From the NCBI RefSeq assembly GCF_963667135.1, contig NZ_OY762974.1, positions 496,001 to 560,000 of the forward strand: a DNA stretch of 64,000 bases. The letters are read 5' to 3'. Below the pieces are notes generated by a model. The model searched no databases, was not told the DNA's origin, and saw only the letters and a program-made list of their open reading frames with translations. The position numbers and the translations under genes are program-made. Positions 1 to 64,000 of the stretch are shown here, one piece after another; the first letter of the stretch is position 1, and every line of letters starts with the position of its first letter. This stretch comes from an uncultured Macellibacteroides sp. (GTDB lineage Bacteria > Bacteroidota > Bacteroidia > Bacteroidales > Tannerellaceae).

Positions 1-518
1 TCTTTTGGAATAAAGTAACGTGATACATCCAGCATTACCCCCCGGTAAGTAAACCTGGGAGAGTCAACTATCTTAATCGCTGCAACATTCCATGCTGTCT
101 GTTGCTGTTCTTTTTTTTCTATAACCGAAGGTAACAGCTGACGGATTGTCTGAATCGCATAAAAGAATCCGTCTTTTCCGGAAGATTCAATGGTTATACT
201 TTCGGGCGTAACATCCAACCGGTACGCTTCTGGTTTCAGCGTACTGTCTGTTATGAAATAAACAACGTTTTCACCCGGCGCACTGTAGGCAATGGGTGGC
301 GTAAAACCTGCTGAAGAAGTAAACAAACTGATAAGCTGTAAAGCCACGTCCCTTTGTTGTTCGTTTTCAACCACACAAACGGTCTGTGCATTAAACGTGA
401 AATGTCCTTGTTTTATCTGTTGCTCAACTGGGTTGGGTACAACAGAAATTCGTTCCGGCTGTTTAGCTTGAATTATGGTATTTCCAAGCATAAACAAACC
501 GGTAACGAAAATCATCAT
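1..518 (-). CDS. GH20 beta-N-acetylhexosaminidase, N-terminal part (runs off window)
   Basis: Only the first 172 residues are inside the window; the gene continues beyond base 1. The protein opens with a short hydrophobic export signal (about residues 1-18, ending TIIQA). A region follows that looks like the GH20 N-terminal alpha/beta domain, including the stretch DGFFYAIQTIRQLLP near residue 120. The last visible residues, PRFTYRGVMLDVSRYF, are the very characteristic opening of the GH20 catalytic barrel. GH20 enzymes remove terminal beta-linked GlcNAc or GalNAc from host or microbial glycans, here probably in the periplasm or at the surface. The catalytic Asp-Glu pair lies outside the window. 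The gene diverges from the hybrid regulator at 709. The start is the first of two consecutive ATG codons; an in-frame stop lies 18 bases upstream. Confidence 0.85.
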   Translation of the reverse strand, partial: MMIFVTGLFMLGNTIIQAKQPERISVVPNPVEQQIKQGHFTFNAQTVCVVENEQQRDVALQLISLFTSSAGFTPPIAYSAPGENVVYFITDSTLKPEAYRLDVTPESITIESSGKDGFFYAIQTIRQLLPSVIEKKEQQQTAWNVAAIKIVDSPRFTYRGVMLDVSRYFIPK

Positions 519-577
519 TTTGTGTTTCAAGATTTAGATACTTAGTATTGGATTATCGTATATTTTTGTATTCATTG

Positions 578-585
578 CAAAGATA
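578..585 (-). promoter_or_regulatory. Bacteroidetes -7 element for the GH20 gene
   Basis: On the minus strand the bases read TATCTTTG, an exact match to the TAnnTTTG box of Bacteroidetes primary-sigma promoters. Transcription would start near 571, giving a leader of roughly 50 bases before the GH20 start. No TTTG box sits at the ideal distance upstream, so the call rests on the -7 box and its position. Confidence 0.45.
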
Positions 586-630
586 AAAAGCCCCTATTTG
601 CAAAAAGTGCAATTTTGTCTATTGTTATTA

Positions 631-638
631 TAATTTTG
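631..638 (+). promoter_or_regulatory. Candidate -7 element for the hybrid regulator
   Basis: TAATTTTG matches TAnnTTTG and would start a transcript near 645, about 65 bases before the regulator ATG. A second match, TATTTTTG, lies at 561-568. The region is AT-rich, so chance matches are likely and the two cannot be ranked. Confidence 0.3.
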
Positions 639-708
639 TTTATAAAGGAGGTCTGCTAATTGAAATTTCAAAATAAATGGTACTTTTACAGGTAGATAAT
701 CTGATAAT

Positions 709-3700
709 ATGGTAGCTGGTAATATTTTTAACCGTTTGATTTTTATACTTGCTTGTATTCTATTTGTTCCAATAGCAGGCAACACGGCAACAGATTACTA
801 TTTCAAGCAAATCTCTCTGCAGGAAGGTCTATCCCAATCCACAGTGCATTGCATGCTTAAAGATTATAAAGGCATGATATGGATTGGGACTAAGTTTGGG
901 TTGAATACCTTTGATCAGGCGGAGATTAAGTCTTATTATCATGAAGACAACAATCAATTTTCGCTTCCTGGTAATTTGATTCATTTTATTGCAGAAGATT
1001 CCCTAAACAATCTTTGGATTGGGACTAATGGAGGATTAGCTATCTACAACCGTACGACAGATAGTTTTAAGAAGATTACATTTAACGGTGAATCTATAGT
1101 TCCCGTAAGCTTTCATCGTATGCCCGGATGTATACTGTTTGGTGAATCCGGACGGATTTTCAGGTTTGGATACAGTAACTATAAGCTCTCTGTTCTCCCC
1201 ATGAAGAAAAACACAGAAAACATCAGCCAGTTCGACGCCATGTCTTCTTACACAGTGCGATCTGAAACAACAGGAAAAATTGAGCAAAAGCTCTTAATCA
1301 CGTGCAGGTGGAACGGTATGTGGAACTATAACTTCCAGACAAAAGAACTTGATAAAATCTCCTATATTAAGGAAAAAGAGATATCATACTCATATATTGA
1401 TTCGCGCGAGCGGTTCTGGATTGCTCCGTATGGTAAAGGGCTGCTTTGCTATAATAAGAAAGGAGAGTTACTTAAGCAATTTACAACCGGCACATCCGGG
1501 TTAAGTAATAATGTTGTGCTTAGCATGATCGAAAGAAACGGGGAGTTGTGGATTGCCACAGACGGAGGAGGCATCTCTATCTTAAATCTTCAAAACTTCA
1601 CATTCCGGGTAATCCAATATATTTCAGGAAAACCCTATACGTTGCCTGTGAATTCCATTTACAGCCTTTACAATGACAATGAAGATTATATGTGGGCTGG
1701 CTCTATACGGGGAGGGTTAATCGGTATAAAGGAAGTATATATTAATACGTACACGGATGTTCCGTTGAATACTATTTACGGGCTGACCGATAAAACGGCA
1801 ACCAGCCTTTTTGAAGATGCAGAAGGTATCATCTGGGCAGGTACAGATGGTGGAGGATTAAATCGTTTTGATCCTAAAAACAATATATTTAAACACTATC
1901 CGTCAACTTACGGCTATAAAATCGTCTCGCTAACCAGCTTTGATAACAAAGAGTTAGTATGTTCGGTATTCAGCAAAGGACTATATTTGTTTAATAAACA
2001 ATCGGGATCTTTCCGAAAAATGGATATTTGGAATGAAACAGAAACCAACCGAATATTTAACAGCGGATTTACAGTGAATATAAATCAATTCGACCCGGGC
2101 AAACTGCTCATCCTCGCTGATAACATTTACATATACGATATTCAAAATAAGAAGCTGAACACTGTAACATCCAAAGAACCAGAATTAGGAGGCAGGTATC
2201 TGCAAAGATATTATTCAGATAAAAAAGTCACTTATCTATTGTCCGGACATTCTATCCTGGAAATAAACCATACGAACAAAACGGTAAGCCCATTTTATAC
2301 ATTACCAGACTCATTAGGGGAAATAACTACTTTTTGCGTGGACAAGAATGGTTGTTTCTGGATCGGGACGGAAGAAGCCGGAATAATCTGTTACAACCCT
2401 TTAAATAAAAAGACAATAAAAATATCGACACAATTATTCAAGGGCATCTCATCTCTTTCGGCTGATTCGAAAGGTAGAATCTGGATTGGTGCTCATAATT
2501 TATTATTCGCATACATTCCAATCGAAAATAAGTTTATCATCTTTGGCGAATCAGATGGTGTGTATGCTAACGAATTCACTGGTAAACCTGCCCTCTTAAG
2601 CCGGACGGGTGATGTTTTCATCGGTGGCGTAAACGGACTTATTCATATTAAAAACTCTATTCCTTTTGATAATTTTCCGGAACCAATAATCAAGCTAATG
2701 AGTGTGGAGCTTGACGGAGTAAGCCGTAGCTTGGATGGAAAAGAGGATCACAACAGTATTTCAATTCCCTGGAACTATTCAACTTTAACCGTAAAAGTCA
2801 TCGCTCATGAAAAGGACCCTATGCGAAAAAAGGTATTCCGCTATGAAATCAGAGGAGCAAAGGATGAACTGTATTCTTCTCAAAGCAACAGACTTAAACT
2901 AAACACACTGCAAACGGGCAACTATAAAATTTTAGTTTCCTGCCTAAGCCGCGATGGGATATGGAGTATCCCCGTAGAGGTTTTATCCCTTAAGGTTACT
3001 GCTCCATGGTGGAAGAGTCTCTGGTTTATTCTATTAGTTCTATCGTTAATTGTAGCAAGTGCATTTGTGGTTTTTCGTATAATGATTTTGCGCAAAGAGA
3101 ATAAGCTACAATGGCAACTCAAAGAACAAGAGCAAAATATCTACGAAGAGAAAATAAGTTTCCTTTTAAATATAAGTCACGAGCTAAGAACTCCGCTTAC
3201 GCTTATATACGCTCCGCTAAAACGGTTACTCGACAAAAATGACCCGAATGAGGTGTTCCGCGAACAGCTTACTGGTATCTACAAGCAAGTGCATAAAATG
3301 AAGAATACAATTAACATGGTACTCGATGCACATAAAATGGATTCCGGACAAAATACCCTTATTCTTCACACCCTGCAATTAAATGAATGGATCTACTCTA
3401 TTGCAGAAGATTTCCGGATGGAATATCAATCGTCAAACATTCAGTTGAACTATGACCTGGATCCATCGGTTGGATCAATTACTTATGATGAAGTAAAAAT
3501 TGAGATTGTTTTATCGAACTTACTTATTAATGCTTTAAAGTTCAGTGATCCGGGAACTTGTGTTACTATTTCTACGAAGAAAACAGACTCGACTGTCAGA
3601 GTAAGCATTTCGGATGAAGGGATAGGACTCGGTAATGTTGATTCGGCCAAACTATTCGGTCGCTTTTATCAAGGTATTCACGACAGAAGCGGAAGTGGAA

Positions 3701-4695
3701 TTGGACTATCCTATGCCAAAGCTCTCATAGAAATGCACGGAGGTGTGATTGGAGCAGCAAACAACTCTGGAAAAGGCGCTACCTTTTATTTCGAACTTCC
3801 TCTTGCTAATGAAGTAAAAACAGTAAGCGGCAGCAGAAATCCTTTAATGAATGAATTTTTACTTAAGACTAAGGATGAAAAGAATCTGGTCAATCAAGAA
3901 GCCTTTGACTTTAATAAATATGCTATATTAATCGTTGAAGATGAACCTGATTTAAGAACCTACTTAAAGCAAACGCTTAAGGAATATTTCGGACAGGTAT
4001 ATGTTGCTGAAAATGGAGTAAACGCGCTGGAGATAGTTACCCTGAAACATCCTGATATTATTGCATCTGATGTGATGATGCCCAAGATGGATGGTTTTGA
4101 ATTATGCAAACGGGTTAAGGAAGACATTAAAATAAGTCATATTCCAATAATTCTGCTTACAGCCCTGGGTGGTCAGGAAAGTTCTGACCTCGGATATAAA
4201 CTGGGAGCAGATGTTTATTTGTCCAAGCCTTTCGAAATAGATTTGTTACTAGCCGTTGCAAAAAATCTTATCAAGGGACGCGAACTGATTAAAATGAGAC
4301 ATAAAGAAACAACAGTGCTTGTTTCTCCGGTTGAATCGACATTCAGTAACGCGGACGAAAAATTTATGATTAGTCTCAATAGCCTTATTAATGATAATAT
4401 TAGTAACCCTGCTCTGGATGTCCAATTTATTGCAGATAACTTAGCAATGAGCAGAGCTTCTCTGTATAATAAGATGAAAGATTTGATGGGGTTGGGTATT
4501 AAAGACTATATAAACAAAATAAGGCTTGCAGAAGCAGCTCAACTTCTGTCATATTCAGACCTCACGATTATGGAAGTATCAGATAAAACAGGCTTCTCTA
4601 ATCAGCAATATTTCAGTACCGTATTTAAGCAAACCTATGGTATGGCTCCTTCTAAATACAGACAGGAACAAACTCAATCTTCAGAAGAAAAATGA
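709..4695 (+). CDS. Hybrid two-component system sensor-regulator (HTCS)
   Basis: A single 1328-residue protein joins periplasmic sensing to transcription control, as in Bacteroides HTCS proteins that switch on glycan-utilisation genes. In order: signal peptide (about 1-27); a long propeller sensor with repeated W-I/A-G-T blades (for example near 57, 103, 281, 375, 550 and 593); a Y_Y_Y-type beta domain (about 685-765); one membrane helix (about 770-792); HisKA with phospho-acceptor His824 in SHELRTPL; HATPase with N and G boxes (about 933-1000); a receiver domain with Asp1121 (SDVMMPKMDG) and Lys1173; and a C-terminal AraC helix-turn-helix (about 1220-1322). All catalytic landmarks are present. 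It diverges from the GH20 gene, a plausible target, and is followed by a CstA-type carrier. The ligand cannot be read from the sequence. Confidence 0.95.
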   Translation: MVAGNIFNRLIFILACILFVPIAGNTATDYYFKQISLQEGLSQSTVHCMLKDYKGMIWIGTKFGLNTFDQAEIKSYYHEDNNQFSLPGNLIHFIAEDSLNNLWIGTNGGLAIYNRTTDSFKKITFNGESIVPVSFHRMPGCILFGESGRIFRFGYSNYKLSVLPMKKNTENISQFDAMSSYTVRSETTGKIEQKLLITCRWNGMWNYNFQTKELDKISYIKEKEISYSYIDSRERFWIAPYGKGLLCYNKKGELLKQFTTGTSGLSNNVVLSMIERNGELWIATDGGGISILNLQNFTFRVIQYISGKPYTLPVNSIYSLYNDNEDYMWAGSIRGGLIGIKEVYINTYTDVPLNTIYGLTDKTATSLFEDAEGIIWAGTDGGGLNRFDPKNNIFKHYPSTYGYKIVSLTSFDNKELVCSVFSKGLYLFNKQSGSFRKMDIWNETETNRIFNSGFTVNINQFDPGKLLILADNIYIYDIQNKKLNTVTSKEPELGGRYLQRYYSDKKVTYLLSGHSILEINHTNKTVSPFYTLPDSLGEITTFCVDKNGCFWIGTEEAGIICYNPLNKKTIKISTQLFKGISSLSADSKGRIWIGAHNLLFAYIPIENKFIIFGESDGVYANEFTGKPALLSRTGDVFIGGVNGLIHIKNSIPFDNFPEPIIKLMSVELDGVSRSLDGKEDHNSISIPWNYSTLTVKVIAHEKDPMRKKVFRYEIRGAKDELYSSQSNRLKLNTLQTGNYKILVSCLSRDGIWSIPVEVLSLKVTAPWWKSLWFILLVLSLIVASAFVVFRIMILRKENKLQWQLKEQEQNIYEEKISFLLNISHELRTPLTLIYAPLKRLLDKNDPNEVFREQLTGIYKQVHKMKNTINMVLDAHKMDSGQNTLILHTLQLNEWIYSIAEDFRMEYQSSNIQLNYDLDPSVGSITYDEVKIEIVLSNLLINALKFSDPGTCVTISTKKTDSTVRVSISDEGIGLGNVDSAKLFGRFYQGIHDRSGSGIGLSYAKALIEMHGGVIGAANNSGKGATFYFELPLANEVKTVSGSRNPLMNEFLLKTKDEKNLVNQEAFDFNKYAILIVEDEPDLRTYLKQTLKEYFGQVYVAENGVNALEIVTLKHPDIIASDVMMPKMDGFELCKRVKEDIKISHIPIILLTALGGQESSDLGYKLGADVYLSKPFEIDLLLAVAKNLIKGRELIKMRHKETTVLVSPVESTFSNADEKFMISLNSLINDNISNPALDVQFIADNLAMSRASLYNKMKDLMGLGIKDYINKIRLAEAAQLLSYSDLTIMEVSDKTGFSNQQYFSTVFKQTYGMAPSKYRQEQTQSSEEK

Positions 4696-4765
4696 AATGT
4701 AAAAGGCATTAATTCGAGCGAAATAAAACAGTTGTGCTAAAATAAGTTTAAATATGAGTACATTT

Positions 4766-4797
4766 TTTGATAACCAGCGTATTTGATTGTAGATTTG
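4766..4797 (+). promoter_or_regulatory. Bacteroidetes promoter for cstA
   Basis: TTTG at 4766-4769 and TAGATTTG at 4790-4797 are separated by 20 bases, a full match to the -33/-7 promoter of this phylum. The predicted start is near 4804, about 40 bases before the cstA ATG. This indicates that cstA is transcribed independently of the upstream regulator. Confidence 0.65.
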
Positions 4798-4843
4798 GAA
4801 ACCGAAAAGAAGTTAATCTAAAACTACATAAATCTAAGAGATT

Positions 4844-6298
4844 ATGATCACATTTATCATTTCTATTATTTTACTTATTGCCGGGTATTTTATATACGGA
4901 ACATTTCTTGAAAAACAATTCGGGGCAGATGAAAAAGTTAAAACACCAGCTTACATAAGTCAGGATGGCGTTGATTATGTTCCGATGGGATTAGGCAAAA
5001 CTTTTTTGATACAATTTCTTAACATCGCGGGACTTGGACCTATTTTCGGGGCAATATTAGGAGCTGTTTACGGTCCTTCTGCCTTTTTATGGATTGTTTT
5101 CGGCAGTATCTTTGGAGGTGCAGCACATGATTACCTGTCTGGAATGATGTCCGTTCGCAACAATGGCATGAGCTTGCCTGAAATTGCAGGCGAGTATATG
5201 GGTAACGGATTTAAACAAGCAATGAGAGCCTTTACTCTTATGCTGATGGTTCTGGTAGGTGTCGTATTTGTTGCAGGTCCTGCCAAATTATTGGCAAATT
5301 TAACACCGGACGTTCTAAACTTTACCTTTTGGATTGTGGTAATATTTATCTACTATATACTGGCAACTCTTTTACCTATTGATAAATTAATTGGCAAAAT
5401 ATACCCATTCTTTGGTTTTGCCCTGTTGTTTATGGCTGTTGGCATTGGGGTAGCCATTATTATCAACGGAGCACCAATTCCCGAAGCTACGCTGTCTAAT
5501 CTGCATAACATGAATGCTGATCCGGAAAGTTTCCCTCTATTTCCGATGTTATTCATTTCAATTGCATGCGGTGCAATATCTGGATTTCATGCTACGCAAT
5601 CTCCTTTGATGGCTCGCTGTATAAGGAATGAAAAGGAAGCTAAATTTGTTTTCTACGGAGCAATGATTGCAGAGGCTATTGTAGCCATGATATGGGCTGC
5701 TGCGGCCATGAGCTTTTTCGGAAATGTTGGAGGCTTACAAAATTTCCTGGCAGAAAACGGAAACAATGCGGCAGTTATTGTTGATAAAATATCATATACC
5801 TGGCTAGGAAAATTAGGAGGAGTGCTGGCGATCATTGGTGTAATTGCCGCCCCCATAACTTCGGGAGATACGGCCTTTCGCTCTGCCCGGTTAATTGTCG
5901 CCGACTTTTTACATTTCAAACAAAAAAAGCTGATCAACCGGATAATTCTTGCAGCCCCCCTATTCATTATAGCTTTCTTTATTTTACAAGTAAATTTTGA
6001 TGTTATCTGGCGATATTTTGCATGGTCTAACCAAACCCTGGCCGCATTTACTCTTTGGATGATAACAGTCTATTTTGTCCGTGAAAACAAAAACTACTGG
6101 TTAACTCTTATTCCTGCACTATTTATGACTATGGTAACTACCACCTATCTGGTTGTAGCACCCGAAGGATTTTATTTGCCAATTAAATATGGCTATTCAA
6201 TTGGATTTGTAATTACAATTTTCATCCTGTTCTGTTTCGCAACCTGGGTTACGAAGACGAGAAAGACATTCCCTATTAAAGTAAAAGCTGACAAATAA
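4844..6298 (+). CDS. cstA: CstA-family carbon-starvation membrane transporter
   Basis: This 484-residue polytopic membrane protein has many hydrophobic helices from residue 2 to the C-terminus. It carries the family signature near the N-terminus: QFLNIAGLGPIFGAILGAVYG followed by the AHDYLSGMMSVRNNG block. A second conserved block near residue 340 reads PITSGDTAFRSAR. CstA proteins import small peptides or pyruvate during nutrient limitation. At 484 residues it is shorter than the enterobacterial protein (about 700) and belongs to the compact form common in Bacteroidetes and Firmicutes. It has its own promoter and is convergent with the ATP synthase operon, separated by 42 bases. The substrate cannot be told from sequence. 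Confidence 0.9.
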   Translation: MITFIISIILLIAGYFIYGTFLEKQFGADEKVKTPAYISQDGVDYVPMGLGKTFLIQFLNIAGLGPIFGAILGAVYGPSAFLWIVFGSIFGGAAHDYLSGMMSVRNNGMSLPEIAGEYMGNGFKQAMRAFTLMLMVLVGVVFVAGPAKLLANLTPDVLNFTFWIVVIFIYYILATLLPIDKLIGKIYPFFGFALLFMAVGIGVAIIINGAPIPEATLSNLHNMNADPESFPLFPMLFISIACGAISGFHATQSPLMARCIRNEKEAKFVFYGAMIAEAIVAMIWAAAAMSFFGNVGGLQNFLAENGNNAAVIVDKISYTWLGKLGGVLAIIGVIAAPITSGDTAFRSARLIVADFLHFKQKKLINRIILAAPLFIIAFFILQVNFDVIWRYFAWSNQTLAAFTLWMITVYFVRENKNYWLTLIPALFMTMVTTTYLVVAPEGFYLPIKYGYSIGFVITIFILFCFATWVTKTRKTFPIKVKADK

Positions 6299-6329
6299 AC
6301 TATAGAGCTCTGTTGTTAAAGAGTTTATG

Positions 6330-6359
6330 GGGAGGGGTAATTATTTACTTGCCCCTCCC
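6330..6359. terminator. Hairpin between cstA and atpG
   Basis: GGGAGGGG at 6330-6337 pairs with CCCCTCCC at 6352-6359 across a 14-base loop. It lies between two convergent genes and overlaps the last codons of atpG. Neither strand has a long T-run after the stem, so this is a likely but not classical bidirectional terminator. Confidence 0.45.
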
Positions 6360-7201
6360 ATTATATCAAGCAGCTCATTGGTAATGGACTGCTGACGTGT
6401 TTTATTATAATAAACAGTTAATTCCTGCAATAGGTCATTGGCATTATCTGTAGCAGTCTGCATAGCCATCATGCGGGCAGCATGCTCTGCGGCATTACTG
6501 TCAAGCATAACATAGTATAGTTTAAACTTCAAAGCCCTTGGATGCAACAGAGAAATCAACTCCTCGCTTGTTGGTTCAACAATATAATTAGAAGAAATCT
6601 CTATATTTTCATTCACAGCGGTGTTATTAGTAAGAATTGGAAGGAAAGTTTCCTGAATTAATTCCTGACTTGATTTCCCTTTAAAGTGATGATACAATAG
6701 TTCAATTCGGTCTACTTGTTTTGAAAGGAACAAATCCATAAGTCTGTCAGCTAAATTAGAAACATCTCCATAGGATAAACGCTCAAGAATATCTTCATAT
6801 CCTTTTTCAACCGTGAATCCCTCGTTTTCCATCGATTTCATAATCTTCTTTCCTACCGGGAATATCAATATATCCTTTGATTGAAAAGATTGAATCAACT
6901 TTTTTGTTTCTTTTATAACATTCGCATTGAACGTTCCACACAAACCTGTATTGGAAGAAAAAACTACAATAGCCACTCTCTCAACAGGGCGAACTACAAC
7001 ATATGGTGATACCGAATCTGTTGATCCCTCGATCAGATGCATTGCTATTTCATCCAGTTTCTGTTTATATGGTAGTGCGTTATCAATCAAACCCTGAGCA
7101 CGATGAAGTTTGGCTGAAGCGACCATCTTCATGGCCGAAGTTATCTTTTTCGTTCCGTTAACAGACGTAATTCTATTTTTTATTTCCTTTAAAGAAGCCA
7201 T
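6341..7201 (-). CDS. atpG: ATP synthase F1 gamma subunit
   Basis: The protein is 286 residues, the usual length for gamma, the central rotor shaft turning inside the alpha/beta hexamer. The N-terminus MASLKEIKNRITSVNGTKKITSAMKMVA and the C-terminal TDNANDLL...YNKTRQQSITNELLDIMGGA region are the conserved coiled-coil helices of this family. It is the last gene of the operon and follows atpA by 11 bases. Its 3' end lies in the hairpin shared with convergent cstA. Confidence 0.97.
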   Translation of the reverse strand: MASLKEIKNRITSVNGTKKITSAMKMVASAKLHRAQGLIDNALPYKQKLDEIAMHLIEGSTDSVSPYVVVRPVERVAIVVFSSNTGLCGTFNANVIKETKKLIQSFQSKDILIFPVGKKIMKSMENEGFTVEKGYEDILERLSYGDVSNLADRLMDLFLSKQVDRIELLYHHFKGKSSQELIQETFLPILTNNTAVNENIEISSNYIVEPTSEELISLLHPRALKFKLYYVMLDSNAAEHAARMMAMQTATDNANDLLQELTVYYNKTRQQSITNELLDIMGGASK

Positions 7202-7212
7202 TCTTCCATTAA

Positions 7213-8793
7213 TTAATATGAGGAAGCAAGCATCGCAGCTACTTCTTTCAGTTTACTCATTATATTATCATCAATTACGCCGGCTTTTAAGGAGTCCAAT
7301 ACTTCTGTCCGGTATGATTCCTCTAATTTAGCCAAGAATTTTCTTTCGAATTCGTGAACTTCATCAATAGGTACATTTTTCATCAATCCTTGAGTCGCAC
7401 AATAAAGAATAGCGATCTGATGTTCTACAAGCATCGGATTATGTTGCTGTTGAACCAACAAACGAGTATTTTTTCTCCCTTTATCAATGGTTAATGCCGT
7501 GACAGAATCCATATCGCCGCCAAACTTTGAAAAAGATTCCAACTCACGGTATTGAGCCTGATCTATCTTTAACGTACCTGCTACCTTTTTCATTGCCTTA
7601 ACCTGTGCATTTCCACCAACACGAGAAACAGAGATGCCAACATTAATAGCCGGACGGTTTCCCTGGTTAAATAAGTCCGTATCAAGGAATATCTGACCAT
7701 CAGTAATTGAAATCACATTGGTAGGGATATAAGCAGACACATCCCCTGCCTGAGTTTCGATAATCGGTAAAGCAGTAAGAGAGCCTCCTCCTTTTACTTT
7801 ATCCTTCAAGCTTTCAGGCAAATCATTCATCTGACAAGCAACCTCTTGTTGCACAATAATTTTAGCTGCACGTTCAAGAAGTCTGGAGTGTAAATAAAAC
7901 ACATCGCCCGGATATGCTTCGCGACCGGAAGGTCTGCGTAGTATTAGGGAAACCTCACGGTATGCTACCGCCTGCTTAGATAAATCATCATAAATAACCA
8001 ATGCATGTCTACCGGTATCGCGGAAATATTCCCCGATAGCGGCACCCGAGAATGGCGCAAAATACTGCATTGCTGCTGGATCCGAAGCTGTAGCTGATAC
8101 TACAACCGTATATTCCATAGCCCCCTTTTCCTGTAATGTATTCAGGATTGATGCAACCGTAGAGGCTTTCTGTCCGATAGCCACATAAATACAATAGACC
8201 GGCTTTCCTTCCAGATAGTTCGTCCGCTGATTTAAGATAGCATCAACCGCGATAGATGTTTTTCCAGTCTGACGGTCGCCAATAATCAACTCACGCTGTC
8301 CTCGACCAATAGGAATCATGGCATCAATTGCTTTAATCCCGGTCTGAAGAGGCTCATTTACTGGTTGGCGAAAAATTACCCCCGGGGCTTTACGTTCAAG
8401 CGGCATCTCACAATCAGCATTGGTAATTACTCCTAATCCGTCGATCGGATTACCCAATGCATCGATTACACGGCCAAGCAAACCTTCTCCGACTTTAATT
8501 GATGCTATTTTTTTTGTCCGTTTTACAAGATCGCCTTCCTGAATTTCATCTGTCGGTCCTAATAAAACAGCTCCAACATTATCTTCTTCAAGATTCATCA
8601 CGATTGCCTTCATTCCGTTATTGAACACAAGCAACTCATTAGATTCGGCGTTATTTAACCCATATATTCGGGCTACTCCATCGCTTACCTGAAGAACAGA
8701 CCCAACTTCACTCAAGCTTATATCAGGTTGAATATCTTCCAGCTGCTTAAGTAATATATCTGAAACTTCTCCTATATTTAAAGAATTCATCAT
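7213..8793 (-). CDS. atpA: ATP synthase F1 alpha subunit
   Basis: This 526-residue protein has the beta-barrel, nucleotide-binding and C-terminal domains of the alpha subunit. The Walker A motif GDRQTGKT is at residues 172-179, and the downstream [27 protein letters not shown] segment is diagnostic of alpha rather than beta. Alpha holds the non-catalytic nucleotide sites and forms the F1 hexamer with AtpD. The start ATG overlaps the atpH stop (ATGA), implying translational coupling. A second ATG follows directly. Confidence 0.98.
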
Positions 8794-9359
8794 TTTATTT
8801 CATTAATTTCTACCAGGTTATTATCATCAATCCACTGACTTTTAATAGAATTCAACTGCGATACCACACTGGCATCCAACTGATATCCGTTCGAATCCAG
8901 AATAAATCCCCCAATCAATTCGGGCTTGATCTCCAGCACAAACTCCACTTTATCGGCCACTTTATCCTCAACCATCCGGGTTATTCTATCTTGAATATCA
9001 GAATCCGCAGGTTTAGCAAGTGTAAGTGTAACATGAACGATCTTCTTCTCCTTTCTATAAAGATCTATATACAGCAGACAAATAATACTAAACAACGTTT
9101 CTCTTTTTTGCACTAAAACTAACCGGATAAAACGAGAAAAAGTTTCACTTAAATTAATTCCGGAAGCTGTACGTATTACTTCTGCTTTTTTCTCAGCGGA
9201 AATAATAGGACTGTTCAACACATTGTTCAATTCTGGAACAGTTTTCAAATGAGTCAACAGCATGTTAACCTCATTATATACGTCATTCTCCGCATTTTGT
9301 TTTATAGCAAAAGCTAATAGTGCTCTTGCGTACCGGACCGAAACACTTCCTGTATTCAT
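8790..9359 (-). CDS. atpH: ATP synthase delta subunit
   Basis: This 189-residue protein is the peripheral-stalk subunit that ties F1 to the b subunit. It begins [13 protein letters not shown] and ends with [20 protein letters not shown], both family hallmarks. It starts 3 bases after atpF and overlaps atpA by 4 bases. The sequence is otherwise divergent, as is normal for delta. Confidence 0.95.
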
Positions 9360-9362
9360 TCG

Positions 9363-9863
9363 TTACGATTTAGCAACAGTAATTTCATCAATCAGGCGAT
9401 TTATCATTTCTTTCTGACCGCCTTCCATATCTAATTTATTCCGAATTACTTTTTCAGCTACAGAAACAGATAACATAGCAACTTCAGTACGCACGTCTCG
9501 AATCGCTTTCTGCTTTTCTTGGTGGATCTGCTTCGTTGCCTGATCCAATATTCTTTGCGTCTCTTCTAGCGCTTTTTCGCGTGCTTCATTCAAAATCCGC
9601 TCCTTATCAGCCAACGCTTCATTCAGAATTTCCTTTTGTTGTTTACGTACTTCAGCAAGTAAGACTTCTCCCTCCTGCTTGATTTCAGCCAATCTGGAAT
9701 TTGCCTCTTTAGCCGCCTCAACGGAATTGGTAATGTATTCTTTGCGTTGCTCCACACTTTTAAGAATTATGGGGAAACCATATTTCGCAAGAATAAAAAA
9801 GACAATTCCGAATGACAGCACCATCCAAAACAACAATCCTGTATCAGGAACTAATAATGACAT
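9363..9863 (-). CDS. atpF: ATP synthase F0 b subunit
   Basis: This 166-residue protein has one N-terminal membrane helix (about residues 8-28) followed by a long, charged, helical coiled-coil rich in Glu, Lys, Arg and Gln. That is the peripheral stalk architecture of subunit b. The opening DTGLLFWMVLSFGIVFFILAKYGFP is typical. It sits between atpE (31-base gap) and atpH (3-base gap). Confidence 0.96.
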   Translation of the reverse strand: MSLLVPDTGLLFWMVLSFGIVFFILAKYGFPIILKSVEQRKEYITNSVEAAKEANSRLAEIKQEGEVLLAEVRKQQKEILNEALADKERILNEAREKALEETQRILDQATKQIHQEKQKAIRDVRTEVAMLSVSVAEKVIRNKLDMEGGQKEMINRLIDEITVAKS

Positions 9864-9894
9864 AATAATTTTATTTTATGCAAATTACATAATT

Positions 9895-10152
9895 TTACTG
9901 GAACAGTACAAGAAAACAAATCACGATACCAAACAATGCAGTGCCTTCAACTAATGCAGCCATTAGAATCATAGAGCTTCTGATTTCACCAATAGCAGAA
10001 GGCTGGCGTCCGATTGCTTCCATAGCAGATCCACCAATTCGTCCAATACCAATACCTGCTCCAATTACGGCCAATCCAGCTCCAATTGTTCCACCTAATT
10101 TAGCAAAGGCTGCACTAGAAACTGCGGCCTGTAACAATACTGTTAACAACAT
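9895..10152 (-). CDS. atpE: ATP synthase F0 c subunit
   Basis: This 85-residue hairpin of two membrane helices forms the rotor ring. The first helix contains the glycine-rich GAGLAVIGAGIGIGRIGG stretch, the polar loop has RQP at 49-51, and the ion-carrying carboxylate is Glu69 in ALVEGTALFG. There is no Gln in the first helix at the Na+-ligand position, so the ring is predicted to be proton-driven. It lies 43 bases downstream of atpB. Confidence 0.97.
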   Translation of the reverse strand: MLLTVLLQAAVSSAAFAKLGGTIGAGLAVIGAGIGIGRIGGSAMEAIGRQPSAIGEIRSSMILMAALVEGTALFGIVICFLVLFQ

Positions 10153-10195
10153 ATTCGTTCTTTTTTTAAATTTATACTCAATAGATATTAACTAT

Positions 10196-11239
10196 TTAAC
10201 CTTTTACCCTGGCTTGTCCTATATAAACAGCAGAAAGCAAAGTAAAAATATACGCCTGAATGCATGAAACTAAAAGTTCTACAAGATTCATAAATACTGT
10301 AAAGACGACAGATACTAATGTCATAGTAGCATTTACAGCAATCCCCATTGATACAGTAATAAAAACCAAACTTATAAAACCCAGCACAATTGTATGTCCG
10401 GCCATTACATTTGCAAAAAGTCGAATCATCAGTGAGAAAGGTTTTGTAAATACCTCAAACACATTAACAAAAGGCATTAGTGGAATCGGCACTTTCAAGA
10501 ATAAGGGAGTATCTGGCCAGACTATTTCCTTCCAATAAAACTTTGTTCCTGAAAATGTTACAATCAAAAACGTGCACAAAGCCAATACAAAAGGAATAAC
10601 AATATTACCCGTCACATTTGCTCCTCCTGGGAAAATTGGAATGAGGCCCATCAAGTTATTGACAAGGATAAAAAAGAAAACAGTTAAAAGATATGGAGCG
10701 TAATGCTTGTATCCAGATCCAATATTCTCTTTAATTACTCCATCATTAACACCCAAAATCAACATTTCCATCATTCCGACAAAACCTCCTGGAACTTCAA
10801 GTGGTCTTTTCCTATACCATCTGGCAACTTTCAAAATAATAAAAGCCAAAAGGAAACAAGAAATCAAAAGAGCTAATACCGTCTTTGTAATTGAAATATC
10901 AAAAGGACGAATTTCCTGTCCTGTTTTATTCTTTTCTACAACTTTCCCTTCATTGACTCCACTTACAGCTTTGTAAAATCCTTTGTATACCACTCCTCCT
11001 CTTAATTTGGAAGAAAGGAACACATTTAATCCTTTTTCCTGACTGAATACAATGACAGGAAGAGGTAAAGATATTTCAGTATCATTCCACTTCGTGATGT
11101 GCCATTCATATGAGTCCTTAATATGAGAGAACACCATTTCACCAACTTTCACATCGGAAGCAGATATCTGAGAGATTCCTATAAAAAACAGAACCAACAC
11201 AAATGCAATTTTTCTAAAAAAAAGAACTATTTGTTTCAT
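10196..11239 (-). CDS. atpB: ATP synthase F0 a subunit
   Basis: This 347-residue subunit a forms the proton half-channels against the c-ring. An N-terminal signal-like helix (about 1-27) is followed by a soluble segment of about 100 residues, an extension common in Bacteroidetes AtpB. The membrane domain comes next, with the essential arginine in SLMIRLFANVMAGH and the final helix FTLLSAVYIGQA. The start overlaps the preceding small membrane gene by 4 bases. Confidence 0.96.
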   Translation of the reverse strand: MKQIVLFFRKIAFVLVLFFIGISQISASDVKVGEMVFSHIKDSYEWHITKWNDTEISLPLPVIVFSQEKGLNVFLSSKLRGGVVYKGFYKAVSGVNEGKVVEKNKTGQEIRPFDISITKTVLALLISCFLLAFIILKVARWYRKRPLEVPGGFVGMMEMLILGVNDGVIKENIGSGYKHYAPYLLTVFFFILVNNLMGLIPIFPGGANVTGNIVIPFVLALCTFLIVTFSGTKFYWKEIVWPDTPLFLKVPIPLMPFVNVFEVFTKPFSLMIRLFANVMAGHTIVLGFISLVFITVSMGIAVNATMTLVSVVFTVFMNLVELLVSCIQAYIFTLLSAVYIGQARVKG

Positions 11240-11643
11240 TTCTTTTTCATTCTTCTTTTTTCATACAGATAAAACATATATGTCTCAAAAATAAGATAGA
11301 TAAAATAAAAGAGCATCAATGTAAGTCCAAAATTTTTAATTTGTTCACCAATAAATTCAAGATACATCCACAATAATATCATGGTTATGAGGAACTTAAA
11401 AACTCGCGTAATCATATAAGCAGAAATAACAGAATCTGGATTTTTCCTGTCTGCTTTTTCAAGTACAACCAACATAATTATTTCTATTAAATAATAATAA
11501 ATAGGAATAGATGGATACCATGAAAAATAGTGACTTGGCCATAGTGTATATAGTAATCCACCCAATGTTATTCCTATTGCTGAATAAACTCCTGTAATAA
11601 ACAAGAGCAATCTAAATCTTAACCTGTTATATTTCCCTATCAT
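11236..11643 (-). CDS. Small membrane protein of the atp operon (AtpI-like position)
   Basis: A protein of about 135 residues with four predicted membrane helices sits between atpC and atpB. Bacteroidetes atp operons regularly carry an uncharacterised gene here. By position it resembles AtpI, the assembly/Mg2+-related protein of other bacteria, but no AtpI signature is evident and function is not assigned. The reading frame could start at 11676, which would overlap atpC by 26 bases. The ATG at 11643 (MIGKYNRLRF) begins 7 bases after the atpC stop and is preferred. It overlaps atpB by 4 bases. Confidence 0.8.
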   Translation of the reverse strand: MIGKYNRLRFRLLLFITGVYSAIGITLGGLLYTLWPSHYFSWYPSIPIYYYLIEIIMLVVLEKADRKNPDSVISAYMITRVFKFLITMILLWMYLEFIGEQIKNFGLTLMLFYFIYLIFETYMFYLYEKRRMKKK

Positions 11644-11650
11644 ACTTAGA

Positions 11651-11887
11651 TTATATTTCGATACAAACAGAAACATTAGCCTGATTTACTTCTACAAAAC
11701 CACCATTAATGTTAAAATTCTTCGTCTCATTTTCAGTGTCAATCCGGATTTCTCCTTTTTTAAGTGCCGATATGAGGGGTGCGTGATTTGGTAAAATCAT
11801 AAATTCACCTGCTAAACCTGGAAATAATGCAGATTTAGCATCCCCTTCAAAAATTCTTCCGGAAGGTGATACAATTTCAACTCTCAT
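11651..11887 (-). CDS. atpC: ATP synthase F1 epsilon subunit (short form)
   Basis: This 78-residue protein matches the N-terminal beta-sandwich of epsilon: VEIVSPSGRIFEGDAKSALFPGLAGEFMILPNHAPLISAL is nearly consensus. It lacks the C-terminal helical hairpin that inhibits ATP hydrolysis in many bacteria, so the full-length form (about 135 residues) is not present. This short form is usual in Bacteroidetes. It follows atpD by 2 bases. Confidence 0.95.
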   Translation of the reverse strand: MRVEIVSPSGRIFEGDAKSALFPGLAGEFMILPNHAPLISALKKGEIRIDTENETKNFNINGGFVEVNQANVSVCIEI

Positions 11888-11889
11888 AA

Positions 11890-13416
<1,527 letters not shown>

Positions 13417-13513
13417 CTATACATTAATTATTACATCTACCGGTCGGGAGAGGTTACACGGCGTTAACTGGTAATCGGGGCTGGCCGGGGAGAAATTATA
13501 CTATTTTACCCTG

Positions 13514-13521
13514 CAAAGGTA
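13514..13521 (-). promoter_or_regulatory. -7 element for the ATP synthase operon
   Basis: The minus strand reads TACCTTTG, an exact TAnnTTTG box, followed by CAGGG. Transcription would start near 13507, leaving a leader of roughly 95 bases that contains a GC-rich stretch (13440-13490) unlike its AT-rich surroundings. No TTTG box is present at the expected -33 position. Confidence 0.5.
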
Positions 13522-13650
13522 CAAAAACAAGCAATATCATCTACGGCTCATTTTACTTCAATAATGGTCAAAATAGAATATTCCATTATACATACAACAA
13601 TCTTTAACTGATTTTGATTTACCAATCTCACTAAAAAACAACTATTTTAT

Positions 13651-14922
13651 TCAATATCGTCCAGTCACCTGTAAATACTTACTCCGTTTGATTTGATAAT
13701 CAGAATTTGATTCTGTATACTGATCACAACTTTGCTGCAGAAGTGATTCCGCATCCAACAAATCAGTAAGGCTTACAGTGCCTGCCTTGAAATAATCCTG
13801 ATTAAGGCGTAAATTCTCGGTAGCCTCCGACACAGACTCATTTGCCAATAAAACCTGTTTATAAGATTCTTCCAGATCATTCCATGTTTTTTGCATCTGC
13901 AATAAAAGTTGTTCGCTTGAGTTTTGTTGGTTGTTAATTGCTATCTGCTTGTTTATTTTCTGTTTGCGTATAGCATGAGAACCTCCCCACCAGTCCGATA
14001 TTGGAATAGACACTGTAGCAAAAACAACCCCAAAGTCAGTATTCACATCTGTAAGATTATGATACATATAGCCTGCCCCAACTGCTACTCTTGGCATATA
14101 TTCACCTTTTTTTATACGTAATTGAAGTACACTTGCTTCAACATTTTTATCAAGTAACTTCGACTCTGTTCGTTCACTAAGAACGGCTGCATGATTAACA
14201 TGAATCTTTTCAGGAGTTTCAATTCCAATCGAATCTATTTGAATAGCAAAACCGTCCGAATCAAGACCTATATGCTGACAAAGAGTCTTTACACTTATAT
14301 CTAGTCCGTTTTCAACCTGCAGACGCTTGCTTGCAAGCTCATTCTGTTTAAGCTTTACTTTCAATAAGTCATTTAAAGTTGTTATACCTGCCTGATACGA
14401 GGCATCCACATCTTTTCTTATACTTTGAAGCAAGGTTTCCATATAACCTATGGTTTTGATTTTTTCCTGAAGAGAAACAATCTGCCAGTAATATTGCTCC
14501 GTTAGAAGCAAGGATTCTTCTTCAGATAACTTAGCCTGGTATTTGCTGGCTTCCAGTCCAACCTTTGCCAGTTTGTTTCCATTCAATATATTACCGCCTG
14601 CAAAAACAGGCTGAGTGGCAGTAACTCCACCCAGCACACCGTTTTTCATCAAAGACAGCGTATTTCCCATCATATCCATCTTCATTGTTCCTGTACTTGC
14701 ATTCATTGCTGAACCTGTTGCACTTACAGACGGAAAGTATTTAGTAAATGCCTCTTTCTTCGTTTGCTCAGCTTCCTTAATTTGCAACCGGCTATTTACA
14801 ATTTCATTATTGTTATTTCGCGTAAACTCTTTACATTGCTCAAGAGTATACCTAGTCTGTGCTCCTCCGAACACTGTTATTGAAAGATAAAAACAACAGA
14901 AATATATTTTTTTATTTCCCAT
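13651..14922 (-). CDS. TolC-family outer-membrane efflux protein
   Basis: This 423-residue protein has an N-terminal signal peptide (about 1-21) and two long alpha-helical, coiled-coil repeats typical of the outer-membrane efflux family. It opens YTLEQCKEFTRNNN, and YQAGITTLNDLLKVKLKQNELA and FKAGTVSLTDLLDAESLLQQS are the paired helical repeats. It forms the exit duct for the RND pump encoded just upstream (2-base gap). It is the last gene of the three-gene efflux operon. Confidence 0.93.
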   Translation of the reverse strand: MGNKKIYFCCFYLSITVFGGAQTRYTLEQCKEFTRNNNNEIVNSRLQIKEAEQTKKEAFTKYFPSVSATGSAMNASTGTMKMDMMGNTLSLMKNGVLGGVTATQPVFAGGNILNGNKLAKVGLEASKYQAKLSEEESLLLTEQYYWQIVSLQEKIKTIGYMETLLQSIRKDVDASYQAGITTLNDLLKVKLKQNELASKRLQVENGLDISVKTLCQHIGLDSDGFAIQIDSIGIETPEKIHVNHAAVLSERTESKLLDKNVEASVLQLRIKKGEYMPRVAVGAGYMYHNLTDVNTDFGVVFATVSIPISDWWGGSHAIRKQKINKQIAINNQQNSSEQLLLQMQKTWNDLEESYKQVLLANESVSEATENLRLNQDYFKAGTVSLTDLLDAESLLQQSCDQYTESNSDYQIKRSKYLQVTGRY

Positions 14923-14924
14923 AA

Positions 14925-17900
14925 TTATTCAAAATTAGTTGACTTAACTCTATCGCATTTCTTAAATATCATCCAATAAGATACAGGCAAAACAGTTACT
15001 ATAAATACCATGGTTATCAATGTTCCGAAAAATATCACAGATCCCATGGGTTCCCACAGCGGACTTTTTGAAATTATCATGGGAACTACCCCCATGGAAG
15101 CCGCAGCAGATGTAAGAAATATTGGACGCATCCTTCGTTTCCCTGAAAGAAACGCAGCATCAAATGCAGTATGACCTTGTTTAATACGTAACTCTTCTGC
15201 ATAGTCGAACATAATGATTCCATTTCGTACAACAATACCCATCAGACTTACAATTCCAAGTATAGCAGTTACACTAAAATCGAGACCCATAATCGCTATT
15301 CCTAATGAAGCACCAAGCGTACAAAGAAGAATGGATGCCATTGTTAGCAATGATAGATTTATCTTTTTATAGTGAAATACCAAAATAAGGAAGATAATAA
15401 ACACGGCAATCGCAAGCCCGCCGGTTATCTGAGGTAATTGTTCAGCATCCGATTCCAGATCGCCTCCATAGCTGAGGGTTACACCTGCTGGGAGATTAAT
15501 CTGTTCCATTTTCTTCTGAACTACAGAAGTTATTGATGTAACATTCACCCCTCTTTTTACATCCGAATAAACAGATAGTGACCTGATTCCATTACGACGA
15601 ACAATTTGACCATCTGTCCAATCCGGTTCAATTGTTGCTATCTGACGCAGAGGAACAGAAATTCCGGGAATGATAGACGATATATATTCGTTTTCAATAT
15701 CCTTAATTTGCTCATCCTTACCGTAGCGTTCCTGTTTCAAGATCACCTGCATAGGATAATCCTTGTCCCAAAAGGTGGTTAATGGCAATCCATCTCCATA
15801 AGCAGCTGCCAGGTTTACAGAAACCAAAGACTTACTAATTCCAAGACGGTTTGCTTCATCGTTATTCATTTTCACATAGGTTCCCGGAAACTGATCTTCA
15901 AAATTAGTCCGGACAAATTTAAGTTTATCCATGCTACGCAATACACGCATGATTGTGTCGGCAGACTGCTTTAGTTTACCAAGATCATTTCCGCTCAGGC
16001 GAATTTCGACCGGAGCTTTTGATTCGGAATAATCCAGCTGCTTAAATCGTATAGTCGCATTTGGAAAATAGCTTATGTATTTGTCAGAATAATCTTCCAA
16101 CATTCCGACAGTTGCTTTACTCGAAATTGTGTTTACAATAAACTGAGCATAATTTTCTCCTGGCATTTGCGGAGCATAGGCCGTATGGAAGCGGGGCGAA
16201 CTACTCCCCACAAATGAAGTTACAGATTTAACTCTGTTATCTTTACGTAAAATAGCTTCCAGACTATCAGCCACAATTGCAGTATTCTTTATAGAATTAC
16301 CTTTCGGCAAATAAATCTCAACTGCAAACTGGTCACGTTCAGCAACAGGCATTAAGCGCTGAGGCAATAGGGAGAAAATAAAAATTCCGATAAAAACAGA
16401 TACGCCCCCTAATGCAATGGTCGTTTTAGGATAAATAAATGTTTTCTCCAGAATCACTTCGTAACCTTTCTGCATAAGCATCAGAAGATTTTTCTTTTCC
16501 TTGCCCTCCTTTGTCCGCTTACTATGCAAACCTTTTTTTATGAAATAGTATTGCATAAACGGAACTAGCATAACTGCGACAAGCAAAGAAACACCAAGTG
16601 TAATAGTTATTGTCCACGGAAAAGCCTGCAAAAAATCATTGAGCATCCCCTTCATCGTAATAAGGAAAGGGAAAAAAGTAACACTTATCGCTAACGTTGC
16701 CGAAAGTATTGATTTAAAAAATTCCTTAGCACTCGCCGCTGATGCATGCCAGCGCGACATTCCCTGATCCAGCTTCTCAAGATAGCTGTCAACGATTACA
16801 ATCGAATTGTCCACAATCATTCCAAGCACCACTATCAAAGCCGCTAATGTTACCGTATTGAGTTCTATACCTGCAGCGAACAAAATTCCGAGAGAAATAA
16901 AAATAGTAATTGGAATGGTCGACGAAGCTACCAGTGCAACACGTAACGGAAGTAAAGCTACAACCACAAGAATCACTGTAATGATTGCCATCAGGAGCTC
17001 TTTCAAAAAAGTAACAACCGAATCATCAACTACTTTAGGTTGATCTGCAATTCTGTATACAGTTACACTCCGGGGGAGTTCCTTCTGAAATTCCTCAAGT
17101 ACTTTTTCCACATCTCTTCCATATTGAACAATATTGTTCCCCTTCTGCATTTCCATGGAAAGCAAAATACATTTTTTGCCGTTACTCTTAATATAGCTGT
17201 CCGGTTCAGGGTATTCCCTAACAATACGCGCAATATCTTTCAGCCGTATAACATGCCCGATGGGATCAGAATAGACTATCTGTTCTCCAATTTCTTTCTC
17301 ATTCTGGTAAGTATCTGAAATATGAATGGGAGAACGATAAGAATCATTCTCAACAGCACCACTCATTGTGGTAAACCCTTGTGTAAAAAGAGTTGCGTAC
17401 AATGATGGCAGACTAATTCCATAGGTGGCCAGTTTTTCTTTTTCAAGATAGATGCTAATCTGTTCTTTCTGCAAACCATAGCGCCTTAAATTAGAAACCG
17501 ACTCCACCCTTCGAAGCCTGTTTTCAAGCTCCTCAAGGTAATCTTCCAACTCGCGGTATGTTTTATCTTCCGACTCAAGCGTAATCAACAATGCCGAAGT
17601 ATCTCCAAAATCATCGTTGGCTACTAAAGCAACCACTCCCGATGGCAATTCAGATTTAAATGCAGTAAGACCATGCTTAAACTTTGACCAGAACTCGTCC
17701 TTATTTTTAATGTTATCATTCAATTCCACATGAACAATTACCATCCCGTCCTTACTCTCAGTAAAGGTTTTCTTCTTTTTTATCTCTTTGAAACTAAATA
17801 TGTATTCCTCCAGTGGTTTTGCCAGTTGTTCCTCAATTTCGGAAGCTGGAGCTCCCGGATAAACCCCAATAACCAGACCTTGTCTTATAGTGAACGATGG

Positions 17901-18026
17901 AAATTCTTGCTTGGACATTTTATCAAGGGCAAAAACTCCAAATAATACCAACATGGCCACAAACATAATTACAATCTGTCGATGCCTCATTGCCAGTTCG
18001 ATAACACTTATTCTTTTTCTGCTCAT
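14925..18026 (-). CDS. RND-family efflux transporter (inner-membrane pump)
   Basis: This 1033-residue protein has the RND layout: an N-terminal helix, two large periplasmic loops and twelve membrane helices. Family marks include IAMRHRQIVIMF-like helix 1, GMIVDNSIVIVDSYLEKLDQG in helix 4 (proton-relay aspartates), and GIVVRNGIIMFDYAEELR in the second half. It uses the proton gradient to expel drugs, lipids or bile-type compounds with the adaptor and TolC partner. It overlaps the adaptor gene by 4 bases. The sequence lacks the metal-relay methionine cluster expected of CusA pumps as far as can be seen; the substrate is unknown. Confidence 0.95.
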   Translation of the reverse strand: MSRKRISVIELAMRHRQIVIMFVAMLVLFGVFALDKMSKQEFPSFTIRQGLVIGVYPGAPASEIEEQLAKPLEEYIFSFKEIKKKKTFTESKDGMVIVHVELNDNIKNKDEFWSKFKHGLTAFKSELPSGVVALVANDDFGDTSALLITLESEDKTYRELEDYLEELENRLRRVESVSNLRRYGLQKEQISIYLEKEKLATYGISLPSLYATLFTQGFTTMSGAVENDSYRSPIHISDTYQNEKEIGEQIVYSDPIGHVIRLKDIARIVREYPEPDSYIKSNGKKCILLSMEMQKGNNIVQYGRDVEKVLEEFQKELPRSVTVYRIADQPKVVDDSVVTFLKELLMAIITVILVVVALLPLRVALVASSTIPITIFISLGILFAAGIELNTVTLAALIVVLGMIVDNSIVIVDSYLEKLDQGMSRWHASAASAKEFFKSILSATLAISVTFFPFLITMKGMLNDFLQAFPWTITITLGVSLLVAVMLVPFMQYYFIKKGLHSKRTKEGKEKKNLLMLMQKGYEVILEKTFIYPKTTIALGGVSVFIGIFIFSLLPQRLMPVAERDQFAVEIYLPKGNSIKNTAIVADSLEAILRKDNRVKSVTSFVGSSSPRFHTAYAPQMPGENYAQFIVNTISSKATVGMLEDYSDKYISYFPNATIRFKQLDYSESKAPVEIRLSGNDLGKLKQSADTIMRVLRSMDKLKFVRTNFEDQFPGTYVKMNNDEANRLGISKSLVSVNLAAAYGDGLPLTTFWDKDYPMQVILKQERYGKDEQIKDIENEYISSIIPGISVPLRQIATIEPDWTDGQIVRRNGIRSLSVYSDVKRGVNVTSITSVVQKKMEQINLPAGVTLSYGGDLESDAEQLPQITGGLAIAVFIIFLILVFHYKKINLSLLTMASILLCTLGASLGIAIMGLDFSVTAILGIVSLMGIVVRNGIIMFDYAEELRIKQGHTAFDAAFLSGKRRMRPIFLTSAAASMGVVPMIISKSPLWEPMGSVIFFGTLITMVFIVTVLPVSYWMIFKKCDRVKSTNFE

Positions 18027-19051
18027 TTTATCTCAATTTTCATTCCCTCACTAATCTTTTGCATCCCTTCAACTATTATTTTGCCGCCCTCTGCAAATTG
18101 CCCCGACACAACGACCCCATCGTTTGTCATCTCCCCGGTTTCAACATAACAACGAGCAGCCATTCCTTTACTGGCAACCCAGACAAACCTTCTCCCTGTA
18201 TGTTCTATCTGAATTGCACTGTTTGGAACGAGAATACCATTCAGTCTATTAGCTGGAGTCAACAGAACATTACACACCATTCCAGGCATAAGTTTTGATT
18301 GAGGATTGGGTAAGTTTATTTTCACATCATATGCATGAGATAATGGATTGGCTTGGATTCCTTTTTCTGTAATCTTTCCGGCAAACTCTTGGTTTTCAAG
18401 TGCAGATACGCGAATACGGACTGGTTGACCAATCATTATGCTTGAGATTTCATTCTCCGGAACAGATATCTTTATATCTACTGCTTCAATTTTTGAAAGC
18501 TTGAAAACCTGTACACCTGGCAACACATTAATTCCTATGTCGGCCGATCGTTGTGCTATAACTCCACTAAAAGGTGCATACAGGGTGCAGTCTTTCAGAT
18601 TCTTCCCGGCAATCTGCTCCATGGACTTAGCTTGCTCTAACTGAGTTTGGACTTCCACGTATTTTATTTCCGGCAGACTTCCTTTCTCATGCAAAGATGT
18701 CAAACGGTTAAAAGCATCCTGTGCCTGAACACTGGAGGCTTTAGCCGCATTATATGTATTTTGCATAACTTTTTCATCTAGCTTTGCCAGTATCTGCCCT
18801 TTCTTAACCGGATCCCCTTCAGAAACAAACACTTGTTCTACATTACCACTAATACTAAAGCTAAGTGATGAAGCAAAGGACTCCTCAACAGTACCAATAA
18901 AATCATGATGTGATAATGCTTCCGCAGATTCAATCTCCATCACTTTTACAGGAACTGCACTATCGGAAGAAGGTTCCTCTTTAGTTCCATTGCAACCAAC
19001 TAACAATATAGAGAGGAAGAGACTTCCCCCACATTTAAAAAATAGTTTCAT
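18023..19051 (-). CDS. RND periplasmic adaptor lipoprotein
   Basis: This 342-residue membrane-fusion protein bridges the pump and TolC. The signal peptide ends in LLVGC with lipid-anchor Cys20, so the mature protein is membrane-tethered. A biotinyl-lipoyl half is seen at VEQVFVSEGDPVKKGQILAKLDEK, followed by a helical hairpin (LTSLHEKGSLPEIKYVEVQTQLEQA), the second lipoyl half and a beta-barrel domain. The frame extends upstream to 19075, but that codon is TTG and the lipoprotein signal begins cleanly at the ATG at 19051. It is first in the efflux operon. Confidence 0.93.
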   Translation of the reverse strand: MKLFFKCGGSLFLSILLVGCNGTKEEPSSDSAVPVKVMEIESAEALSHHDFIGTVEESFASSLSFSISGNVEQVFVSEGDPVKKGQILAKLDEKVMQNTYNAAKASSVQAQDAFNRLTSLHEKGSLPEIKYVEVQTQLEQAKSMEQIAGKNLKDCTLYAPFSGVIAQRSADIGINVLPGVQVFKLSKIEAVDIKISVPENEISSIMIGQPVRIRVSALENQEFAGKITEKGIQANPLSHAYDVKINLPNPQSKLMPGMVCNVLLTPANRLNGILVPNSAIQIEHTGRRFVWVASKGMAARCYVETGEMTNDGVVVSGQFAEGGKIIVEGMQKISEGMKIEIK

Positions 19052-19076
19052 TTTATTCTTGTTTAGCAATTTCAAA

Positions 19077-19095
19077 CATCATAAATTTCATGATG
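19077..19095. promoter_or_regulatory. Inverted repeat in the efflux/AraC divergent promoter region
   Basis: CATCAT and ATGATG flank a 7-base AT spacer just upstream of the adaptor start. A palindrome at this position could be an operator for the efflux operon. It is short and its role is an inference only. Confidence 0.25.
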
Positions 19096-19243
19096 CAAAA
19101 TTGAGAATAAAGAATAGGCAACCAAAGGTTATTTTATCCTGCAAATTGGTCAATTATTCCACAAACCATACACAAACAGCCTAAATTATATCCTTTTACA
19201 ATATTATGTTAGTCAAAAACAGAACAGAGGCAATTTTTCATTG

Positions 19244-19251
19244 TACATTTG
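19244..19251 (+). promoter_or_regulatory. -7 element for the AraC regulator; sets its start
   Basis: TACATTTG is an exact TAnnTTTG box. It overlaps the only upstream alternative start (TTG at 19249), so a transcript beginning near 19258 can only be translated from the ATG at 19282. This gives a leader of about 24 bases. Confidence 0.55.
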
Positions 19252-19281
19252 CATTCACTAATTATCAAAAGCTCACAAAAC

Positions 19282-20163
19282 ATGAAACTGACGGCTCCAA
19301 AGGGGATTTCTTTTGATGAAATAAAACAGCTACTCGAATCAGACTTCATTTATGATGATATAATCATCTCTGATAAATTCCCGGCGCAAACACCTTTTGA
19401 TTTGTTTCCAACCAGAATTGAAGGCGTTATGTTTGCTTTTTGCATGCAGGGAAGTGTTTCAATCCATATTGGACATGAAGAATATAAAGTTAACAAAAAC
19501 GACTGTTTGATCATTTTCCCAGAGCAGATTGTCTTAGCAGACCAAATTAGCGAAGATTTTAAAGGACTGATGTTTATTTTTTCTCTTACCTACCTAAATC
19601 AGTTAAGGATAGATATTCAACGCCTAATGCCTCTGGTTGTTTCTGTAAAAAACGATCCTGTTTGTCAATTAAATGAAAATGAAGGGATAGCGCTCGTTGA
19701 ATACTTTGCGATGCTAAAGAAAAAAATAAACCTGACAAATCACCCTGATCAACTTAAGATCATTCAGAATATACTTGAGGCCCTATTTCTGGAAATTGGG
19801 TACATTTACTATAAAAACCGGGAGGAAGGGAAAAAACTTTCAAGTCGGAAGGAAACAATTTTCAATCAGTTCATGCATGAATTAACAACTCACTATAAAG
19901 AAGAACGAAGCGTTTCATTCTACGCAGACAAACTATGTATATCATCTAAGTATCTTTCCTCTCTTGTTAAGGAGGTAAGCGACAAGACTCCGGTAGAATT
20001 GATAACTCAATGTGTGATATTCGAAAGTAAAACCCTTCTGAAAAGTACAAACATGAGTATCCTGCAGATATCCGACCTGCTAAACTTTCCCAATCAGTCT
20101 TTTTTTGGAAAATACTTCAAGCGGTATTGCGGAATGTCTCCACTTCAATATAAACAGAGTTAA
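19282..20163 (+). CDS. AraC-family transcriptional regulator
   Basis: This 293-residue protein has an N-terminal cupin-like half (about 40-160, with VSIHIGHEEYKVNKNDCLIIFPEQI) and a C-terminal double helix-turn-helix (about 190-290, with SVSFYADKLCISSKYLSSLVKEV and ILQISDLLNFPNQSFFGKYFKRYCGMSP). It is divergent from the RND efflux operon, and divergent AraC genes commonly control the neighbour, so control of efflux is inferred. The start at ATG 19282 is chosen because the longer frame uses TTG inside a promoter box. Confidence 0.88.
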   Translation: MKLTAPKGISFDEIKQLLESDFIYDDIIISDKFPAQTPFDLFPTRIEGVMFAFCMQGSVSIHIGHEEYKVNKNDCLIIFPEQIVLADQISEDFKGLMFIFSLTYLNQLRIDIQRLMPLVVSVKNDPVCQLNENEGIALVEYFAMLKKKINLTNHPDQLKIIQNILEALFLEIGYIYYKNREEGKKLSSRKETIFNQFMHELTTHYKEERSVSFYADKLCISSKYLSSLVKEVSDKTPVELITQCVIFESKTLLKSTNMSILQISDLLNFPNQSFFGKYFKRYCGMSPLQYKQS

Positions 20164-20194
20164 AAAAATATGATTAATTCAGAATGTATTGATA

Positions 20195-20342
20195 TATTTT
20201 AACTAAGCAATAAATACCAACATTAATTATTATTCGTTACTTTGTTTAACTACTAGTTGATTTGATAAAACTGGAACGATAAATAGTTTATTCAAATCGA
20301 AAAGTTATTTGTCAGGTAATTCCACTAGCTATTTTAACTAAG
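20195..20342. repeat. 13-base direct repeat in the 20.2-20.3 kb intergenic region
   Basis: TATTTTAACTAAG occurs at 20195-20207 and again, unchanged, at 20330-20342, just before the start of the next gene. Two exact copies 135 bases apart in a 200-base intergenic region could be paired regulator sites. The sequence is AT-rich, so chance is possible. Confidence 0.35.
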
Positions 20343-20366
20343 TATATGTATTAAATATTCCATCTC

Positions 20367-21347
20367 ATGAAAAACAGCGTTTCTGACCTCTTTTTGATGG
20401 CCTCATATGGAATCAAAGCTCCATCAGGTCATAATACCCAGCCCTGGAAAATCAGGATTGATAATAATACGTTTGAAGTACATCCTGATTTTAGTTTTTC
20501 ACTTCCTGTAGCCGATCAAAACAATAGGGAGTTATATGTAAGCGTGGGCTGTGCCATCGAGAATATTTGTCTGGCTGCCAACGAAAAAGGATTTGGCGAA
20601 CAGGTTATAATTCGTAAACACCCAGACGATTATACTTTTGCATGCATAGAAATAACAAAAGGAACCGCCAATCCAAGTTCCCTTTTTTCTCAAATAGCCA
20701 AAAGACAGACAAATCGTTCTGTTTATTTTGATCGGGTGATTCCGCAGAAAGATATAATCAGACTATCCAATATTAAACTGGAAGACGGTATAAAAAACCA
20801 TATCTACAGATACGATGAAAAAGAATTCGGTATACTGAGTGATTTCATTTTACAGGCAAATGAAGTTCAATTGTCTAATCCCCTATATAAGGAAGAACTT
20901 CTAGACTGGATACGTTTTACGAAAAAACAGGTAAATAATCACAAATGTGGATTATCATACAAAACTATTGGTGCTTCAGGCATCCCTTCTTTTCTCCGTA
21001 AAGCCGCTATCAAATCACAGCTTAAAGTATCTAAACAAAATAAAGCTGACAAGAAACGAATATCTTCATCCTCGCATTTGGTTTTATTTACTTGCGAGAA
21101 AAATACAGCCGAAGAATGGATTAAACTAGGCAGATCGCTTGAGAGATTCTTACTCAAGGCATGCAAAATAAAAATAGCCTGCGGCTTTTTAAACCAACCC
21201 TGCGAAGTTGAAGCTTTGGCTGAAACTGTAAAAGATAAGCTTGAGATAGAGGGAATGTATCCCGTTATTCTGGTAAGAATGGGATATTCCCGCTCCATGG
21301 CATTTTCGCCAAGGAGACAGGCAGAGTCCATTATAGGTATTATTTAG
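20367..21347 (+). CDS. Acg-like nitroreductase-fold protein
   Basis: This 326-residue cytosolic protein resembles the Acg family (mycobacterial Acg/Rv2032 type), in which a nitroreductase fold is duplicated. The opening APSGHNTQPWKIRIDNNTFEV is the typical flavin-phosphate-binding start, and the C-terminal half contains FSPRRQAESIIGI. Family members bind FMN, sometimes without measurable nitroreductase activity, and have been proposed to sequester flavin. It faces the nitroreductase at 21351 with 3 bases between their stops. The physiological role is unknown. Confidence 0.75.
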   Translation: MKNSVSDLFLMASYGIKAPSGHNTQPWKIRIDNNTFEVHPDFSFSLPVADQNNRELYVSVGCAIENICLAANEKGFGEQVIIRKHPDDYTFACIEITKGTANPSSLFSQIAKRQTNRSVYFDRVIPQKDIIRLSNIKLEDGIKNHIYRYDEKEFGILSDFILQANEVQLSNPLYKEELLDWIRFTKKQVNNHKCGLSYKTIGASGIPSFLRKAAIKSQLKVSKQNKADKKRISSSSHLVLFTCEKNTAEEWIKLGRSLERFLLKACKIKIACGFLNQPCEVEALAETVKDKLEIEGMYPVILVRMGYSRSMAFSPRRQAESIIGII

Positions 21348-21350
21348 TTA

Positions 21351-21953
21351 TTATTTAAATATTTTAAAACGCTCATCCAAAGGTTTAAATTCCTTCTCAC
21401 CTGGTCCTTGCACCGGAATACCAAAAGGCATTTCAGCTATCAATTTCCAAGAAGCAGGCAAACTCCACTGTGCCTGAACGGCTTCGTCTATGAGCGGATT
21501 GTAATGTTGTAAAGAAGCTCCAAAACCTTCTTCTTCCAACAGCGTCCAAACTCCCAACTGGTGCATTCCTGAAGTATGCTGAGACCAAACAGGAAAATTG
21601 TCAGCATAAGAAGGAAAAGCATCTTGCAATCCTTTTACCACAGCCTGGTCTTCAAAAAACAGTACAGTTCCATATCCTGAGGAAAATGCGCCATCAATTT
21701 TAGATTCTGTTGCACCAAAAGCATTTTCCGGAACAATCTTACGAAGCGCATCCTTAGTGATTTTCCAGAGTTTTTTATGATTTTCTCCCAATAAGAGAAC
21801 TACACGGGATGATTGTGAATTAAATGAAGAAGGTGTATGCAAAATCACATGTGCAATAAGATCTTCAATGGTTTGATCTGATACCAGAGATTTATTACTC
21901 AATGCATAATAGGTTCTTCTATGCTTAAGCGCATCTTTAAAATTATTTGCCAT
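21351..21953 (-). CDS. Nitroreductase family protein (Frm2/Hbn1-like)
   Basis: This 200-residue single-domain flavoprotein has the signature of the Frm2/Hbn1 branch: LKHRRTYYALSNKS near the start and HTPSSFNSQSSRVVLLLGE at about 38-56. The Arg-rich start and the SSFNSQS loop bind the FMN phosphate. Such enzymes reduce nitro compounds or quinones with NAD(P)H and are linked to oxidative or copper stress. It is convergent with the Acg-like gene. Confidence 0.88.
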   Translation of the reverse strand: MANNFKDALKHRRTYYALSNKSLVSDQTIEDLIAHVILHTPSSFNSQSSRVVLLLGENHKKLWKITKDALRKIVPENAFGATESKIDGAFSSGYGTVLFFEDQAVVKGLQDAFPSYADNFPVWSQHTSGMHQLGVWTLLEEEGFGASLQHYNPLIDEAVQAQWSLPASWKLIAEMPFGIPVQGPGEKEFKPLDERFKIFK

Positions 21954-22006
21954 AATGATTTAATTTATTGTTCAATACATCTAAAACAATCAACTATGGA
22001 AAATGT

Positions 22007-22954
22007 TTACTCTTTGAAGTTATTTATATGACGTTCAAGAAGCACATAAAAGAAACAAAGTAACAGGATAACCGCAACAAAATAAATCCACCTATAAGGA
22101 AATAAAATTAAATACCCAGCTACGATCAGCGACTGAACAGATGCAAACATCGACGATACTGCTACAGGAGAAAAATTCATCTTGATAACCAACAGTTGAT
22201 AGATATGCTTCCCCTCTATTTCAATAATATTCTCGTGTCTGGCAATTCTATAAAAAAGAGTAAGCAGTGTGTCAACAAAATAAACTACCAAAAGAATCAG
22301 ATAGCTCATATCATGGGAAACTGTTATCAATTTACCCAAAGCAAACAAAACGATAATGGCAAGCATACCCGCACCAGCCTCTCCGCCAAAAGCCCGCATT
22401 CTGAATTTTAAGTTTACAAAGCAAAGAATAACGGAAGTTAAAACGGCAATCCACAGGTACATAGCATCCATAAAAGGGACCATGCGTGCATTAATAAATC
22501 CAAGAACCAATAAGACAACAAAACTGGATCCTCCGCTAATTCTGTTTACCCCATCCATTGCCCTGAAAGCATACATAATTAGAAGGGAACTCATTAATAA
22601 AATTAAGATCAGAATCCACGAATGAGTCTCATAGAAGTTCAAGTCTAGATACATAGCTAAAAGAGAACCCCATAAAGCAAGATGCTGAATAAAACTTGGA
22701 ACTGGTTTAATAGCGTTCCAGAACCCAACTATGGCCAGCAAAGAAATTGAAATAAAAAACCAGGGATACATGAAATTATGTATAACACTAAAAATCAACA
22801 TTCCCACGTAAAAAAGCAGTCCCGCGCCACTCCATATAGGGCGTTCATCTTTTCTTCGATCCTGCAGAGCAGAGAACAAAGACGTTTTATCCACCAATCG
22901 GATATAAAACTGCTCTGTTAATATTAAAACGATTGCAATTAATATGTAAATCAT
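22007..22954 (-). CDS. Divergent MraY/WecA-like (GT4) membrane protein
   Basis: This 315-residue protein with about ten membrane helices resembles the polyprenyl-phosphate sugar-1-phosphate transferase family, which starts lipid-linked glycan synthesis. Matches include GAGLLFYVG, the AFRAMDGVNRISGG block (family consensus N-x-x-DG-x-NG), FGGEAGAG (family FxGDxGS) and HIYQLL (family HxxQ). Two key features differ. The segment GFWNAIKPVPSFIQHLAL aligns with the family's GxxDD segment but has Trp-Asn instead of the Asp-Asp pair, and the late Asp of FxGD is Glu. It may therefore have changed activity or be a non-catalytic homologue. The gene is monocistronic with its own promoter. Confidence 0.75.
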   Translation of the reverse strand: MIYILIAIVLILTEQFYIRLVDKTSLFSALQDRRKDERPIWSGAGLLFYVGMLIFSVIHNFMYPWFFISISLLAIVGFWNAIKPVPSFIQHLALWGSLLAMYLDLNFYETHSWILILILLMSSLLIMYAFRAMDGVNRISGGSSFVVLLVLGFINARMVPFMDAMYLWIAVLTSVILCFVNLKFRMRAFGGEAGAGMLAIIVLFALGKLITVSHDMSYLILLVVYFVDTLLTLFYRIARHENIIEIEGKHIYQLLVIKMNFSPVAVSSMFASVQSLIVAGYLILFPYRWIYFVAVILLLCFFYVLLERHINNFKE

Positions 22955-23013
22955 TCTTACCTATTTTCAGCAAATACAAATGTTTTCTAAACCACCCTCT
23001 TTAAAAAAGACAG

Positions 23014-23044
23014 CAAAGTTAATGTTTTTTATTTTACCTTCAAA
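23014..23044 (-). promoter_or_regulatory. Bacteroidetes promoter for the GT4-like gene
   Basis: On the minus strand TTTG (23044-23041) is followed after 19 bases by TAACTTTG (23021-23014), a full -33/-7 match. Transcription would begin near 23007, about 50 bases before the ATG at 22954. Confidence 0.65.
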
Positions 23045-23204
23045 CTAAATCCGTTCAATTAAAAAATATTAATACTATTTTAACAATAAATTTTCATTTT
23101 GACTATTTCAACAACAATTCCAAAGAATCAATACCGGCAGCAAGTTGAGTTAAAAAGAGCCTGCTCCTGTACAAAAATTAACACTATTTTACTCTTCCCA
23201 AATT

Positions 23205-23250
23205 AGGACTTTGAGTTACTAAAGTATATACTTTGGCGACTCGAAGTCCT
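23205..23250. repeat. 46-base imperfect palindrome with no loop
   Basis: Two 23-base arms meet at 23227/23228. Nineteen of 23 positions are exact complements. In plus-strand RNA three of the other four become G-U pairs, leaving one A-C mismatch. The central 14 bases AAAGTATATACTTT are a perfect palindrome, and the outer arms AGGACTTTGAGT/ACTCGAAGTCCT give a second stem. No T-run follows, so it is not an ordinary terminator. Confidence 0.6.
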
Positions 23251-24006
23251 GAAGAAAATTTGTCTTTCCCGGAACTTTTTTTCTCTTCCCGGAAAAGTTT
23301 ACATCAAAAAAACCTTCACGCCTTCACTTTTGTTATTAACAAACAGTATATCAAACAATTGACAGCGAATGCTAGTTCTAAATAGACTTCACTTTTCCCT
23401 CAAAACCCTTCGCTTTTTGGAAGAAAACTGAAAATACATCCTCTTTTTGAAAACGGAAAATTCAGTTCTTTAGAGTTAGATAGTTAACTATTTATTCCCC
23501 CCATGTTCTTATGATTAATTATAACCCTTGTTTTCCTGAGAACGATTGGATGTTTCTTAATTCGTTTTTTACTATATCCATATTGTCGAAGCGTAATTCG
23601 GAGGAGTCTATATTTTGATGAGAAGGCCAACCTTAATTACAGAAACCAATAACACAATTTAACTCTTTTATTTATCTACAACAAAAATGATAATAAAATT
23701 AATCCCGGGATAAAAAACACATTGTGATTGATTCTAAAAAAGACATATTAACCTTAAATTAAATCTATTACACCATTTTTTATCATATTAATCCTTCATA
23801 GATTCGTAACAAAAAAATCTTAGATAGCCAACAGCTAATTGTTCTAAATATTTAATATATGCTAATTAATATAAACTATAACGCGCTTAGATATTATTTT
23901 TGTTCTTTTGTAGATAGTTGAATTTGAGCAAACGCATTATTTATCGTATTGTATATATTTAGATTTTACGTCGAGTTATTTATTTTGACTAGTTTATTCA
24001 TTTCAC

Positions 24007-24029
24007 TTTTGCTTTTCGGGTAAGCAAAA
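24007..24029 (+). promoter_or_regulatory. Small hairpin in the leader of the frameshifted AraC gene
   Basis: TTTTGCTT pairs perfectly with AAGCAAAA across a 7-base loop, ending 26 bases before the start codon at 24056. It could be an operator or leader structure; this is low-confidence inference. Confidence 0.25.
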
Positions 24030-24055
24030 AATATTAAACCATAATTAAATTTATT

Positions 24056-24963
24056 ATGAATAGATTGGTATGCCAATTTTATAGTGATAATTCTGAATTA
24101 AATGCATCCTCTGATAATGTATACACTGGATGTAAAAACTATACTTCAAATTGTAATCCTGGATTCATATTTACATCCTACGCAGAAGGAGAAAAAATTG
24201 ACATTGAAACTTCAAATAAGAACAGAATTTTCTTTATCTTTAGTGGACAATTCACTATTAATCTAAATGATAAGGATCCAAATATAGTTGATGCAGGTCA
24301 TCTGTTTCTAAGAATAAAAGAGAAAGAAGGCATAAAAGGTGTCGCAACTAAAGAGACATCTTTGCTTACGATGCAATTCGACAATCTAATAAACATATGC
24401 GAACAGATGTCGTTAGAAAACATTACTAACGATATTCCTGTAAAAGACATAGAGATGGAGACATTAGAAATGAATGAATCCTTGAAGCTATTTATTTTAT
24501 TTTAAGCATCATCAATGATTTAAACACCGGCATATCCTGTAAACACTTGTATAAAATAAAAGAAAAAGAGTTCTTTTTACTTTTACATTTAACTTACGAA
24601 AGAAAAAAGATTGCACATTTTCTTTCTCCGGTATTAAATAGCCAAAATAGCTTTATTACTCAAGTATTAAGCAAGTACACCATCGATTGTAATGTTACTG
24701 AACTAGCATACAGATGCAATGTATCTACAAAAACATTAACCCGAAAGTTCAAAGTGCACTTCAACGATACTCCCTATCAATGGATTATTCAACAAAAAAA
24801 CAAGTTCATTCTGGAAAAATTAGCTCAACCATATGTGAACGTAAAAAATCTGTCTCAAGAAATTGGATTTGCGACTTCTTCTCATTTTGTAAATTATTGC
24901 AAGCGATACCTCAAGAAAACTCCTCGCTCAATAAACAAAGAACTGAACATAAAGCAAATTTAA
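24056..24963 (+). pseudogene. AraC-family regulator broken by a frameshift
   Basis: Two frames together encode one AraC regulator of about 300 residues. The first (24056-24505) gives the cupin-like sensor half, with CNPGFIFTSYAEGEKI and the FDNLINICEQM region. It ends at a TAA at 24503-24505. From about 24490 the -1 frame continues without a break through INDLNTGISCKHLYKIKEKEFFLLL, the linker of this Bacteroidales family, into a normal helix-turn-helix domain ending at 24963 (CNVSTKTLTRKFKVHF, IGFATSSHFVNYCKRYLKKTP). The shift falls in a T-rich run (TTTATTTTATTTT). No canonical slippery heptamer is in phase, so a one-base indel is likeliest, with a sequencing error or slippage-based phase variation as alternatives. 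Confidence 0.8.
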
Positions 24964-25007
24964 ATCAAACATATCATTCATTTTATTTATAATAAATAGC
25001 GTTATTC

Positions 25008-25178
25008 ATGGGAAAGACACCTTATTTTGAAGATAAGAAAGCATATGATGCTTACATAAAGAAATGGAGAATAATCCAAACATGTAGTATAGTTGTTTTA
25101 ATCCTAATACTACTATTCTTAATATATCTAGTTTATCAAGAGGTAGTATGTGACGTACCTGTACTCGATTGGTTATAA
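25008..25178 (+). CDS. 56-residue single-pass membrane protein
   Basis: A short frame begins ATG 44 bases after the AraC stop and encodes a 56-residue protein. It has a charged N-terminus (MGKTPYFEDKKAYDAYIKKW), one long hydrophobic helix (about residues 22-43) and a short tail containing one Cys. It is followed 43 bases later by an intrinsic terminator, so it lies at the end of a transcript with the broken AraC gene. The topology and terminator support a real gene. No family is recognised and no function is proposed. Confidence 0.55.
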   Translation: MGKTPYFEDKKAYDAYIKKWRIIQTCSIVVLILILLFLIYLVYQEVVCDVPVLDWL

Positions 25179-25221
25179 TTTGATGTATAAATCCTAAATT
25201 AACTAATTCGGATAATAATTT

Positions 25222-25254
25222 AAAATCCCGAAATACTCTTAATTCCGGGATTTT
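25222..25254 (+). terminator. Intrinsic terminator after the 56-residue ORF
   Basis: AAAATCCCG at 25222-25230 pairs perfectly with CGGGATTTT at 25246-25254 (9 base pairs, 15-base loop), followed by GTATTTTG. It separates the AraC/small-ORF unit from the barrel operon. Confidence 0.75.
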
Positions 25255-25293
25255 GTATTTTGTCAACAAAGCAATGTTGTTGGTCAAATAAAG

Positions 25294-25324
25294 TTGACAG
25301 AGATAATCTTCAAATTTAGATTTG
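25294..25324 (+). promoter_or_regulatory. Bacteroidetes promoter for the barrel-LytS-LytTR operon
   Basis: TTG at 25294-25296 and TAGATTTG at 25317-25324 are 20 bases apart, matching the -33/-7 pattern. The start would be near 25331, only about 10 bases before the ATG, which is a very short leader. Confidence 0.6.
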
Positions 25325-25340
25325 CATAAAAACAAATCTT

Positions 25341-27779
25341 ATGAATCGGACCAACTTTGTTATTATGTTACTTATAATCCTTGTAACCCATCCACTCTAT
25401 GCTCAACAAAGCATTGCAATCTCGGGAAATGTGTTTACATGCGACATGCTTCCAGCCGAAGGAGCCAATATTATCTTACTAAACAGCAAAGACTCTGTCT
25501 TCGTTGCTGGTACAGCCGTAGATGAAAGGGGTAACTTTCACCTAAAGGATCTTGCAACCGGAAATTACCTTATCGAGATGTCTATGCTTGGCTTCCAGAA
25601 AGAGGTTAAAAGCGTTTACCTTAATGGAAACTATACCATTCCGTTGGATACAGTATATTTAAAACCGGATGCTATGAAACTAGGATCGGTAGAGGTTGTT
25701 GCCAAAAGATCACAAATTGAAATTCAAGCCGATAAAACGGTAATCAATCTGGACGCTTCTATTATCAATACCGGTAAAAATGCATTTAATGTGCTTGAAA
25801 CTCTTCCTGGTGTATTCATCAATAATAAAGGAAACGTATCTCTAAATGGAAAAAATGGAACAAAAGTCATGCTCGACAACCGGACTTCTTATCTGGAGGG
25901 AGAAGAACTTGTAAGCTATCTAAAAACCATCCCCTCTTCGTCCATTGAAAAGATCGAGCTAATTACAAATCCGTCCTCAAAATTCGATGCAAGCGGAAAT
26001 TCAGGAATCATAAATATCCGTACCAAAAGAAACCGGACAGTCGGTTTCGACTTAGGTATAAATACAAACTATGAGCAAGGTAAATATGGAAAGACCAATA
26101 ACAACATGTCATTTAATCACAGAAACGGAAAGTTTAATCTGTTTGGCATGTATGGCCATTACATAGGTCACAACTACGTAGACTTACAGGTATTCAGAAA
26201 ACTGAACAAAACAGATCCAGTGTATAATTCAACTTACAACCAGGATAGTTACAGAAAGCGCAACGACAGATCGCACTACTATAAAGCAGGAATACAGTAT
26301 TTTGCGTCTACACAAACCTCATTCGAATTATCGGCCAACGGATACAAAAACAATCGGACCGAGAATGGTTCCATGACTTCGTCGTTTACTAATTATATTG
26401 GAATAAGGGATTCTTCTATTCGCTCGTCGACAAATAACGAAAACAGAAGGAATAACTTCAATGCCAGCATGGGAATGCTGCATAAAATTGACAGCGCTGG
26501 AAAAGAACTGAGCTCTTCATTCGATTATCTGCATCATTCTGTAAACAATGATCAATTTCACAACGACATCTTTGCTTACGAGAAAAATCCCGGTTCAAAA
26601 TCTGAATCTAAAGGGCTAAAAAAAGGAACTATCATTTTGTATTCCGGAAGAGTAGACCTGACTTACCCTGTATCTGAGAAATTGGTTTTCGATGCAGGAT
26701 TAAAATCCATATTGGTTAAAATTGACGATATTTCTGATTATAAAAATAAGACAATTGAAGGGTGGCAACCGGACTACGGATTAAGTACCCGCTTTTTATA
26801 TAAGGAAAACATTTACGCTATGTATGCAAGTAGCCTTATATCAATAAATTCAATAGTTCTGGAAGCGGGAATTCGATTGGAGAACACACATATCAAAGGG
26901 AATTTGCCAGGCAACAAAGTCGTTTCGGACTCGTCGTTTACAAAGTCATATACAAATCTGTTTCCTTCAATTTCACTAAGCTATTCATTTCTCAAACAGA
27001 ACTCACTGAACCTGTCTTACCGAAAAAGAATTGACCGGCCCAATTACCATGATATGAATCCTTTTGTTTATATTTTCGACTCCTATACATACGAACAGGG
27101 AAATACAGCCTTACAGCCACAGTTCGCTGACAGCTATGATTTTTCTTACATCTACAAAAGCAATTATAGACTTACTTTATTTTATAGCCACACAAAAGAT
27201 GTCATTGCCAAATCTTTTAAAATGAGTGAGAACAATAACCGGGTATATGTAATGCCAATGAACCTGGCCACTTATAATTCGTATGGAGTAAAAGCAAGCA
27301 TTGGAAATTTATCACCACTTACATGCCTTCAATCCAGTCTTAACATCGGACTTACCCGCAACGAATACGCCTGGAATATACCGTTGAGTGAAAGCAAAAG
27401 TGGAAAAACAACACTAATGATGCATCTCAGCAACCGCATTATGTTTGCTAAAGGATGGGCCGCCGAAATAACCGGTTTTTATAATGGAAAAATGGCTCTG
27501 GGGCAGATGAATATTGCTTCATTTGGACAGTTATCTGCAGGAATTCAAAAAAAAATATGGAATGATAAAGCAACCATTTCTATATTTTCGAACGATATAT
27601 TTCATACCAACCGGGTTAATATGAATACAATGATAGAGCAAAGCGTTGTAAGAACATACGAGAAAGAAGACCGGTGCCTGTTGGGCATCTCATTTTCCTG
27701 GAAGTTTAAGAAAGGATATGAATCAAAAGAATTTAAGAAAAAAGGAGAAGCGTTTGATTCAAAACGTATAAATTTGTAA
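25341..27779 (+). CDS. TonB-dependent-receptor-like outer-membrane beta-barrel protein
   Basis: This 812-residue exported protein has a signal peptide (about 1-22, ending YAQQ). It then has a carboxypeptidase-regulatory-like beta-sandwich (about 25-105), a plug domain (about 115-225, with NVLETLPGVFINNKGNVSLNGKNG and ITNPSSKFDASGNSGIINI) and a long C-terminal beta-barrel of the OMP_b-brl_3 type (about 380-790). Unlike SusC it has no SusD partner, so it is probably not a glycan importer. Fifteen bases later come a LytS kinase and a LytTR regulator in the same operon, suggesting it is either their target or part of the sensed system. The cargo is unknown. Confidence 0.88.
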   Translation: MNRTNFVIMLLIILVTHPLYAQQSIAISGNVFTCDMLPAEGANIILLNSKDSVFVAGTAVDERGNFHLKDLATGNYLIEMSMLGFQKEVKSVYLNGNYTIPLDTVYLKPDAMKLGSVEVVAKRSQIEIQADKTVINLDASIINTGKNAFNVLETLPGVFINNKGNVSLNGKNGTKVMLDNRTSYLEGEELVSYLKTIPSSSIEKIELITNPSSKFDASGNSGIINIRTKRNRTVGFDLGINTNYEQGKYGKTNNNMSFNHRNGKFNLFGMYGHYIGHNYVDLQVFRKLNKTDPVYNSTYNQDSYRKRNDRSHYYKAGIQYFASTQTSFELSANGYKNNRTENGSMTSSFTNYIGIRDSSIRSSTNNENRRNNFNASMGMLHKIDSAGKELSSSFDYLHHSVNNDQFHNDIFAYEKNPGSKSESKGLKKGTIILYSGRVDLTYPVSEKLVFDAGLKSILVKIDDISDYKNKTIEGWQPDYGLSTRFLYKENIYAMYASSLISINSIVLEAGIRLENTHIKGNLPGNKVVSDSSFTKSYTNLFPSISLSYSFLKQNSLNLSYRKRIDRPNYHDMNPFVYIFDSYTYEQGNTALQPQFADSYDFSYIYKSNYRLTLFYSHTKDVIAKSFKMSENNNRVYVMPMNLATYNSYGVKASIGNLSPLTCLQSSLNIGLTRNEYAWNIPLSESKSGKTTLMMHLSNRIMFAKGWAAEITGFYNGKMALGQMNIASFGQLSAGIQKKIWNDKATISIFSNDIFHTNRVNMNTMIEQSVVRTYEKEDRCLLGISFSWKFKKGYESKEFKKKGEAFDSKRINL

Positions 27780-27794
27780 AACGACAAGCATCTT

Positions 27795-28889
27795 ATGAGA
27801 AATAATGATAAACATATAAAACGATTTGGTGTATGGTACTGGACAGGTCCCCTACTCTTATCTGTAATTATCACAGCAGGTATCCGACTTGTCACCGATA
27901 TTCCTATGGGATACAAATTCTGGGAAAGACCGTTGATATATAACCTTATCGAATGGGTTTCAACCTTGGTCATCGCGTTCCTTTTTCAGGAGGTTTTAGC
28001 CTATTTTCTTAGAAGGAACAACCGCGATACAAACAAGCTGAATATAAAAAAGCTATTGATGGAGTATTTCATCATAATGATATTAGGAATTATCATTATT
28101 AATCCTTGCATTGTTATTATTCACTATTTTACGAATGATCCGCCCGGATTGGACGATTTCGTAATTGCCAGCGTTATCGTTGACTTGATTCTAATTATTA
28201 ACTACTCTTTTTACCGGGGAGGACAAATTCTTAATGCTTACATTGAACAGCAGTTGCAAACCGAAAAAATCCGAAGTATGCAAATGGAAAGCGAATTAAA
28301 GTACCTCAAAGCACAGTTTCGCCCGCACTTTTTGTTTAACGCACTAAATACAATCTATTTTCAGATAGATGAAAACAATGTCGCTCCCCGCGGAACAATA
28401 GAAAAACTTTCCGATCTGTTACGCTACCAGTTGTACGATGTAAATCAGATGGTGACTATGGAGCAGGAGTTCAAATTCATACAAACCTATATAGATATGC
28501 AAAAGATGCGTATGAAGGAAACGCTAAAGCTGGATTTTTCTTTCGATCCACAACTTAAAAAGCAACAAATACATGCCCTTCTACTATTCCCTCTTATCGA
28601 AAATGCCTTTAAATATGTAGGGGGCGATTATTGGATCCGGATTAATGCATATCTGGAGAATGGAAACGCATTGGTTCTGAAAGTTGATAACGCCATTCCG
28701 GCAAATGGAAATTCTTTAGGCAATAAGGGTGGAATCGGATTGGAAAATCTGCAGAAGCAACTCGAACTTTTGTACCCTGAAAAACACAAGATAAGCACGA
28801 ATAAAACTTCCGGCATGTATACTGCGATTCTTGAAATTAAGTTGAATAATCCGGATGAGTACGCCGGCAATAATAAAGTATTAGCATGA
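27795..28889 (+). CDS. LytS/YehU-type sensor histidine kinase
   Basis: This 364-residue membrane kinase has about four N-terminal helices (residues 15-145) with no large extracellular domain. It then has a coiled linker and the His_kinase domain of the LytS group, with phospho-acceptor His178 in FRPHFLFNALNTI. The ATPase half carries PLIENAFKYV and GGIGLENLQKQLELLY. It phosphorylates the LytTR regulator, whose gene overlaps its last codons by 4 bases. The signal is not known. Confidence 0.93.
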   Translation: MRNNDKHIKRFGVWYWTGPLLLSVIITAGIRLVTDIPMGYKFWERPLIYNLIEWVSTLVIAFLFQEVLAYFLRRNNRDTNKLNIKKLLMEYFIIMILGIIIINPCIVIIHYFTNDPPGLDDFVIASVIVDLILIINYSFYRGGQILNAYIEQQLQTEKIRSMQMESELKYLKAQFRPHFLFNALNTIYFQIDENNVAPRGTIEKLSDLLRYQLYDVNQMVTMEQEFKFIQTYIDMQKMRMKETLKLDFSFDPQLKKQQIHALLLFPLIENAFKYVGGDYWIRINAYLENGNALVLKVDNAIPANGNSLGNKGGIGLENLQKQLELLYPEKHKISTNKTSGMYTAILEIKLNNPDEYAGNNKVLA

Positions 28890-29593
28890 AACTAAGGTGT
28901 ATCATAACCGACGACGAACCTATTGCCCGCAAGGGGCTGCAAAGCTACGTGGAAAAAATTGACTTTCTTGAACTGGTTGGCGTATGTGAGGATGCCATTC
29001 AACTAAACAGCATGCTAAAAACCCATCCGGCGGACTTACTTTTTCTGGATATTGAGATGCCATATATGTCTGGAATTGATTTATTAAACAGCCTGAATAT
29101 CCTACCTAAGGTAATAATTACCAGTGCCTATGCCGAATATGCTATTAAGGGATACGACCTGGAAGTGAGTGATTACCTGCTGAAACCCATCTCTTTCGAA
29201 CGGTTTCTGAAGGCTGTTAACAAAGTGTACGATCAGGTGACCCCAACTGCTGCTCCGCAAGCACAGGAATATTTTTTTGTAAAAACCACTTTGAAGCTGG
29301 AAAAACTATGCTTTAAAGATATTCTGTATATCGAAGGCGTCGAAAACTATGTAGCAATCCAAACAAACGATGGCAGGGTAATAACCCATTCCACCCTACG
29401 TACTATCCTGCAAAACCTTCCCTCAAATCGTTTTGTTCAGGTTCATAAATCGTTTATAGTAAATATTGGAACTATCAACTCCATTGAAGGAAACATGCTT
29501 GGAATTGGTAAATTTAAGATACCTGTTTCCAGAACTTTCAAGGAGCAGGCGCTGGAGACCATCCTGAAAAACAAACTCATAAAAGAAAGCTAA
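28886..29593 (+). CDS. LytTR-family response regulator
   Basis: This 235-residue regulator has an N-terminal receiver (about 1-120) with acidic pocket DDE at 9-11, phospho-acceptor Asp55 in LFLDIEMPYMSG and Lys in LLKPIS. A LytTR DNA-binding domain (about 135-232) follows, with DILYIEGVENYVAIQT and FVQVHKSFIVNI. It is translationally coupled to the kinase gene. It probably controls a few promoters, perhaps that of its own operon. Confidence 0.95.
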   Translation: MKLRCIITDDEPIARKGLQSYVEKIDFLELVGVCEDAIQLNSMLKTHPADLLFLDIEMPYMSGIDLLNSLNILPKVIITSAYAEYAIKGYDLEVSDYLLKPISFERFLKAVNKVYDQVTPTAAPQAQEYFFVKTTLKLEKLCFKDILYIEGVENYVAIQTNDGRVITHSTLRTILQNLPSNRFVQVHKSFIVNIGTINSIEGNMLGIGKFKIPVSRTFKEQALETILKNKLIKES

Positions 29594-29627
29594 TCCGTTC
29601 GTTCTTCCTTTTTCCGGAATTAAAATG

Positions 29628-29635
29628 TACATTTG
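29628..29635 (+). promoter_or_regulatory. -7 element for fkp; sets its start
   Basis: TACATTTG is an exact TAnnTTTG box and overlaps the upstream in-frame ATG at 29625. A transcript starting near 29642 can use only the ATG at 29664, which matches the conserved N-terminus of Fkp. Confidence 0.55.
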
Positions 29636-29663
29636 TGCATTGGATAAAAACAAAGAACAAGAT

Positions 29664-32522
29664 ATGATACGGAAATTACTGTCGCTCCCTCCAAATTTGG
29701 TTGATTGCTTTCATGAACTGGAAAACGCATCCAGAAAAGAATGGTTTTGCACATCCGATCCTGTAGGATCCAAACTTGGATCCGGAGGAGGAACTACATG
29801 GTTACTTGAGGCTTGCAGGGAAAATGAAGACAATACAACGGAAAGTACCGAATGGCTCGCCAGAGAAAAACGTATTCTTCTGCATGCAGGGGGGCAGAGC
29901 AGACGCCTGCCCGGTTATGCTCCTTCGGGAAAGATACTTACTCCTATTCCCGTCTTCCGCTGGGAACGCGGTCAGCGGCTGGGACAAAAACTCCTGGATT
30001 TGCAGCTACCCCTTTACGAGCGGATCATGAATCTGGCTCCCGATTCCATGCATACCCTTATTGCCAGCGGAGATGTGTACATCCGTTCGGAAAAAGCGTT
30101 GCAACCCATCCCCGAAGCCGATGTGGTTTGTTACGGTCTTTGGGTGGAGCCTTCACTGGCTACTCATCACGGGGTATTTGTTTCAGACCGCAAGCATCCG
30201 GACGCCCTTGACTTTATGTTGCAGAAGCCGTCGCTCGAAGAGCTTGGATCGCTTGCCAAGACACACCTCTTTCTTATGGATATTGGTATCTGGCTGCTCA
30301 GCGACCGGGCTGTTGAACTTCTGATGAAACGTTCCGAAGGCGACGGTGCCAACGGATTAAAATATTACGACCTTTATTCCGATTTTGGCCGTGCTTTAGG
30401 TACGAATCCTAAGATAAAAGACTCCGATATCAATCAACTTTCGGTGGCAATTCTTCCCTTGCCCGGTGGCGAGTTTTATCATTATGGCACCAGTCGGGAG
30501 CTTATATCCTCCACGTTGTCCGTTCAGAATCTGGTACGCGACCAGCGTGAGATTATGCACCGTAAGGTAAAACCAAATCCGGCTATGTTCGTTCAGAATG
30601 CCATCGTGAAAGGACCTCTCACAGCCGAAAACGAAAACGTTTGGATAGAAAACAGCTACATTGGAAACCGTTGGAAACTAAGTCAAGGTAACATCGTTAC
30701 AGGAGTTCCGGCAAATGACTGGGAGCTATCGGTTCCTTGTGGAATATGTGTAGATGTTGTCCCCGTTGGAAATACATCTTGGGTAGCTCGTCCTTACGGA
30801 CTAAATGATGCATTTAAAGGAGAGCTTTCCAATAAACATACGTTATGGATGGGTAAACCCGTGAGTGAATGGTTTATTGCCCGCGGAATCGAACCCGAAA
30901 AGGATCTGAAAGGAAATACAGACGACTTGCAATCGGCTGCCATTTTCCCGGTTTGCGAATCCATTGAAAATCTGGGAGTTTTGTTACGTTGGATGATAAA
31001 CGAACCCGGGCTGGCAGAAGGCAAAGCCCTGTGGCTAAGTGCCGAAAAACTATCGGCGGATGAGATATCAGCGACAGCCAACTTATCCAGGCTATATGCT
31101 CAACGCACCCTTTTCAGGCAAGATAACTGGACGCAGCTGGCGGATAATTACGAGCGAAGTGTGTTCTATCAGCTCAATCTGTCCGATGCAGCCAATGAAT
31201 TTGCACGTGGAGGTTTAGCCGTTCCGCCTGCATTGCCGGAAGACGCCCCGCTGTTGAGCCGCATGCACAACCACATGTTCCGTGCACGCACGCTGCGCCT
31301 TAAAGGCGATAGCAATTACACCGAAGATGAAAAGGCCTCATTCGCTTTACTTCGCGAGGGTTTGGCCGGATCTGTTTCCGACAACAAGCAGGAACCTCAC
31401 CTCAGCATTTTTTCTGATCAGATCGTATGGGGACGCAGTCCCGTTCGTATCGACCTGGCCGGGGGATGGACGGATACACCGCCTTTCTGTCTCTACTCTG
31501 GTGGTAATGTAGTAAACATGGCCATCGAATTAAACGGTCAGCCGCCCCTGCAAGTCTACATCAAACCAAGTAAAACCTACCAAATTGTGCTTCGGTCTAT
31601 CGATCTGGGAGCCGTGGAAGTTATAAGTACTTACGAGGAGCTGAAAGAGTTTACCAAAGTAGGTTCACCTTTCTCAATTCCCAAAGCAGCCCTTTCACTG
31701 GCAGGCTTCGCACCGCAATTCGGAACAGGCTGCTACCCTACCCTTGAAGAACGACTTAAAGAATTCGGATCGGGTATCGAAGTTACACTGCTTGCGGCAA
31801 TACCTGCCGGATCGGGATTAGGCACAAGCTCGATACTTGCCGCCACGGTATTGGGAGCCGTAAACGATTTCTGCGGATTGGCTTGGGATAAAAATGAAAT
31901 ATGCAGACGTACGCTGGTGCTGGAGCAATTGCTTACCACCGGGGGCGGATGGCAGGATCAGTACGGAGGCGTACTGCAAGGAGTAAAACTATTACAAACC
32001 GGACGAGGTTTCGATCAGCTTCCTCTGGTCCGCTGGTTACCCAATTTTATTTTCAACAGTGCGGAATACAAAGCATGTCATTTGCTCTACTACACTGGAA
32101 TAACCCGAACAGCCAAAGGCATACTGGCAGAAATTGTAAGCGGCATGTTTCTGAATTCCACCGAACATCTGGAGCTTTTGCAGGAAATGAAGCTGCACGC
32201 GCTGGATACCTACGAAGCCATTCTACGGGGTAATTTTGCAGAAACAGCGGCTTTGGTTGGAAAGTCGTGGCGACTCAACAAAGCACTCGACAGCGGAACC
32301 AATCCCCCTTCAATAGAAGCCATCATTGCGCAAATCAAAGATTACGCGTTAGGGTACAAACTTCCGGGGGCCGGAGGAGGAGGTTATCTGTATATGATCG
32401 CCAAAGATCCTTTGGCAGCAATTCGGATTCGTGAGATTCTCACCCAGAATCCCCCCAATGCCAACGCAAGGTTCGTTGATATGAATCTATCAGACAAAGG
32501 CCTTCAGATTAGTCGGTCGTAA
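29664..32522 (+). CDS. fkp: Bifunctional fucokinase / fucose-1-phosphate guanylyltransferase
   Basis: This 952-residue cytosolic enzyme converts free L-fucose to fucose-1-phosphate and then to GDP-L-fucose. The N-terminal guanylyltransferase half contains LLHAGGQSRRLPGYAPSGK (about 87-105) and WGVEPSL-like sugar-binding loops. The C-terminal GHMP kinase half contains WGRSPVRIDLAGGWTDTPP (about 590), the ATP loop PAGSGLGTSSI (about 713-723) and LPGAGGGGYLYM near the end. The length and nearly every block match Bacteroides Fkp (949 residues). Fkp lets these bacteria fucosylate capsule and glycoproteins with host fucose. The start at ATG 29664 (MIRKLLSLPPNLV) matches the family. Base composition is visibly more GC-rich than in the neighbouring genes. 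Confidence 0.97.
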   Translation: MIRKLLSLPPNLVDCFHELENASRKEWFCTSDPVGSKLGSGGGTTWLLEACRENEDNTTESTEWLAREKRILLHAGGQSRRLPGYAPSGKILTPIPVFRWERGQRLGQKLLDLQLPLYERIMNLAPDSMHTLIASGDVYIRSEKALQPIPEADVVCYGLWVEPSLATHHGVFVSDRKHPDALDFMLQKPSLEELGSLAKTHLFLMDIGIWLLSDRAVELLMKRSEGDGANGLKYYDLYSDFGRALGTNPKIKDSDINQLSVAILPLPGGEFYHYGTSRELISSTLSVQNLVRDQREIMHRKVKPNPAMFVQNAIVKGPLTAENENVWIENSYIGNRWKLSQGNIVTGVPANDWELSVPCGICVDVVPVGNTSWVARPYGLNDAFKGELSNKHTLWMGKPVSEWFIARGIEPEKDLKGNTDDLQSAAIFPVCESIENLGVLLRWMINEPGLAEGKALWLSAEKLSADEISATANLSRLYAQRTLFRQDNWTQLADNYERSVFYQLNLSDAANEFARGGLAVPPALPEDAPLLSRMHNHMFRARTLRLKGDSNYTEDEKASFALLREGLAGSVSDNKQEPHLSIFSDQIVWGRSPVRIDLAGGWTDTPPFCLYSGGNVVNMAIELNGQPPLQVYIKPSKTYQIVLRSIDLGAVEVISTYEELKEFTKVGSPFSIPKAALSLAGFAPQFGTGCYPTLEERLKEFGSGIEVTLLAAIPAGSGLGTSSILAATVLGAVNDFCGLAWDKNEICRRTLVLEQLLTTGGGWQDQYGGVLQGVKLLQTGRGFDQLPLVRWLPNFIFNSAEYKACHLLYYTGITRTAKGILAEIVSGMFLNSTEHLELLQEMKLHALDTYEAILRGNFAETAALVGKSWRLNKALDSGTNPPSIEAIIAQIKDYALGYKLPGAGGGGYLYMIAKDPLAAIRIREILTQNPPNANARFVDMNLSDKGLQISRS

Positions 32523-32585
32523 TCTGAAAATTAGATCTTAACAGCACTGAATAACTCAGAACTATCAGTTAGTCATAAAAAAAAT

Positions 32586-32621
32586 GCGGTCGTGGACGTT
32601 ATAAAACGAGTTCACGACCGC
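32586..32621 (-). terminator. Strong hairpin terminator downstream of fkp and of the GH92-like remnant
   Basis: GCGGTCGTGGAC pairs with GTTCACGACCGC (12 pairs, one G-U on one strand). On the minus strand it is followed by a run of eight T, so it is a classical terminator for leftward transcription. It also ends 99 bases after the fkp stop and may stop fkp transcripts. A leftward terminator here makes sense only if a larger minus-strand gene once ended nearby. Confidence 0.65.
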
Positions 32622-32728
32622 AAAACACAAAACAAAGATAATCCACCTTAATAGAGGGGTCCTTCCCCCCTTGGAATTGAAATTGAGTCTATCAGAAAAG
32701 AGAACACTTATATTATTTCATGAGCTTT

Positions 32729-32905
32729 TTATTCCCGCACACGGGTAGAGGTTTCGTTTGCATATTTCCATACCGGGAACCCCCGGGTTAATTCAACTCT
32801 TGAATTTGTTCCTTGCAGGGTGTTTACATAGTTTACAAAGTCTTTTTTCGCAGCCTGTAAAGGAAAGCAAATAGCAATCAATACTAAGGCCAGTGTTTTT
32901 TTCAT
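32729..32905 (-). pseudogene. Remnant of a GH92 alpha-mannosidase-like gene (5' end only)
   Basis: A 58-residue frame begins with a good signal peptide (MKKTLALVLIAICFPLQA). It continues KKDFVNYVNTLQGTNSRVELTRG, which resembles the first residues of mature Bacteroidales GH92 alpha-mannosidases (K-x-F-x-x-YVN-x-x-x-GTNS-x-x-ELTRGNTYP). Homology appears to stop after ELTRG and the frame ends 16 residues later. Nothing of the 700-residue enzyme follows; the leftward terminator lies about 110 bases further on. I read it as a deletion derivative. It could instead be a genuine small exported protein. Confidence 0.55.
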
Positions 32906-33024
32906 GCTTTCTGGTTATTGTATTTTATTTAAAACTACTTATAAGACGCTTTGAAAAGGATTATCCCCTAAAAAGAAAAAATATATTTTTACACTTCTAT
33001 ATCCACAAAAAGGTCAACACAACA

Positions 33025-33061
33025 AAGCCATGCATAAATAACAACTATTTATGCATGGCTT
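33025..33061 (-). terminator. Terminator of the GH2 operon
   Basis: AAGCCATGCATAAATA (33025-33040) and TATTTATGCATGGCTT (33046-33061) form a perfect 16-pair stem with a 5-base loop, 33 bases after the stop of the last GH2 gene. On the minus strand it is followed by TGTTGTGTTG, a weak T tract. Confidence 0.7.
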
Positions 33062-33094
33062 ATTCAATTAAATACAAATATAAAGTCCTATAAA

Positions 33095-36000
33095 CTAATC
33101 CTCTACAAAAGCAACTTGAGAAATCATCAAATTAGGCCCTGAAGTGGCTTTGGCTTTTAACACAATTACCCCATCATTAGAATCTTCTCTCATCACATGT
33201 AATTTAACCCACTGGCCTTTACCATTGTGTTCATCCAGTTTATAATCTCTTCCTTCAAAATTGATCAACCCTTTTCGTCCGTCATCGCTCCAGTCATGAA
33301 AAAACACATAAAGAGAACCAATTACTCCGGCAGGACATTTAATCTCTAATCTTATGTCTTTACCCTGCCAGGCAGCACCCTGCTCGTCTTTCCACGTTCC
33401 ATCGCACGTAACAATATAATCGGTTCCTTTTTTCACTTCAAAAGCGTCGTTCAATTTACTCCATGATACATCCTGGTTAATCTCCTTTTGCTTTGACGCA
33501 CACTTTATATAAAGAATAGATTGGGCAAACTCTTTAGGAGCTTCGCTCTTGACTGGCTCAATAAAGGAGAAACGGCTACGGCAATCTGCTATTGTTATTT
33601 CTTGTTCAGGATTAAATTCCTGCGAATTCATATAAGAAAGCAAACTATGTTTCAATTGTTTGGCAACCGGATTAGCATCGTCCTTCAAACTAAATCCTGA
33701 AATCAACAGTTTCCCTCTTGCCACTTTCATTTCAAAAATAGCCCCCAGCTTGTTGTTCCGGTGAAAATCATCCACAGGTTGCGCTATTGGCTTATAGTTT
33801 TCGGGCATATCATTCAAATAAAACGCACGGGAATTCTTGTAAATAGACTGCCATTGCCAGTCGCTGTGGTAATCCGAAGGAAACTGAGCCAAAGCCGGAT
33901 GATTGTCGCGAACCAGCATTCCAATCGTATTCTTACCTTGACCGGGGAAGAAAGTCAGCGACCAGTAAAGCGGATAAAAGCTGATTGGATCGGATGTAAA
34001 ATCTGTACCTAAAGCCGAAGCATCAAGCAACACACTTTTGCCGGCATGAAGCATTTTTTCTGCTTCAGCATCAAAACGGTCTGTTACATAAACATCCCCC
34101 TGAACAACACGTTGTTTTGCCGGATATACCCAAATATTCCAGGTATTCTTTATCGGACGATCTACCAGACCAACCTCGATTGTCAGCTTGGAAGCCTTGT
34201 TAACAGCAGATAACTCGCTTCGTATTACACCTGTTTTATCAGAAGAAGCCTGCTTGATTAATTGAGAAGGAAAAGTTACCTGATCAATTACATTTCCCAA
34301 TTCATCTTTAATTTTCCAATAAACAGCATCTGTAATATCATAGTCTCCATAATGAGCCAACTGCACAGTAGCCGTAAATGCTTCATCATTTTTCCATACA
34401 AACTTAGGCAAACGGAGCAATGGAACAATGGAGTCGTGATGAGACCGGAATTTTTCGGGAGTAGTAATTCCCTTGCTGTCATAAAAAACATCAAGCCATC
34501 CAACCAATGCTTCACCCTGACCTTGATAATCCTGAAGGCTTAGCAACTGAATCCCTGCACACGAAGGCGTCCGTAAAAACGATTCGATTTCATACTTATA
34601 CATGATTTGATTCAACGCACCTGAAGCACGCACAAAATCTTCATTTTGTTCTTCCAGGTTATTCTTCCGGGCCTGCAACTGGAACTCTTCCAGATTACGT
34701 GCTTTCAGAACGCCTGTATATTTTTTAATCTCACTCCAGCGAGGATATACCGGCCATTGTCCTATTTCATGCGAAAGAACCGGAATGGTTGATTTCGAAT
34801 ATACCTCTTCGAAGTCCCAATCCAGCGATGCTCCACCTTTTATACCACGTGTACCACCTATCTTGTCAATATAATGTGTGGCAATAAATTGATCCGAAGG
34901 CATTATTTTACGGGCAGTTGAGGTCGAATAAAGTCGACGGTTATCGGAATCGTGGTATTTTTTCATCCACTTCTCCATAACATCAAAATCGGAATTGCCC
35001 AACTCATTGCCAATACACATCATAATAAAAGAGGGATTGTTACCATAGGCCTGAACCATACGCTCCAATTCATTCTGCACATAGATATCACCCGTCGGAT
35101 TCTTTCCGAGGCCTTGCGGATACCCTTTGGTTTCCATTTCGGGACGGTCGGCCGGACCGCTCATCCACCAATCAATCCAGATTGTTTCTGCCTGAATATA
35201 TATTCCGATACGATTAGCCGCAATAAAGGCAGCCTCGGGAGGACACCATGAGTGAAAACGGACATGATTCAACCCGTATTCTTTATAGATTCTGAATATC
35301 CGTTCCCAATCCTCTACTTTACAAGAAGGATATCCCGTAAGAGGGAAGTGCACACAATCAAGGTTTCCGCGAAGGAAGACCGGTTTACCATTAAGAAGAA
35401 TCTTTGATTTTGAAGCAGATACTTCCCGGAATCCAAACTCTATTTCCTTGCTGTCTCGTACCTTATCCTTATCCACTATCTCCATTTTCAAGATATACAG
35501 ATTGGGAGAAATATCGTTCCATAAACGGATAGACCGAGGCATTGTCGCCGTATAATTCAACAAATTCTTTCCCTTTTTCATTATATACGGAACGGACTCA
35601 CTATAAACCAGGTCGCCACTCTGACGATCAATCAACTGATAGCGCAATAAAACAGAAGCCTTCTTTCCCGACTCATTGCATATAGTATCTTTAATTGTCA
35701 GAATACATGGATTCACTTTGGTAAACAACTGTGGATTACTCAGTCGAATCTTATCTTTTGCTACCAAGCGAATCTTACCTACAGCTCCATTCCAGATACT
35801 TTGCGTGTACTCCGTATATGCATGTCCTTTGTCTCCAATGTTATAAATGGTATCATTATCAATACGAATTGCAAGCGTATGTTTACCCGGAGATAAAAAG
35901 CCCAAATCATGCCAATGCGGAGAATTAAGGGCGTCCTGAACAGAAACCTTTTTCCCGTCTACGAAGACTTTCGATTGCCAGATAACACGTTCCAACTCAA

Positions 36001-36325
36001 GATAAACTCTTTTGGAATTCCAGTTCCTGGGAATCAGAATTTCTTGCTGATACCACGCCGGACCACAGTATTTGTAAGCACGGGTAAGAATACCGAAATC
36101 GGAACCCGAAGTTTTAAAACCATAATGCCCCTCATCTGTAGTTCCGGGCAAGTAAATCTGATGGCTAAATTGGCTACTCTGCCAATTGTTTTTTTCTCCT
36201 TCATTCAGCGAATCGAGTTGAAAGCTCCATGATCCGGACAATGAAAGGAATTCCTGTGCCTGCACGGAAGTAATACCGATCAACGACAAAAGAAAAATAA
36301 TTAATTGTGTTTTAAGTCGAATCAT
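33095..36325 (-). CDS. Glycoside hydrolase family 2 enzyme, secreted
   Basis: This 1076-residue enzyme has a signal peptide (about 1-24, ending SVQA). It has the GH2 order of sugar-binding jelly roll (about 25-190), Ig-like domain (about 195-300) and TIM barrel (about 305-600). The acid/base is Glu441 in CIGNELGN and the nucleophile is Glu520 in LSHEIGQWPVYP. The N-E spacing and HSWCPP motif fit a beta-galactosidase/glucuronidase-like branch, but the sugar specificity cannot be read. A long C-terminal extension ends in a beta-sandwich that may bind carbohydrate. An in-frame ATG lies at 36370, but the signal peptide starts at 36325. It is the last gene of the operon and is paralogous to the next gene. 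Confidence 0.9.
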   Translation of the reverse strand: MIRLKTQLIIFLLSLIGITSVQAQEFLSLSGSWSFQLDSLNEGEKNNWQSSQFSHQIYLPGTTDEGHYGFKTSGSDFGILTRAYKYCGPAWYQQEILIPRNWNSKRVYLELERVIWQSKVFVDGKKVSVQDALNSPHWHDLGFLSPGKHTLAIRIDNDTIYNIGDKGHAYTEYTQSIWNGAVGKIRLVAKDKIRLSNPQLFTKVNPCILTIKDTICNESGKKASVLLRYQLIDRQSGDLVYSESVPYIMKKGKNLLNYTATMPRSIRLWNDISPNLYILKMEIVDKDKVRDSKEIEFGFREVSASKSKILLNGKPVFLRGNLDCVHFPLTGYPSCKVEDWERIFRIYKEYGLNHVRFHSWCPPEAAFIAANRIGIYIQAETIWIDWWMSGPADRPEMETKGYPQGLGKNPTGDIYVQNELERMVQAYGNNPSFIMMCIGNELGNSDFDVMEKWMKKYHDSDNRRLYSTSTARKIMPSDQFIATHYIDKIGGTRGIKGGASLDWDFEEVYSKSTIPVLSHEIGQWPVYPRWSEIKKYTGVLKARNLEEFQLQARKNNLEEQNEDFVRASGALNQIMYKYEIESFLRTPSCAGIQLLSLQDYQGQGEALVGWLDVFYDSKGITTPEKFRSHHDSIVPLLRLPKFVWKNDEAFTATVQLAHYGDYDITDAVYWKIKDELGNVIDQVTFPSQLIKQASSDKTGVIRSELSAVNKASKLTIEVGLVDRPIKNTWNIWVYPAKQRVVQGDVYVTDRFDAEAEKMLHAGKSVLLDASALGTDFTSDPISFYPLYWSLTFFPGQGKNTIGMLVRDNHPALAQFPSDYHSDWQWQSIYKNSRAFYLNDMPENYKPIAQPVDDFHRNNKLGAIFEMKVARGKLLISGFSLKDDANPVAKQLKHSLLSYMNSQEFNPEQEITIADCRSRFSFIEPVKSEAPKEFAQSILYIKCASKQKEINQDVSWSKLNDAFEVKKGTDYIVTCDGTWKDEQGAAWQGKDIRLEIKCPAGVIGSLYVFFHDWSDDGRKGLINFEGRDYKLDEHNGKGQWVKLHVMREDSNDGVIVLKAKATSGPNLMISQVAFVED

Positions 36326-36399
36326 AATCAATGTTTTACGATAATAATGTTTAGAATTTAATTGGATCATTTATAAAAATGCAAAAAACTACAATACAG

Positions 36400-39153
36400 C
36401 TATTTAGCTATCAAAAAACTTGATATTTCAGCTTCGGTTATATTGTACGACGGATTAAAGTCTTCGCTCTTCATGTACTCCAGCAGACTATAATAAAGCT
36501 GTCTGGCTTCCGGTCTTTTATCCCAGTCCGACAGAATATCCATCGAACAGAATATTAATCTACCTTCTCCCGATTTCGCTTCAAACATATTGGATAATCT
36601 TCTGTTTGCCACAAAATTATCTACCACTTCAACAAGGGGTACCACAGTTGCGATGCTATCCAAAACCATTGTTTTTGATTGTTTCAGAAGAGACCACCAT
36701 TGCCAATTCGTATGCATATCTGTTGGGAAATTGGCAAAAGCAGGATGATCAGGATTACACAGCAAGCCCATGCTTCCCGCCTGATTCTGAAAATGAACCG
36801 GACTCCAGAATACTGATAAGAACTTACCTTCCAATCCTTTTACCGAATTAAAAGCGGGATTATAAAGAACTTTACAACCTTTAGCCAAACTACTCACCGC
36901 CTCATTGAAATTACGGGTAACCACTATTTCGTTATTTTCTGTAGACAGATGTGTCGGATATACCCAGATATTCCAGTCATTCTGATAAGTTGTATTATCC
37001 ATTGAAAGCGTGAAAACAACCTTTTCTGCCTTTGTTAGTTGCGACAGATCACAACGTATGTTGCCAACCTGCCTGTTTTTGCCTACTAACAACGAATTAC
37101 AGGCAACAGAACCTTCGCCTATTAGTTTGCCTTTTGCATCCTTTAAACTCCAGGAGATAGTTTGATTGTTGAGAGCCGAGTTCCCAAAATTGGCAACATC
37201 GACAGAAGCTTCAAAAAGTTCATTATTTGTGTACACTGCCTTTTTAAACCGGGCAAGCGGAACTACCGGGGCACAAAATTTACGAAAATCGGAAGCCTCA
37301 ATAATTCCTTTGTTATCCCAAAAGGCATCAAGCAGACCAACCAATGCAGTTCCTTGTCCCGGGAAATCGTGCAAATCAAGCAATTGAAATCCACTGTTTC
37401 CCGAAGTTTTCATTGCCCGTTCGATTTCTTCCTTATACAAAAGAGCCGCCAGTTTTCCTGAAGCCATCATATAGTCATTCGCTTTGGACAACAGATTCTT
37501 TTTTTCCAGTTCCTGTTTAACTCCTTTAAAGTTGAGCGGATCCAATACGCCAGTGTATTTTGGTATCTCGTTCATATTCGGATAAACGGCATACTGTCCC
37601 ATCTCATGTGTTATCAGCGGAACACCCATTCCTTCCACAGAGGGAGAATAGTCCTTATCGAACGAGGGAGATTCGACATCAAAAGTTCCCTGTCCTCTCA
37701 CCCATCCTTTCTTCGTACTTTGGGTTATTAAAAAATCATCATTTTTTTCGGGCCAGTCGCCATGTCCCTTTTCGAACGTCATGGATGAGTTGGTATAAAG
37801 GTGACGAGGGTCTTTCTTTTTAGTATAATCAAGTAAAGCATTTAAGAAAACAAAATCGGGTTGCAATTCATTACCCAGACTAAAAAGACAGAAAGAAGGA
37901 TGATTGCCATATTCTTTCAAGATACGGTCGGCCTCGTCGTACATAAACTTATTCATTTGTTTATCAGACCCAACGGTAAGACTCCATACAGGAAGTTCAA
38001 CCTGCAAATAAAATCCTAATTCGTCAGCAACATCAAAGGCTGCAGCCGGAGGGCACCATGAATGGAATCTCAAATGATTTAACCCCCACTCTCTGGCTGT
38101 TACGAATACTTTTCGCCATCCTTCTTTATCCATAGGAGGTCGTCCGGTAAGAGGGAAAATACAGCATTCCAATGTTCCTCTCAGATAGGCAGGGGTGTTA
38201 TTTATATAAAAAGCCGACTGTCGTTGTTTTATTTCACGCATTCCGAAAGTCGTATTTTTAGCAGAAACCGCTTCGCCGGCATGCATAGAAACCGAAAGAT
38301 TGTACAAATTGGGATTAAACTCATTCCACAACAATACGGAATCGCCCATCGGATAAACAAACTCAACAACCTGTTCGCCCGAATCGATGGTTACCCCTTT
38401 TATTTCAATCTCTTTTAAGGATGCATTTGTCTTTGCTAAAGTCGCCTTCGCTTTAAAAAATACTTGCCGGGGTCCCAATGTATTATTTACAGAAGCCTTC
38501 ACCCGGATCTGTTTTCCGGAGATATCGGGATATACCTGAAGATTGTCGATGGATACTGATTCTTCAGCCAGTAATTTGATCTCACCCAATATTCCATTCC
38601 ACATAATTTGTGTATGATCCGTATAGGCGTGGGCCAGATCCTCAACACTGATGTCGTATTTTTTCCTGTTATCGACACGGATAGCCAGTAAATGCTTGCC
38701 GGGAGTAAGATATTCCGTCAGATTAAAAGAGTGAGGAGCAATCAGACTTTCGCCTTTTTCAGGTATTTCTATACCATCTACCCACACAGTTGTGCTCCAG
38801 ATCACCCTTTCCAGAAATAACCGTATCTGTTTATCCTTCCAGGCAGAGGGTATGTTTATTTCCTTTGAATACCAAGCCGGACCAACATACCTGTTTTTTC
38901 TGGTAAGATGCAGTACCTGCGGTTTTCCAATAGAAGGAGTCAATAGGTTAGGAACACCCTTACCTGCCTCGTCTGTTGTACCGGGAAGTGCGATTTTATC
39001 GTTAAAATCCTTTTTGAACCATCCCTGAGAGATACCAACATCCGTACTGTCTAACGCAAATTGCCAGCTTCCGTCTAAAGATATCACTTTAGAATACTCT
39101 TTACATGAAACCAGCAAAAGGAATAATATCGTAATTACAGCTATATTCTTCAT
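36400..39153 (-). CDS. Glycoside hydrolase family 2 enzyme, lipoprotein
   Basis: This 917-residue paralogue of the downstream GH2 protein shares its domain order and many motifs (LDGSWQFALDST, WYSKEINIP, RFHSWCPP). The signal peptide ends LLVSC, with lipid-anchor Cys17, so it is probably held on the outer membrane. The acid/base is Glu429 (LGNELQ) and the nucleophile is Glu517 (ITHEMGQYAVYP). It lacks the C-terminal beta-sandwich of its neighbour. The two enzymes may act in series, one on the surface and one in the periplasm, but the substrate is unknown. Confidence 0.9.
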   Translation of the reverse strand: MKNIAVITILFLLLVSCKEYSKVISLDGSWQFALDSTDVGISQGWFKKDFNDKIALPGTTDEAGKGVPNLLTPSIGKPQVLHLTRKNRYVGPAWYSKEINIPSAWKDKQIRLFLERVIWSTTVWVDGIEIPEKGESLIAPHSFNLTEYLTPGKHLLAIRVDNRKKYDISVEDLAHAYTDHTQIMWNGILGEIKLLAEESVSIDNLQVYPDISGKQIRVKASVNNTLGPRQVFFKAKATLAKTNASLKEIEIKGVTIDSGEQVVEFVYPMGDSVLLWNEFNPNLYNLSVSMHAGEAVSAKNTTFGMREIKQRQSAFYINNTPAYLRGTLECCIFPLTGRPPMDKEGWRKVFVTAREWGLNHLRFHSWCPPAAAFDVADELGFYLQVELPVWSLTVGSDKQMNKFMYDEADRILKEYGNHPSFCLFSLGNELQPDFVFLNALLDYTKKKDPRHLYTNSSMTFEKGHGDWPEKNDDFLITQSTKKGWVRGQGTFDVESPSFDKDYSPSVEGMGVPLITHEMGQYAVYPNMNEIPKYTGVLDPLNFKGVKQELEKKNLLSKANDYMMASGKLAALLYKEEIERAMKTSGNSGFQLLDLHDFPGQGTALVGLLDAFWDNKGIIEASDFRKFCAPVVPLARFKKAVYTNNELFEASVDVANFGNSALNNQTISWSLKDAKGKLIGEGSVACNSLLVGKNRQVGNIRCDLSQLTKAEKVVFTLSMDNTTYQNDWNIWVYPTHLSTENNEIVVTRNFNEAVSSLAKGCKVLYNPAFNSVKGLEGKFLSVFWSPVHFQNQAGSMGLLCNPDHPAFANFPTDMHTNWQWWSLLKQSKTMVLDSIATVVPLVEVVDNFVANRRLSNMFEAKSGEGRLIFCSMDILSDWDKRPEARQLYYSLLEYMKSEDFNPSYNITEAEISSFLIAK

Positions 39154-39167
39154 ATTAAAAACATGTT

Positions 39168-39207
39168 AGGCCAACCGGAAAGATAGTAAATACAATCCGA
39201 TTGGCTT
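39168..39207 (-). other. Hairpin between the DUF5107-TPR and GH2 genes
   Basis: AGGCCAACCGGA (39168-39179) and TCCGATTGGCTT (39196-39207) form a 12-position stem with one wobble and one mismatch, in the 63-base gap inside the operon. On the minus strand it is followed by AACATGTTTTTAA. It could partly terminate transcription or stabilise the upstream message. Confidence 0.4.
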
Positions 39208-39216
39208 AAGATAAAA

Positions 39217-42200
39217 TTACAAAAACTTTTTAGCGATATGATTGATATCCAAATTCAACAGATCGGAAAAATAGTTGTCAGCTTTCTCTCTGTTACCTAA
39301 GCCCAGATGTCCCAAGCCCATGAGATAATAACAATGGATACGGTTTTTCTTCGTCATGTCGTCGTCCCATATCTGCAGATCAGGAAGAGAAACTGCAAAG
39401 TAATCCATTTTAAATACATCATACAAGTGCTTTTCGCCGTAGGAAATAAGGTTATTAAAACGGCCGCGCGCCTCAACTTCCTTGCCAAGCTTCAATAAAG
39501 CCAGTCCCTGATAGAATATCTTATCCGGATTCTGGTCATTATAATACATGGCCGCCGCCGGCTGACTGTTTCCAACACTTGCTCTGCGGAATAAAACGGA
39601 GGCTTCTTCTTTACGGTTCAGCCCTTCCATGGCACAACCTTTGTAATAATCAAAATCGTTTTCCTGAGCACCATATAGTTTTCCTTCGCCTAAATTAGGA
39701 GGATAGGTATAACATTCCTCAATAAGTGTCAACGCTTCGTCGAATTTACCATGGGCAAGATATTTCTTTGCCATTTCAACCCGGGCTAACTGGTATTGAG
39801 CGGTAACTTTACCTTCGCCACCCTCCCATGGATGAAACTTACGCAAATCAATCAACCGAATCGCTTCTTCGTACTGTCCAAGCTGATTCAATAAAGTCAC
39901 GTATTCCAGATAAAGATCATCCCGTAGGAAAGCAGTTTCTTTAAATTGTTCAAGAAAAGAAAAGCGTTCCGCATGGGGGCGATTCAATCTTTTGTAAAGC
40001 TGATCCAGCTCCATCAATATACGGGAATCCGATGTATCCAACGAAAATGCCTTTTCCAATAATTCTTTAGCCTCACTCTCTTTCGACAGTTTATTAAAAT
40101 AGGCCAATGATAAGTTACGAAGCACAGTCGGGAAAGTACCATCCTGTTTAGCTGACTTTTCCCATGCCTCGATGGCCTCCGGATACTGACGTTTATCGTA
40201 CCACAAATTGCCTAAATAATACAACGCTTTCGGTGTTGATTGGGAAAGAGAAATAACCGTTTGCAAAGCCAGGATTGCTTCCACACGATTGGGGAAAAAA
40301 CATCCCGGATCTTGTTTTTCTGCCTCTTGTATCGAGAGAGTCAACTCCTCTGTAAGATTCAATTTAGCAAGAAACCAACTCTTGTAGTAATACATAATTG
40401 CATTCAGATCGGTCACCAGATCAATGGCTACATTGGCAACATTCAGCGCTTCCGCCCAACAACCGGCATTCGCATAATCCAGCGCCAGTTCTTCGTAATT
40501 ATGAGACTCACCACGCATCAGCGTGTTTAACCTATGCAGATCTTCTTCCTTTTCAGAGAGAAGGTATCTTTCAAAAAGGCAACCGAAATTAAACGTATCG
40601 AGCGCCAAAGAATCGTTGATCAGTAACAAAGCATCCGATGTACGTCCAAGGCGACGCAGAATAAGCGTCTTCAGATGGCGTGCGCGATGATTATGCCAGT
40701 TACGAATCAATGATTTGTCAATTTCATATAGAGCGTCGGACCACTCACTTTTCGAAGCCGAAAGCTGAGCTAGCGAGTAATATCCGGCATCTTGCCAGGC
40801 TGCATTCCAGCAAGCTTTATAAAAGAACTCATAGGCCTCCTCGTCTTTTCCCTGAAATTTAAGAGATAAGCCTAAGTTATACAACGGCTCACCATCATAC
40901 GGATTAGGGTTACGTTCGGTAAGCGTTTTTACCGCCCGGCGAAGGAATGGTTCCGCTTTTGCAAACTGACCTTTACGAATTAGCAAAAGTCCCATGGCGT
41001 TATTATTGCGAACATCGCCCGCATCCCGGCGAAGAGCTTCTTCATAATAATCGGTCGCTTTATAGGTAGCGTGACGGTATTGTTCCAGGTGAAGTCCTGT
41101 AAGGTAAAGTTGTTCCGTAGACTGAACATCCGAGGGGTCCAGCGCAGGTTTTGCAGGATCAGGGATTTCCTTAATCGCATCCGGCTCGGGCAACCACGAA
41201 AGCAGCAGTTTCCCGGAAGAAGCATATATATACACTTCTGATTTTGATATATCAGCAACCGGCACCTCCCATTCAAAAACTGCTTCCGGAGATAAATCGG
41301 CAACGCGGTCGAAGCAAACTTCGCCCTGATACTTGACAATCATCCTTAGCTGCTTTTGCTGTGAAGTAGCAAATACTTTCAACAAGGCTGTTTTACCATC
41401 GGATTCCAGATTCATCAACAAATCGGATGTGGCATTTTTCACCACACCCAATTCACGATAGGGCATGAAATATTGAGTGAAGGTTTTCTCTTCGTAAGGT
41501 TGTATCCATGAAAAGTCGGGCTGATTATCGGTAAATACGCCGGTCATTAATTCAATATACGGACCATCCTCATCGGTAAGGTTGCGGTCCCAGGCCTGAC
41601 CAAAATCACTGTTTCCCCACGTCCACTGTTTCTTTCCGGGAGACACGTGGTGATTGGCCACATGAAGAACACCCGCCTGCGTATCATTCTCGTATCCCCC
41701 CACGAAATCGTATTTCGACTTTATAGCCATATACGAAGTAGGAACCGGGATATTCTTGTAACGTGAAATATCCACACCAGCTGAATAATCCATTTTATAG
41801 TAAGTTCCGGTTGCTATCGGATATTTAGACACATCCCTTTTCCCATGATCAAACACCGCATTCACATCACCCGGAAATACAGACTGATAGTGGTCGTTAA
41901 CCGATACCGCCGGATTTGCCCACCAAAGGAATGTTTGAGGAACCGGAGTCGGATTGTACAACTTACCTTGTATCTCGAGAACCGCACGACCGGGCCGCAG
42001 GGTGAAACCAGCCATACCCTTCTGATGGAACATCCGTTCCTGTTCGCTTACCCAAACAGTTGCACTTCCGTCTTCATTCTTATCAATGGAAAAATCTACA
42101 GGCAAGAAAGTACTTGGCCGGTGATGCTGTGGCCAGTTAAACTCGATACCCCCCGAAATCCAGGGACCGGTAAGACCAACCAAAGCCGGCTTTATTACCT

Positions 42201-42492
42201 GATTATAATAAATAAAATGACGTTTCTTAATCTTGTCGTAAGCCATCTGTACACGTCCTCCCAATTCCGGAAGAATCATGACTTTGATATATTCATTTTC
42301 CAGATATACGGCATGGTACTTTTTATCGGTACAGGTATCTTCTATCTTCTCTATTACCGGATAAGGATATACTACACCGCTACTACCCTGATACACCCGT
42401 TTTTCCAAAAACATGGGGTTTTTCTCAGGCTTACCTATTCCATAGGTGGGAAGAAGAATGTCTTCTTCCCAAACATTTACATTGTTACTCAT
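39217..42492 (-). CDS. DUF5107 domain protein with TPR repeats
   Basis: This 1091-residue protein has no signal peptide or membrane helix and is predicted to be cytoplasmic. The first 400 residues match DUF5107, a beta-sandwich resembling aldose-epimerase folds (YLENEYIKVMILPELGGRVQMAYDK; WISGGIEFNWPQHHRP). The rest is a long array of TPR helices (about 440-1090, for example NAMGLLLIRKGQFAKAEPFLRRA and LYYLGNLWYDKRQYPEAIEAWEKSA). It lies between a sugar transporter and two GH2 enzymes in one operon, suggesting that the front domain handles the imported sugar or its phosphate. The ATG at 42492 is preferred. The longer frame begins with TTG at 42528 and would overlap the transporter gene by 23 bases. 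Confidence 0.85.
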   Translation of the reverse strand: MSNNVNVWEEDILLPTYGIGKPEKNPMFLEKRVYQGSSGVVYPYPVIEKIEDTCTDKKYHAVYLENEYIKVMILPELGGRVQMAYDKIKKRHFIYYNQVIKPALVGLTGPWISGGIEFNWPQHHRPSTFLPVDFSIDKNEDGSATVWVSEQERMFHQKGMAGFTLRPGRAVLEIQGKLYNPTPVPQTFLWWANPAVSVNDHYQSVFPGDVNAVFDHGKRDVSKYPIATGTYYKMDYSAGVDISRYKNIPVPTSYMAIKSKYDFVGGYENDTQAGVLHVANHHVSPGKKQWTWGNSDFGQAWDRNLTDEDGPYIELMTGVFTDNQPDFSWIQPYEEKTFTQYFMPYRELGVVKNATSDLLMNLESDGKTALLKVFATSQQKQLRMIVKYQGEVCFDRVADLSPEAVFEWEVPVADISKSEVYIYASSGKLLLSWLPEPDAIKEIPDPAKPALDPSDVQSTEQLYLTGLHLEQYRHATYKATDYYEEALRRDAGDVRNNNAMGLLLIRKGQFAKAEPFLRRAVKTLTERNPNPYDGEPLYNLGLSLKFQGKDEEAYEFFYKACWNAAWQDAGYYSLAQLSASKSEWSDALYEIDKSLIRNWHNHRARHLKTLILRRLGRTSDALLLINDSLALDTFNFGCLFERYLLSEKEEDLHRLNTLMRGESHNYEELALDYANAGCWAEALNVANVAIDLVTDLNAIMYYYKSWFLAKLNLTEELTLSIQEAEKQDPGCFFPNRVEAILALQTVISLSQSTPKALYYLGNLWYDKRQYPEAIEAWEKSAKQDGTFPTVLRNLSLAYFNKLSKESEAKELLEKAFSLDTSDSRILMELDQLYKRLNRPHAERFSFLEQFKETAFLRDDLYLEYVTLLNQLGQYEEAIRLIDLRKFHPWEGGEGKVTAQYQLARVEMAKKYLAHGKFDEALTLIEECYTYPPNLGEGKLYGAQENDFDYYKGCAMEGLNRKEEASVLFRRASVGNSQPAAAMYYNDQNPDKIFYQGLALLKLGKEVEARGRFNNLISYGEKHLYDVFKMDYFAVSLPDLQIWDDDMTKKNRIHCYYLMGLGHLGLGNREKADNYFSDLLNLDINHIAKKFL

Positions 42493-42505
42493 AAGGAGAT
42501 TATGT

Positions 42506-43879
42506 TTATTTTGTAAGTTCTTTTTCAATTTGCTCCAGACTTTTCCCTTTCGTTTCGGGTAGGTGTGATTTTATAAACAGGAATCCTGCCAAACAGATTC
42601 CACCGTAAATCCAGAAAGTACCCGCGGCTCCCAACATCTCGTTAAACAAGGGGAAAGTATAGGTGAGTATAAAACAGGCCACCCAAAGGAAGAACGTAGA
42701 TAAGGCCATGGCTGCACCACGTATTTTAACCGGGAATATTTCGGAGAGGACTACCCACACAACAGGAGCAAGAGACATGGCGTAACAGGCGATTGCCATA
42801 ACAACCAACAATAACATGGGCCATCCGCTTACCCCCAGAAAGTAACAAGTTCCCAGCAAGGCGTAGATTAATGCCAGACCTATCGATCCCACAAACATCA
42901 GTGCCCGTCGTCCCCACTTGTCGACTGTATAAATGGCAACGAAAGTGAATATAAGATTGGTAACTCCGGTAACCACGATATTCATTAATACATCGGAGAC
43001 TGCATAACCCGCGGCAGAAAATATTTCGTGTGCGTAGTTAAAAATCACATTTATACCGCACCATTGCTGGAAAACAGCCAACACCACACCGATAATCAAT
43101 ACTTTACGAACACCCGGTTGCATCAAGGCACGCCAATTTACCTGACTTTCTGCTCCGGAAACGATTTTCATATCGGCCAGTGCGCTTTGTGCATATGCTG
43201 ATCCTCCAATGTGTGTAAAAACCTTCAGGGCAGCCTGTTCCTTGCCATTGATGGCAAGCCAACGCGGACTTTCCGGGATTGTAAATGAAAGGACAAAAAA
43301 CAAACCGGCGGGAACCAGCCCGGCCCAAAACATCCAGCGCCATGCCTGTTCAATGCTCTCGGGTGTCAACGTTTCGCTTCCTTTGGTAAAGTATTCGCCA
43401 ATCTGCCAGTTCACCAACTGTGCTGCCAGTATTCCGACCACTATTGTTAGCTGATTGAGTGATACAAATTTACCTCTTACAGACGCCGGTGAAACTTCGG
43501 CAATGTAAATCGGAGAGATATTGGAGGCTATCCCGATACCAAACCCTCCTAAAATCCGATATATAATAAACCAGGTAAAGCTATTTACAGCTCCTGTACC
43601 TATAGCCGCTGCAACGAACAATGCCGAGGCTAATATCAACATCTTCTTTCTGCCATAACGGTCGCTCCAGGCTCCGGCCAGTAACGCTCCCACCAAACAA
43701 CCAATCAACGCACTACTCATTGCCCATCCACGTAGAGCAGCCGATCCTTCCAGACCGAAAAAAGGTTCATAGAAAATTTTAGCTCCGCCAATAACCACCC
43801 AGTCATAGCCGAAGAGCAGCCCCCCCATAGCGGAGACCAAGCTGATAAGTAAAAGATAAACTGTGTTTGTCTGTTTCAT
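42506..43879 (-). CDS. MFS sugar:proton symporter (XylE/GalP type)
   Basis: This 457-residue inner-membrane transporter has twelve helices. It carries sugar-porter signatures: DRYGRKKMLI after helix 2, GGFGIGIASNISPIYIAEVSPASVRG, the central IPESPRWLAING, VDKWGRRALM and the terminal PETKGKSLEQIE. It imports a monosaccharide with protons, presumably the product of the GH2 enzymes in the same operon. It is the first gene of the leftward operon and diverges from an AraC regulator. Confidence 0.94.
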   Translation of the reverse strand: MKQTNTVYLLLISLVSAMGGLLFGYDWVVIGGAKIFYEPFFGLEGSAALRGWAMSSALIGCLVGALLAGAWSDRYGRKKMLILASALFVAAAIGTGAVNSFTWFIIYRILGGFGIGIASNISPIYIAEVSPASVRGKFVSLNQLTIVVGILAAQLVNWQIGEYFTKGSETLTPESIEQAWRWMFWAGLVPAGLFFVLSFTIPESPRWLAINGKEQAALKVFTHIGGSAYAQSALADMKIVSGAESQVNWRALMQPGVRKVLIIGVVLAVFQQWCGINVIFNYAHEIFSAAGYAVSDVLMNIVVTGVTNLIFTFVAIYTVDKWGRRALMFVGSIGLALIYALLGTCYFLGVSGWPMLLLVVMAIACYAMSLAPVVWVVLSEIFPVKIRGAAMALSTFFLWVACFILTYTFPLFNEMLGAAGTFWIYGGICLAGFLFIKSHLPETKGKSLEQIEKELTK

Positions 43880-44014
43880 GTTTTAAAAGAATGTAAGATT
43901 ATTCAATGCAAAGGAAAAGGAAATGAGAGCAGTAATAAATAGATAAAAAAATAAATAGATGGACAATATTATTATATATTCATATTAAATAAGTGTACGA
44001 CAAATATTATCTAT

Positions 44015-44022
44015 TATATTTG
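44015..44022 (+). promoter_or_regulatory. -7 element for the AraC regulator at 44044
   Basis: TATATTTG matches TAnnTTTG. Transcription would begin near 44029, about 15 bases before the start codon. No good -33 box is seen, which would suit an activator-dependent or weak promoter. Confidence 0.4.
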
Positions 44023-44043
44023 TAATCCTTATAATACAGATGA

Positions 44044-44931
44044 ATGAGAAAGAGAAAAGATGGATTTGACGGAGAAAGAGCCTTGGTTTTGCCCCTTTCC
44101 ATAAGTAAAGAAATGGAAAATGATCCGATTTACCGAACGCTTCACATTACGGATATAGGCTATTATCCCAAGGCTAATAATCACTTCAGGGAAAGAAGTG
44201 AGCCCATTTCTCAGTACGTATTTATCTATTGTATCGAAGGTGCCGGATGGTTTTCTTTAAATAATGAAGTGCATCAGGTAAGCCGCAATCAATATTTTAT
44301 TCTTCCGGCGGGTGTTCCGCACAAATATGGGTCAGACGAAAGTAACCCCTGGACAATATATTGGATTCACTATAAGGGGAAACTTGCCTCTCAGTTTTCA
44401 TCCGGATTAAATTACCCAATAGAAATCAAACCGGCTGTTCATTCGCGGATTAGCGGACGAATCGATTTATTTGAAGAAATTTTCCGTACGTACGAAATGG
44501 GCTATAGCCGCGAAAATATGCTTTACGCAAGTTCAGTATTTTTCCACTTCCTTGGCTCGTTAAGATACCTGCAACAATATAGAAACGCCGCAAAAGACGA
44601 ATCCGCCGAAAACGATCTTGTAACTGCGGCTATTCACTATATGAAAGAAAATATAGAGAAAAAGTTGTCGCTCACAGAAATTGCCGATCACATTGGTTAC
44701 TCTCCTTCGCATTTCTCAATCCTCTTTAATAAAAGAACCGGATATTCCCCAATCTATTACTTTAACCAGTTAAAAATCCAGCAAGCCTGTCAGCTCCTCG
44801 ATTTTACAGACATGAAGATTAATCAGGTCTGCTATAAAGTTGGCATCGACGACAGTTACTATTTCTCCAGGCTTTTTAGTAAAATGATGGGGATGTCTCC
44901 CAAATTGTATAAGAAACAACAAAAAGGCTAA
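44044..44931 (+). CDS. AraC-family transcriptional activator
   Basis: This 295-residue regulator has an N-terminal cupin sensor (about 45-125, with SEPISQYVFIYCIEGAGWF and NQYFILPAGVPHKYG) and a C-terminal AraC DNA-binding domain (about 195-293, with KLSLTEIADHIGYSPSHFSILFNKRTGYSP and the second helix pair ending MMGMSPKLYK). This layout is that of sugar-responsive AraC/XylS activators. It diverges from the transporter/DUF5107/GH2 operon and probably activates it when a sugar binds the cupin. An overlapping ATG at 44040 is out of frame. Confidence 0.9.
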   Translation: MRKRKDGFDGERALVLPLSISKEMENDPIYRTLHITDIGYYPKANNHFRERSEPISQYVFIYCIEGAGWFSLNNEVHQVSRNQYFILPAGVPHKYGSDESNPWTIYWIHYKGKLASQFSSGLNYPIEIKPAVHSRISGRIDLFEEIFRTYEMGYSRENMLYASSVFFHFLGSLRYLQQYRNAAKDESAENDLVTAAIHYMKENIEKKLSLTEIADHIGYSPSHFSILFNKRTGYSPIYYFNQLKIQQACQLLDFTDMKINQVCYKVGIDDSYYFSRLFSKMMGMSPKLYKKQQKG

Positions 44932-44959
44932 TTCCCCTCTAACCATAAAATAGTAAGAA

Positions 44960-46183
44960 CTATTTGAGTTTTAGTTTAACAACCACAGGATTACTATCTT
45001 CTGTTAAATTTGGAAATGGAGAACTAGAACCATCTTCAAAGAATGAGGATGCATTTACTAAGAAATACATATTTCCTTTATATATACTAAAAGTCCCCAT
45101 CTCAATTATAGTTGCTAAATTTATGTTTTTAAGACAATTATCCAAATCATTTTGTACTGGTTCCTTCGTATAGCCAGCTGTTTGACCTAAAGAATCAGCA
45201 AGTCCTAACTCTTCATCTACTATATACAGTAAATCCTTATTAAAAAGGGGTAATACTCCTCCAAACTTTTTTTTGCTGTTAAACTCTTTTTCCTTTAAAT
45301 CTCCTAACTTCAAATGTGCGTAGCAATTCATATCCATAAATGAGTCGTCTGTTTTGAAAATATACATAGGTTTAATGGTTTTTAAATCAGATGTTGCATA
45401 TAGAGTATCAATCGCAAGATATTTAAACCAAAGTAAAGAATCTATATGAAAATATCTCATCTCAACATCTAATTCCATACGTACTCCCCTGTAAATTGCA
45501 TCAGTCTCAGGTAAGGGATTCGCATAGCGATATGAAATTGAATCAGTATACAGATTCTTAGCATAGAAAATATATGGGCCAATAATATTAAATTTCTCAC
45601 CCCTCTTTAAAGAACCATACCAATGTTGCTCATAAATCTGATTGTCAATGAAGTAGGTTTTTATATTTATATTCGCTGTATCGTAGGCGATCCTTTCCCC
45701 CAAGTAGTCTCCATTAAAAGAATACGTTTTATATGTGTCTCCTATAGCATTTTTAAATGTGACGTACCTGTCTTTTGAGTTAAAAGCTGCTGGCTCAGTT
45801 CTAAGTTTTTTTGCTTCTGTTGGACCAGGTCCCTCGGTAAATAGTTTTTTTATAAACTTGCCATCCGGAGTATATTTAAAAATATTATCACCATCCAAAT
45901 AAAGAGTATCATCAAATATCCGAATAGGAGAATAAGCAATATCATCAATTAATGGCTCTTCATCCAAAGAAATATATTCAATATTGGTAGCAATTTGAGA
46001 AAGCTTGATAGGCGTATCAATGTGTTTTACTACAGTCATATCTATAGTAATTGGCCAGGTTACTCCCGCCATTTCCTCTTTTGGCGTGCTTTTTGTATTA
46101 CATCCTAAGAACCCTAAAGACAACAAAAGAACAGAACCCACCAATGTTCGAAGGAGTAAACGCTTAATCTTTTTATTGTACAT
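44960..46183 (-). CDS. 6-bladed beta-propeller lipoprotein, copy 2
   Basis: This 407-residue lipoprotein has a signal ending SLGFLGC with lipid-anchor Cys28. The mature part resembles the 6-bladed beta-propeller (NHL-like, BF3164-type) lipoproteins common in Bacteroidales: a conserved front IDTPIKLSQIATNIEYISL is followed by blades such as LYLDGDNIFKYTPDGKF. It is roughly four-fifths identical to the gene upstream, with no gaps visible. Members of this group are abundant, often variable between strains, and of unknown function. It follows its paralogue by 26 bases and is probably co-transcribed. Confidence 0.85.
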   Translation of the reverse strand: MYNKKIKRLLLRTLVGSVLLLSLGFLGCNTKSTPKEEMAGVTWPITIDMTVVKHIDTPIKLSQIATNIEYISLDEEPLIDDIAYSPIRIFDDTLYLDGDNIFKYTPDGKFIKKLFTEGPGPTEAKKLRTEPAAFNSKDRYVTFKNAIGDTYKTYSFNGDYLGERIAYDTANINIKTYFIDNQIYEQHWYGSLKRGEKFNIIGPYIFYAKNLYTDSISYRYANPLPETDAIYRGVRMELDVEMRYFHIDSLLWFKYLAIDTLYATSDLKTIKPMYIFKTDDSFMDMNCYAHLKLGDLKEKEFNSKKKFGGVLPLFNKDLLYIVDEELGLADSLGQTAGYTKEPVQNDLDNCLKNINLATIIEMGTFSIYKGNMYFLVNASSFFEDGSSSPFPNLTEDSNPVVVKLKLK

Positions 46184-46209
46184 AATTTTACGTTTTAAAA
46201 TAATAAGAA

Positions 46210-47433
46210 CTATTTGAGCTTTAGTTTAACGACCACAGGGTTACTATCTTCTGTTAAATTTGGAAATGGAGAAGAAGATCCATCTTCCAAGAAGGAAAAA
46301 GCATTTACTAAGAAATACATATATCCATTAGATATACTAAAGCTTCCTTGATATATTATGGTTGCCAAATCTATATTTTTAAGATATTTATCTAAATCAT
46401 TCTGTACTGGCTCTTTTGTGTATCCATCTGTCTGACCTAAAGAATTAGCAAGCCCTAACTCATCATTTACAGTATACAATAAACTCTTGTTGAAAAGAGG
46501 TAATACTCCTACTATAACTTTCTTCGCTTCAAGCTCATTTTTTGTTACATCTCCTACTCGCAAATGGGAATAATAATTCACATCCATAAATGAATCGTCG
46601 GTTTTAAAAATATACATGGGTTTAATGGTTTTTAGGTCAGATGTCGCAAATAGAGTATCAATTGCAAAATATTTAAACCAAAGTAAAGAATCCTGATGAA
46701 TATACCTCATCTCAACATCTAGATCCATTCTCACTCCCCTATATATTGCATCAGACTCAGATAAAGGATTTGCATAGCGATACGTAATTGAGTCAGTATT
46801 GAGATCTTTTGCATAAAAAATATAGGGACCAATAATATTTATTTTTTCATTTCTCTTAAATGGGCCATACCTACGTTGTTCATAAATTTGGTTGTTAAGA
46901 AAGTAGGTTTTAAGTTTTATATTCATTGTATCTGAGGCAATCTTTTCTCCCAAGTAATCACCATCAAAAGAATACGTTTTATATGTGTCTCCTATATCAT
47001 TTTTAAATGTGACATACCTGTCTTTTGAATTAAAAGCAGCTTGTTCAACTCTAAGTTTTTTTGCTTCAGTCGGACCCGGGCCCTCGAGAAATAGTTTTTT
47101 TATAAACTTACCATCAGGGGTATATTTAAATATATTATCACCATCCAAATAAAGAGTATCATCAAATATTCGAATAGGAGAGTGAGTTATATCTCCAATT
47201 AGTGGTTCTTCACTCAAAGAAATATATTCAATATTTGTAGCAATTTGAGAAAGCTTGATAGGCGTATCAATGTGTTTCACTGCAGTCATATCTATAGTAA
47301 TTGGCCAGGTTACTCCCGCCATTTCCTCTTTTGGCGTGCTTTTTGTATTACATCCTAAGAACCCTAACGACAACAAAAGAACAGAACCCGACATTGTTCG
47401 AAGGAGTAAACGCTTAATCATTTTATTGTTCAT
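46210..47433 (-). CDS. 6-bladed beta-propeller lipoprotein, copy 1
   Basis: This 407-residue paralogue has the same lipoprotein signal (Cys28), the same colinear propeller sequence and the same last residues (DSNPVVVKLKLK). Differences cluster in the central blades, for example NCYAHLKLGDLKEKEF in copy 2 versus NYYSHLRVGDVTKNEL here. It is first in the two-gene unit with its own -7 box at 47461-47468. Surface display is likely; ligand and role are unknown. Confidence 0.85.
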   Translation of the reverse strand: MNNKMIKRLLLRTMSGSVLLLSLGFLGCNTKSTPKEEMAGVTWPITIDMTAVKHIDTPIKLSQIATNIEYISLSEEPLIGDITHSPIRIFDDTLYLDGDNIFKYTPDGKFIKKLFLEGPGPTEAKKLRVEQAAFNSKDRYVTFKNDIGDTYKTYSFDGDYLGEKIASDTMNIKLKTYFLNNQIYEQRRYGPFKRNEKINIIGPYIFYAKDLNTDSITYRYANPLSESDAIYRGVRMDLDVEMRYIHQDSLLWFKYFAIDTLFATSDLKTIKPMYIFKTDDSFMDVNYYSHLRVGDVTKNELEAKKVIVGVLPLFNKSLLYTVNDELGLANSLGQTDGYTKEPVQNDLDKYLKNIDLATIIYQGSFSISNGYMYFLVNAFSFLEDGSSSPFPNLTEDSNPVVVKLKLK

Positions 47434-47460
47434 AATTTTACGTTTTAAAGTAAATGTCTA

Positions 47461-47468
47461 CAAAGTTA
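47461..47468 (-). promoter_or_regulatory. -7 element for the propeller lipoprotein pair
   Basis: The minus strand reads TAACTTTG, an exact TAnnTTTG box. The predicted start is near 47454, about 20 bases before the ATG at 47433. Confidence 0.5.
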
Positions 47469-47653
47469 ATTAATAAATAGATCAACAATAGATAATCTTT
47501 ATGTTATAAAGCACAAATAACAAATTATATGTTATCTGAGAATCAATCAAATAAAAAGATTAACATTTTTACTTATTTCCTCTAACTATTTATTCGTTAT
47601 TTTGTCCAAATCATAAACAACCAATGAAAAACCGCAATTAATTATAAATAATC

Positions 47654-48787
47654 ATGAGAAAATTTATTATAATCTTTTGTTTAGGTGTTATATTTTCTAG
47701 TGAGTCGTTTTCCTCTCTGAATAATGGTAAATTTCGCATCAATGGAACAATCAGCAAATCTTTTGATGGTCAAATGGCTATACTTTCTATTAAGGACGAT
47801 TATCAAAAAACCACCCGGTCTGATACTTCGATAATAGATATGGGTAATTTTTCATTTGTAGGTAATGAATACCTTGATAATTTATCCTCTATCATTATTG
47901 AAGATGAATATGGAATCAAGACACGCCCAGAACTTGATTTACTGTTGGAATCGGGAACCATTTCCGTGTCTTTTGACAAAGATCAGCCTTGTATGGAAGG
48001 CTCTCCTCTTAACAATATCTTTATGGAATATTTGGATTCAACAAGTTTCTACAGGGCTGAAATAGCAAAAATAGAACCTAAATGGGAAAATGAAATCGTT
48101 ATTATTCCAGATACAGAACTAGAGCGACTATATTATGCGCAGGGGGAATTTATGATGAATTTTACGAAGCAGAATTTCTCGAATCCTTTAGGCAAGGCTT
48201 TGTTTATGAAAAACTTAGATGTTGGGGTAATTTCGACTTCACTATATTTAGCTGTGTGTGAAAAAAAGTTAGATGAGATAGTTGATTTTGTAGACAACGA
48301 AACGCGTTTACATCCTCGCTTCACCTCATTATATAGTACAATGCAGAAGGTGAAAGCAGCCCCTGTTCTTATCGGCATGAAAGTAGAAAACTTTTCTCTT
48401 CTTACTCCTAATGGTAACACGGTGCAATTATCAGAATATATAGGAAAGAAGGATTTCGTATTCCTTGAGTTTTGGGCTTCATGGTGTGGACCATGCTTGG
48501 CCACCATCCCTAAACTCAAAGAATTATACACGGAGTATTCTGAGAACCTTGAAATTGTAAGTATCTCCATGGATACCAAACAGGCATCGTGGACCAATGC
48601 TCTGAGTCAACAAAATATGCCATGGCCTCAATTTGCTGATATTAAAGGATTTGAGTCCAATATTGCGAAAACATTCAAAATTAAAGGCATACCCTTCGGT
48701 CTGCTTATAGATAAACAAGGGTTTGTTGTTGCCAACATTCGAGGAGCTCTCGCTTTAAAATTATTTTTGCAAAACAAATTGCGATAA
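47654..48787 (+). CDS. TlpA-like thiol-disulfide oxidoreductase with DUF4369-type N-terminus
   Basis: This 377-residue exported protein has a signal peptide (about 1-20). Its N-terminal beta domain is of the DUF4369 kind (about 26-130, FRINGTISKSFDGQMAILSI), a helical linker follows, and the C-terminus is an AhpC/TlpA thioredoxin domain (about 235-375). The redox motif WCGPC has Cys278 and Cys281, preceded by FLEFWAS, and the cis-proline loop is KGIPFGLLID. It works in the periplasm, probably reducing disulfides or apocytochromes. This is notable because the convergent gene at 48828 carries a c-type haem motif. Bacteroidales carry many paralogues. Confidence 0.9.
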   Translation: MRKFIIIFCLGVIFSSESFSSLNNGKFRINGTISKSFDGQMAILSIKDDYQKTTRSDTSIIDMGNFSFVGNEYLDNLSSIIIEDEYGIKTRPELDLLLESGTISVSFDKDQPCMEGSPLNNIFMEYLDSTSFYRAEIAKIEPKWENEIVIIPDTELERLYYAQGEFMMNFTKQNFSNPLGKALFMKNLDVGVISTSLYLAVCEKKLDEIVDFVDNETRLHPRFTSLYSTMQKVKAAPVLIGMKVENFSLLTPNGNTVQLSEYIGKKDFVFLEFWASWCGPCLATIPKLKELYTEYSENLEIVSISMDTKQASWTNALSQQNMPWPQFADIKGFESNIAKTFKIKGIPFGLLIDKQGFVVANIRGALALKLFLQNKLR

Positions 48788-48827
48788 ATTACTTAAGGGT
48801 CGTGCTTACTCAGGTTACATGTAGTAA

Positions 48828-50312
48828 TTACTGATTCACTTGCTTCGGACTATTTTGTGCTTCACGGGCAAAAGAATTTCCTTCGGTGACAGGAGTGGTG
48901 ATTAGCTCGGGCAAATTGAATGTTTTCGTAAAGAAATCGTAGAAATTGGGATCTTTCTGAGGGAGAACAAACGGTTTGGAGGCTTTACCTGTTTTGGAAT
49001 CGAAGTAAGCGATAAAAGGCCGGGCCCAAAGACCGTCCAGTCGTTTGCTGCTGAAAACAAACCATTCTCCGGTAGAAGACCAAGTGTGAAAGCTTTCCAC
49101 ATTATTGCTATTCACTTCGTCCATGATACGCATCTGCCCGGTACTAAGTGTTACAAGACAAAGTTCACTCTCCGGATGCCATATAGAAAAGTTGCCGTAA
49201 TCGGACTGAGTGAACATCAGGTATTTGCCATCGGGAGAAACCCTTGGAAAAGAGACACTCTTCCCTTTCGATGAAGCATTATATACACACTCCGGAGTAC
49301 CGAAATGCTGCGTATCCGGATCAAAAGAGATACTAAATAAATCGTAACGGATACTATCCAGAGGCATTCCTTTCGCATAGGCACCGGTACGACAAAAGTA
49401 AAGGCGTGTACCATCGGGACTCCAGTTTGGAAATGTCTCCATAAACTGACTTCCAGCAATCACTGAATCGGTAAGAATCCTGTTCTTTTCCACATCATAA
49501 ACCAGCAAATCGGATTCCAGATCACTCACTTCCACGGCCTTTGGTCCTGTTGAATGGAAAAACTGCTGAATCTCGTTGGCAGAGAATGCGATGTATCTTC
49601 CGGAGGGATGAAATGCCGCATAAGAGGAGCCATTCTTCATTTGGGCTCCTTTCACATTTACCTTCTTTATCTTGTCCCCTTGCTTAATTATTGTTCCTCC
49701 CAGTTTTCCACGCACGTGCATCATCATGTTTTCGGGTGAATTACTGCTGAATGTATGACAATTAACACATCCATTTTTTAAATCAGTATTTTCAATGATA
49801 GGCGTTTCCTCGTACGTAGTAAGATTCCGTTGATAGATGCCCATCTCGTTCCACAATTCGTAACCCGGATAAAGCAAACGGTATACTAGATACGGATCAA
49901 TTGCCTTGTCTGAAAGCGTATTCACAACATCGGCAAAGCGAAGCCACTTACCATCGCGTAAGACCGTTACCCTTATAAAGAAGTTCTTTCCTGTAGTTGT
50001 TTCCCGCAGTTCGTGCCAATCCCGTTCTTTTATACTAACTTCGGGAGCATCATTTCTATATGTAAACAGCACACGGTTGTCCGTTCCAATCTCAACGGCA
50101 TACGCATCTCCTTTTTCTTTTATGGTAAAATTTGGAGGTGCGATATTGGAAGGGAAAGTAACTTCCGCATAATCCGGAGACAGTACCGGAAGTGACGAAG
50201 TTGTTGCATCTGCTTTAACAGGAGCATTGGAGCATCCTGTTAAAAGCAAACAGACAACCCATCCGGTTAGGTATGTAACCAGACAATACCTTCTATATAA
50301 TGAATAATTCAT
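48828..50312 (-). CDS. PD40/TolB-like propeller lipoprotein with one c-type haem motif
   Basis: This 494-residue protein has a lipoprotein signal ending LLLTGC (Cys27). The first 170 residues form a beta-rich domain. One CxxCH haem-attachment motif follows, Cys182-Val-Asn-Cys185-His186, in the sequence NGCVNCHTF. The C-terminal half contains PD40/TolB-type blades (YAAFHPSGRYIAFSAN; FPNWSPDGTRLYFCR; FPRVSPDGKYLMFTQ). A covalent haem on a propeller lipoprotein is unusual for a glycan locus. It starts 6 bases after the DUF6057-like gene and ends the sigma-controlled operon. Function is unknown; redox or sensing roles are both possible. Confidence 0.8.
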   Translation of the reverse strand: MNYSLYRRYCLVTYLTGWVVCLLLTGCSNAPVKADATTSSLPVLSPDYAEVTFPSNIAPPNFTIKEKGDAYAVEIGTDNRVLFTYRNDAPEVSIKERDWHELRETTTGKNFFIRVTVLRDGKWLRFADVVNTLSDKAIDPYLVYRLLYPGYELWNEMGIYQRNLTTYEETPIIENTDLKNGCVNCHTFSSNSPENMMMHVRGKLGGTIIKQGDKIKKVNVKGAQMKNGSSYAAFHPSGRYIAFSANEIQQFFHSTGPKAVEVSDLESDLLVYDVEKNRILTDSVIAGSQFMETFPNWSPDGTRLYFCRTGAYAKGMPLDSIRYDLFSISFDPDTQHFGTPECVYNASSKGKSVSFPRVSPDGKYLMFTQSDYGNFSIWHPESELCLVTLSTGQMRIMDEVNSNNVESFHTWSSTGEWFVFSSKRLDGLWARPFIAYFDSKTGKASKPFVLPQKDPNFYDFFTKTFNLPELITTPVTEGNSFAREAQNSPKQVNQ

Positions 50313-50318
50313 AGCTTG

Positions 50319-51875
50319 CTAATTATTGATAATTTTACTTCCGTAGGGACTGGTAAAGTTCAAATAATACCAGTAGGTATCTCCGTAGCGTTCTTTCAAC
50401 GACTGTACATCTCCACTCTTCAGTAAGGAATAGTAGTCTTTGAAACGGGTTTCGGTAGACGGACTCACCTGTAACCCGAGTGCATTAAACGTTTTCTCGT
50501 CTACCCCAAGTTTGTATATATAAAGGGCCTCCTCGTAAACCGAAGGCAATACCGGATAGGAGAAAGCTTTTATCCTGCTGAGATTTTCGGCAAAGCGAAT
50601 CACCTGATTACTTAACAACAAATCGCTCATCAGGTATTCGAACGCCATCTGGTTCGTAGAATCCCGGTCGCATAGATAGCGTAACTCCGGACCTAAGTTT
50701 AAAACATTGGCAAAACGGGCTCCGGATCCTTCACTATGAGGAAGTGCCTTAAGTCCCGGTACCTTGCCCGAAGGCAACATTCGTTCAAACGCCTCTGCCT
50801 CTTTTTTGTAAAACAAAGACTGTTTCAGTATATTGATAAATCGCTGCGCCACAAGAGGTCGGTTATTGGCTATATTATAACGAATCAGATTTGTCAAATT
50901 AGGAGCTGTCTCCCCGAAAACAACCATTGCCTCGAAAGCCCAGCGGTGCGCTTCGTTAAGATAGCCAAGTTCCTCGTAAATAAAATGTCCGTACTCACTG
51001 GTACGACTGTCACTTTTCCAAGGGAAATAGAGCGACTCTACTCCCATAGTTTGAGGATATTTAAATAGATCGTAAGGCATACGGCCTTTATGATACAATG
51101 CCATATTGGTGTAATAGGCAAGTAACTGGTTGTTTCCGCGGTAACGGGCAGAAACAGCAAGCACGCCATCCCAATCTTTCTCTTTTACACACTGACCGGC
51201 TTCAATCAGCAGCCTTTCCCGCATGTTATAAGAATGAACAAAAAAGTAAAAGGTTACTCCGGAGTACAAGCTAAGGATAAATAGGGTTGATAGCCACACT
51301 GTTTTTAATCTTACAATACGGGAAGTAACAACCCGGGCGAATAAACAGGGTACTGCAACAATGAGTATAGAAATCAGGACAATAATTGGGCCTGTTATAT
51401 AGAAAAGGGCAGCCAGTAAAAGGAATCCTGCCCCCCATCTGGCATAACGGAAAGGAATAATGAGTACCATTCCTATCGCAAACAAACAAAGCAGCAATCC
51501 CACAGCCCATGTAGAGGGAAATTCCAAAGACTCGTAACATACAAGAAGAAACAATGATGGAAAAAGGGAAAGCTGAAAAATATCAGCTTTCCCTGTAATA
51601 TACTTACATGATAATGTAGTTAATAGATAGATAGATGAAAGGATACCTGCAATTAATGCGCTTCCCAACAAGGGAAAATAAAAAAACTGAATTATAAAAT
51701 CTGTCACATAGGACAGAAGTCCTCCTAAAAATAAATGTTCAGATAAATTGGCGTTTCTGAAAAGGAAGAGATGATGCTGTTCCTGGTAATATAAAATATG
51801 AGAAAGGGGCCCCGAAAATAAAAATGTGAGGGCTATAAACAAAAGGGAAAATATCAAATAATGAATTCTTTTCAT
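50319..51875 (-). CDS. Multi-pass membrane protein, DUF6057-like
   Basis: This 518-residue protein has roughly seven to nine membrane helices in the first 220 residues and a C-terminal helical, TPR-like soluble half (for example LLAYYTNMALYHKGRMPYDLF and EELGYLNEAHRWAFEAMVVFGE). It resembles the uncharacterised DUF6057 proteins of Bacteroidales; this assignment is from memory of the family and is tentative. It lies between susD and the haem lipoprotein and overlaps neither. No catalytic residues are evident. Confidence 0.6.
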   Translation of the reverse strand: MKRIHYLIFSLLFIALTFLFSGPLSHILYYQEQHHLFLFRNANLSEHLFLGGLLSYVTDFIIQFFYFPLLGSALIAGILSSIYLLTTLSCKYITGKADIFQLSLFPSLFLLVCYESLEFPSTWAVGLLLCLFAIGMVLIIPFRYARWGAGFLLLAALFYITGPIIVLISILIVAVPCLFARVVTSRIVRLKTVWLSTLFILSLYSGVTFYFFVHSYNMRERLLIEAGQCVKEKDWDGVLAVSARYRGNNQLLAYYTNMALYHKGRMPYDLFKYPQTMGVESLYFPWKSDSRTSEYGHFIYEELGYLNEAHRWAFEAMVVFGETAPNLTNLIRYNIANNRPLVAQRFINILKQSLFYKKEAEAFERMLPSGKVPGLKALPHSEGSGARFANVLNLGPELRYLCDRDSTNQMAFEYLMSDLLLSNQVIRFAENLSRIKAFSYPVLPSVYEEALYIYKLGVDEKTFNALGLQVSPSTETRFKDYYSLLKSGDVQSLKERYGDTYWYYLNFTSPYGSKIINN

Positions 51876-51885
51876 GAAGTATGTA

Positions 51886-51911
51886 ATGGGGATGTATTGC
51901 TACATCCCCAT
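51886..51911 (-). other. Hairpin between susD and the DUF6057-like gene
   Basis: ATGGGGATGTA (51886-51896) and TACATCCCCAT (51901-51911) form a perfect 11-pair stem with a 4-base loop in the 49-base gap. No T-run follows on the minus strand, so it is more likely a message-stabilising or partial-termination element than a full terminator. It would allow susC/susD to be expressed more than the downstream genes. Confidence 0.55.
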
Positions 51912-51924
51912 ATATAGTTAGATA

Positions 51925-53541
51925 TTAATAGCCTGGATTTTGTGTCAATGCAGGATTCAAGTCAATTTCTGTCTGAGGAACCGGGTACAGATAATTGTGA
52001 TCTTCGTACGAACTTCCTGTAAGACTAACATTGGTACCTTCGTAAAGTGTACAACTCAAACCATCTGAAGACAATGTATATTTTAACCCTTGGAATGGAG
52101 CATTCAATACTTGCTTAGCGATACCCCAACGACGGATATCCCACTGACGTTTTCCGCCTTCCATTGCAAATTCGACGCGCCACTCGTTACGAATACGTTG
52201 ACGCAAAGCATCTTGTGTTCCGCAATAAGTAGGGAGAGCACTGTTCGTTTTCTGCAACGCAGGAAGACCTGCACGCTTACGAACTCGATTTACAGCTTCG
52301 AAAGCACTGTCGTCAAGCGGAGAAAGTTCATTCTTTGCTTCAGCATAAGTCAACAGTACTTCGGCAAAACGAATTACATGCCAGTCCTTACCCATATCCC
52401 ATCCGTCAGATTGAGGATCGATACTTGGGTCGAGCCATTTCTGATCATAATAACCAGTTGCTGTTGCATCACCATGCTGACCAATACCTGTACTACCGCT
52501 GGATTTCAAAGGTGCAACTTTAATAGTTATACCATACATCACTTCGCCATCGTGCAATACGCAAGCTTCGAGACGAGGGTCACGGTTTTGGAACGGATTC
52601 TTTTCATTATATAATGGAGATGCACTGATAGGAGCGCCATCCACACATTCGAATGCGTCGACAAGACTTTGAGTAGGATTGATACCTCCCCATCCCTTTG
52701 TTGGGAAACAGCCCCATCCGATAATATAATTACTGTTGTCCTTTGGTTTGAACTGACGAATTAATACAGCTTCGCTGCAAGCTTCCTGGCTTTCCCAAAA
52801 CAATTCGGCATATCTGCCTGTACCTTCGGCATCAAACAATTCATATTGGCCTAAATCCATCACAGCCTTCGAAGAAGCAGCTGCCACATCAAAGTTTCCA
52901 TAATAAAGCGCAGCTCTTGCCTTCATGGCCATAGCAGCCCCCTTTGTTATTCTGCCGTAACTATCATCAGACCATGTTTGAGGTAGTTTACTGATAGCAA
53001 AATCAAAGTCTTGCATGATTTTGGCATATACTTCGGCACGGGGAGTACGTGTAATACCTTCCATCTCATCCAATGCCAAGGCTTTGTCAATATAGGGAAC
53101 ATCTCCAAATGTCTGAATTAAACCAAAGTATACATATCCGCGCAAGAAACGAGCTTCCCCAATAGTAGCATCTTTATCTGCAGCAGGATAATCTTCTATC
53201 ATTTCAATTTTCTCGAGAAGCACATTACATGCCCGTATTGAAGCGTAACTTGAAGCCCATTCGGTGTCTGCAGCATCGTAAATACCTTTCGAAGCATTTC
53301 CTGCAGCCCACTTGATACCATGTACCGCATTATCGGAATTAATATCGCCATCAATATCACCTGCATCACCGCCGGGTAGTGCTTTGTAAATATTGGCTAC
53401 AAACATTTCGGCATCCTTAGGAGTCTTCCAGAAACTTGCATCAGACAGTTCTTCCTGCGGATATTTATCAAGGAAATCGCTACAAGAGCTAAATCCCATC
53501 ATAACAGCAAATAAAGCTATATATAAAATATTCTTTTTCAT
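51925..53541 (-). CDS. SusD/RagB-family glycan-binding lipoprotein
   Basis: This 538-residue surface lipoprotein has a signal ending FSSC (Cys20), followed by SDFLDKYPQEELSDASFWKTPKDAEMFV, a standard SusD opening. The TPR-like scaffold and the C-terminal signature RNEWRVEFAMEGGKRQWDIRRWG are present, ending YLYPVPQTEIDLNPALTQNPGY. SusD caps the SusC barrel and delivers glycan to it. The gene follows susC by 18 bases. The longer frame begins at TTG 53547; the ATG at 53541 is used here. The ligand is not predictable. Confidence 0.96.
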   Translation of the reverse strand: MKKNILYIALFAVMMGFSSCSDFLDKYPQEELSDASFWKTPKDAEMFVANIYKALPGGDAGDIDGDINSDNAVHGIKWAAGNASKGIYDAADTEWASSYASIRACNVLLEKIEMIEDYPAADKDATIGEARFLRGYVYFGLIQTFGDVPYIDKALALDEMEGITRTPRAEVYAKIMQDFDFAISKLPQTWSDDSYGRITKGAAMAMKARAALYYGNFDVAAASSKAVMDLGQYELFDAEGTGRYAELFWESQEACSEAVLIRQFKPKDNSNYIIGWGCFPTKGWGGINPTQSLVDAFECVDGAPISASPLYNEKNPFQNRDPRLEACVLHDGEVMYGITIKVAPLKSSGSTGIGQHGDATATGYYDQKWLDPSIDPQSDGWDMGKDWHVIRFAEVLLTYAEAKNELSPLDDSAFEAVNRVRKRAGLPALQKTNSALPTYCGTQDALRQRIRNEWRVEFAMEGGKRQWDIRRWGIAKQVLNAPFQGLKYTLSSDGLSCTLYEGTNVSLTGSSYEDHNYLYPVPQTEIDLNPALTQNPGY

Positions 53542-53559
53542 ATTCAATTATTCAATTGT

Positions 53560-56500
53560 TTAAAATGAAACTTTTAAGCCTAAAGAAACCTTCTTGACAT
53601 TTGAGTAGAAAGCTCCACGGTTTGAAGCAGGAGCTTCGGGGTCAATTCCGTCAAGTCCTGAAAATGTAAGCAAGTTCTCGCCAGATACGTATACTTTCAC
53701 CCTATCAATATTCAGCTTGCCAAGAATTGATTTAGGTAAATTATATCCGAATGAGACATTCTTTAAACGCACATAAGAAGCATCCTGCAACCAGAAAGAA
53801 GAAGTCTGGAAGTTGATCTGCGAATCCTTTGTGATACGAGGATAAGAAGCATCAAGATTAGTTGGAGTCCAACGATCGAGATGACGTTCCAAAACTTTAC
53901 CACTGTTAAAGAATGAAAAGGCAGCTTCCTCAGAGTAATAACCCTGTACATCAAATGCTCCCTGGAAAAACAATGACAAATCGAAATCTTTATAGAAGAT
54001 ATTCGCATTAAATCCGGCAGTCCACGATGGAAAGTCATGTCCAATTACCTTACGGTCGTTTGCCGCATCTATTTTTCCATCCTTATTTAAGTCGGCATAT
54101 TTGATATCTCCCAATTTCTCTTTACCTGTACGTTTTGGCTGATTTGCTAGTTCGTCGGCTGTATTAAAGAAACCAATTGCTTCATATCCATAAAACGAAC
54201 CGGTTGGGTAACCTTCAAGGTACCAATATTTGCCATTATCAGGATTAGGACCTTCTGTTCCACGCATATCGGTAATTTCATTTTTAACATAAGCCAAATT
54301 GAAATTCAATGCATAACTTAGATCTTTATTAATACGGTTGTTGTGAAAAACACTTAAGTCGAATCCTGTATTTTCAACACTACCAGCATTCTGTGCAGGA
54401 CCATCCATACCTAATACTCCCTGAACCGGAAGATACAGAAGCATGTCGTTCGTGATCTTTTTGTAAGCAGCAAGTTCGAATCCAATCTTGTTGTCAAGGA
54501 ATCCGGTTTCTAAAGCTACTTCATAATTTGTTACTGTTGCCCATTTAAGCAAACTATTTACATAACGGGATTCTTTAGCAGTAGAATATAAGGTATTCCC
54601 ATACATGTAAGTATCATAGGCATAAGTCGAGATGGAGGGGTAGATGTCATTGGAATCCAATTCCTCATTACCCGTTTGACCCCATCCTAAGCGTAACTTC
54701 AGATTACTAATCCATGTTAGATCAGATTCTTTCAAGAAATTTTCTTCTGTAATTCTCCATCCGGCAGAGAATGCGGGGAAGAAACCCCAACGGTTGCCTT
54801 TTGGGAAACGAGAAGATGCATCTGCACGGAAATTAGCTTCAAATAAATATTTGTTACTAAAATCATATTGAGCACGACCAAAATAAGACTGACGAGCTGT
54901 TTCATGTCCACCATCTTTATTTGTCTGAGACGATTTATCCAATGTATTCAACGACTCTGTTAAATCATCATTACCACCACCTTTACGGGTAGCTTCCAAA
55001 TATTTGTATTTATAATCAACCTGTTCGAATCCGCCCAACAATCCCACTGAATGCGAGCCAAATGTCTTGTTGTAGTTTACCAATAACTGAGTGGTATACC
55101 AGTTCCAATCATAATTCTTAGCATAACCTTCGCGATCGCCCGAGTTATAAATATTAGATCCTGAACCATATGTCAGATGCTTTTTGAAACCATCTGAATT
55201 TTTCATATCATTGCGAACAGAGAATACTCCCTTCACACTTAATTCAGGAAGAATTTTTACAGTTGCCTGAAAAATAGCATTTAATTGCTGATTTGTATTT
55301 CTGGAAAATCCTGTTGTACCTAAGTGAGCCACAGGATTTTGAAGACCAATATAAGTATAATCACCCTGCTCTGTATAGACTGGTACTGTTGGTTTTAAAC
55401 GATTAGCATACTGCAACAAAGAAGCAAGACCTTCATAAGCATTATTCTCTACACCTCTGTAGCCAGAGATATTCAAACCGGCAGATAGCCAATTGGTTAC
55501 TTCCGACTCAATATTTGTACGAATATTATATCGTTGGTACTTATTTTGTTCAATAAAACCATTCTGTTGCGTATAACCAATAGATGCATTATAGCTTGTT
55601 TTTTCAGTACCACCGCTAAGAGACAAGTGGTGCATTTGCTCCATAGCTGTTGATTTGAATGTTTCATCATACCAATCAGTATTTGGATGTCCAATAGGAT
55701 CTGTTCCATTTCTGAAAAGCTCTATGTCTTCGGCGGTGTAAGGAACTACCGCTTTGGGATTTTCATTTAGCACAGCTTCATTATACAACGTTGCATAATC
55801 GGCCGATCCTAAAAATTTAAGTTTGGCTGTTGGAGTTGTCCATGCAATAGTTCCAGAATAACTGATTTTCGCGGCATCTCCCTTTTTACCTTTCTTAGTT
55901 GTAATAAGAATTACACCGTTGGCAGCCTGCACACCATAGATGGCTGCCGAAGAAGCATCTTTAAGAACGGTAAGGGTTGCAATATCGGAAGGATCTAGTG
56001 TGTTCATGTTTCCAGGTACTCCATCAACAATAACCAATGGGCTGGCAGCATTAATAGAATTCTTACCACGAATAGTGATAGATCCTGTTTGAGCTCCCGG
56101 TGCTCCTGAAGACTGAATAGCTGTTACACCAGGCATCTGTCCAGCTAACGCAGCAGAAACACTGGATACAGAACGAGATTCCAGTGCTTCAGCATTTAAA
56201 GAAGCAACTGATCCTGTTACGTTCGCCTTTTTCTGAACTCCATAACCTACAACCACAACTTCGTCTAAAGTCTTTGAATCTTCTTTCAAAAAGATCTTAG
56301 CCCCTTTAACCTGAGAAGCGACCATTTCCAAGGGCATGTAACCGATGTAGCTAATCAAGATTATATCGTTGTGAGAAGATACAGGCAATGTAAATTTACC
56401 ATCTATATCGGTTATTGTTCCGTTGGTAGTTCCTTTTACAACTACATTGGCTCCAATAATTGGTTCATTTAAATTCTGATCCATTACAACACCTGAAACT

Positions 56501-56898
56501 GTTTGTTGCTGTTGCTGAATGGCTGCCGATTTATTACTTAAAATAATCTGCTTGTCTTCCACTTTATATTGAACATTCGTATTATTAAATACTTCTTTCA
56601 ATACATTTTCAATCGTTTTTTCTTTAGCGTTAACGTCGACTTTTCTGTCTACGTTAATTAATTTACTGTTATACAGAAAATAGAAGTCAGAGTTTTCTTC
56701 AATTGCATTAAGCACTTGTTCGACAGTGGCATTATTTAAATTCAAAGAAATTTTAGTCGACTGAGAGTAAGATACCTCAGCGTTTGCCTGAAATAGAAAA
56801 ATAAATAACAATACAGCTGTTATTCTCATCGCCATCGGAATTTTAAGCAATAAGTCTAAATAAGACTTAAAACTTTTGTTGGTAATAAAATTATTCAT
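53560..56898 (-). CDS. SusC/RagA-family TonB-dependent transporter with STN domain
   Basis: This 1112-residue outer-membrane importer has a signal/anchor (about 20-42), then a secretin/TonB short N-terminal (STN) domain (about 47-121), a carboxypeptidase-regulatory-like domain (about 136-215), a TonB box region (LDEVVVVGYGVQKKANVTGSV), a plug (about 225-345) and a 22-strand barrel ending LGLKVSF. The STN domain contacts a FecR anti-sigma factor, and exactly such a gene lies upstream. Binding of the glycan would thus release the ECF sigma factor. Its leader (56899-57191) is overlapped by a predicted antisense RNA. Confidence 0.97.
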   Translation of the reverse strand: MNNFITNKSFKSYLDLLLKIPMAMRITAVLLFIFLFQANAEVSYSQSTKISLNLNNATVEQVLNAIEENSDFYFLYNSKLINVDRKVDVNAKEKTIENVLKEVFNNTNVQYKVEDKQIILSNKSAAIQQQQQTVSGVVMDQNLNEPIIGANVVVKGTTNGTITDIDGKFTLPVSSHNDIILISYIGYMPLEMVASQVKGAKIFLKEDSKTLDEVVVVGYGVQKKANVTGSVASLNAEALESRSVSSVSAALAGQMPGVTAIQSSGAPGAQTGSITIRGKNSINAASPLVIVDGVPGNMNTLDPSDIATLTVLKDASSAAIYGVQAANGVILITTKKGKKGDAAKISYSGTIAWTTPTAKLKFLGSADYATLYNEAVLNENPKAVVPYTAEDIELFRNGTDPIGHPNTDWYDETFKSTAMEQMHHLSLSGGTEKTSYNASIGYTQQNGFIEQNKYQRYNIRTNIESEVTNWLSAGLNISGYRGVENNAYEGLASLLQYANRLKPTVPVYTEQGDYTYIGLQNPVAHLGTTGFSRNTNQQLNAIFQATVKILPELSVKGVFSVRNDMKNSDGFKKHLTYGSGSNIYNSGDREGYAKNYDWNWYTTQLLVNYNKTFGSHSVGLLGGFEQVDYKYKYLEATRKGGGNDDLTESLNTLDKSSQTNKDGGHETARQSYFGRAQYDFSNKYLFEANFRADASSRFPKGNRWGFFPAFSAGWRITEENFLKESDLTWISNLKLRLGWGQTGNEELDSNDIYPSISTYAYDTYMYGNTLYSTAKESRYVNSLLKWATVTNYEVALETGFLDNKIGFELAAYKKITNDMLLYLPVQGVLGMDGPAQNAGSVENTGFDLSVFHNNRINKDLSYALNFNLAYVKNEITDMRGTEGPNPDNGKYWYLEGYPTGSFYGYEAIGFFNTADELANQPKRTGKEKLGDIKYADLNKDGKIDAANDRKVIGHDFPSWTAGFNANIFYKDFDLSLFFQGAFDVQGYYSEEAAFSFFNSGKVLERHLDRWTPTNLDASYPRITKDSQINFQTSSFWLQDASYVRLKNVSFGYNLPKSILGKLNIDRVKVYVSGENLLTFSGLDGIDPEAPASNRGAFYSNVKKVSLGLKVSF

Positions 56899-56920
56899 AA
56901 ATTCATGCGTCTTTTTAAAT

Positions 56921-56928
56921 TAGGTTTG
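56921..56928 (+). promoter_or_regulatory. -7 element for the predicted antisense RNA
   Basis: TAGGTTTG is an exact TAnnTTTG box on the plus strand, only 23 bases from the susC start codon and pointing away from susC. It would start transcription near 56935. No TTTG box is found at the ideal -33 distance, which lies in the first codons of susC. Confidence 0.5.
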
Positions 56929-56934
56929 TCAAAT

Positions 56935-57037
56935 AACTTAATTGAGTTTTGCCGTTCGTCAGGTGAGATTTTCGTAACGGCATTGAATTAGATCTTACGG
57001 GGGAGTAGTAACTAGCTGCTTTCCCGTTTGTTTTTTT
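56935..57037 (+). ncRNA. Predicted antisense small RNA over the susC leader (DonS-like)
   Basis: On the strand opposite to susC, a -7 box is followed by a hairpin (TGCCGTT 56950-56956 with AACGGCA 56976-56982). An intrinsic terminator comes next: 12 paired positions, 56997-57008 with 57016-57027, including three G-U pairs that form only in plus-strand RNA, then TTGTTTTTTT. Together they define an RNA of about 100 nt complementary to the susC 5' leader. Cis-antisense RNAs of this size and position (DonS in B. fragilis and relatives) repress sigma/anti-sigma-controlled PULs. No plus-strand protein gene exists here that would need this terminator. Ends are estimates. Confidence 0.6.
56997..57037 (+). 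terminator. Intrinsic terminator of the antisense RNA
   Basis: The stem is ACGGGGGAGTAG / CTGCTTTCCCGT with a 7-base loop (TAACTAG), followed on the plus strand by TTGTTTTTTT. The G-U pairs would be C-A mismatches on the minus strand, so the orientation is plus. Confidence 0.7.
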
Positions 57038-57191
57038 ACTTTTTACGTTCCTTTCTTCATTGCATTAGTTTTTTTCATTAACAAATAGATTTATTAAACA
57101 CGATTTTTATTACTATTTTTAACACAAACAATAGACGAAGAAGGCATTGGCATACCCTACAATAAAATATAAAATTAACATAAATTTGCTT

Positions 57192-58214
57192 TTATTTGTA
57201 TTCCCGTATAATTACGCGGCGTTGTGCGTATGTGAAATCTGCCTTCTTTTCTGATTCTAAAATCTGACAACGTATAGGAGCTGACTTTTCAAGTAAACGA
57301 AGAACTTCTGGTAAAGTTTCCGTTGTGAAAGTGGCAGAATATTCATATTCGTGTAAAGTTTTACCTTGCAACTCGATAGAAACATTGAAATGACGAGACA
57401 GTTTCCTAACGATTTCATCAAAACCAGCCCTTCTGAATACCATTTTTCCTTCTCTCCAGGCTGTTTTTGTATATATGTTAGCCTCCGAAATAGCAATATC
57501 ACGGGTTGTTTTATTTAAGACAGCTTGTTCTCCGGCCTTTAATGAAAACACATTCTCTGTATCGTATTTTTTTACGTCGATATTTCCTTTGGCAAGAATG
57601 GCCTCAATCTTATTGTCGTCATTATAAGCAGAAACATTAAACTCAGTCCCATAAGCACTCACAGTCATACCGTTGGGCACAATCACATCAAAACGGTTTG
57701 TTTTATCGGATGTAACTTTAAAATAAGCCTCTCCTTCTAATTTAACCGTACGATATTTCCCTGTAAATCTTTCCGGATAGGTAATTTTAGTTCCTGAGTT
57801 TAGCCAAACCTCCGAACCGTCAGGAAGAATTACTTTAGATACTAATCCATAAGCTGTTTGTAATTCAACCTGCTCGATGGGACTTTCTTCTTTAGGATTA
57901 GAATCATTCATAAAATATAGGGTTACCAGAAATAAAGGCAAAATAAGAATAGCTGCAGCATTACGGGAAACATCCCAAAGCTTTTGCCGGAAAGAGAGAA
58001 ACCTCATTCTCTTTGCAATCTTATTCCAATGAGCATTGGTGTCTACCAAGCGTTGCTTCTTCAAATTCTCAGTAGCATTCCAAATAAATTGTATTTCTTT
58101 AATCTCCTTTCTGAACTCGGGAGAACTTTCAGCCAATTGCTCAAATGCAGCGATCTGCCCGGCAGGTAGTGATCCTTCAAGGTAAGGTATAATATGATCT
58201 TTCGTTATTTCCAA
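57192..58214 (-). CDS. FecR-family anti-sigma factor
   Basis: This 340-residue inner-membrane regulator has a cytoplasmic N-terminal sigma-binding region, a single helix (about 86-103), a periplasmic FecR domain (about 125-220, with VILPDGSEVWLNSGTKITYPERF and GEAYFKVTSD) and a C-terminal DUF4974 domain (about 255-325, FDEIVRKLSRHFNVSIEL). It holds the ECF sigma factor until the STN domain of SusC signals. The start codon is TTG (58214): no ATG or GTG lies upstream before an in-frame stop, and the next methionine is at residue 69, too late for the N-terminal domain. It follows the sigma gene by 95 bases. Confidence 0.93.
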   Translation of the reverse strand: MEITKDHIIPYLEGSLPAGQIAAFEQLAESSPEFRKEIKEIQFIWNATENLKKQRLVDTNAHWNKIAKRMRFLSFRQKLWDVSRNAAAILILPLFLVTLYFMNDSNPKEESPIEQVELQTAYGLVSKVILPDGSEVWLNSGTKITYPERFTGKYRTVKLEGEAYFKVTSDKTNRFDVIVPNGMTVSAYGTEFNVSAYNDDNKIEAILAKGNIDVKKYDTENVFSLKAGEQAVLNKTTRDIAISEANIYTKTAWREGKMVFRRAGFDEIVRKLSRHFNVSIELQGKTLHEYEYSATFTTETLPEVLRLLEKSAPIRCQILESEKKADFTYAQRRVIIREYK

Positions 58215-58254
58215 AGTGTGTTTCTTTTTAAATATATGATTTGACGAAAAGAGG

Positions 58255-58269
58255 ATAGGGTTACCCTAT
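58255..58269. promoter_or_regulatory. Short palindrome between sigma and anti-sigma genes
   Basis: ATAGGGT and ACCCTAT flank a single T, giving 7-base arms, about 40 bases upstream of the fecR-like start. It could be a binding site or a small hairpin; no function is assigned. Confidence 0.25.
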
Positions 58270-58309
58270 TTATACTATTAATTTTATAATACATTAACAT
58301 TACAATTAA

Positions 58310-58888
58310 TTACCAACAAAACAGTAAAATCAGCGGTAAATAGTCTTTAAGCTCAGTGCGCATCATTTTTAAGGACTTACTCATATATGCTTCTACTGTC
58401 TTTACGGATATATTCTGCTTCTCTGCAATCTGTGCGTACGTTAAACCGTCAAAGCGATTCATTTCAAAAACTTGTCGAAGATTCTCAGGAAGTTGAGAAA
58501 GGGCGCGAGAAATGATTTCTTCCAGTTCCATCGTTGAATAAACATCATCCTGATACATAAGCCAGTCTTTCTTTGCCTGGCGTTCAATATATGTGTGTTC
58601 AACTTCTTTTTTTCGCAGATAATCTATACAGCTGTTTTTAACCGTGGTGACTAATAGATTCCGAGCTGAAGAGGTAATTTCGAGCGATTTTCTTGTGCGC
58701 CATATTTTAAAAAATGTATCCTGAACAATATCTTCGCATTCTTCTTTATTGTCAATATATCTTCCGGCAAACACACACAATGAAGGGAAAAAGTTATAAA
58801 AAAGAGAACAGAAAGCCTTCTCGTCATCTTTTGTGACAATTCTCCAAAAAAGATTATCGATAGATAATTGATTGGCAAGATCAGTCAT
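58310..58888 (-). CDS. ECF-type RNA polymerase sigma factor
   Basis: This 192-residue ECF sigma factor has region 2 at about 25-95 (FYNFFPSLCVFAGRYI, EDIVQDTFFKIWRTR) for core and -10 binding and region 4 at about 128-182 (LSQLPENLRQVFEMNRFDGLTYAQIAEKQNISVKTVEAYMSKSL) for -35 binding. It belongs to the Bacteroidetes group that pairs with FecR and a SusC carrying an STN domain. It is predicted to drive the downstream susC-susD operon when the cognate glycan is present. Confidence 0.95.
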   Translation of the reverse strand: MTDLANQLSIDNLFWRIVTKDDEKAFCSLFYNFFPSLCVFAGRYIDNKEECEDIVQDTFFKIWRTRKSLEITSSARNLLVTTVKNSCIDYLRKKEVEHTYIERQAKKDWLMYQDDVYSTMELEEIISRALSQLPENLRQVFEMNRFDGLTYAQIAEKQNISVKTVEAYMSKSLKMMRTELKDYLPLILLFCW

Positions 58889-59054
58889 GGAATGAATAGT
58901 TTATCATTTAGCGATCCCCTGCTTTGGCATTTATTTTGAAAAGGCGAAAATAGATAAAATATGTGAATCGCACAAATATTCGAAATAATTTAACTATATA
59001 CACTCAGCTATATAAAAACAATAAGTATCAATAAATTAGATATCAAACTTATCT

Positions 59055-59100
59055 ATAAAAAAACGTGCATAGTTGATTAATTACAATCAACTATGCACGT
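59055..59100 (-). terminator. Terminator of the gmd-fcl operon
   Basis: ACGTGCATAGTTGATT (59063-59078) and AATCAACTATGCACGT (59085-59100) form a perfect 16-pair stem with a 6-base loop. On the minus strand it is followed by seven T (59062-59056 region), 30 bases after the fcl stop. Confidence 0.85.
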
Positions 59101-59130
59101 TATATTAAAAGTTCTGTAAAGGGAGTTACA

Positions 59131-60198
59131 TTAATTTGTATACCAGGTATACATCTTGTCAACGCCTTCTTCTATTTCTATTTGGTGGTGCCATCCCAGC
59201 GCATTAAGCTTGGAAACGTCGGTTAGCTTGCGCATAGTACCATCTGGCTTCTCCGTATTGTAACGAATCTCGCCTTTGTAACCAACCCGTTTCACAATCA
59301 GATTGGCAACACCTCCGATAGTTATCTCTTTACCAGTTCCAATATTAATATGGCAATTACGAACTTCTGGGCTTATACCCTTCAGATCTGCAAAATCTAC
59401 TTTTTCCATAATATAGACAGAAGCATCGGCCATTTCTTCACTCCAAAGAAATTCGCGTAGCGGTTTGCCGGTTCCCCACAATTCCACATAGGAATCATAA
59501 ATCCCATACTTGGAAAGTTTAGCCCGTATCTCTGTTTCTGAAGCATCTCCGGTTACACCTTCTACCGGCAGACGATTAAAATCTTTACGGATTGCCTCCC
59601 AGTCGTTCTGCAAAAGGCAATGCCCCAGATGAATCTTCCGGATCATGGCAGGCAGCACATGACTCCGTTCCAGATCAAAGTTATCATTCGGTCCATACAG
59701 GTTGGTTGGCATTACAGCTATGTAATTGGTACCGTACTGCAGATTGAAACTTTCGCACATCTTTAATCCGGCTATCTTGGCAATGGCATAGGGTTCGTTG
59801 GTATACTCCAGTGGGCCCGTCAGCAGGGCATCCTCTTTCATTGGCTGAACCGCATCTCTTGGATAAATGCAAGTGCTTCCCAGAAACAACAACTTCTTTA
59901 CACCATGGCGATAACTCTCTCCTATTACATTCTGCTGAATCTGCAGATTGTCGTAAATAAAATCGGCTCTGTATACGCTGTTGGCCATAATGCCTCCTAC
60001 TTTGGCAGCTGCCAGAATCACATACTCCGGTTGTTCTGTATCAAAAAAAGATTTCACCGCTGCCCCGTCAAGCAGATTCAGTTCTCTGTGGGTACGCCCC
60101 ACCAGGTTGGTATAACCTTTTGCCTGCAGGTTGTTCCATATGGCAGAGCCTACCAAACCACGGTGACCCGCTACATATATCTTTGCGTTTTTATCCAT
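59131..60198 (-). CDS. fcl: GDP-L-fucose synthase
   Basis: This 355-residue short-chain dehydrogenase/epimerase-reductase catalyses the last step of de novo GDP-L-fucose synthesis (3,5-epimerisation and NADPH reduction). The Rossmann motif is AGHRGLVGSAIW (residues 10-21). The catalytic Tyr-x-x-x-Lys is in NEPYAIAKIAGLKMCE with the upstream Ser of FLGSTCIYP, and MPTNLYGPNDNFD and WGTGKPLREFLW are also diagnostic. An insertion around residues 195-230 lengthens it relative to the E. coli enzyme (321), as usual in Bacteroidales. Its ATG overlaps the gmd stop by one base. Confidence 0.97.
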   Translation of the reverse strand: MDKNAKIYVAGHRGLVGSAIWNNLQAKGYTNLVGRTHRELNLLDGAAVKSFFDTEQPEYVILAAAKVGGIMANSVYRADFIYDNLQIQQNVIGESYRHGVKKLLFLGSTCIYPRDAVQPMKEDALLTGPLEYTNEPYAIAKIAGLKMCESFNLQYGTNYIAVMPTNLYGPNDNFDLERSHVLPAMIRKIHLGHCLLQNDWEAIRKDFNRLPVEGVTGDASETEIRAKLSKYGIYDSYVELWGTGKPLREFLWSEEMADASVYIMEKVDFADLKGISPEVRNCHINIGTGKEITIGGVANLIVKRVGYKGEIRYNTEKPDGTMRKLTDVSKLNALGWHHQIEIEEGVDKMYTWYTN

Positions 60199-61349
60199 TA
60201 TTCAAAATAATTAAGCGTACGGTATCCGCCTTCTTTCAGGTACGAATCCTTTTTCATTCCCTTGATATCGCTACGCATCATATCTTCAACCAATCCCTTC
60301 AGGTCATATTTTGGTTCCCAGCCCAATACAGTCTTCGACTTAGTAGGATCGCCAATTAACAACTCCACCTCTGTAGGACGGAAATAAGCCGGATCCACAC
60401 TCACAACTGTTTTTCCGATCAATGTCTTAGCCTCTGCAAGATACGATTCGCCTACAGCAGCTACAAAACGAGCTTCGTCGATAGCCGTAATCACACCCGT
60501 TTCGGCAGCACCCTCACCTTCGAAAGTAACAGTCAAACCCGTTTCGCCAAAGGCCAAACGAACAAAATCGCGCACAGTGGTTGTAACACCTGTGGCAATT
60601 ACATAATCCGAAGGCTTATCCTGTTGCAGAATGGCATGCATGGCACGCACATAATCCTTTGCATGGCCCCAGTCACGCTGAGACGACAAGTTACCAAGGA
60701 ACAATTCCTGCTGCATTCCCAGAACGATCTTGCTTACCGCACGGGTAATCTTGCGGGTAACAAAAGTTTCGCCACGTAGCGGCGACTCATGGTTAAACAA
60801 GATACCATTGCTGGCATGCATATTGTAAGCTTCCCGGTAGTTTACAGTAATCCAGTACGCGTACATCTTAGCCACCGCATAAGGCGAACGGGGATAAAAC
60901 GGCGTAGTTTCTTTTTGAGGAATTTCCTGCACCAGCCCGTACAACTCCGATGTTGAAGCCTGATAAACGCGGGTTTTGTTGGTCAGCCCCAGCAAGCGAA
61001 CAGCCTCCAGGATACGCAAGGTACCCAATCCATCGGCATTTGCCGTATATTCGGGCGTATCGAAACTCACCTTCACATGACTCATGGCCGCCAGGTTATA
61101 AATCTCATCCGGCTGCACCTCCTGGATGATACGGGTAATATTCATGGAATCTGTAAGATCCCCATAATGTAAAATCAAGTTACGGTTTTCAACATGCGGG
61201 TCCTGATACAAATGGTCGATTCTATCCGTATTAAACATAGAAGCACGACGTTTGATGCCGTGCACCGTATATCCTAATTTCAATAAATACTCTGCCAGAT
61301 AGGCACCATCTTGTCCGGTAATTCCGGTAATTAAAGCTACTTTGCTCAT
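60198..61349 (-). CDS. gmd: GDP-mannose 4,6-dehydratase
   Basis: This 383-residue enzyme makes GDP-4-keto-6-deoxymannose from GDP-mannose, the first step toward GDP-L-fucose. The NADP-binding loop is [14 protein letters not shown] (9-22). Substrate and catalytic blocks include [25 protein letters not shown] with the Tyr/Lys pair, and [20 protein letters not shown]. It overlaps fcl by one base and forms the de novo pathway with it. The product of Fkp (29.7-32.5 kb) is the same nucleotide sugar. Confidence 0.97.
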
Positions 61350-61559
61350 AATAAATTAAATTCTATTGTTTTCCAATCACCTTTAAAGGGCTCAAGAGGT
61401 TGCAAAATAAGCGATTTATTTATTAATAAACTAAAAATACAGTCGGGAATATTCTATTCATCCAATTATAATACTACAGAAACAAAGGATTATGACCGGC
61501 ATATTAGCTACGTTTATTTAAGGTATTTGTTGTTTTCACGTTATATATTCTTCGTCTCT

Positions 61560-61632
61560 CAGCTGTGTGACCATCGTCCTCCATCTGTGTGACCATGGTC
61601 CCTCAGATGCGTGATCATTGTCCCTCAGCTGG
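61560..61632. repeat. 22-base tandem repeat, three copies plus a partial
   Basis: Units lie at 61560-61581, 61582-61603 and 61604-61625, with a 7-base start of a fourth. The shared core is CA-x-x-TG-x-GTGA-x-CAT-x-GTCC-x-C. Copies differ at only a few positions. The sequence is more GC-rich than its flanks. Confidence 0.75.
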
Positions 61633-61717
61633 AAGACGAGGTATGTCCTTTTATATTACGGACAAAGCATGCCTTGAAAAGAGCTAGTAGCTTAAGGGAA
61701 AAACAAACTTTGCCGGC

Positions 61718-61789
61718 ATACCGGGTAGCGGATACCGATGGGGCAGCTTGGTGACAGATGAAAGATAAAACGCATCCCTCACCCGGTAT
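61718..61789. repeat. Inverted repeat with 54-base spacer
   Basis: ATACCGGGT (61718-61726) and ACCCGGTAT (61781-61789) are perfect inverted copies. The spacer and following bases contain related GGTGAC-GATG tracts (61750-61760; 61835-61852). It may be an intergenic repeat element present elsewhere in the genome. Confidence 0.4.
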
Positions 61790-61951
61790 CTATCACCTTT
61801 AGAAGTGCCTTCGACAAAGGGATCTGCCTTGTTTGGTGACGGATGACAGATGTTTTTACGTTTAATTCGGGTTGTGGCTGGTCCTGAAAAAATTGACTGC
61901 CTATAGTATAGTGAAAATACTTCTGGATAAAAGCTACCCATATAAAAACAA

Positions 61952-61995
61952 GAATCCCCGACAAGTCTACTTTTCCGTATTCCTGCCGGGGATTC
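61952..61995 (-). terminator. Terminator after the second SusD-like gene
   Basis: GAATCCCCG (61952-61960) and CGGGGATTC (61987-61995) form a perfect 9-pair stem with a 26-base loop. On the minus strand it is followed by TTGTTTTTATA. It begins 33 bases after the susD stop. Confidence 0.7.
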
Positions 61996-62027
61996 AATTT
62001 ATTGTTTAGTATCTATCTGATTCCAGA

Positions 62028-63905
62028 TTAGAAATTAGGACCTGCACCAAAGTTAGGAGCACCTTTGTCTTGCCATACGCGTTCTGCACTCAATTTTACA
62101 GGATCATTGTTGGTTCCGACAGAGAATCCCTGACGAGCAAATGCTGCCATCTTGATGTCGTACATCAAATCACTTTTCTCAACTGCACTGATTTCGAAAC
62201 GTCTTGGAATTACATAATCAACCGTTGGTGAGAATCTCACATAAGGAAGAATTGTACTGTTTACCATAGGAACACCCGAACGACGAACACTTACAAACTG
62301 ATCGTTAGGAATCATTACGAAGTGAATGTACTGTTGGATATAAACCTTTTCCAAATCTGCAGCCTTGTTACCAGTCAACTGATAAGCAGGTTTTGCAAGT
62401 AGTGTTGCAACCTCACCATCTTCCAGTTTGATGCTCTTTTCGTTTGCATCATATACTGAATGATAGTAAGGAATCTTATTCAGGCTAGCCAACTTGTCGT
62501 AAGCTTTAACTGATAATTCCACACCATTTTTAAAGTAATCGGCAGCTGTACCAGGAAGATCTGCACCGATTAATTTCAATTCTGCAAGATACAGATTTAC
62601 TTCTGCAGCAGAATAGAACATACCATACCAAGGTTGGTCAACGATATCTTGTGTAACAGATACGTTTGGAGCATCCGGGAATGTATAATCTTTCATACCT
62701 TGTACCATTTCGCGGTTGAAATAAGCATACGGTGTGTAAGTTTTTTCTTTACCCCCCATACTGATTTTCCACAAATTGCTATCAAAATAATCTTTGTACT
62801 CACCCTTTTGAGAAGCCATAACTTCTACTGGAATACCATAGTAACGTACCCATGGTTCGCCAGCGCCTTTCCACGCCTTGAAAACCTTCTTTCCGTTTAC
62901 CACTTCGGATTCAACATTGGCAGCGATATACGATGGCAATTCCTTGTTTGTATCGAAGAAAGCCTGAACCACTTTCGAGTTGAAATCGTTCTTCTGATAG
63001 AAGAAACGAACACGCGGGTCACGGCTATTGATCATCAAGTCAACCAATTGTTTGCTTGGAGCACCCAGGCTTACATCGTCGCCGAAGTGATATTCCTGAG
63101 AACCTTTGTTGTAAACAAAATCGTCAGTTAATGAAGTCATCAACCCTGCAGGGTTTGATGCAGCTTCCTTCGCAATGGCCAACGCCTTTGCTTTGTTCTG
63201 GTGTAACAAACGAACGGCAAGTTTAAGTTTAAGGGAGTTGGCAAATTTAGCCCATTTTGCGGCATTACCACCGTACACAAAATCCTGAGCACCTAAGGCT
63301 GTCTGTGTAATGGTAGTACCATTAACCACCACTGGGTTAGTTAGCACATTAACAGCTTCAACCAATTGATCGTACCAGATTGTATACAGCTCATCCACTG
63401 TATCGTACTTTGGAGTAAGCAACATCGGATTGGTATAGCGGGCCATTACAGCTTCGGTATAAGGCATATCACCATACATATCCGTATCAAACATACCCAG
63501 ATAAACCAAAATCGGGCTGAACATGTGTTTGATGTACTGATATTTTGCAGCTTCAGCCGGATCCATATTGTCTAGCAGATAGCTAACTTCGCGGGCACTT
63601 TTCAGTACGTTTACAGTCATTTCTCCCTGACCTCCAACAGCTCCCATTACGTTGAACATATCTCCGTTACTTCCTGTAGAGGCATACGATTGCACCCACT
63701 TGGATGTGTTTGCTCCGTTGTAAAACCAGGTAAGGTAACCCTGTGGTTCAAAGTTTTGTAATCCGTTTGTGAAAAGAAACCGGATATCGCCCTTGTTAAT
63801 TACCGAAGGATCTGTATTTGTATCCGAAAAATCGTCTTTACAACCTGTTGAAGTAAACAAAGTTGTTCCGATTAATGCGGCGGCTATAATTGATTTAAAT
63901 CTCAT
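62028..63905 (-). CDS. SusD/RagB-like lipoprotein (SusD-like_2 type)
   Basis: This 625-residue surface lipoprotein has a signal ending FTSTGC (Cys22), then KDDFSDTNTDPSVINKGDIRFLFTNG, the opening of the SusD-like_2 branch. The scaffold region with MFDTDMYGDMPYTEAVM and the C-terminal VRRSGVPMVNSTILPYVRFSPTVDYVIPRRF are present. It differs clearly from the SusD at 51925 and belongs to a separate import pair whose SusC ends 40 bases upstream. Glycan or peptide ligands are both known for this branch. Confidence 0.9.
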   Translation of the reverse strand: MRFKSIIAAALIGTTLFTSTGCKDDFSDTNTDPSVINKGDIRFLFTNGLQNFEPQGYLTWFYNGANTSKWVQSYASTGSNGDMFNVMGAVGGQGEMTVNVLKSAREVSYLLDNMDPAEAAKYQYIKHMFSPILVYLGMFDTDMYGDMPYTEAVMARYTNPMLLTPKYDTVDELYTIWYDQLVEAVNVLTNPVVVNGTTITQTALGAQDFVYGGNAAKWAKFANSLKLKLAVRLLHQNKAKALAIAKEAASNPAGLMTSLTDDFVYNKGSQEYHFGDDVSLGAPSKQLVDLMINSRDPRVRFFYQKNDFNSKVVQAFFDTNKELPSYIAANVESEVVNGKKVFKAWKGAGEPWVRYYGIPVEVMASQKGEYKDYFDSNLWKISMGGKEKTYTPYAYFNREMVQGMKDYTFPDAPNVSVTQDIVDQPWYGMFYSAAEVNLYLAELKLIGADLPGTAADYFKNGVELSVKAYDKLASLNKIPYYHSVYDANEKSIKLEDGEVATLLAKPAYQLTGNKAADLEKVYIQQYIHFVMIPNDQFVSVRRSGVPMVNSTILPYVRFSPTVDYVIPRRFEISAVEKSDLMYDIKMAAFARQGFSVGTNNDPVKLSAERVWQDKGAPNFGAGPNF

Positions 63906-63945
63906 CTTTTTTATTTGTTTTAAATTATAACTTTAAAATCTTTAA

Positions 63946-64000
63946 TTAGAAGCCTACATTAATAGTAAACATGTAGTTAGCAGTGTACGGACTGAATGAA
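63946..64000 (-). CDS. SusC-family TonB-dependent transporter, last residues (runs off window)
   Basis: The final 17 codons read SFSPYTANYMFTINVGF and then stop. This alternating hydrophobic ending with terminal Phe is the last barrel strand of a SusC/RagA protein. Its position 40 bases upstream of the SusD-like gene supports this. The rest lies beyond base 64000. Confidence 0.75.
   Translation of the reverse strand, partial: SFSPYTANYMFTINVGF

Follow-up and report, generated by a model that had tools for sequence, protein, structure and literature searches.

DonS-type systems are characterized by a susC gene under the control of an ECF sigma factor and its anti-sigma factor, and CopA and CopT of plasmid R1 constitute an antisense pair that interacts loop to loop. 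In the parts of the two reports considered here, DonS is described as a member of a family of cis-antisense RNAs, 78-128 nt long and encoded divergently to susC homologs, of which first ten and then 32 were found in B. thetaiotaomicron, some of them validated by Northern blotting (PMC7366714, PMC10994844). In B. thetaiotaomicron, negative as well as positive correlations between such RNAs and their PUL are described in the pertinent part of one of these reports (PMC10994844), and the corresponding part of another report gives 15 PULs with such antisense RNAs in B. fragilis (PMC9723704). Small RNAs named FopS repress susC-like mRNAs in B. thetaiotaomicron; the excerpt considered describes 14 copies, pairing via a single-stranded 5' seed, and one terminator hairpin (PMC11697453). 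Three other papers touch PUL antisense RNAs only in passing in the parts considered (PMC10861873, PMC12565237, PMC5635687). At the level of titles and abstracts, a conserved hairpin loop in PUL antisense RNAs was not found described in the literature, which is a weak negative.

Here we analysed a window, that is, the whole stretch of 64,000 nucleotides, in which a preliminary description had proposed an antisense RNA over the leader of a susC gene linked to ECF and FecR genes. This proposal is well supported by covariation, a terminator and the genomic context, and we regard the prediction of a terminated antisense RNA opposite the susC leader as strongly supported. The features are listed in Table 1.

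Table 1. Positions of the predicted antisense unit and of the surrounding genes and promoter-like sites in the window.
Feature	Position	Strand	Basis
-7-like sigma-ABfr box TAGGTTTG of the antisense RNA	56921..56928	+	exact sequence
Predicted antisense RNA, ~103 nt	56935..57037	+	fold; conservation with context in relatives
33-nt covarying hairpin, 7 pairs (56950-56956 with 56976-56982)	56950..56982	+	covariation
Near-invariant loop GTCAGGTGAGATTTTCG, 17 bases	56958..56974	+	identity among 17 distinct orthologs
Stem of the intrinsic terminator, favourable only on the plus strand owing to its G-U pairs	56997..57027	+	
T-run TTGTTTTTTT	57028..57037	+	sequence
susC-type TonB-dependent transporter with STN domain (opposed gene)	53560..56898	-	Pfam STN, CarbopepD_reg_2, Plug
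susD-type lipoprotein	51925..53547	-	Pfam SusD_RagB
FecR-type anti-sigma factor	57192..58214	-	Pfam FecR, FecR_C
ECF sigma factor	58310..58888	-	Pfam Sigma70_r2, Sigma70_r4_2
Predicted ECF promoter of susC (AGGGTA...CGTC)	57134..57158	-	motif, function inferred
Matching predicted ECF promoter before fecR	58243..58267	-	motif

Genes and predicted antisense unit

Downstream of susC, the minus strand carries susD and the genes of a DUF6057 protein and a PD40 protein. The label PUL, which had been given to the locus, is tentative, as no glycoside hydrolase family was found among the ten neighbourhood proteins scanned. The motif AGGGT-N14-19-CGTC occurred at two sites only in the window, before fecR and before susC, with equal spacing, and we infer that both are ECF promoters. 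The predicted susC promoter would give a leader from about 57127 to 56899, which contains the whole antisense target. A looser form of the promoter was sought in the orthologs described below except L033, which lies at a contig edge. It stood at the beginning of fecR, some 1.2 kb upstream of the hairpin, in 18 of 19, and before susC, 140-181 nt upstream of the hairpin, in 9 of 19. The genome has a large ECF/FecR repertoire, with 35 FecR matches in 4.46 Mb. On the minus strand at 59062-59101, a strong 18-pair hairpin followed by a T-run was also observed; this is likely the terminator of the epimerase genes located upstream of the ECF gene.

The exact TAnnTTTG box described opposite susC was present. 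However, this motif occurred 68 times in the window versus 75 expected, which is the chance level, and hence the box alone proves nothing. A TTTG at -33 was not seen in the sequence, and the exact TAnnTTTG was found in 5 of 20 orthologs; TTA[AG]GTT was located 23-28 nt ahead of the 41-nt hairpin match in 13 of the 20. The start of the RNA was placed 7 nt past the box and its end at the terminator T-run. The predicted RNA would thus begin about 37 nt upstream of the susC ATG, a gap that makes direct blocking of the start codon unlikely. On the plus strand, the 103 nt had a folding energy of -32.7 kcal/mol (z -3.8), compared with -19.0 kcal/mol (z -2.6) on the minus strand. As regards the statement that the plus strand is non-coding, a 28-codon frame opens there at 56905, ahead of the expected RNA start, and its counterpart in the near relative L003 hits an early stop.

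The 7-pair hairpin and the 12-pair terminator stem with three G-U pairs were recovered as they had been described. ViennaRNA gave 13 terminator pairs by adding a fourth G-U, with a folding energy of -19.0 kcal/mol (z -5.9) against only -7.4 for the reverse complement, so that the terminator is specific to the plus strand. In a 7-kb scan, terminator-like sites numbered 4 versus 4.3 expected; therefore, the mere presence of a terminator is not rare, and stability and conservation set this one apart. A lack of conservation of the stem and T-run upstream of orthologous susC genes had been named as grounds for rejecting the RNA. By the rule used here, the antisense terminator was kept in 18 of 20 orthologs, the exceptions being L033, whose 16-pair stem fails the T-run rule, and L037, which has no terminator. 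A strand-symmetric search of the terminator region of the 20 orthologs found 61 G-U cells versus 4 A-C cells, three of the latter in L037, which points to the antisense strand; the same test on 30 paralog gaps of the own genome gave 60 G-U versus 36 A-C. The hairpin itself, with 2 G-U versus 3 A-C, gives no strand signal.

Conservation and covariation of the hairpin

A blastn search with 401 bases gave matches in 12 of 99 genomes, the own genome included. Six of the matched loci were susC leaders (L003, L004, L005, L006, L007 and L014), and the other matches, 22-41 bases long, were set aside. A 41-nt hairpin-only model was built from the window and five of the six leaders, L014 being left out because of its different loop; two inner pairs of this model are slightly off the later consensus, on which the pair counts given below rest. 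In the own genome, the model found one strong site (E 5.6e-10), the next one having an E of 1.5. Among the genomes of the family, the model found the hairpin in 20 of 123 (E<=0.01), once per genome. All 20 matches, including the two weakest (E 0.007 and 0.009), were antisense and immediately upstream of a susC start, with fecR on the far side of the hairpin in 19; the remaining locus, L033, lies at a contig edge. Fourteen of the 20, one of which (G106) is of the same species, were absent from the model and were recovered by the hairpin alone.

With stricter filters (E<=0.001), the model matched the own genome and G366 only in an order sample of 393 genomes, and the own genome only in a phylum sample of 395. 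The G366 match (L040, other family, E 3.7e-4) was rejected as an ortholog and taken as a chance match, since neither susC nor fecR was near. No match up to E 1 was obtained at 80 named susC loci (80 of 597), including the one B. fragilis locus among them, which does not belong to the FecR-type loci. In Rfam 15, the antisense RNA had no match above the gathering score to any family, which would cover FopS if it is represented there, and a search up to E 10 returned one human lncRNA family only (E 9.7).

Covariation was assessed with 18 gap-free hairpins, 17 of them distinct; L038 and L039, which differ in length, were left out. Pairing is possible in 91.5% of the cells of this alignment, and both sides vary in 7 of the 9 consensus pairs. 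Pairing, this count and the covariation score were each matched by 0 of 500 shuffles and the number of pair types was equalled by 14 of 500, where kinship can beat shuffles on some measures without any structure but rarely on the count of both-side changes. When the structure was shifted by 1-3 columns, every measure was lower. Among the 17 distinct orthologs, the mean pairwise identity was 0.93 in the loop versus 0.71 in the stem. Such conservation of the antisense unit in relatives excludes chance.

Two loci deserve separate mention. L037 (G136), the sole ortholog lacking the terminator, differs in a loop base as well, and one position of its stem does not pair. L014 (G016) is a second fecR-susC junction in the genome that contains L026; a similar box, a hairpin of 33 nt and a terminator are present there, but the hairpin loop is quite unlike, as would be expected if paralogs had drifted apart in this part. 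The L014-type hairpin was rejected as a second conserved family: matches were obtained in 26 of 123 genomes at E<=0.01, and only that in the source genome covered the full query, those elsewhere being limited to about 20-45 bases that lie mainly in the 3' half of the query.

Antisense terminators at fecR-susC junctions

Antisense terminators mark most fecR-susC junctions of the own genome. Among 33 own FecR matches with susC downstream, the gap held an antisense terminator in 24 cases and a sense one in none, whereas dinucleotide shuffles gave 5.8% (n=330). After one gap shorter than 60 nt had been dropped, the figures were 24/32 and 0/32; the controls gave 2 antisense and 1 sense of 32 upstream of fecR and 1 and 1 of 32 inside fecR. 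We also counted 79 of 80 named loci (80 of 597, possibly omitting the own genome), a set biased by having been chosen for likeness to this SusC. Here, 54 loci with FecR had 45 antisense and 8 sense gap terminators (controls: 7 and 6 of 52 upstream of fecR, 7 and 3 of 54 inside it), and susC genes without FecR had 6 and 1 of 25.

An even sample gave 4 antisense and 1 sense terminators in 15 junctions; these came from 29 loci, with one own locus dropped and 14 loci in which susC was not found. A profile recount covered 83 loci with 69 junctions: a genome of the same order had 7 antisense and 2 sense of 16 (5 and 2 in the control upstream of fecR), other class members had 7/1 of 10, 6/0 of 6, 0/0 of 5 and 3/4 of 18, and other classes had 1 and 1 of 14. 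Accordingly, some lineages of the class commonly place an antisense terminator at the junction, and others do so rarely or not at all. Universality across the phylum, suggested by 45/54 of the named loci, was not borne out by the even samples, in which antisense terminators outside the family were far less frequent.

Two further observations concern the own junctions. Sense 8-mers such as TGCCTATG and TGTTAACC (one mismatch allowed) were found in 17-18 of 32 own gaps (L041-L074), where about 1-4 were expected; most lie close to the fecR side, and they are possibly a common type of susC promoter. In 8 of 27 own junctions (L042, L043, L045, L048, L050, L058, L060 and L069), an exact TAnnTTTG is superimposed on the assigned start codon of susC (CAAAnnTATG), and some bases may therefore belong both to the -7 box of an antisense RNA and to the site where translation starts.

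Proposed function and known systems

Taken together, these findings lead us to favour, with a probability of about 0.6, an antisense RNA of the DonS kind, encoded in cis, which would base-pair with the leader of susC and keep leaky expression low until susC transcription is raised by the ECF sigma factor. The computed basis consists of the hairpin, its loop, the predicted strand-specific terminator, and their conservation and position. From these we infer repression of susC by the RNA, and a repression that lasts until the sigma factor raises expression is plausible. A promoter of the sigma-ABfr type, located immediately upstream of the susC start codon, would yield an RNA of about 100 nt that runs away from susC via the 5' leader; its own terminator would stop it some 90 nt into the predicted sense transcript. 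The hairpin loop of this RNA would contact the complementary hairpin of the susC leader to form a duplex, and the leaky susC mRNA might thereby be destabilised, or its leader misfolded, while FecR holds the sigma factor. After a signal has released the sigma factor, strong transcription in the sense direction could out-titrate the antisense RNA and run over its promoter, which would give a sharp switch. Several findings speak against this explanation, namely the box at chance level with its exact form in 5 of 20 orthologs, the hairpin without a strand signal, the one ortholog lacking a terminator (L037), the far lower frequency of antisense terminators in the even samples outside the family, the mixed published PUL correlations, and the fact that cis-pairing has no need of an invariant loop.

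Because cis-pairing does not require it, the invariant loop may have a further partner. As a tentative extension, the RNA could represent a new conserved RNA family within one bacterial family, in which a cis-antisense RNA has come to bind a second, common partner, be it an RNA-binding protein or a set of shared trans targets, via the invariant 17-base loop, gating its own ECF-driven susC and linking it to a wider uptake network; such an RNA would sit within a lineage habit of terminated antisense RNAs at fecR-susC junctions. That the RNA acts mainly in trans or binds a protein through this loop, the susC leader being one target or a mere birthplace, is rather unlikely. In its favour, the loop is 93% identical while the stem letters vary, where a purely cis-acting pair could drift freely, and a 15-base loop core with <=2 mismatches gave 79 matches in 8 genomes versus 30 for the reversed pattern. 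Nevertheless, all 20 genomes had a single model match, always at a susC of this kind, and the exact core occurred once, at the locus, in 7 of the 8 genomes, the eighth (G001) having one mismatch there. The further one-mismatch copy in G156 had no susC or fecR around it, and inspection by eye revealed no repeated second site among the near-copies in the 8 genomes. Eleven loci taken from near-copies and weak model matches were rejected as trans targets; they lacked susC, and one had a weak fecR match (L170).

It is improbable that the element works in the sense susC leader, through mRNA stability, translation or a uORF, with the antisense terminator limiting read-through or being incidental. The absence of a strand signal in the 33-nt hairpin alone is in keeping with this idea, as are a 22-codon sense uORF that spans the loop in the window and another frame, ending at the loop TGA, that has an upstream ATG in 12/20 orthologs. 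The terminator half, however, is strongly antisense-specific, by its 61:4 ratio, its T-run and the counts at the own junctions, and the terminator-less L037, albeit one case only, is altered in a loop base and in stem pairing as well. No frame has an ATG in all orthologs, since that of the window has one in 5/20 and the other is not open in this way in the window, and the loop letters are kept at all codon positions. A protein-coding uORF on the sense strand was thus rejected, its start and frame not being conserved across the 20 orthologs; the frame ending at the loop TGA may be a by-product of conserved hairpins. A five-codon minigene at the sense motif GCCTATG was also dropped because in several own copies the very next codon is a stop. 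Transcriptional interference, in which antisense transcription itself and not the RNA damps susC, is highly improbable, since it leaves the covarying hairpin with its invariant loop unaccounted for, even though the opposing predicted promoters are about 200 nt apart and the antisense unit ends before the predicted sense promoter, so that collision inside the leader would be possible.

The analysis extends a single predicted antisense RNA to an RNA family that has evolutionary support and offers a defined loop for mutation, and the role of PUL-associated antisense RNAs becomes testable on a conserved example beyond the two model Bacteroides.

Compared with the FopS/GibS family, as far as the excerpt of the FopS report describes it, the present RNA has one match per genome, a cis-antisense position, an extra hairpin and no Rfam match. 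It resembles CopA/CopT in having a stem-loop able to start pairing with a complementary leader; its target would be the leader of a chromosomal transporter gene, and the likeness is one of form. The likeness to DonS, which had been proposed, holds for predicted size and place. As in DonS-like RNAs, the RNA is encoded opposite a susC homolog, close to the 5' end of that gene, and its predicted 103 nt, a box-to-terminator length read from the sequence, compare with the reported 78-128 nt. The ECF and FecR genes adjoin susC, and the promoter-like site common to fecR and susC is a predicted one. Repression is part of the known DonS system, whereas the RNA described here is known from sequence alone. 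The covarying hairpin with its invariant loop is kept across genera in the present case, and the parts of PMC7366714 and PMC10994844 considered contain no such statement for DonS (Cao 2016 lies outside this comparison). A PUL-linked antisense off-switch is thus a known kind of element, of which this conserved RNA looks like a new example.
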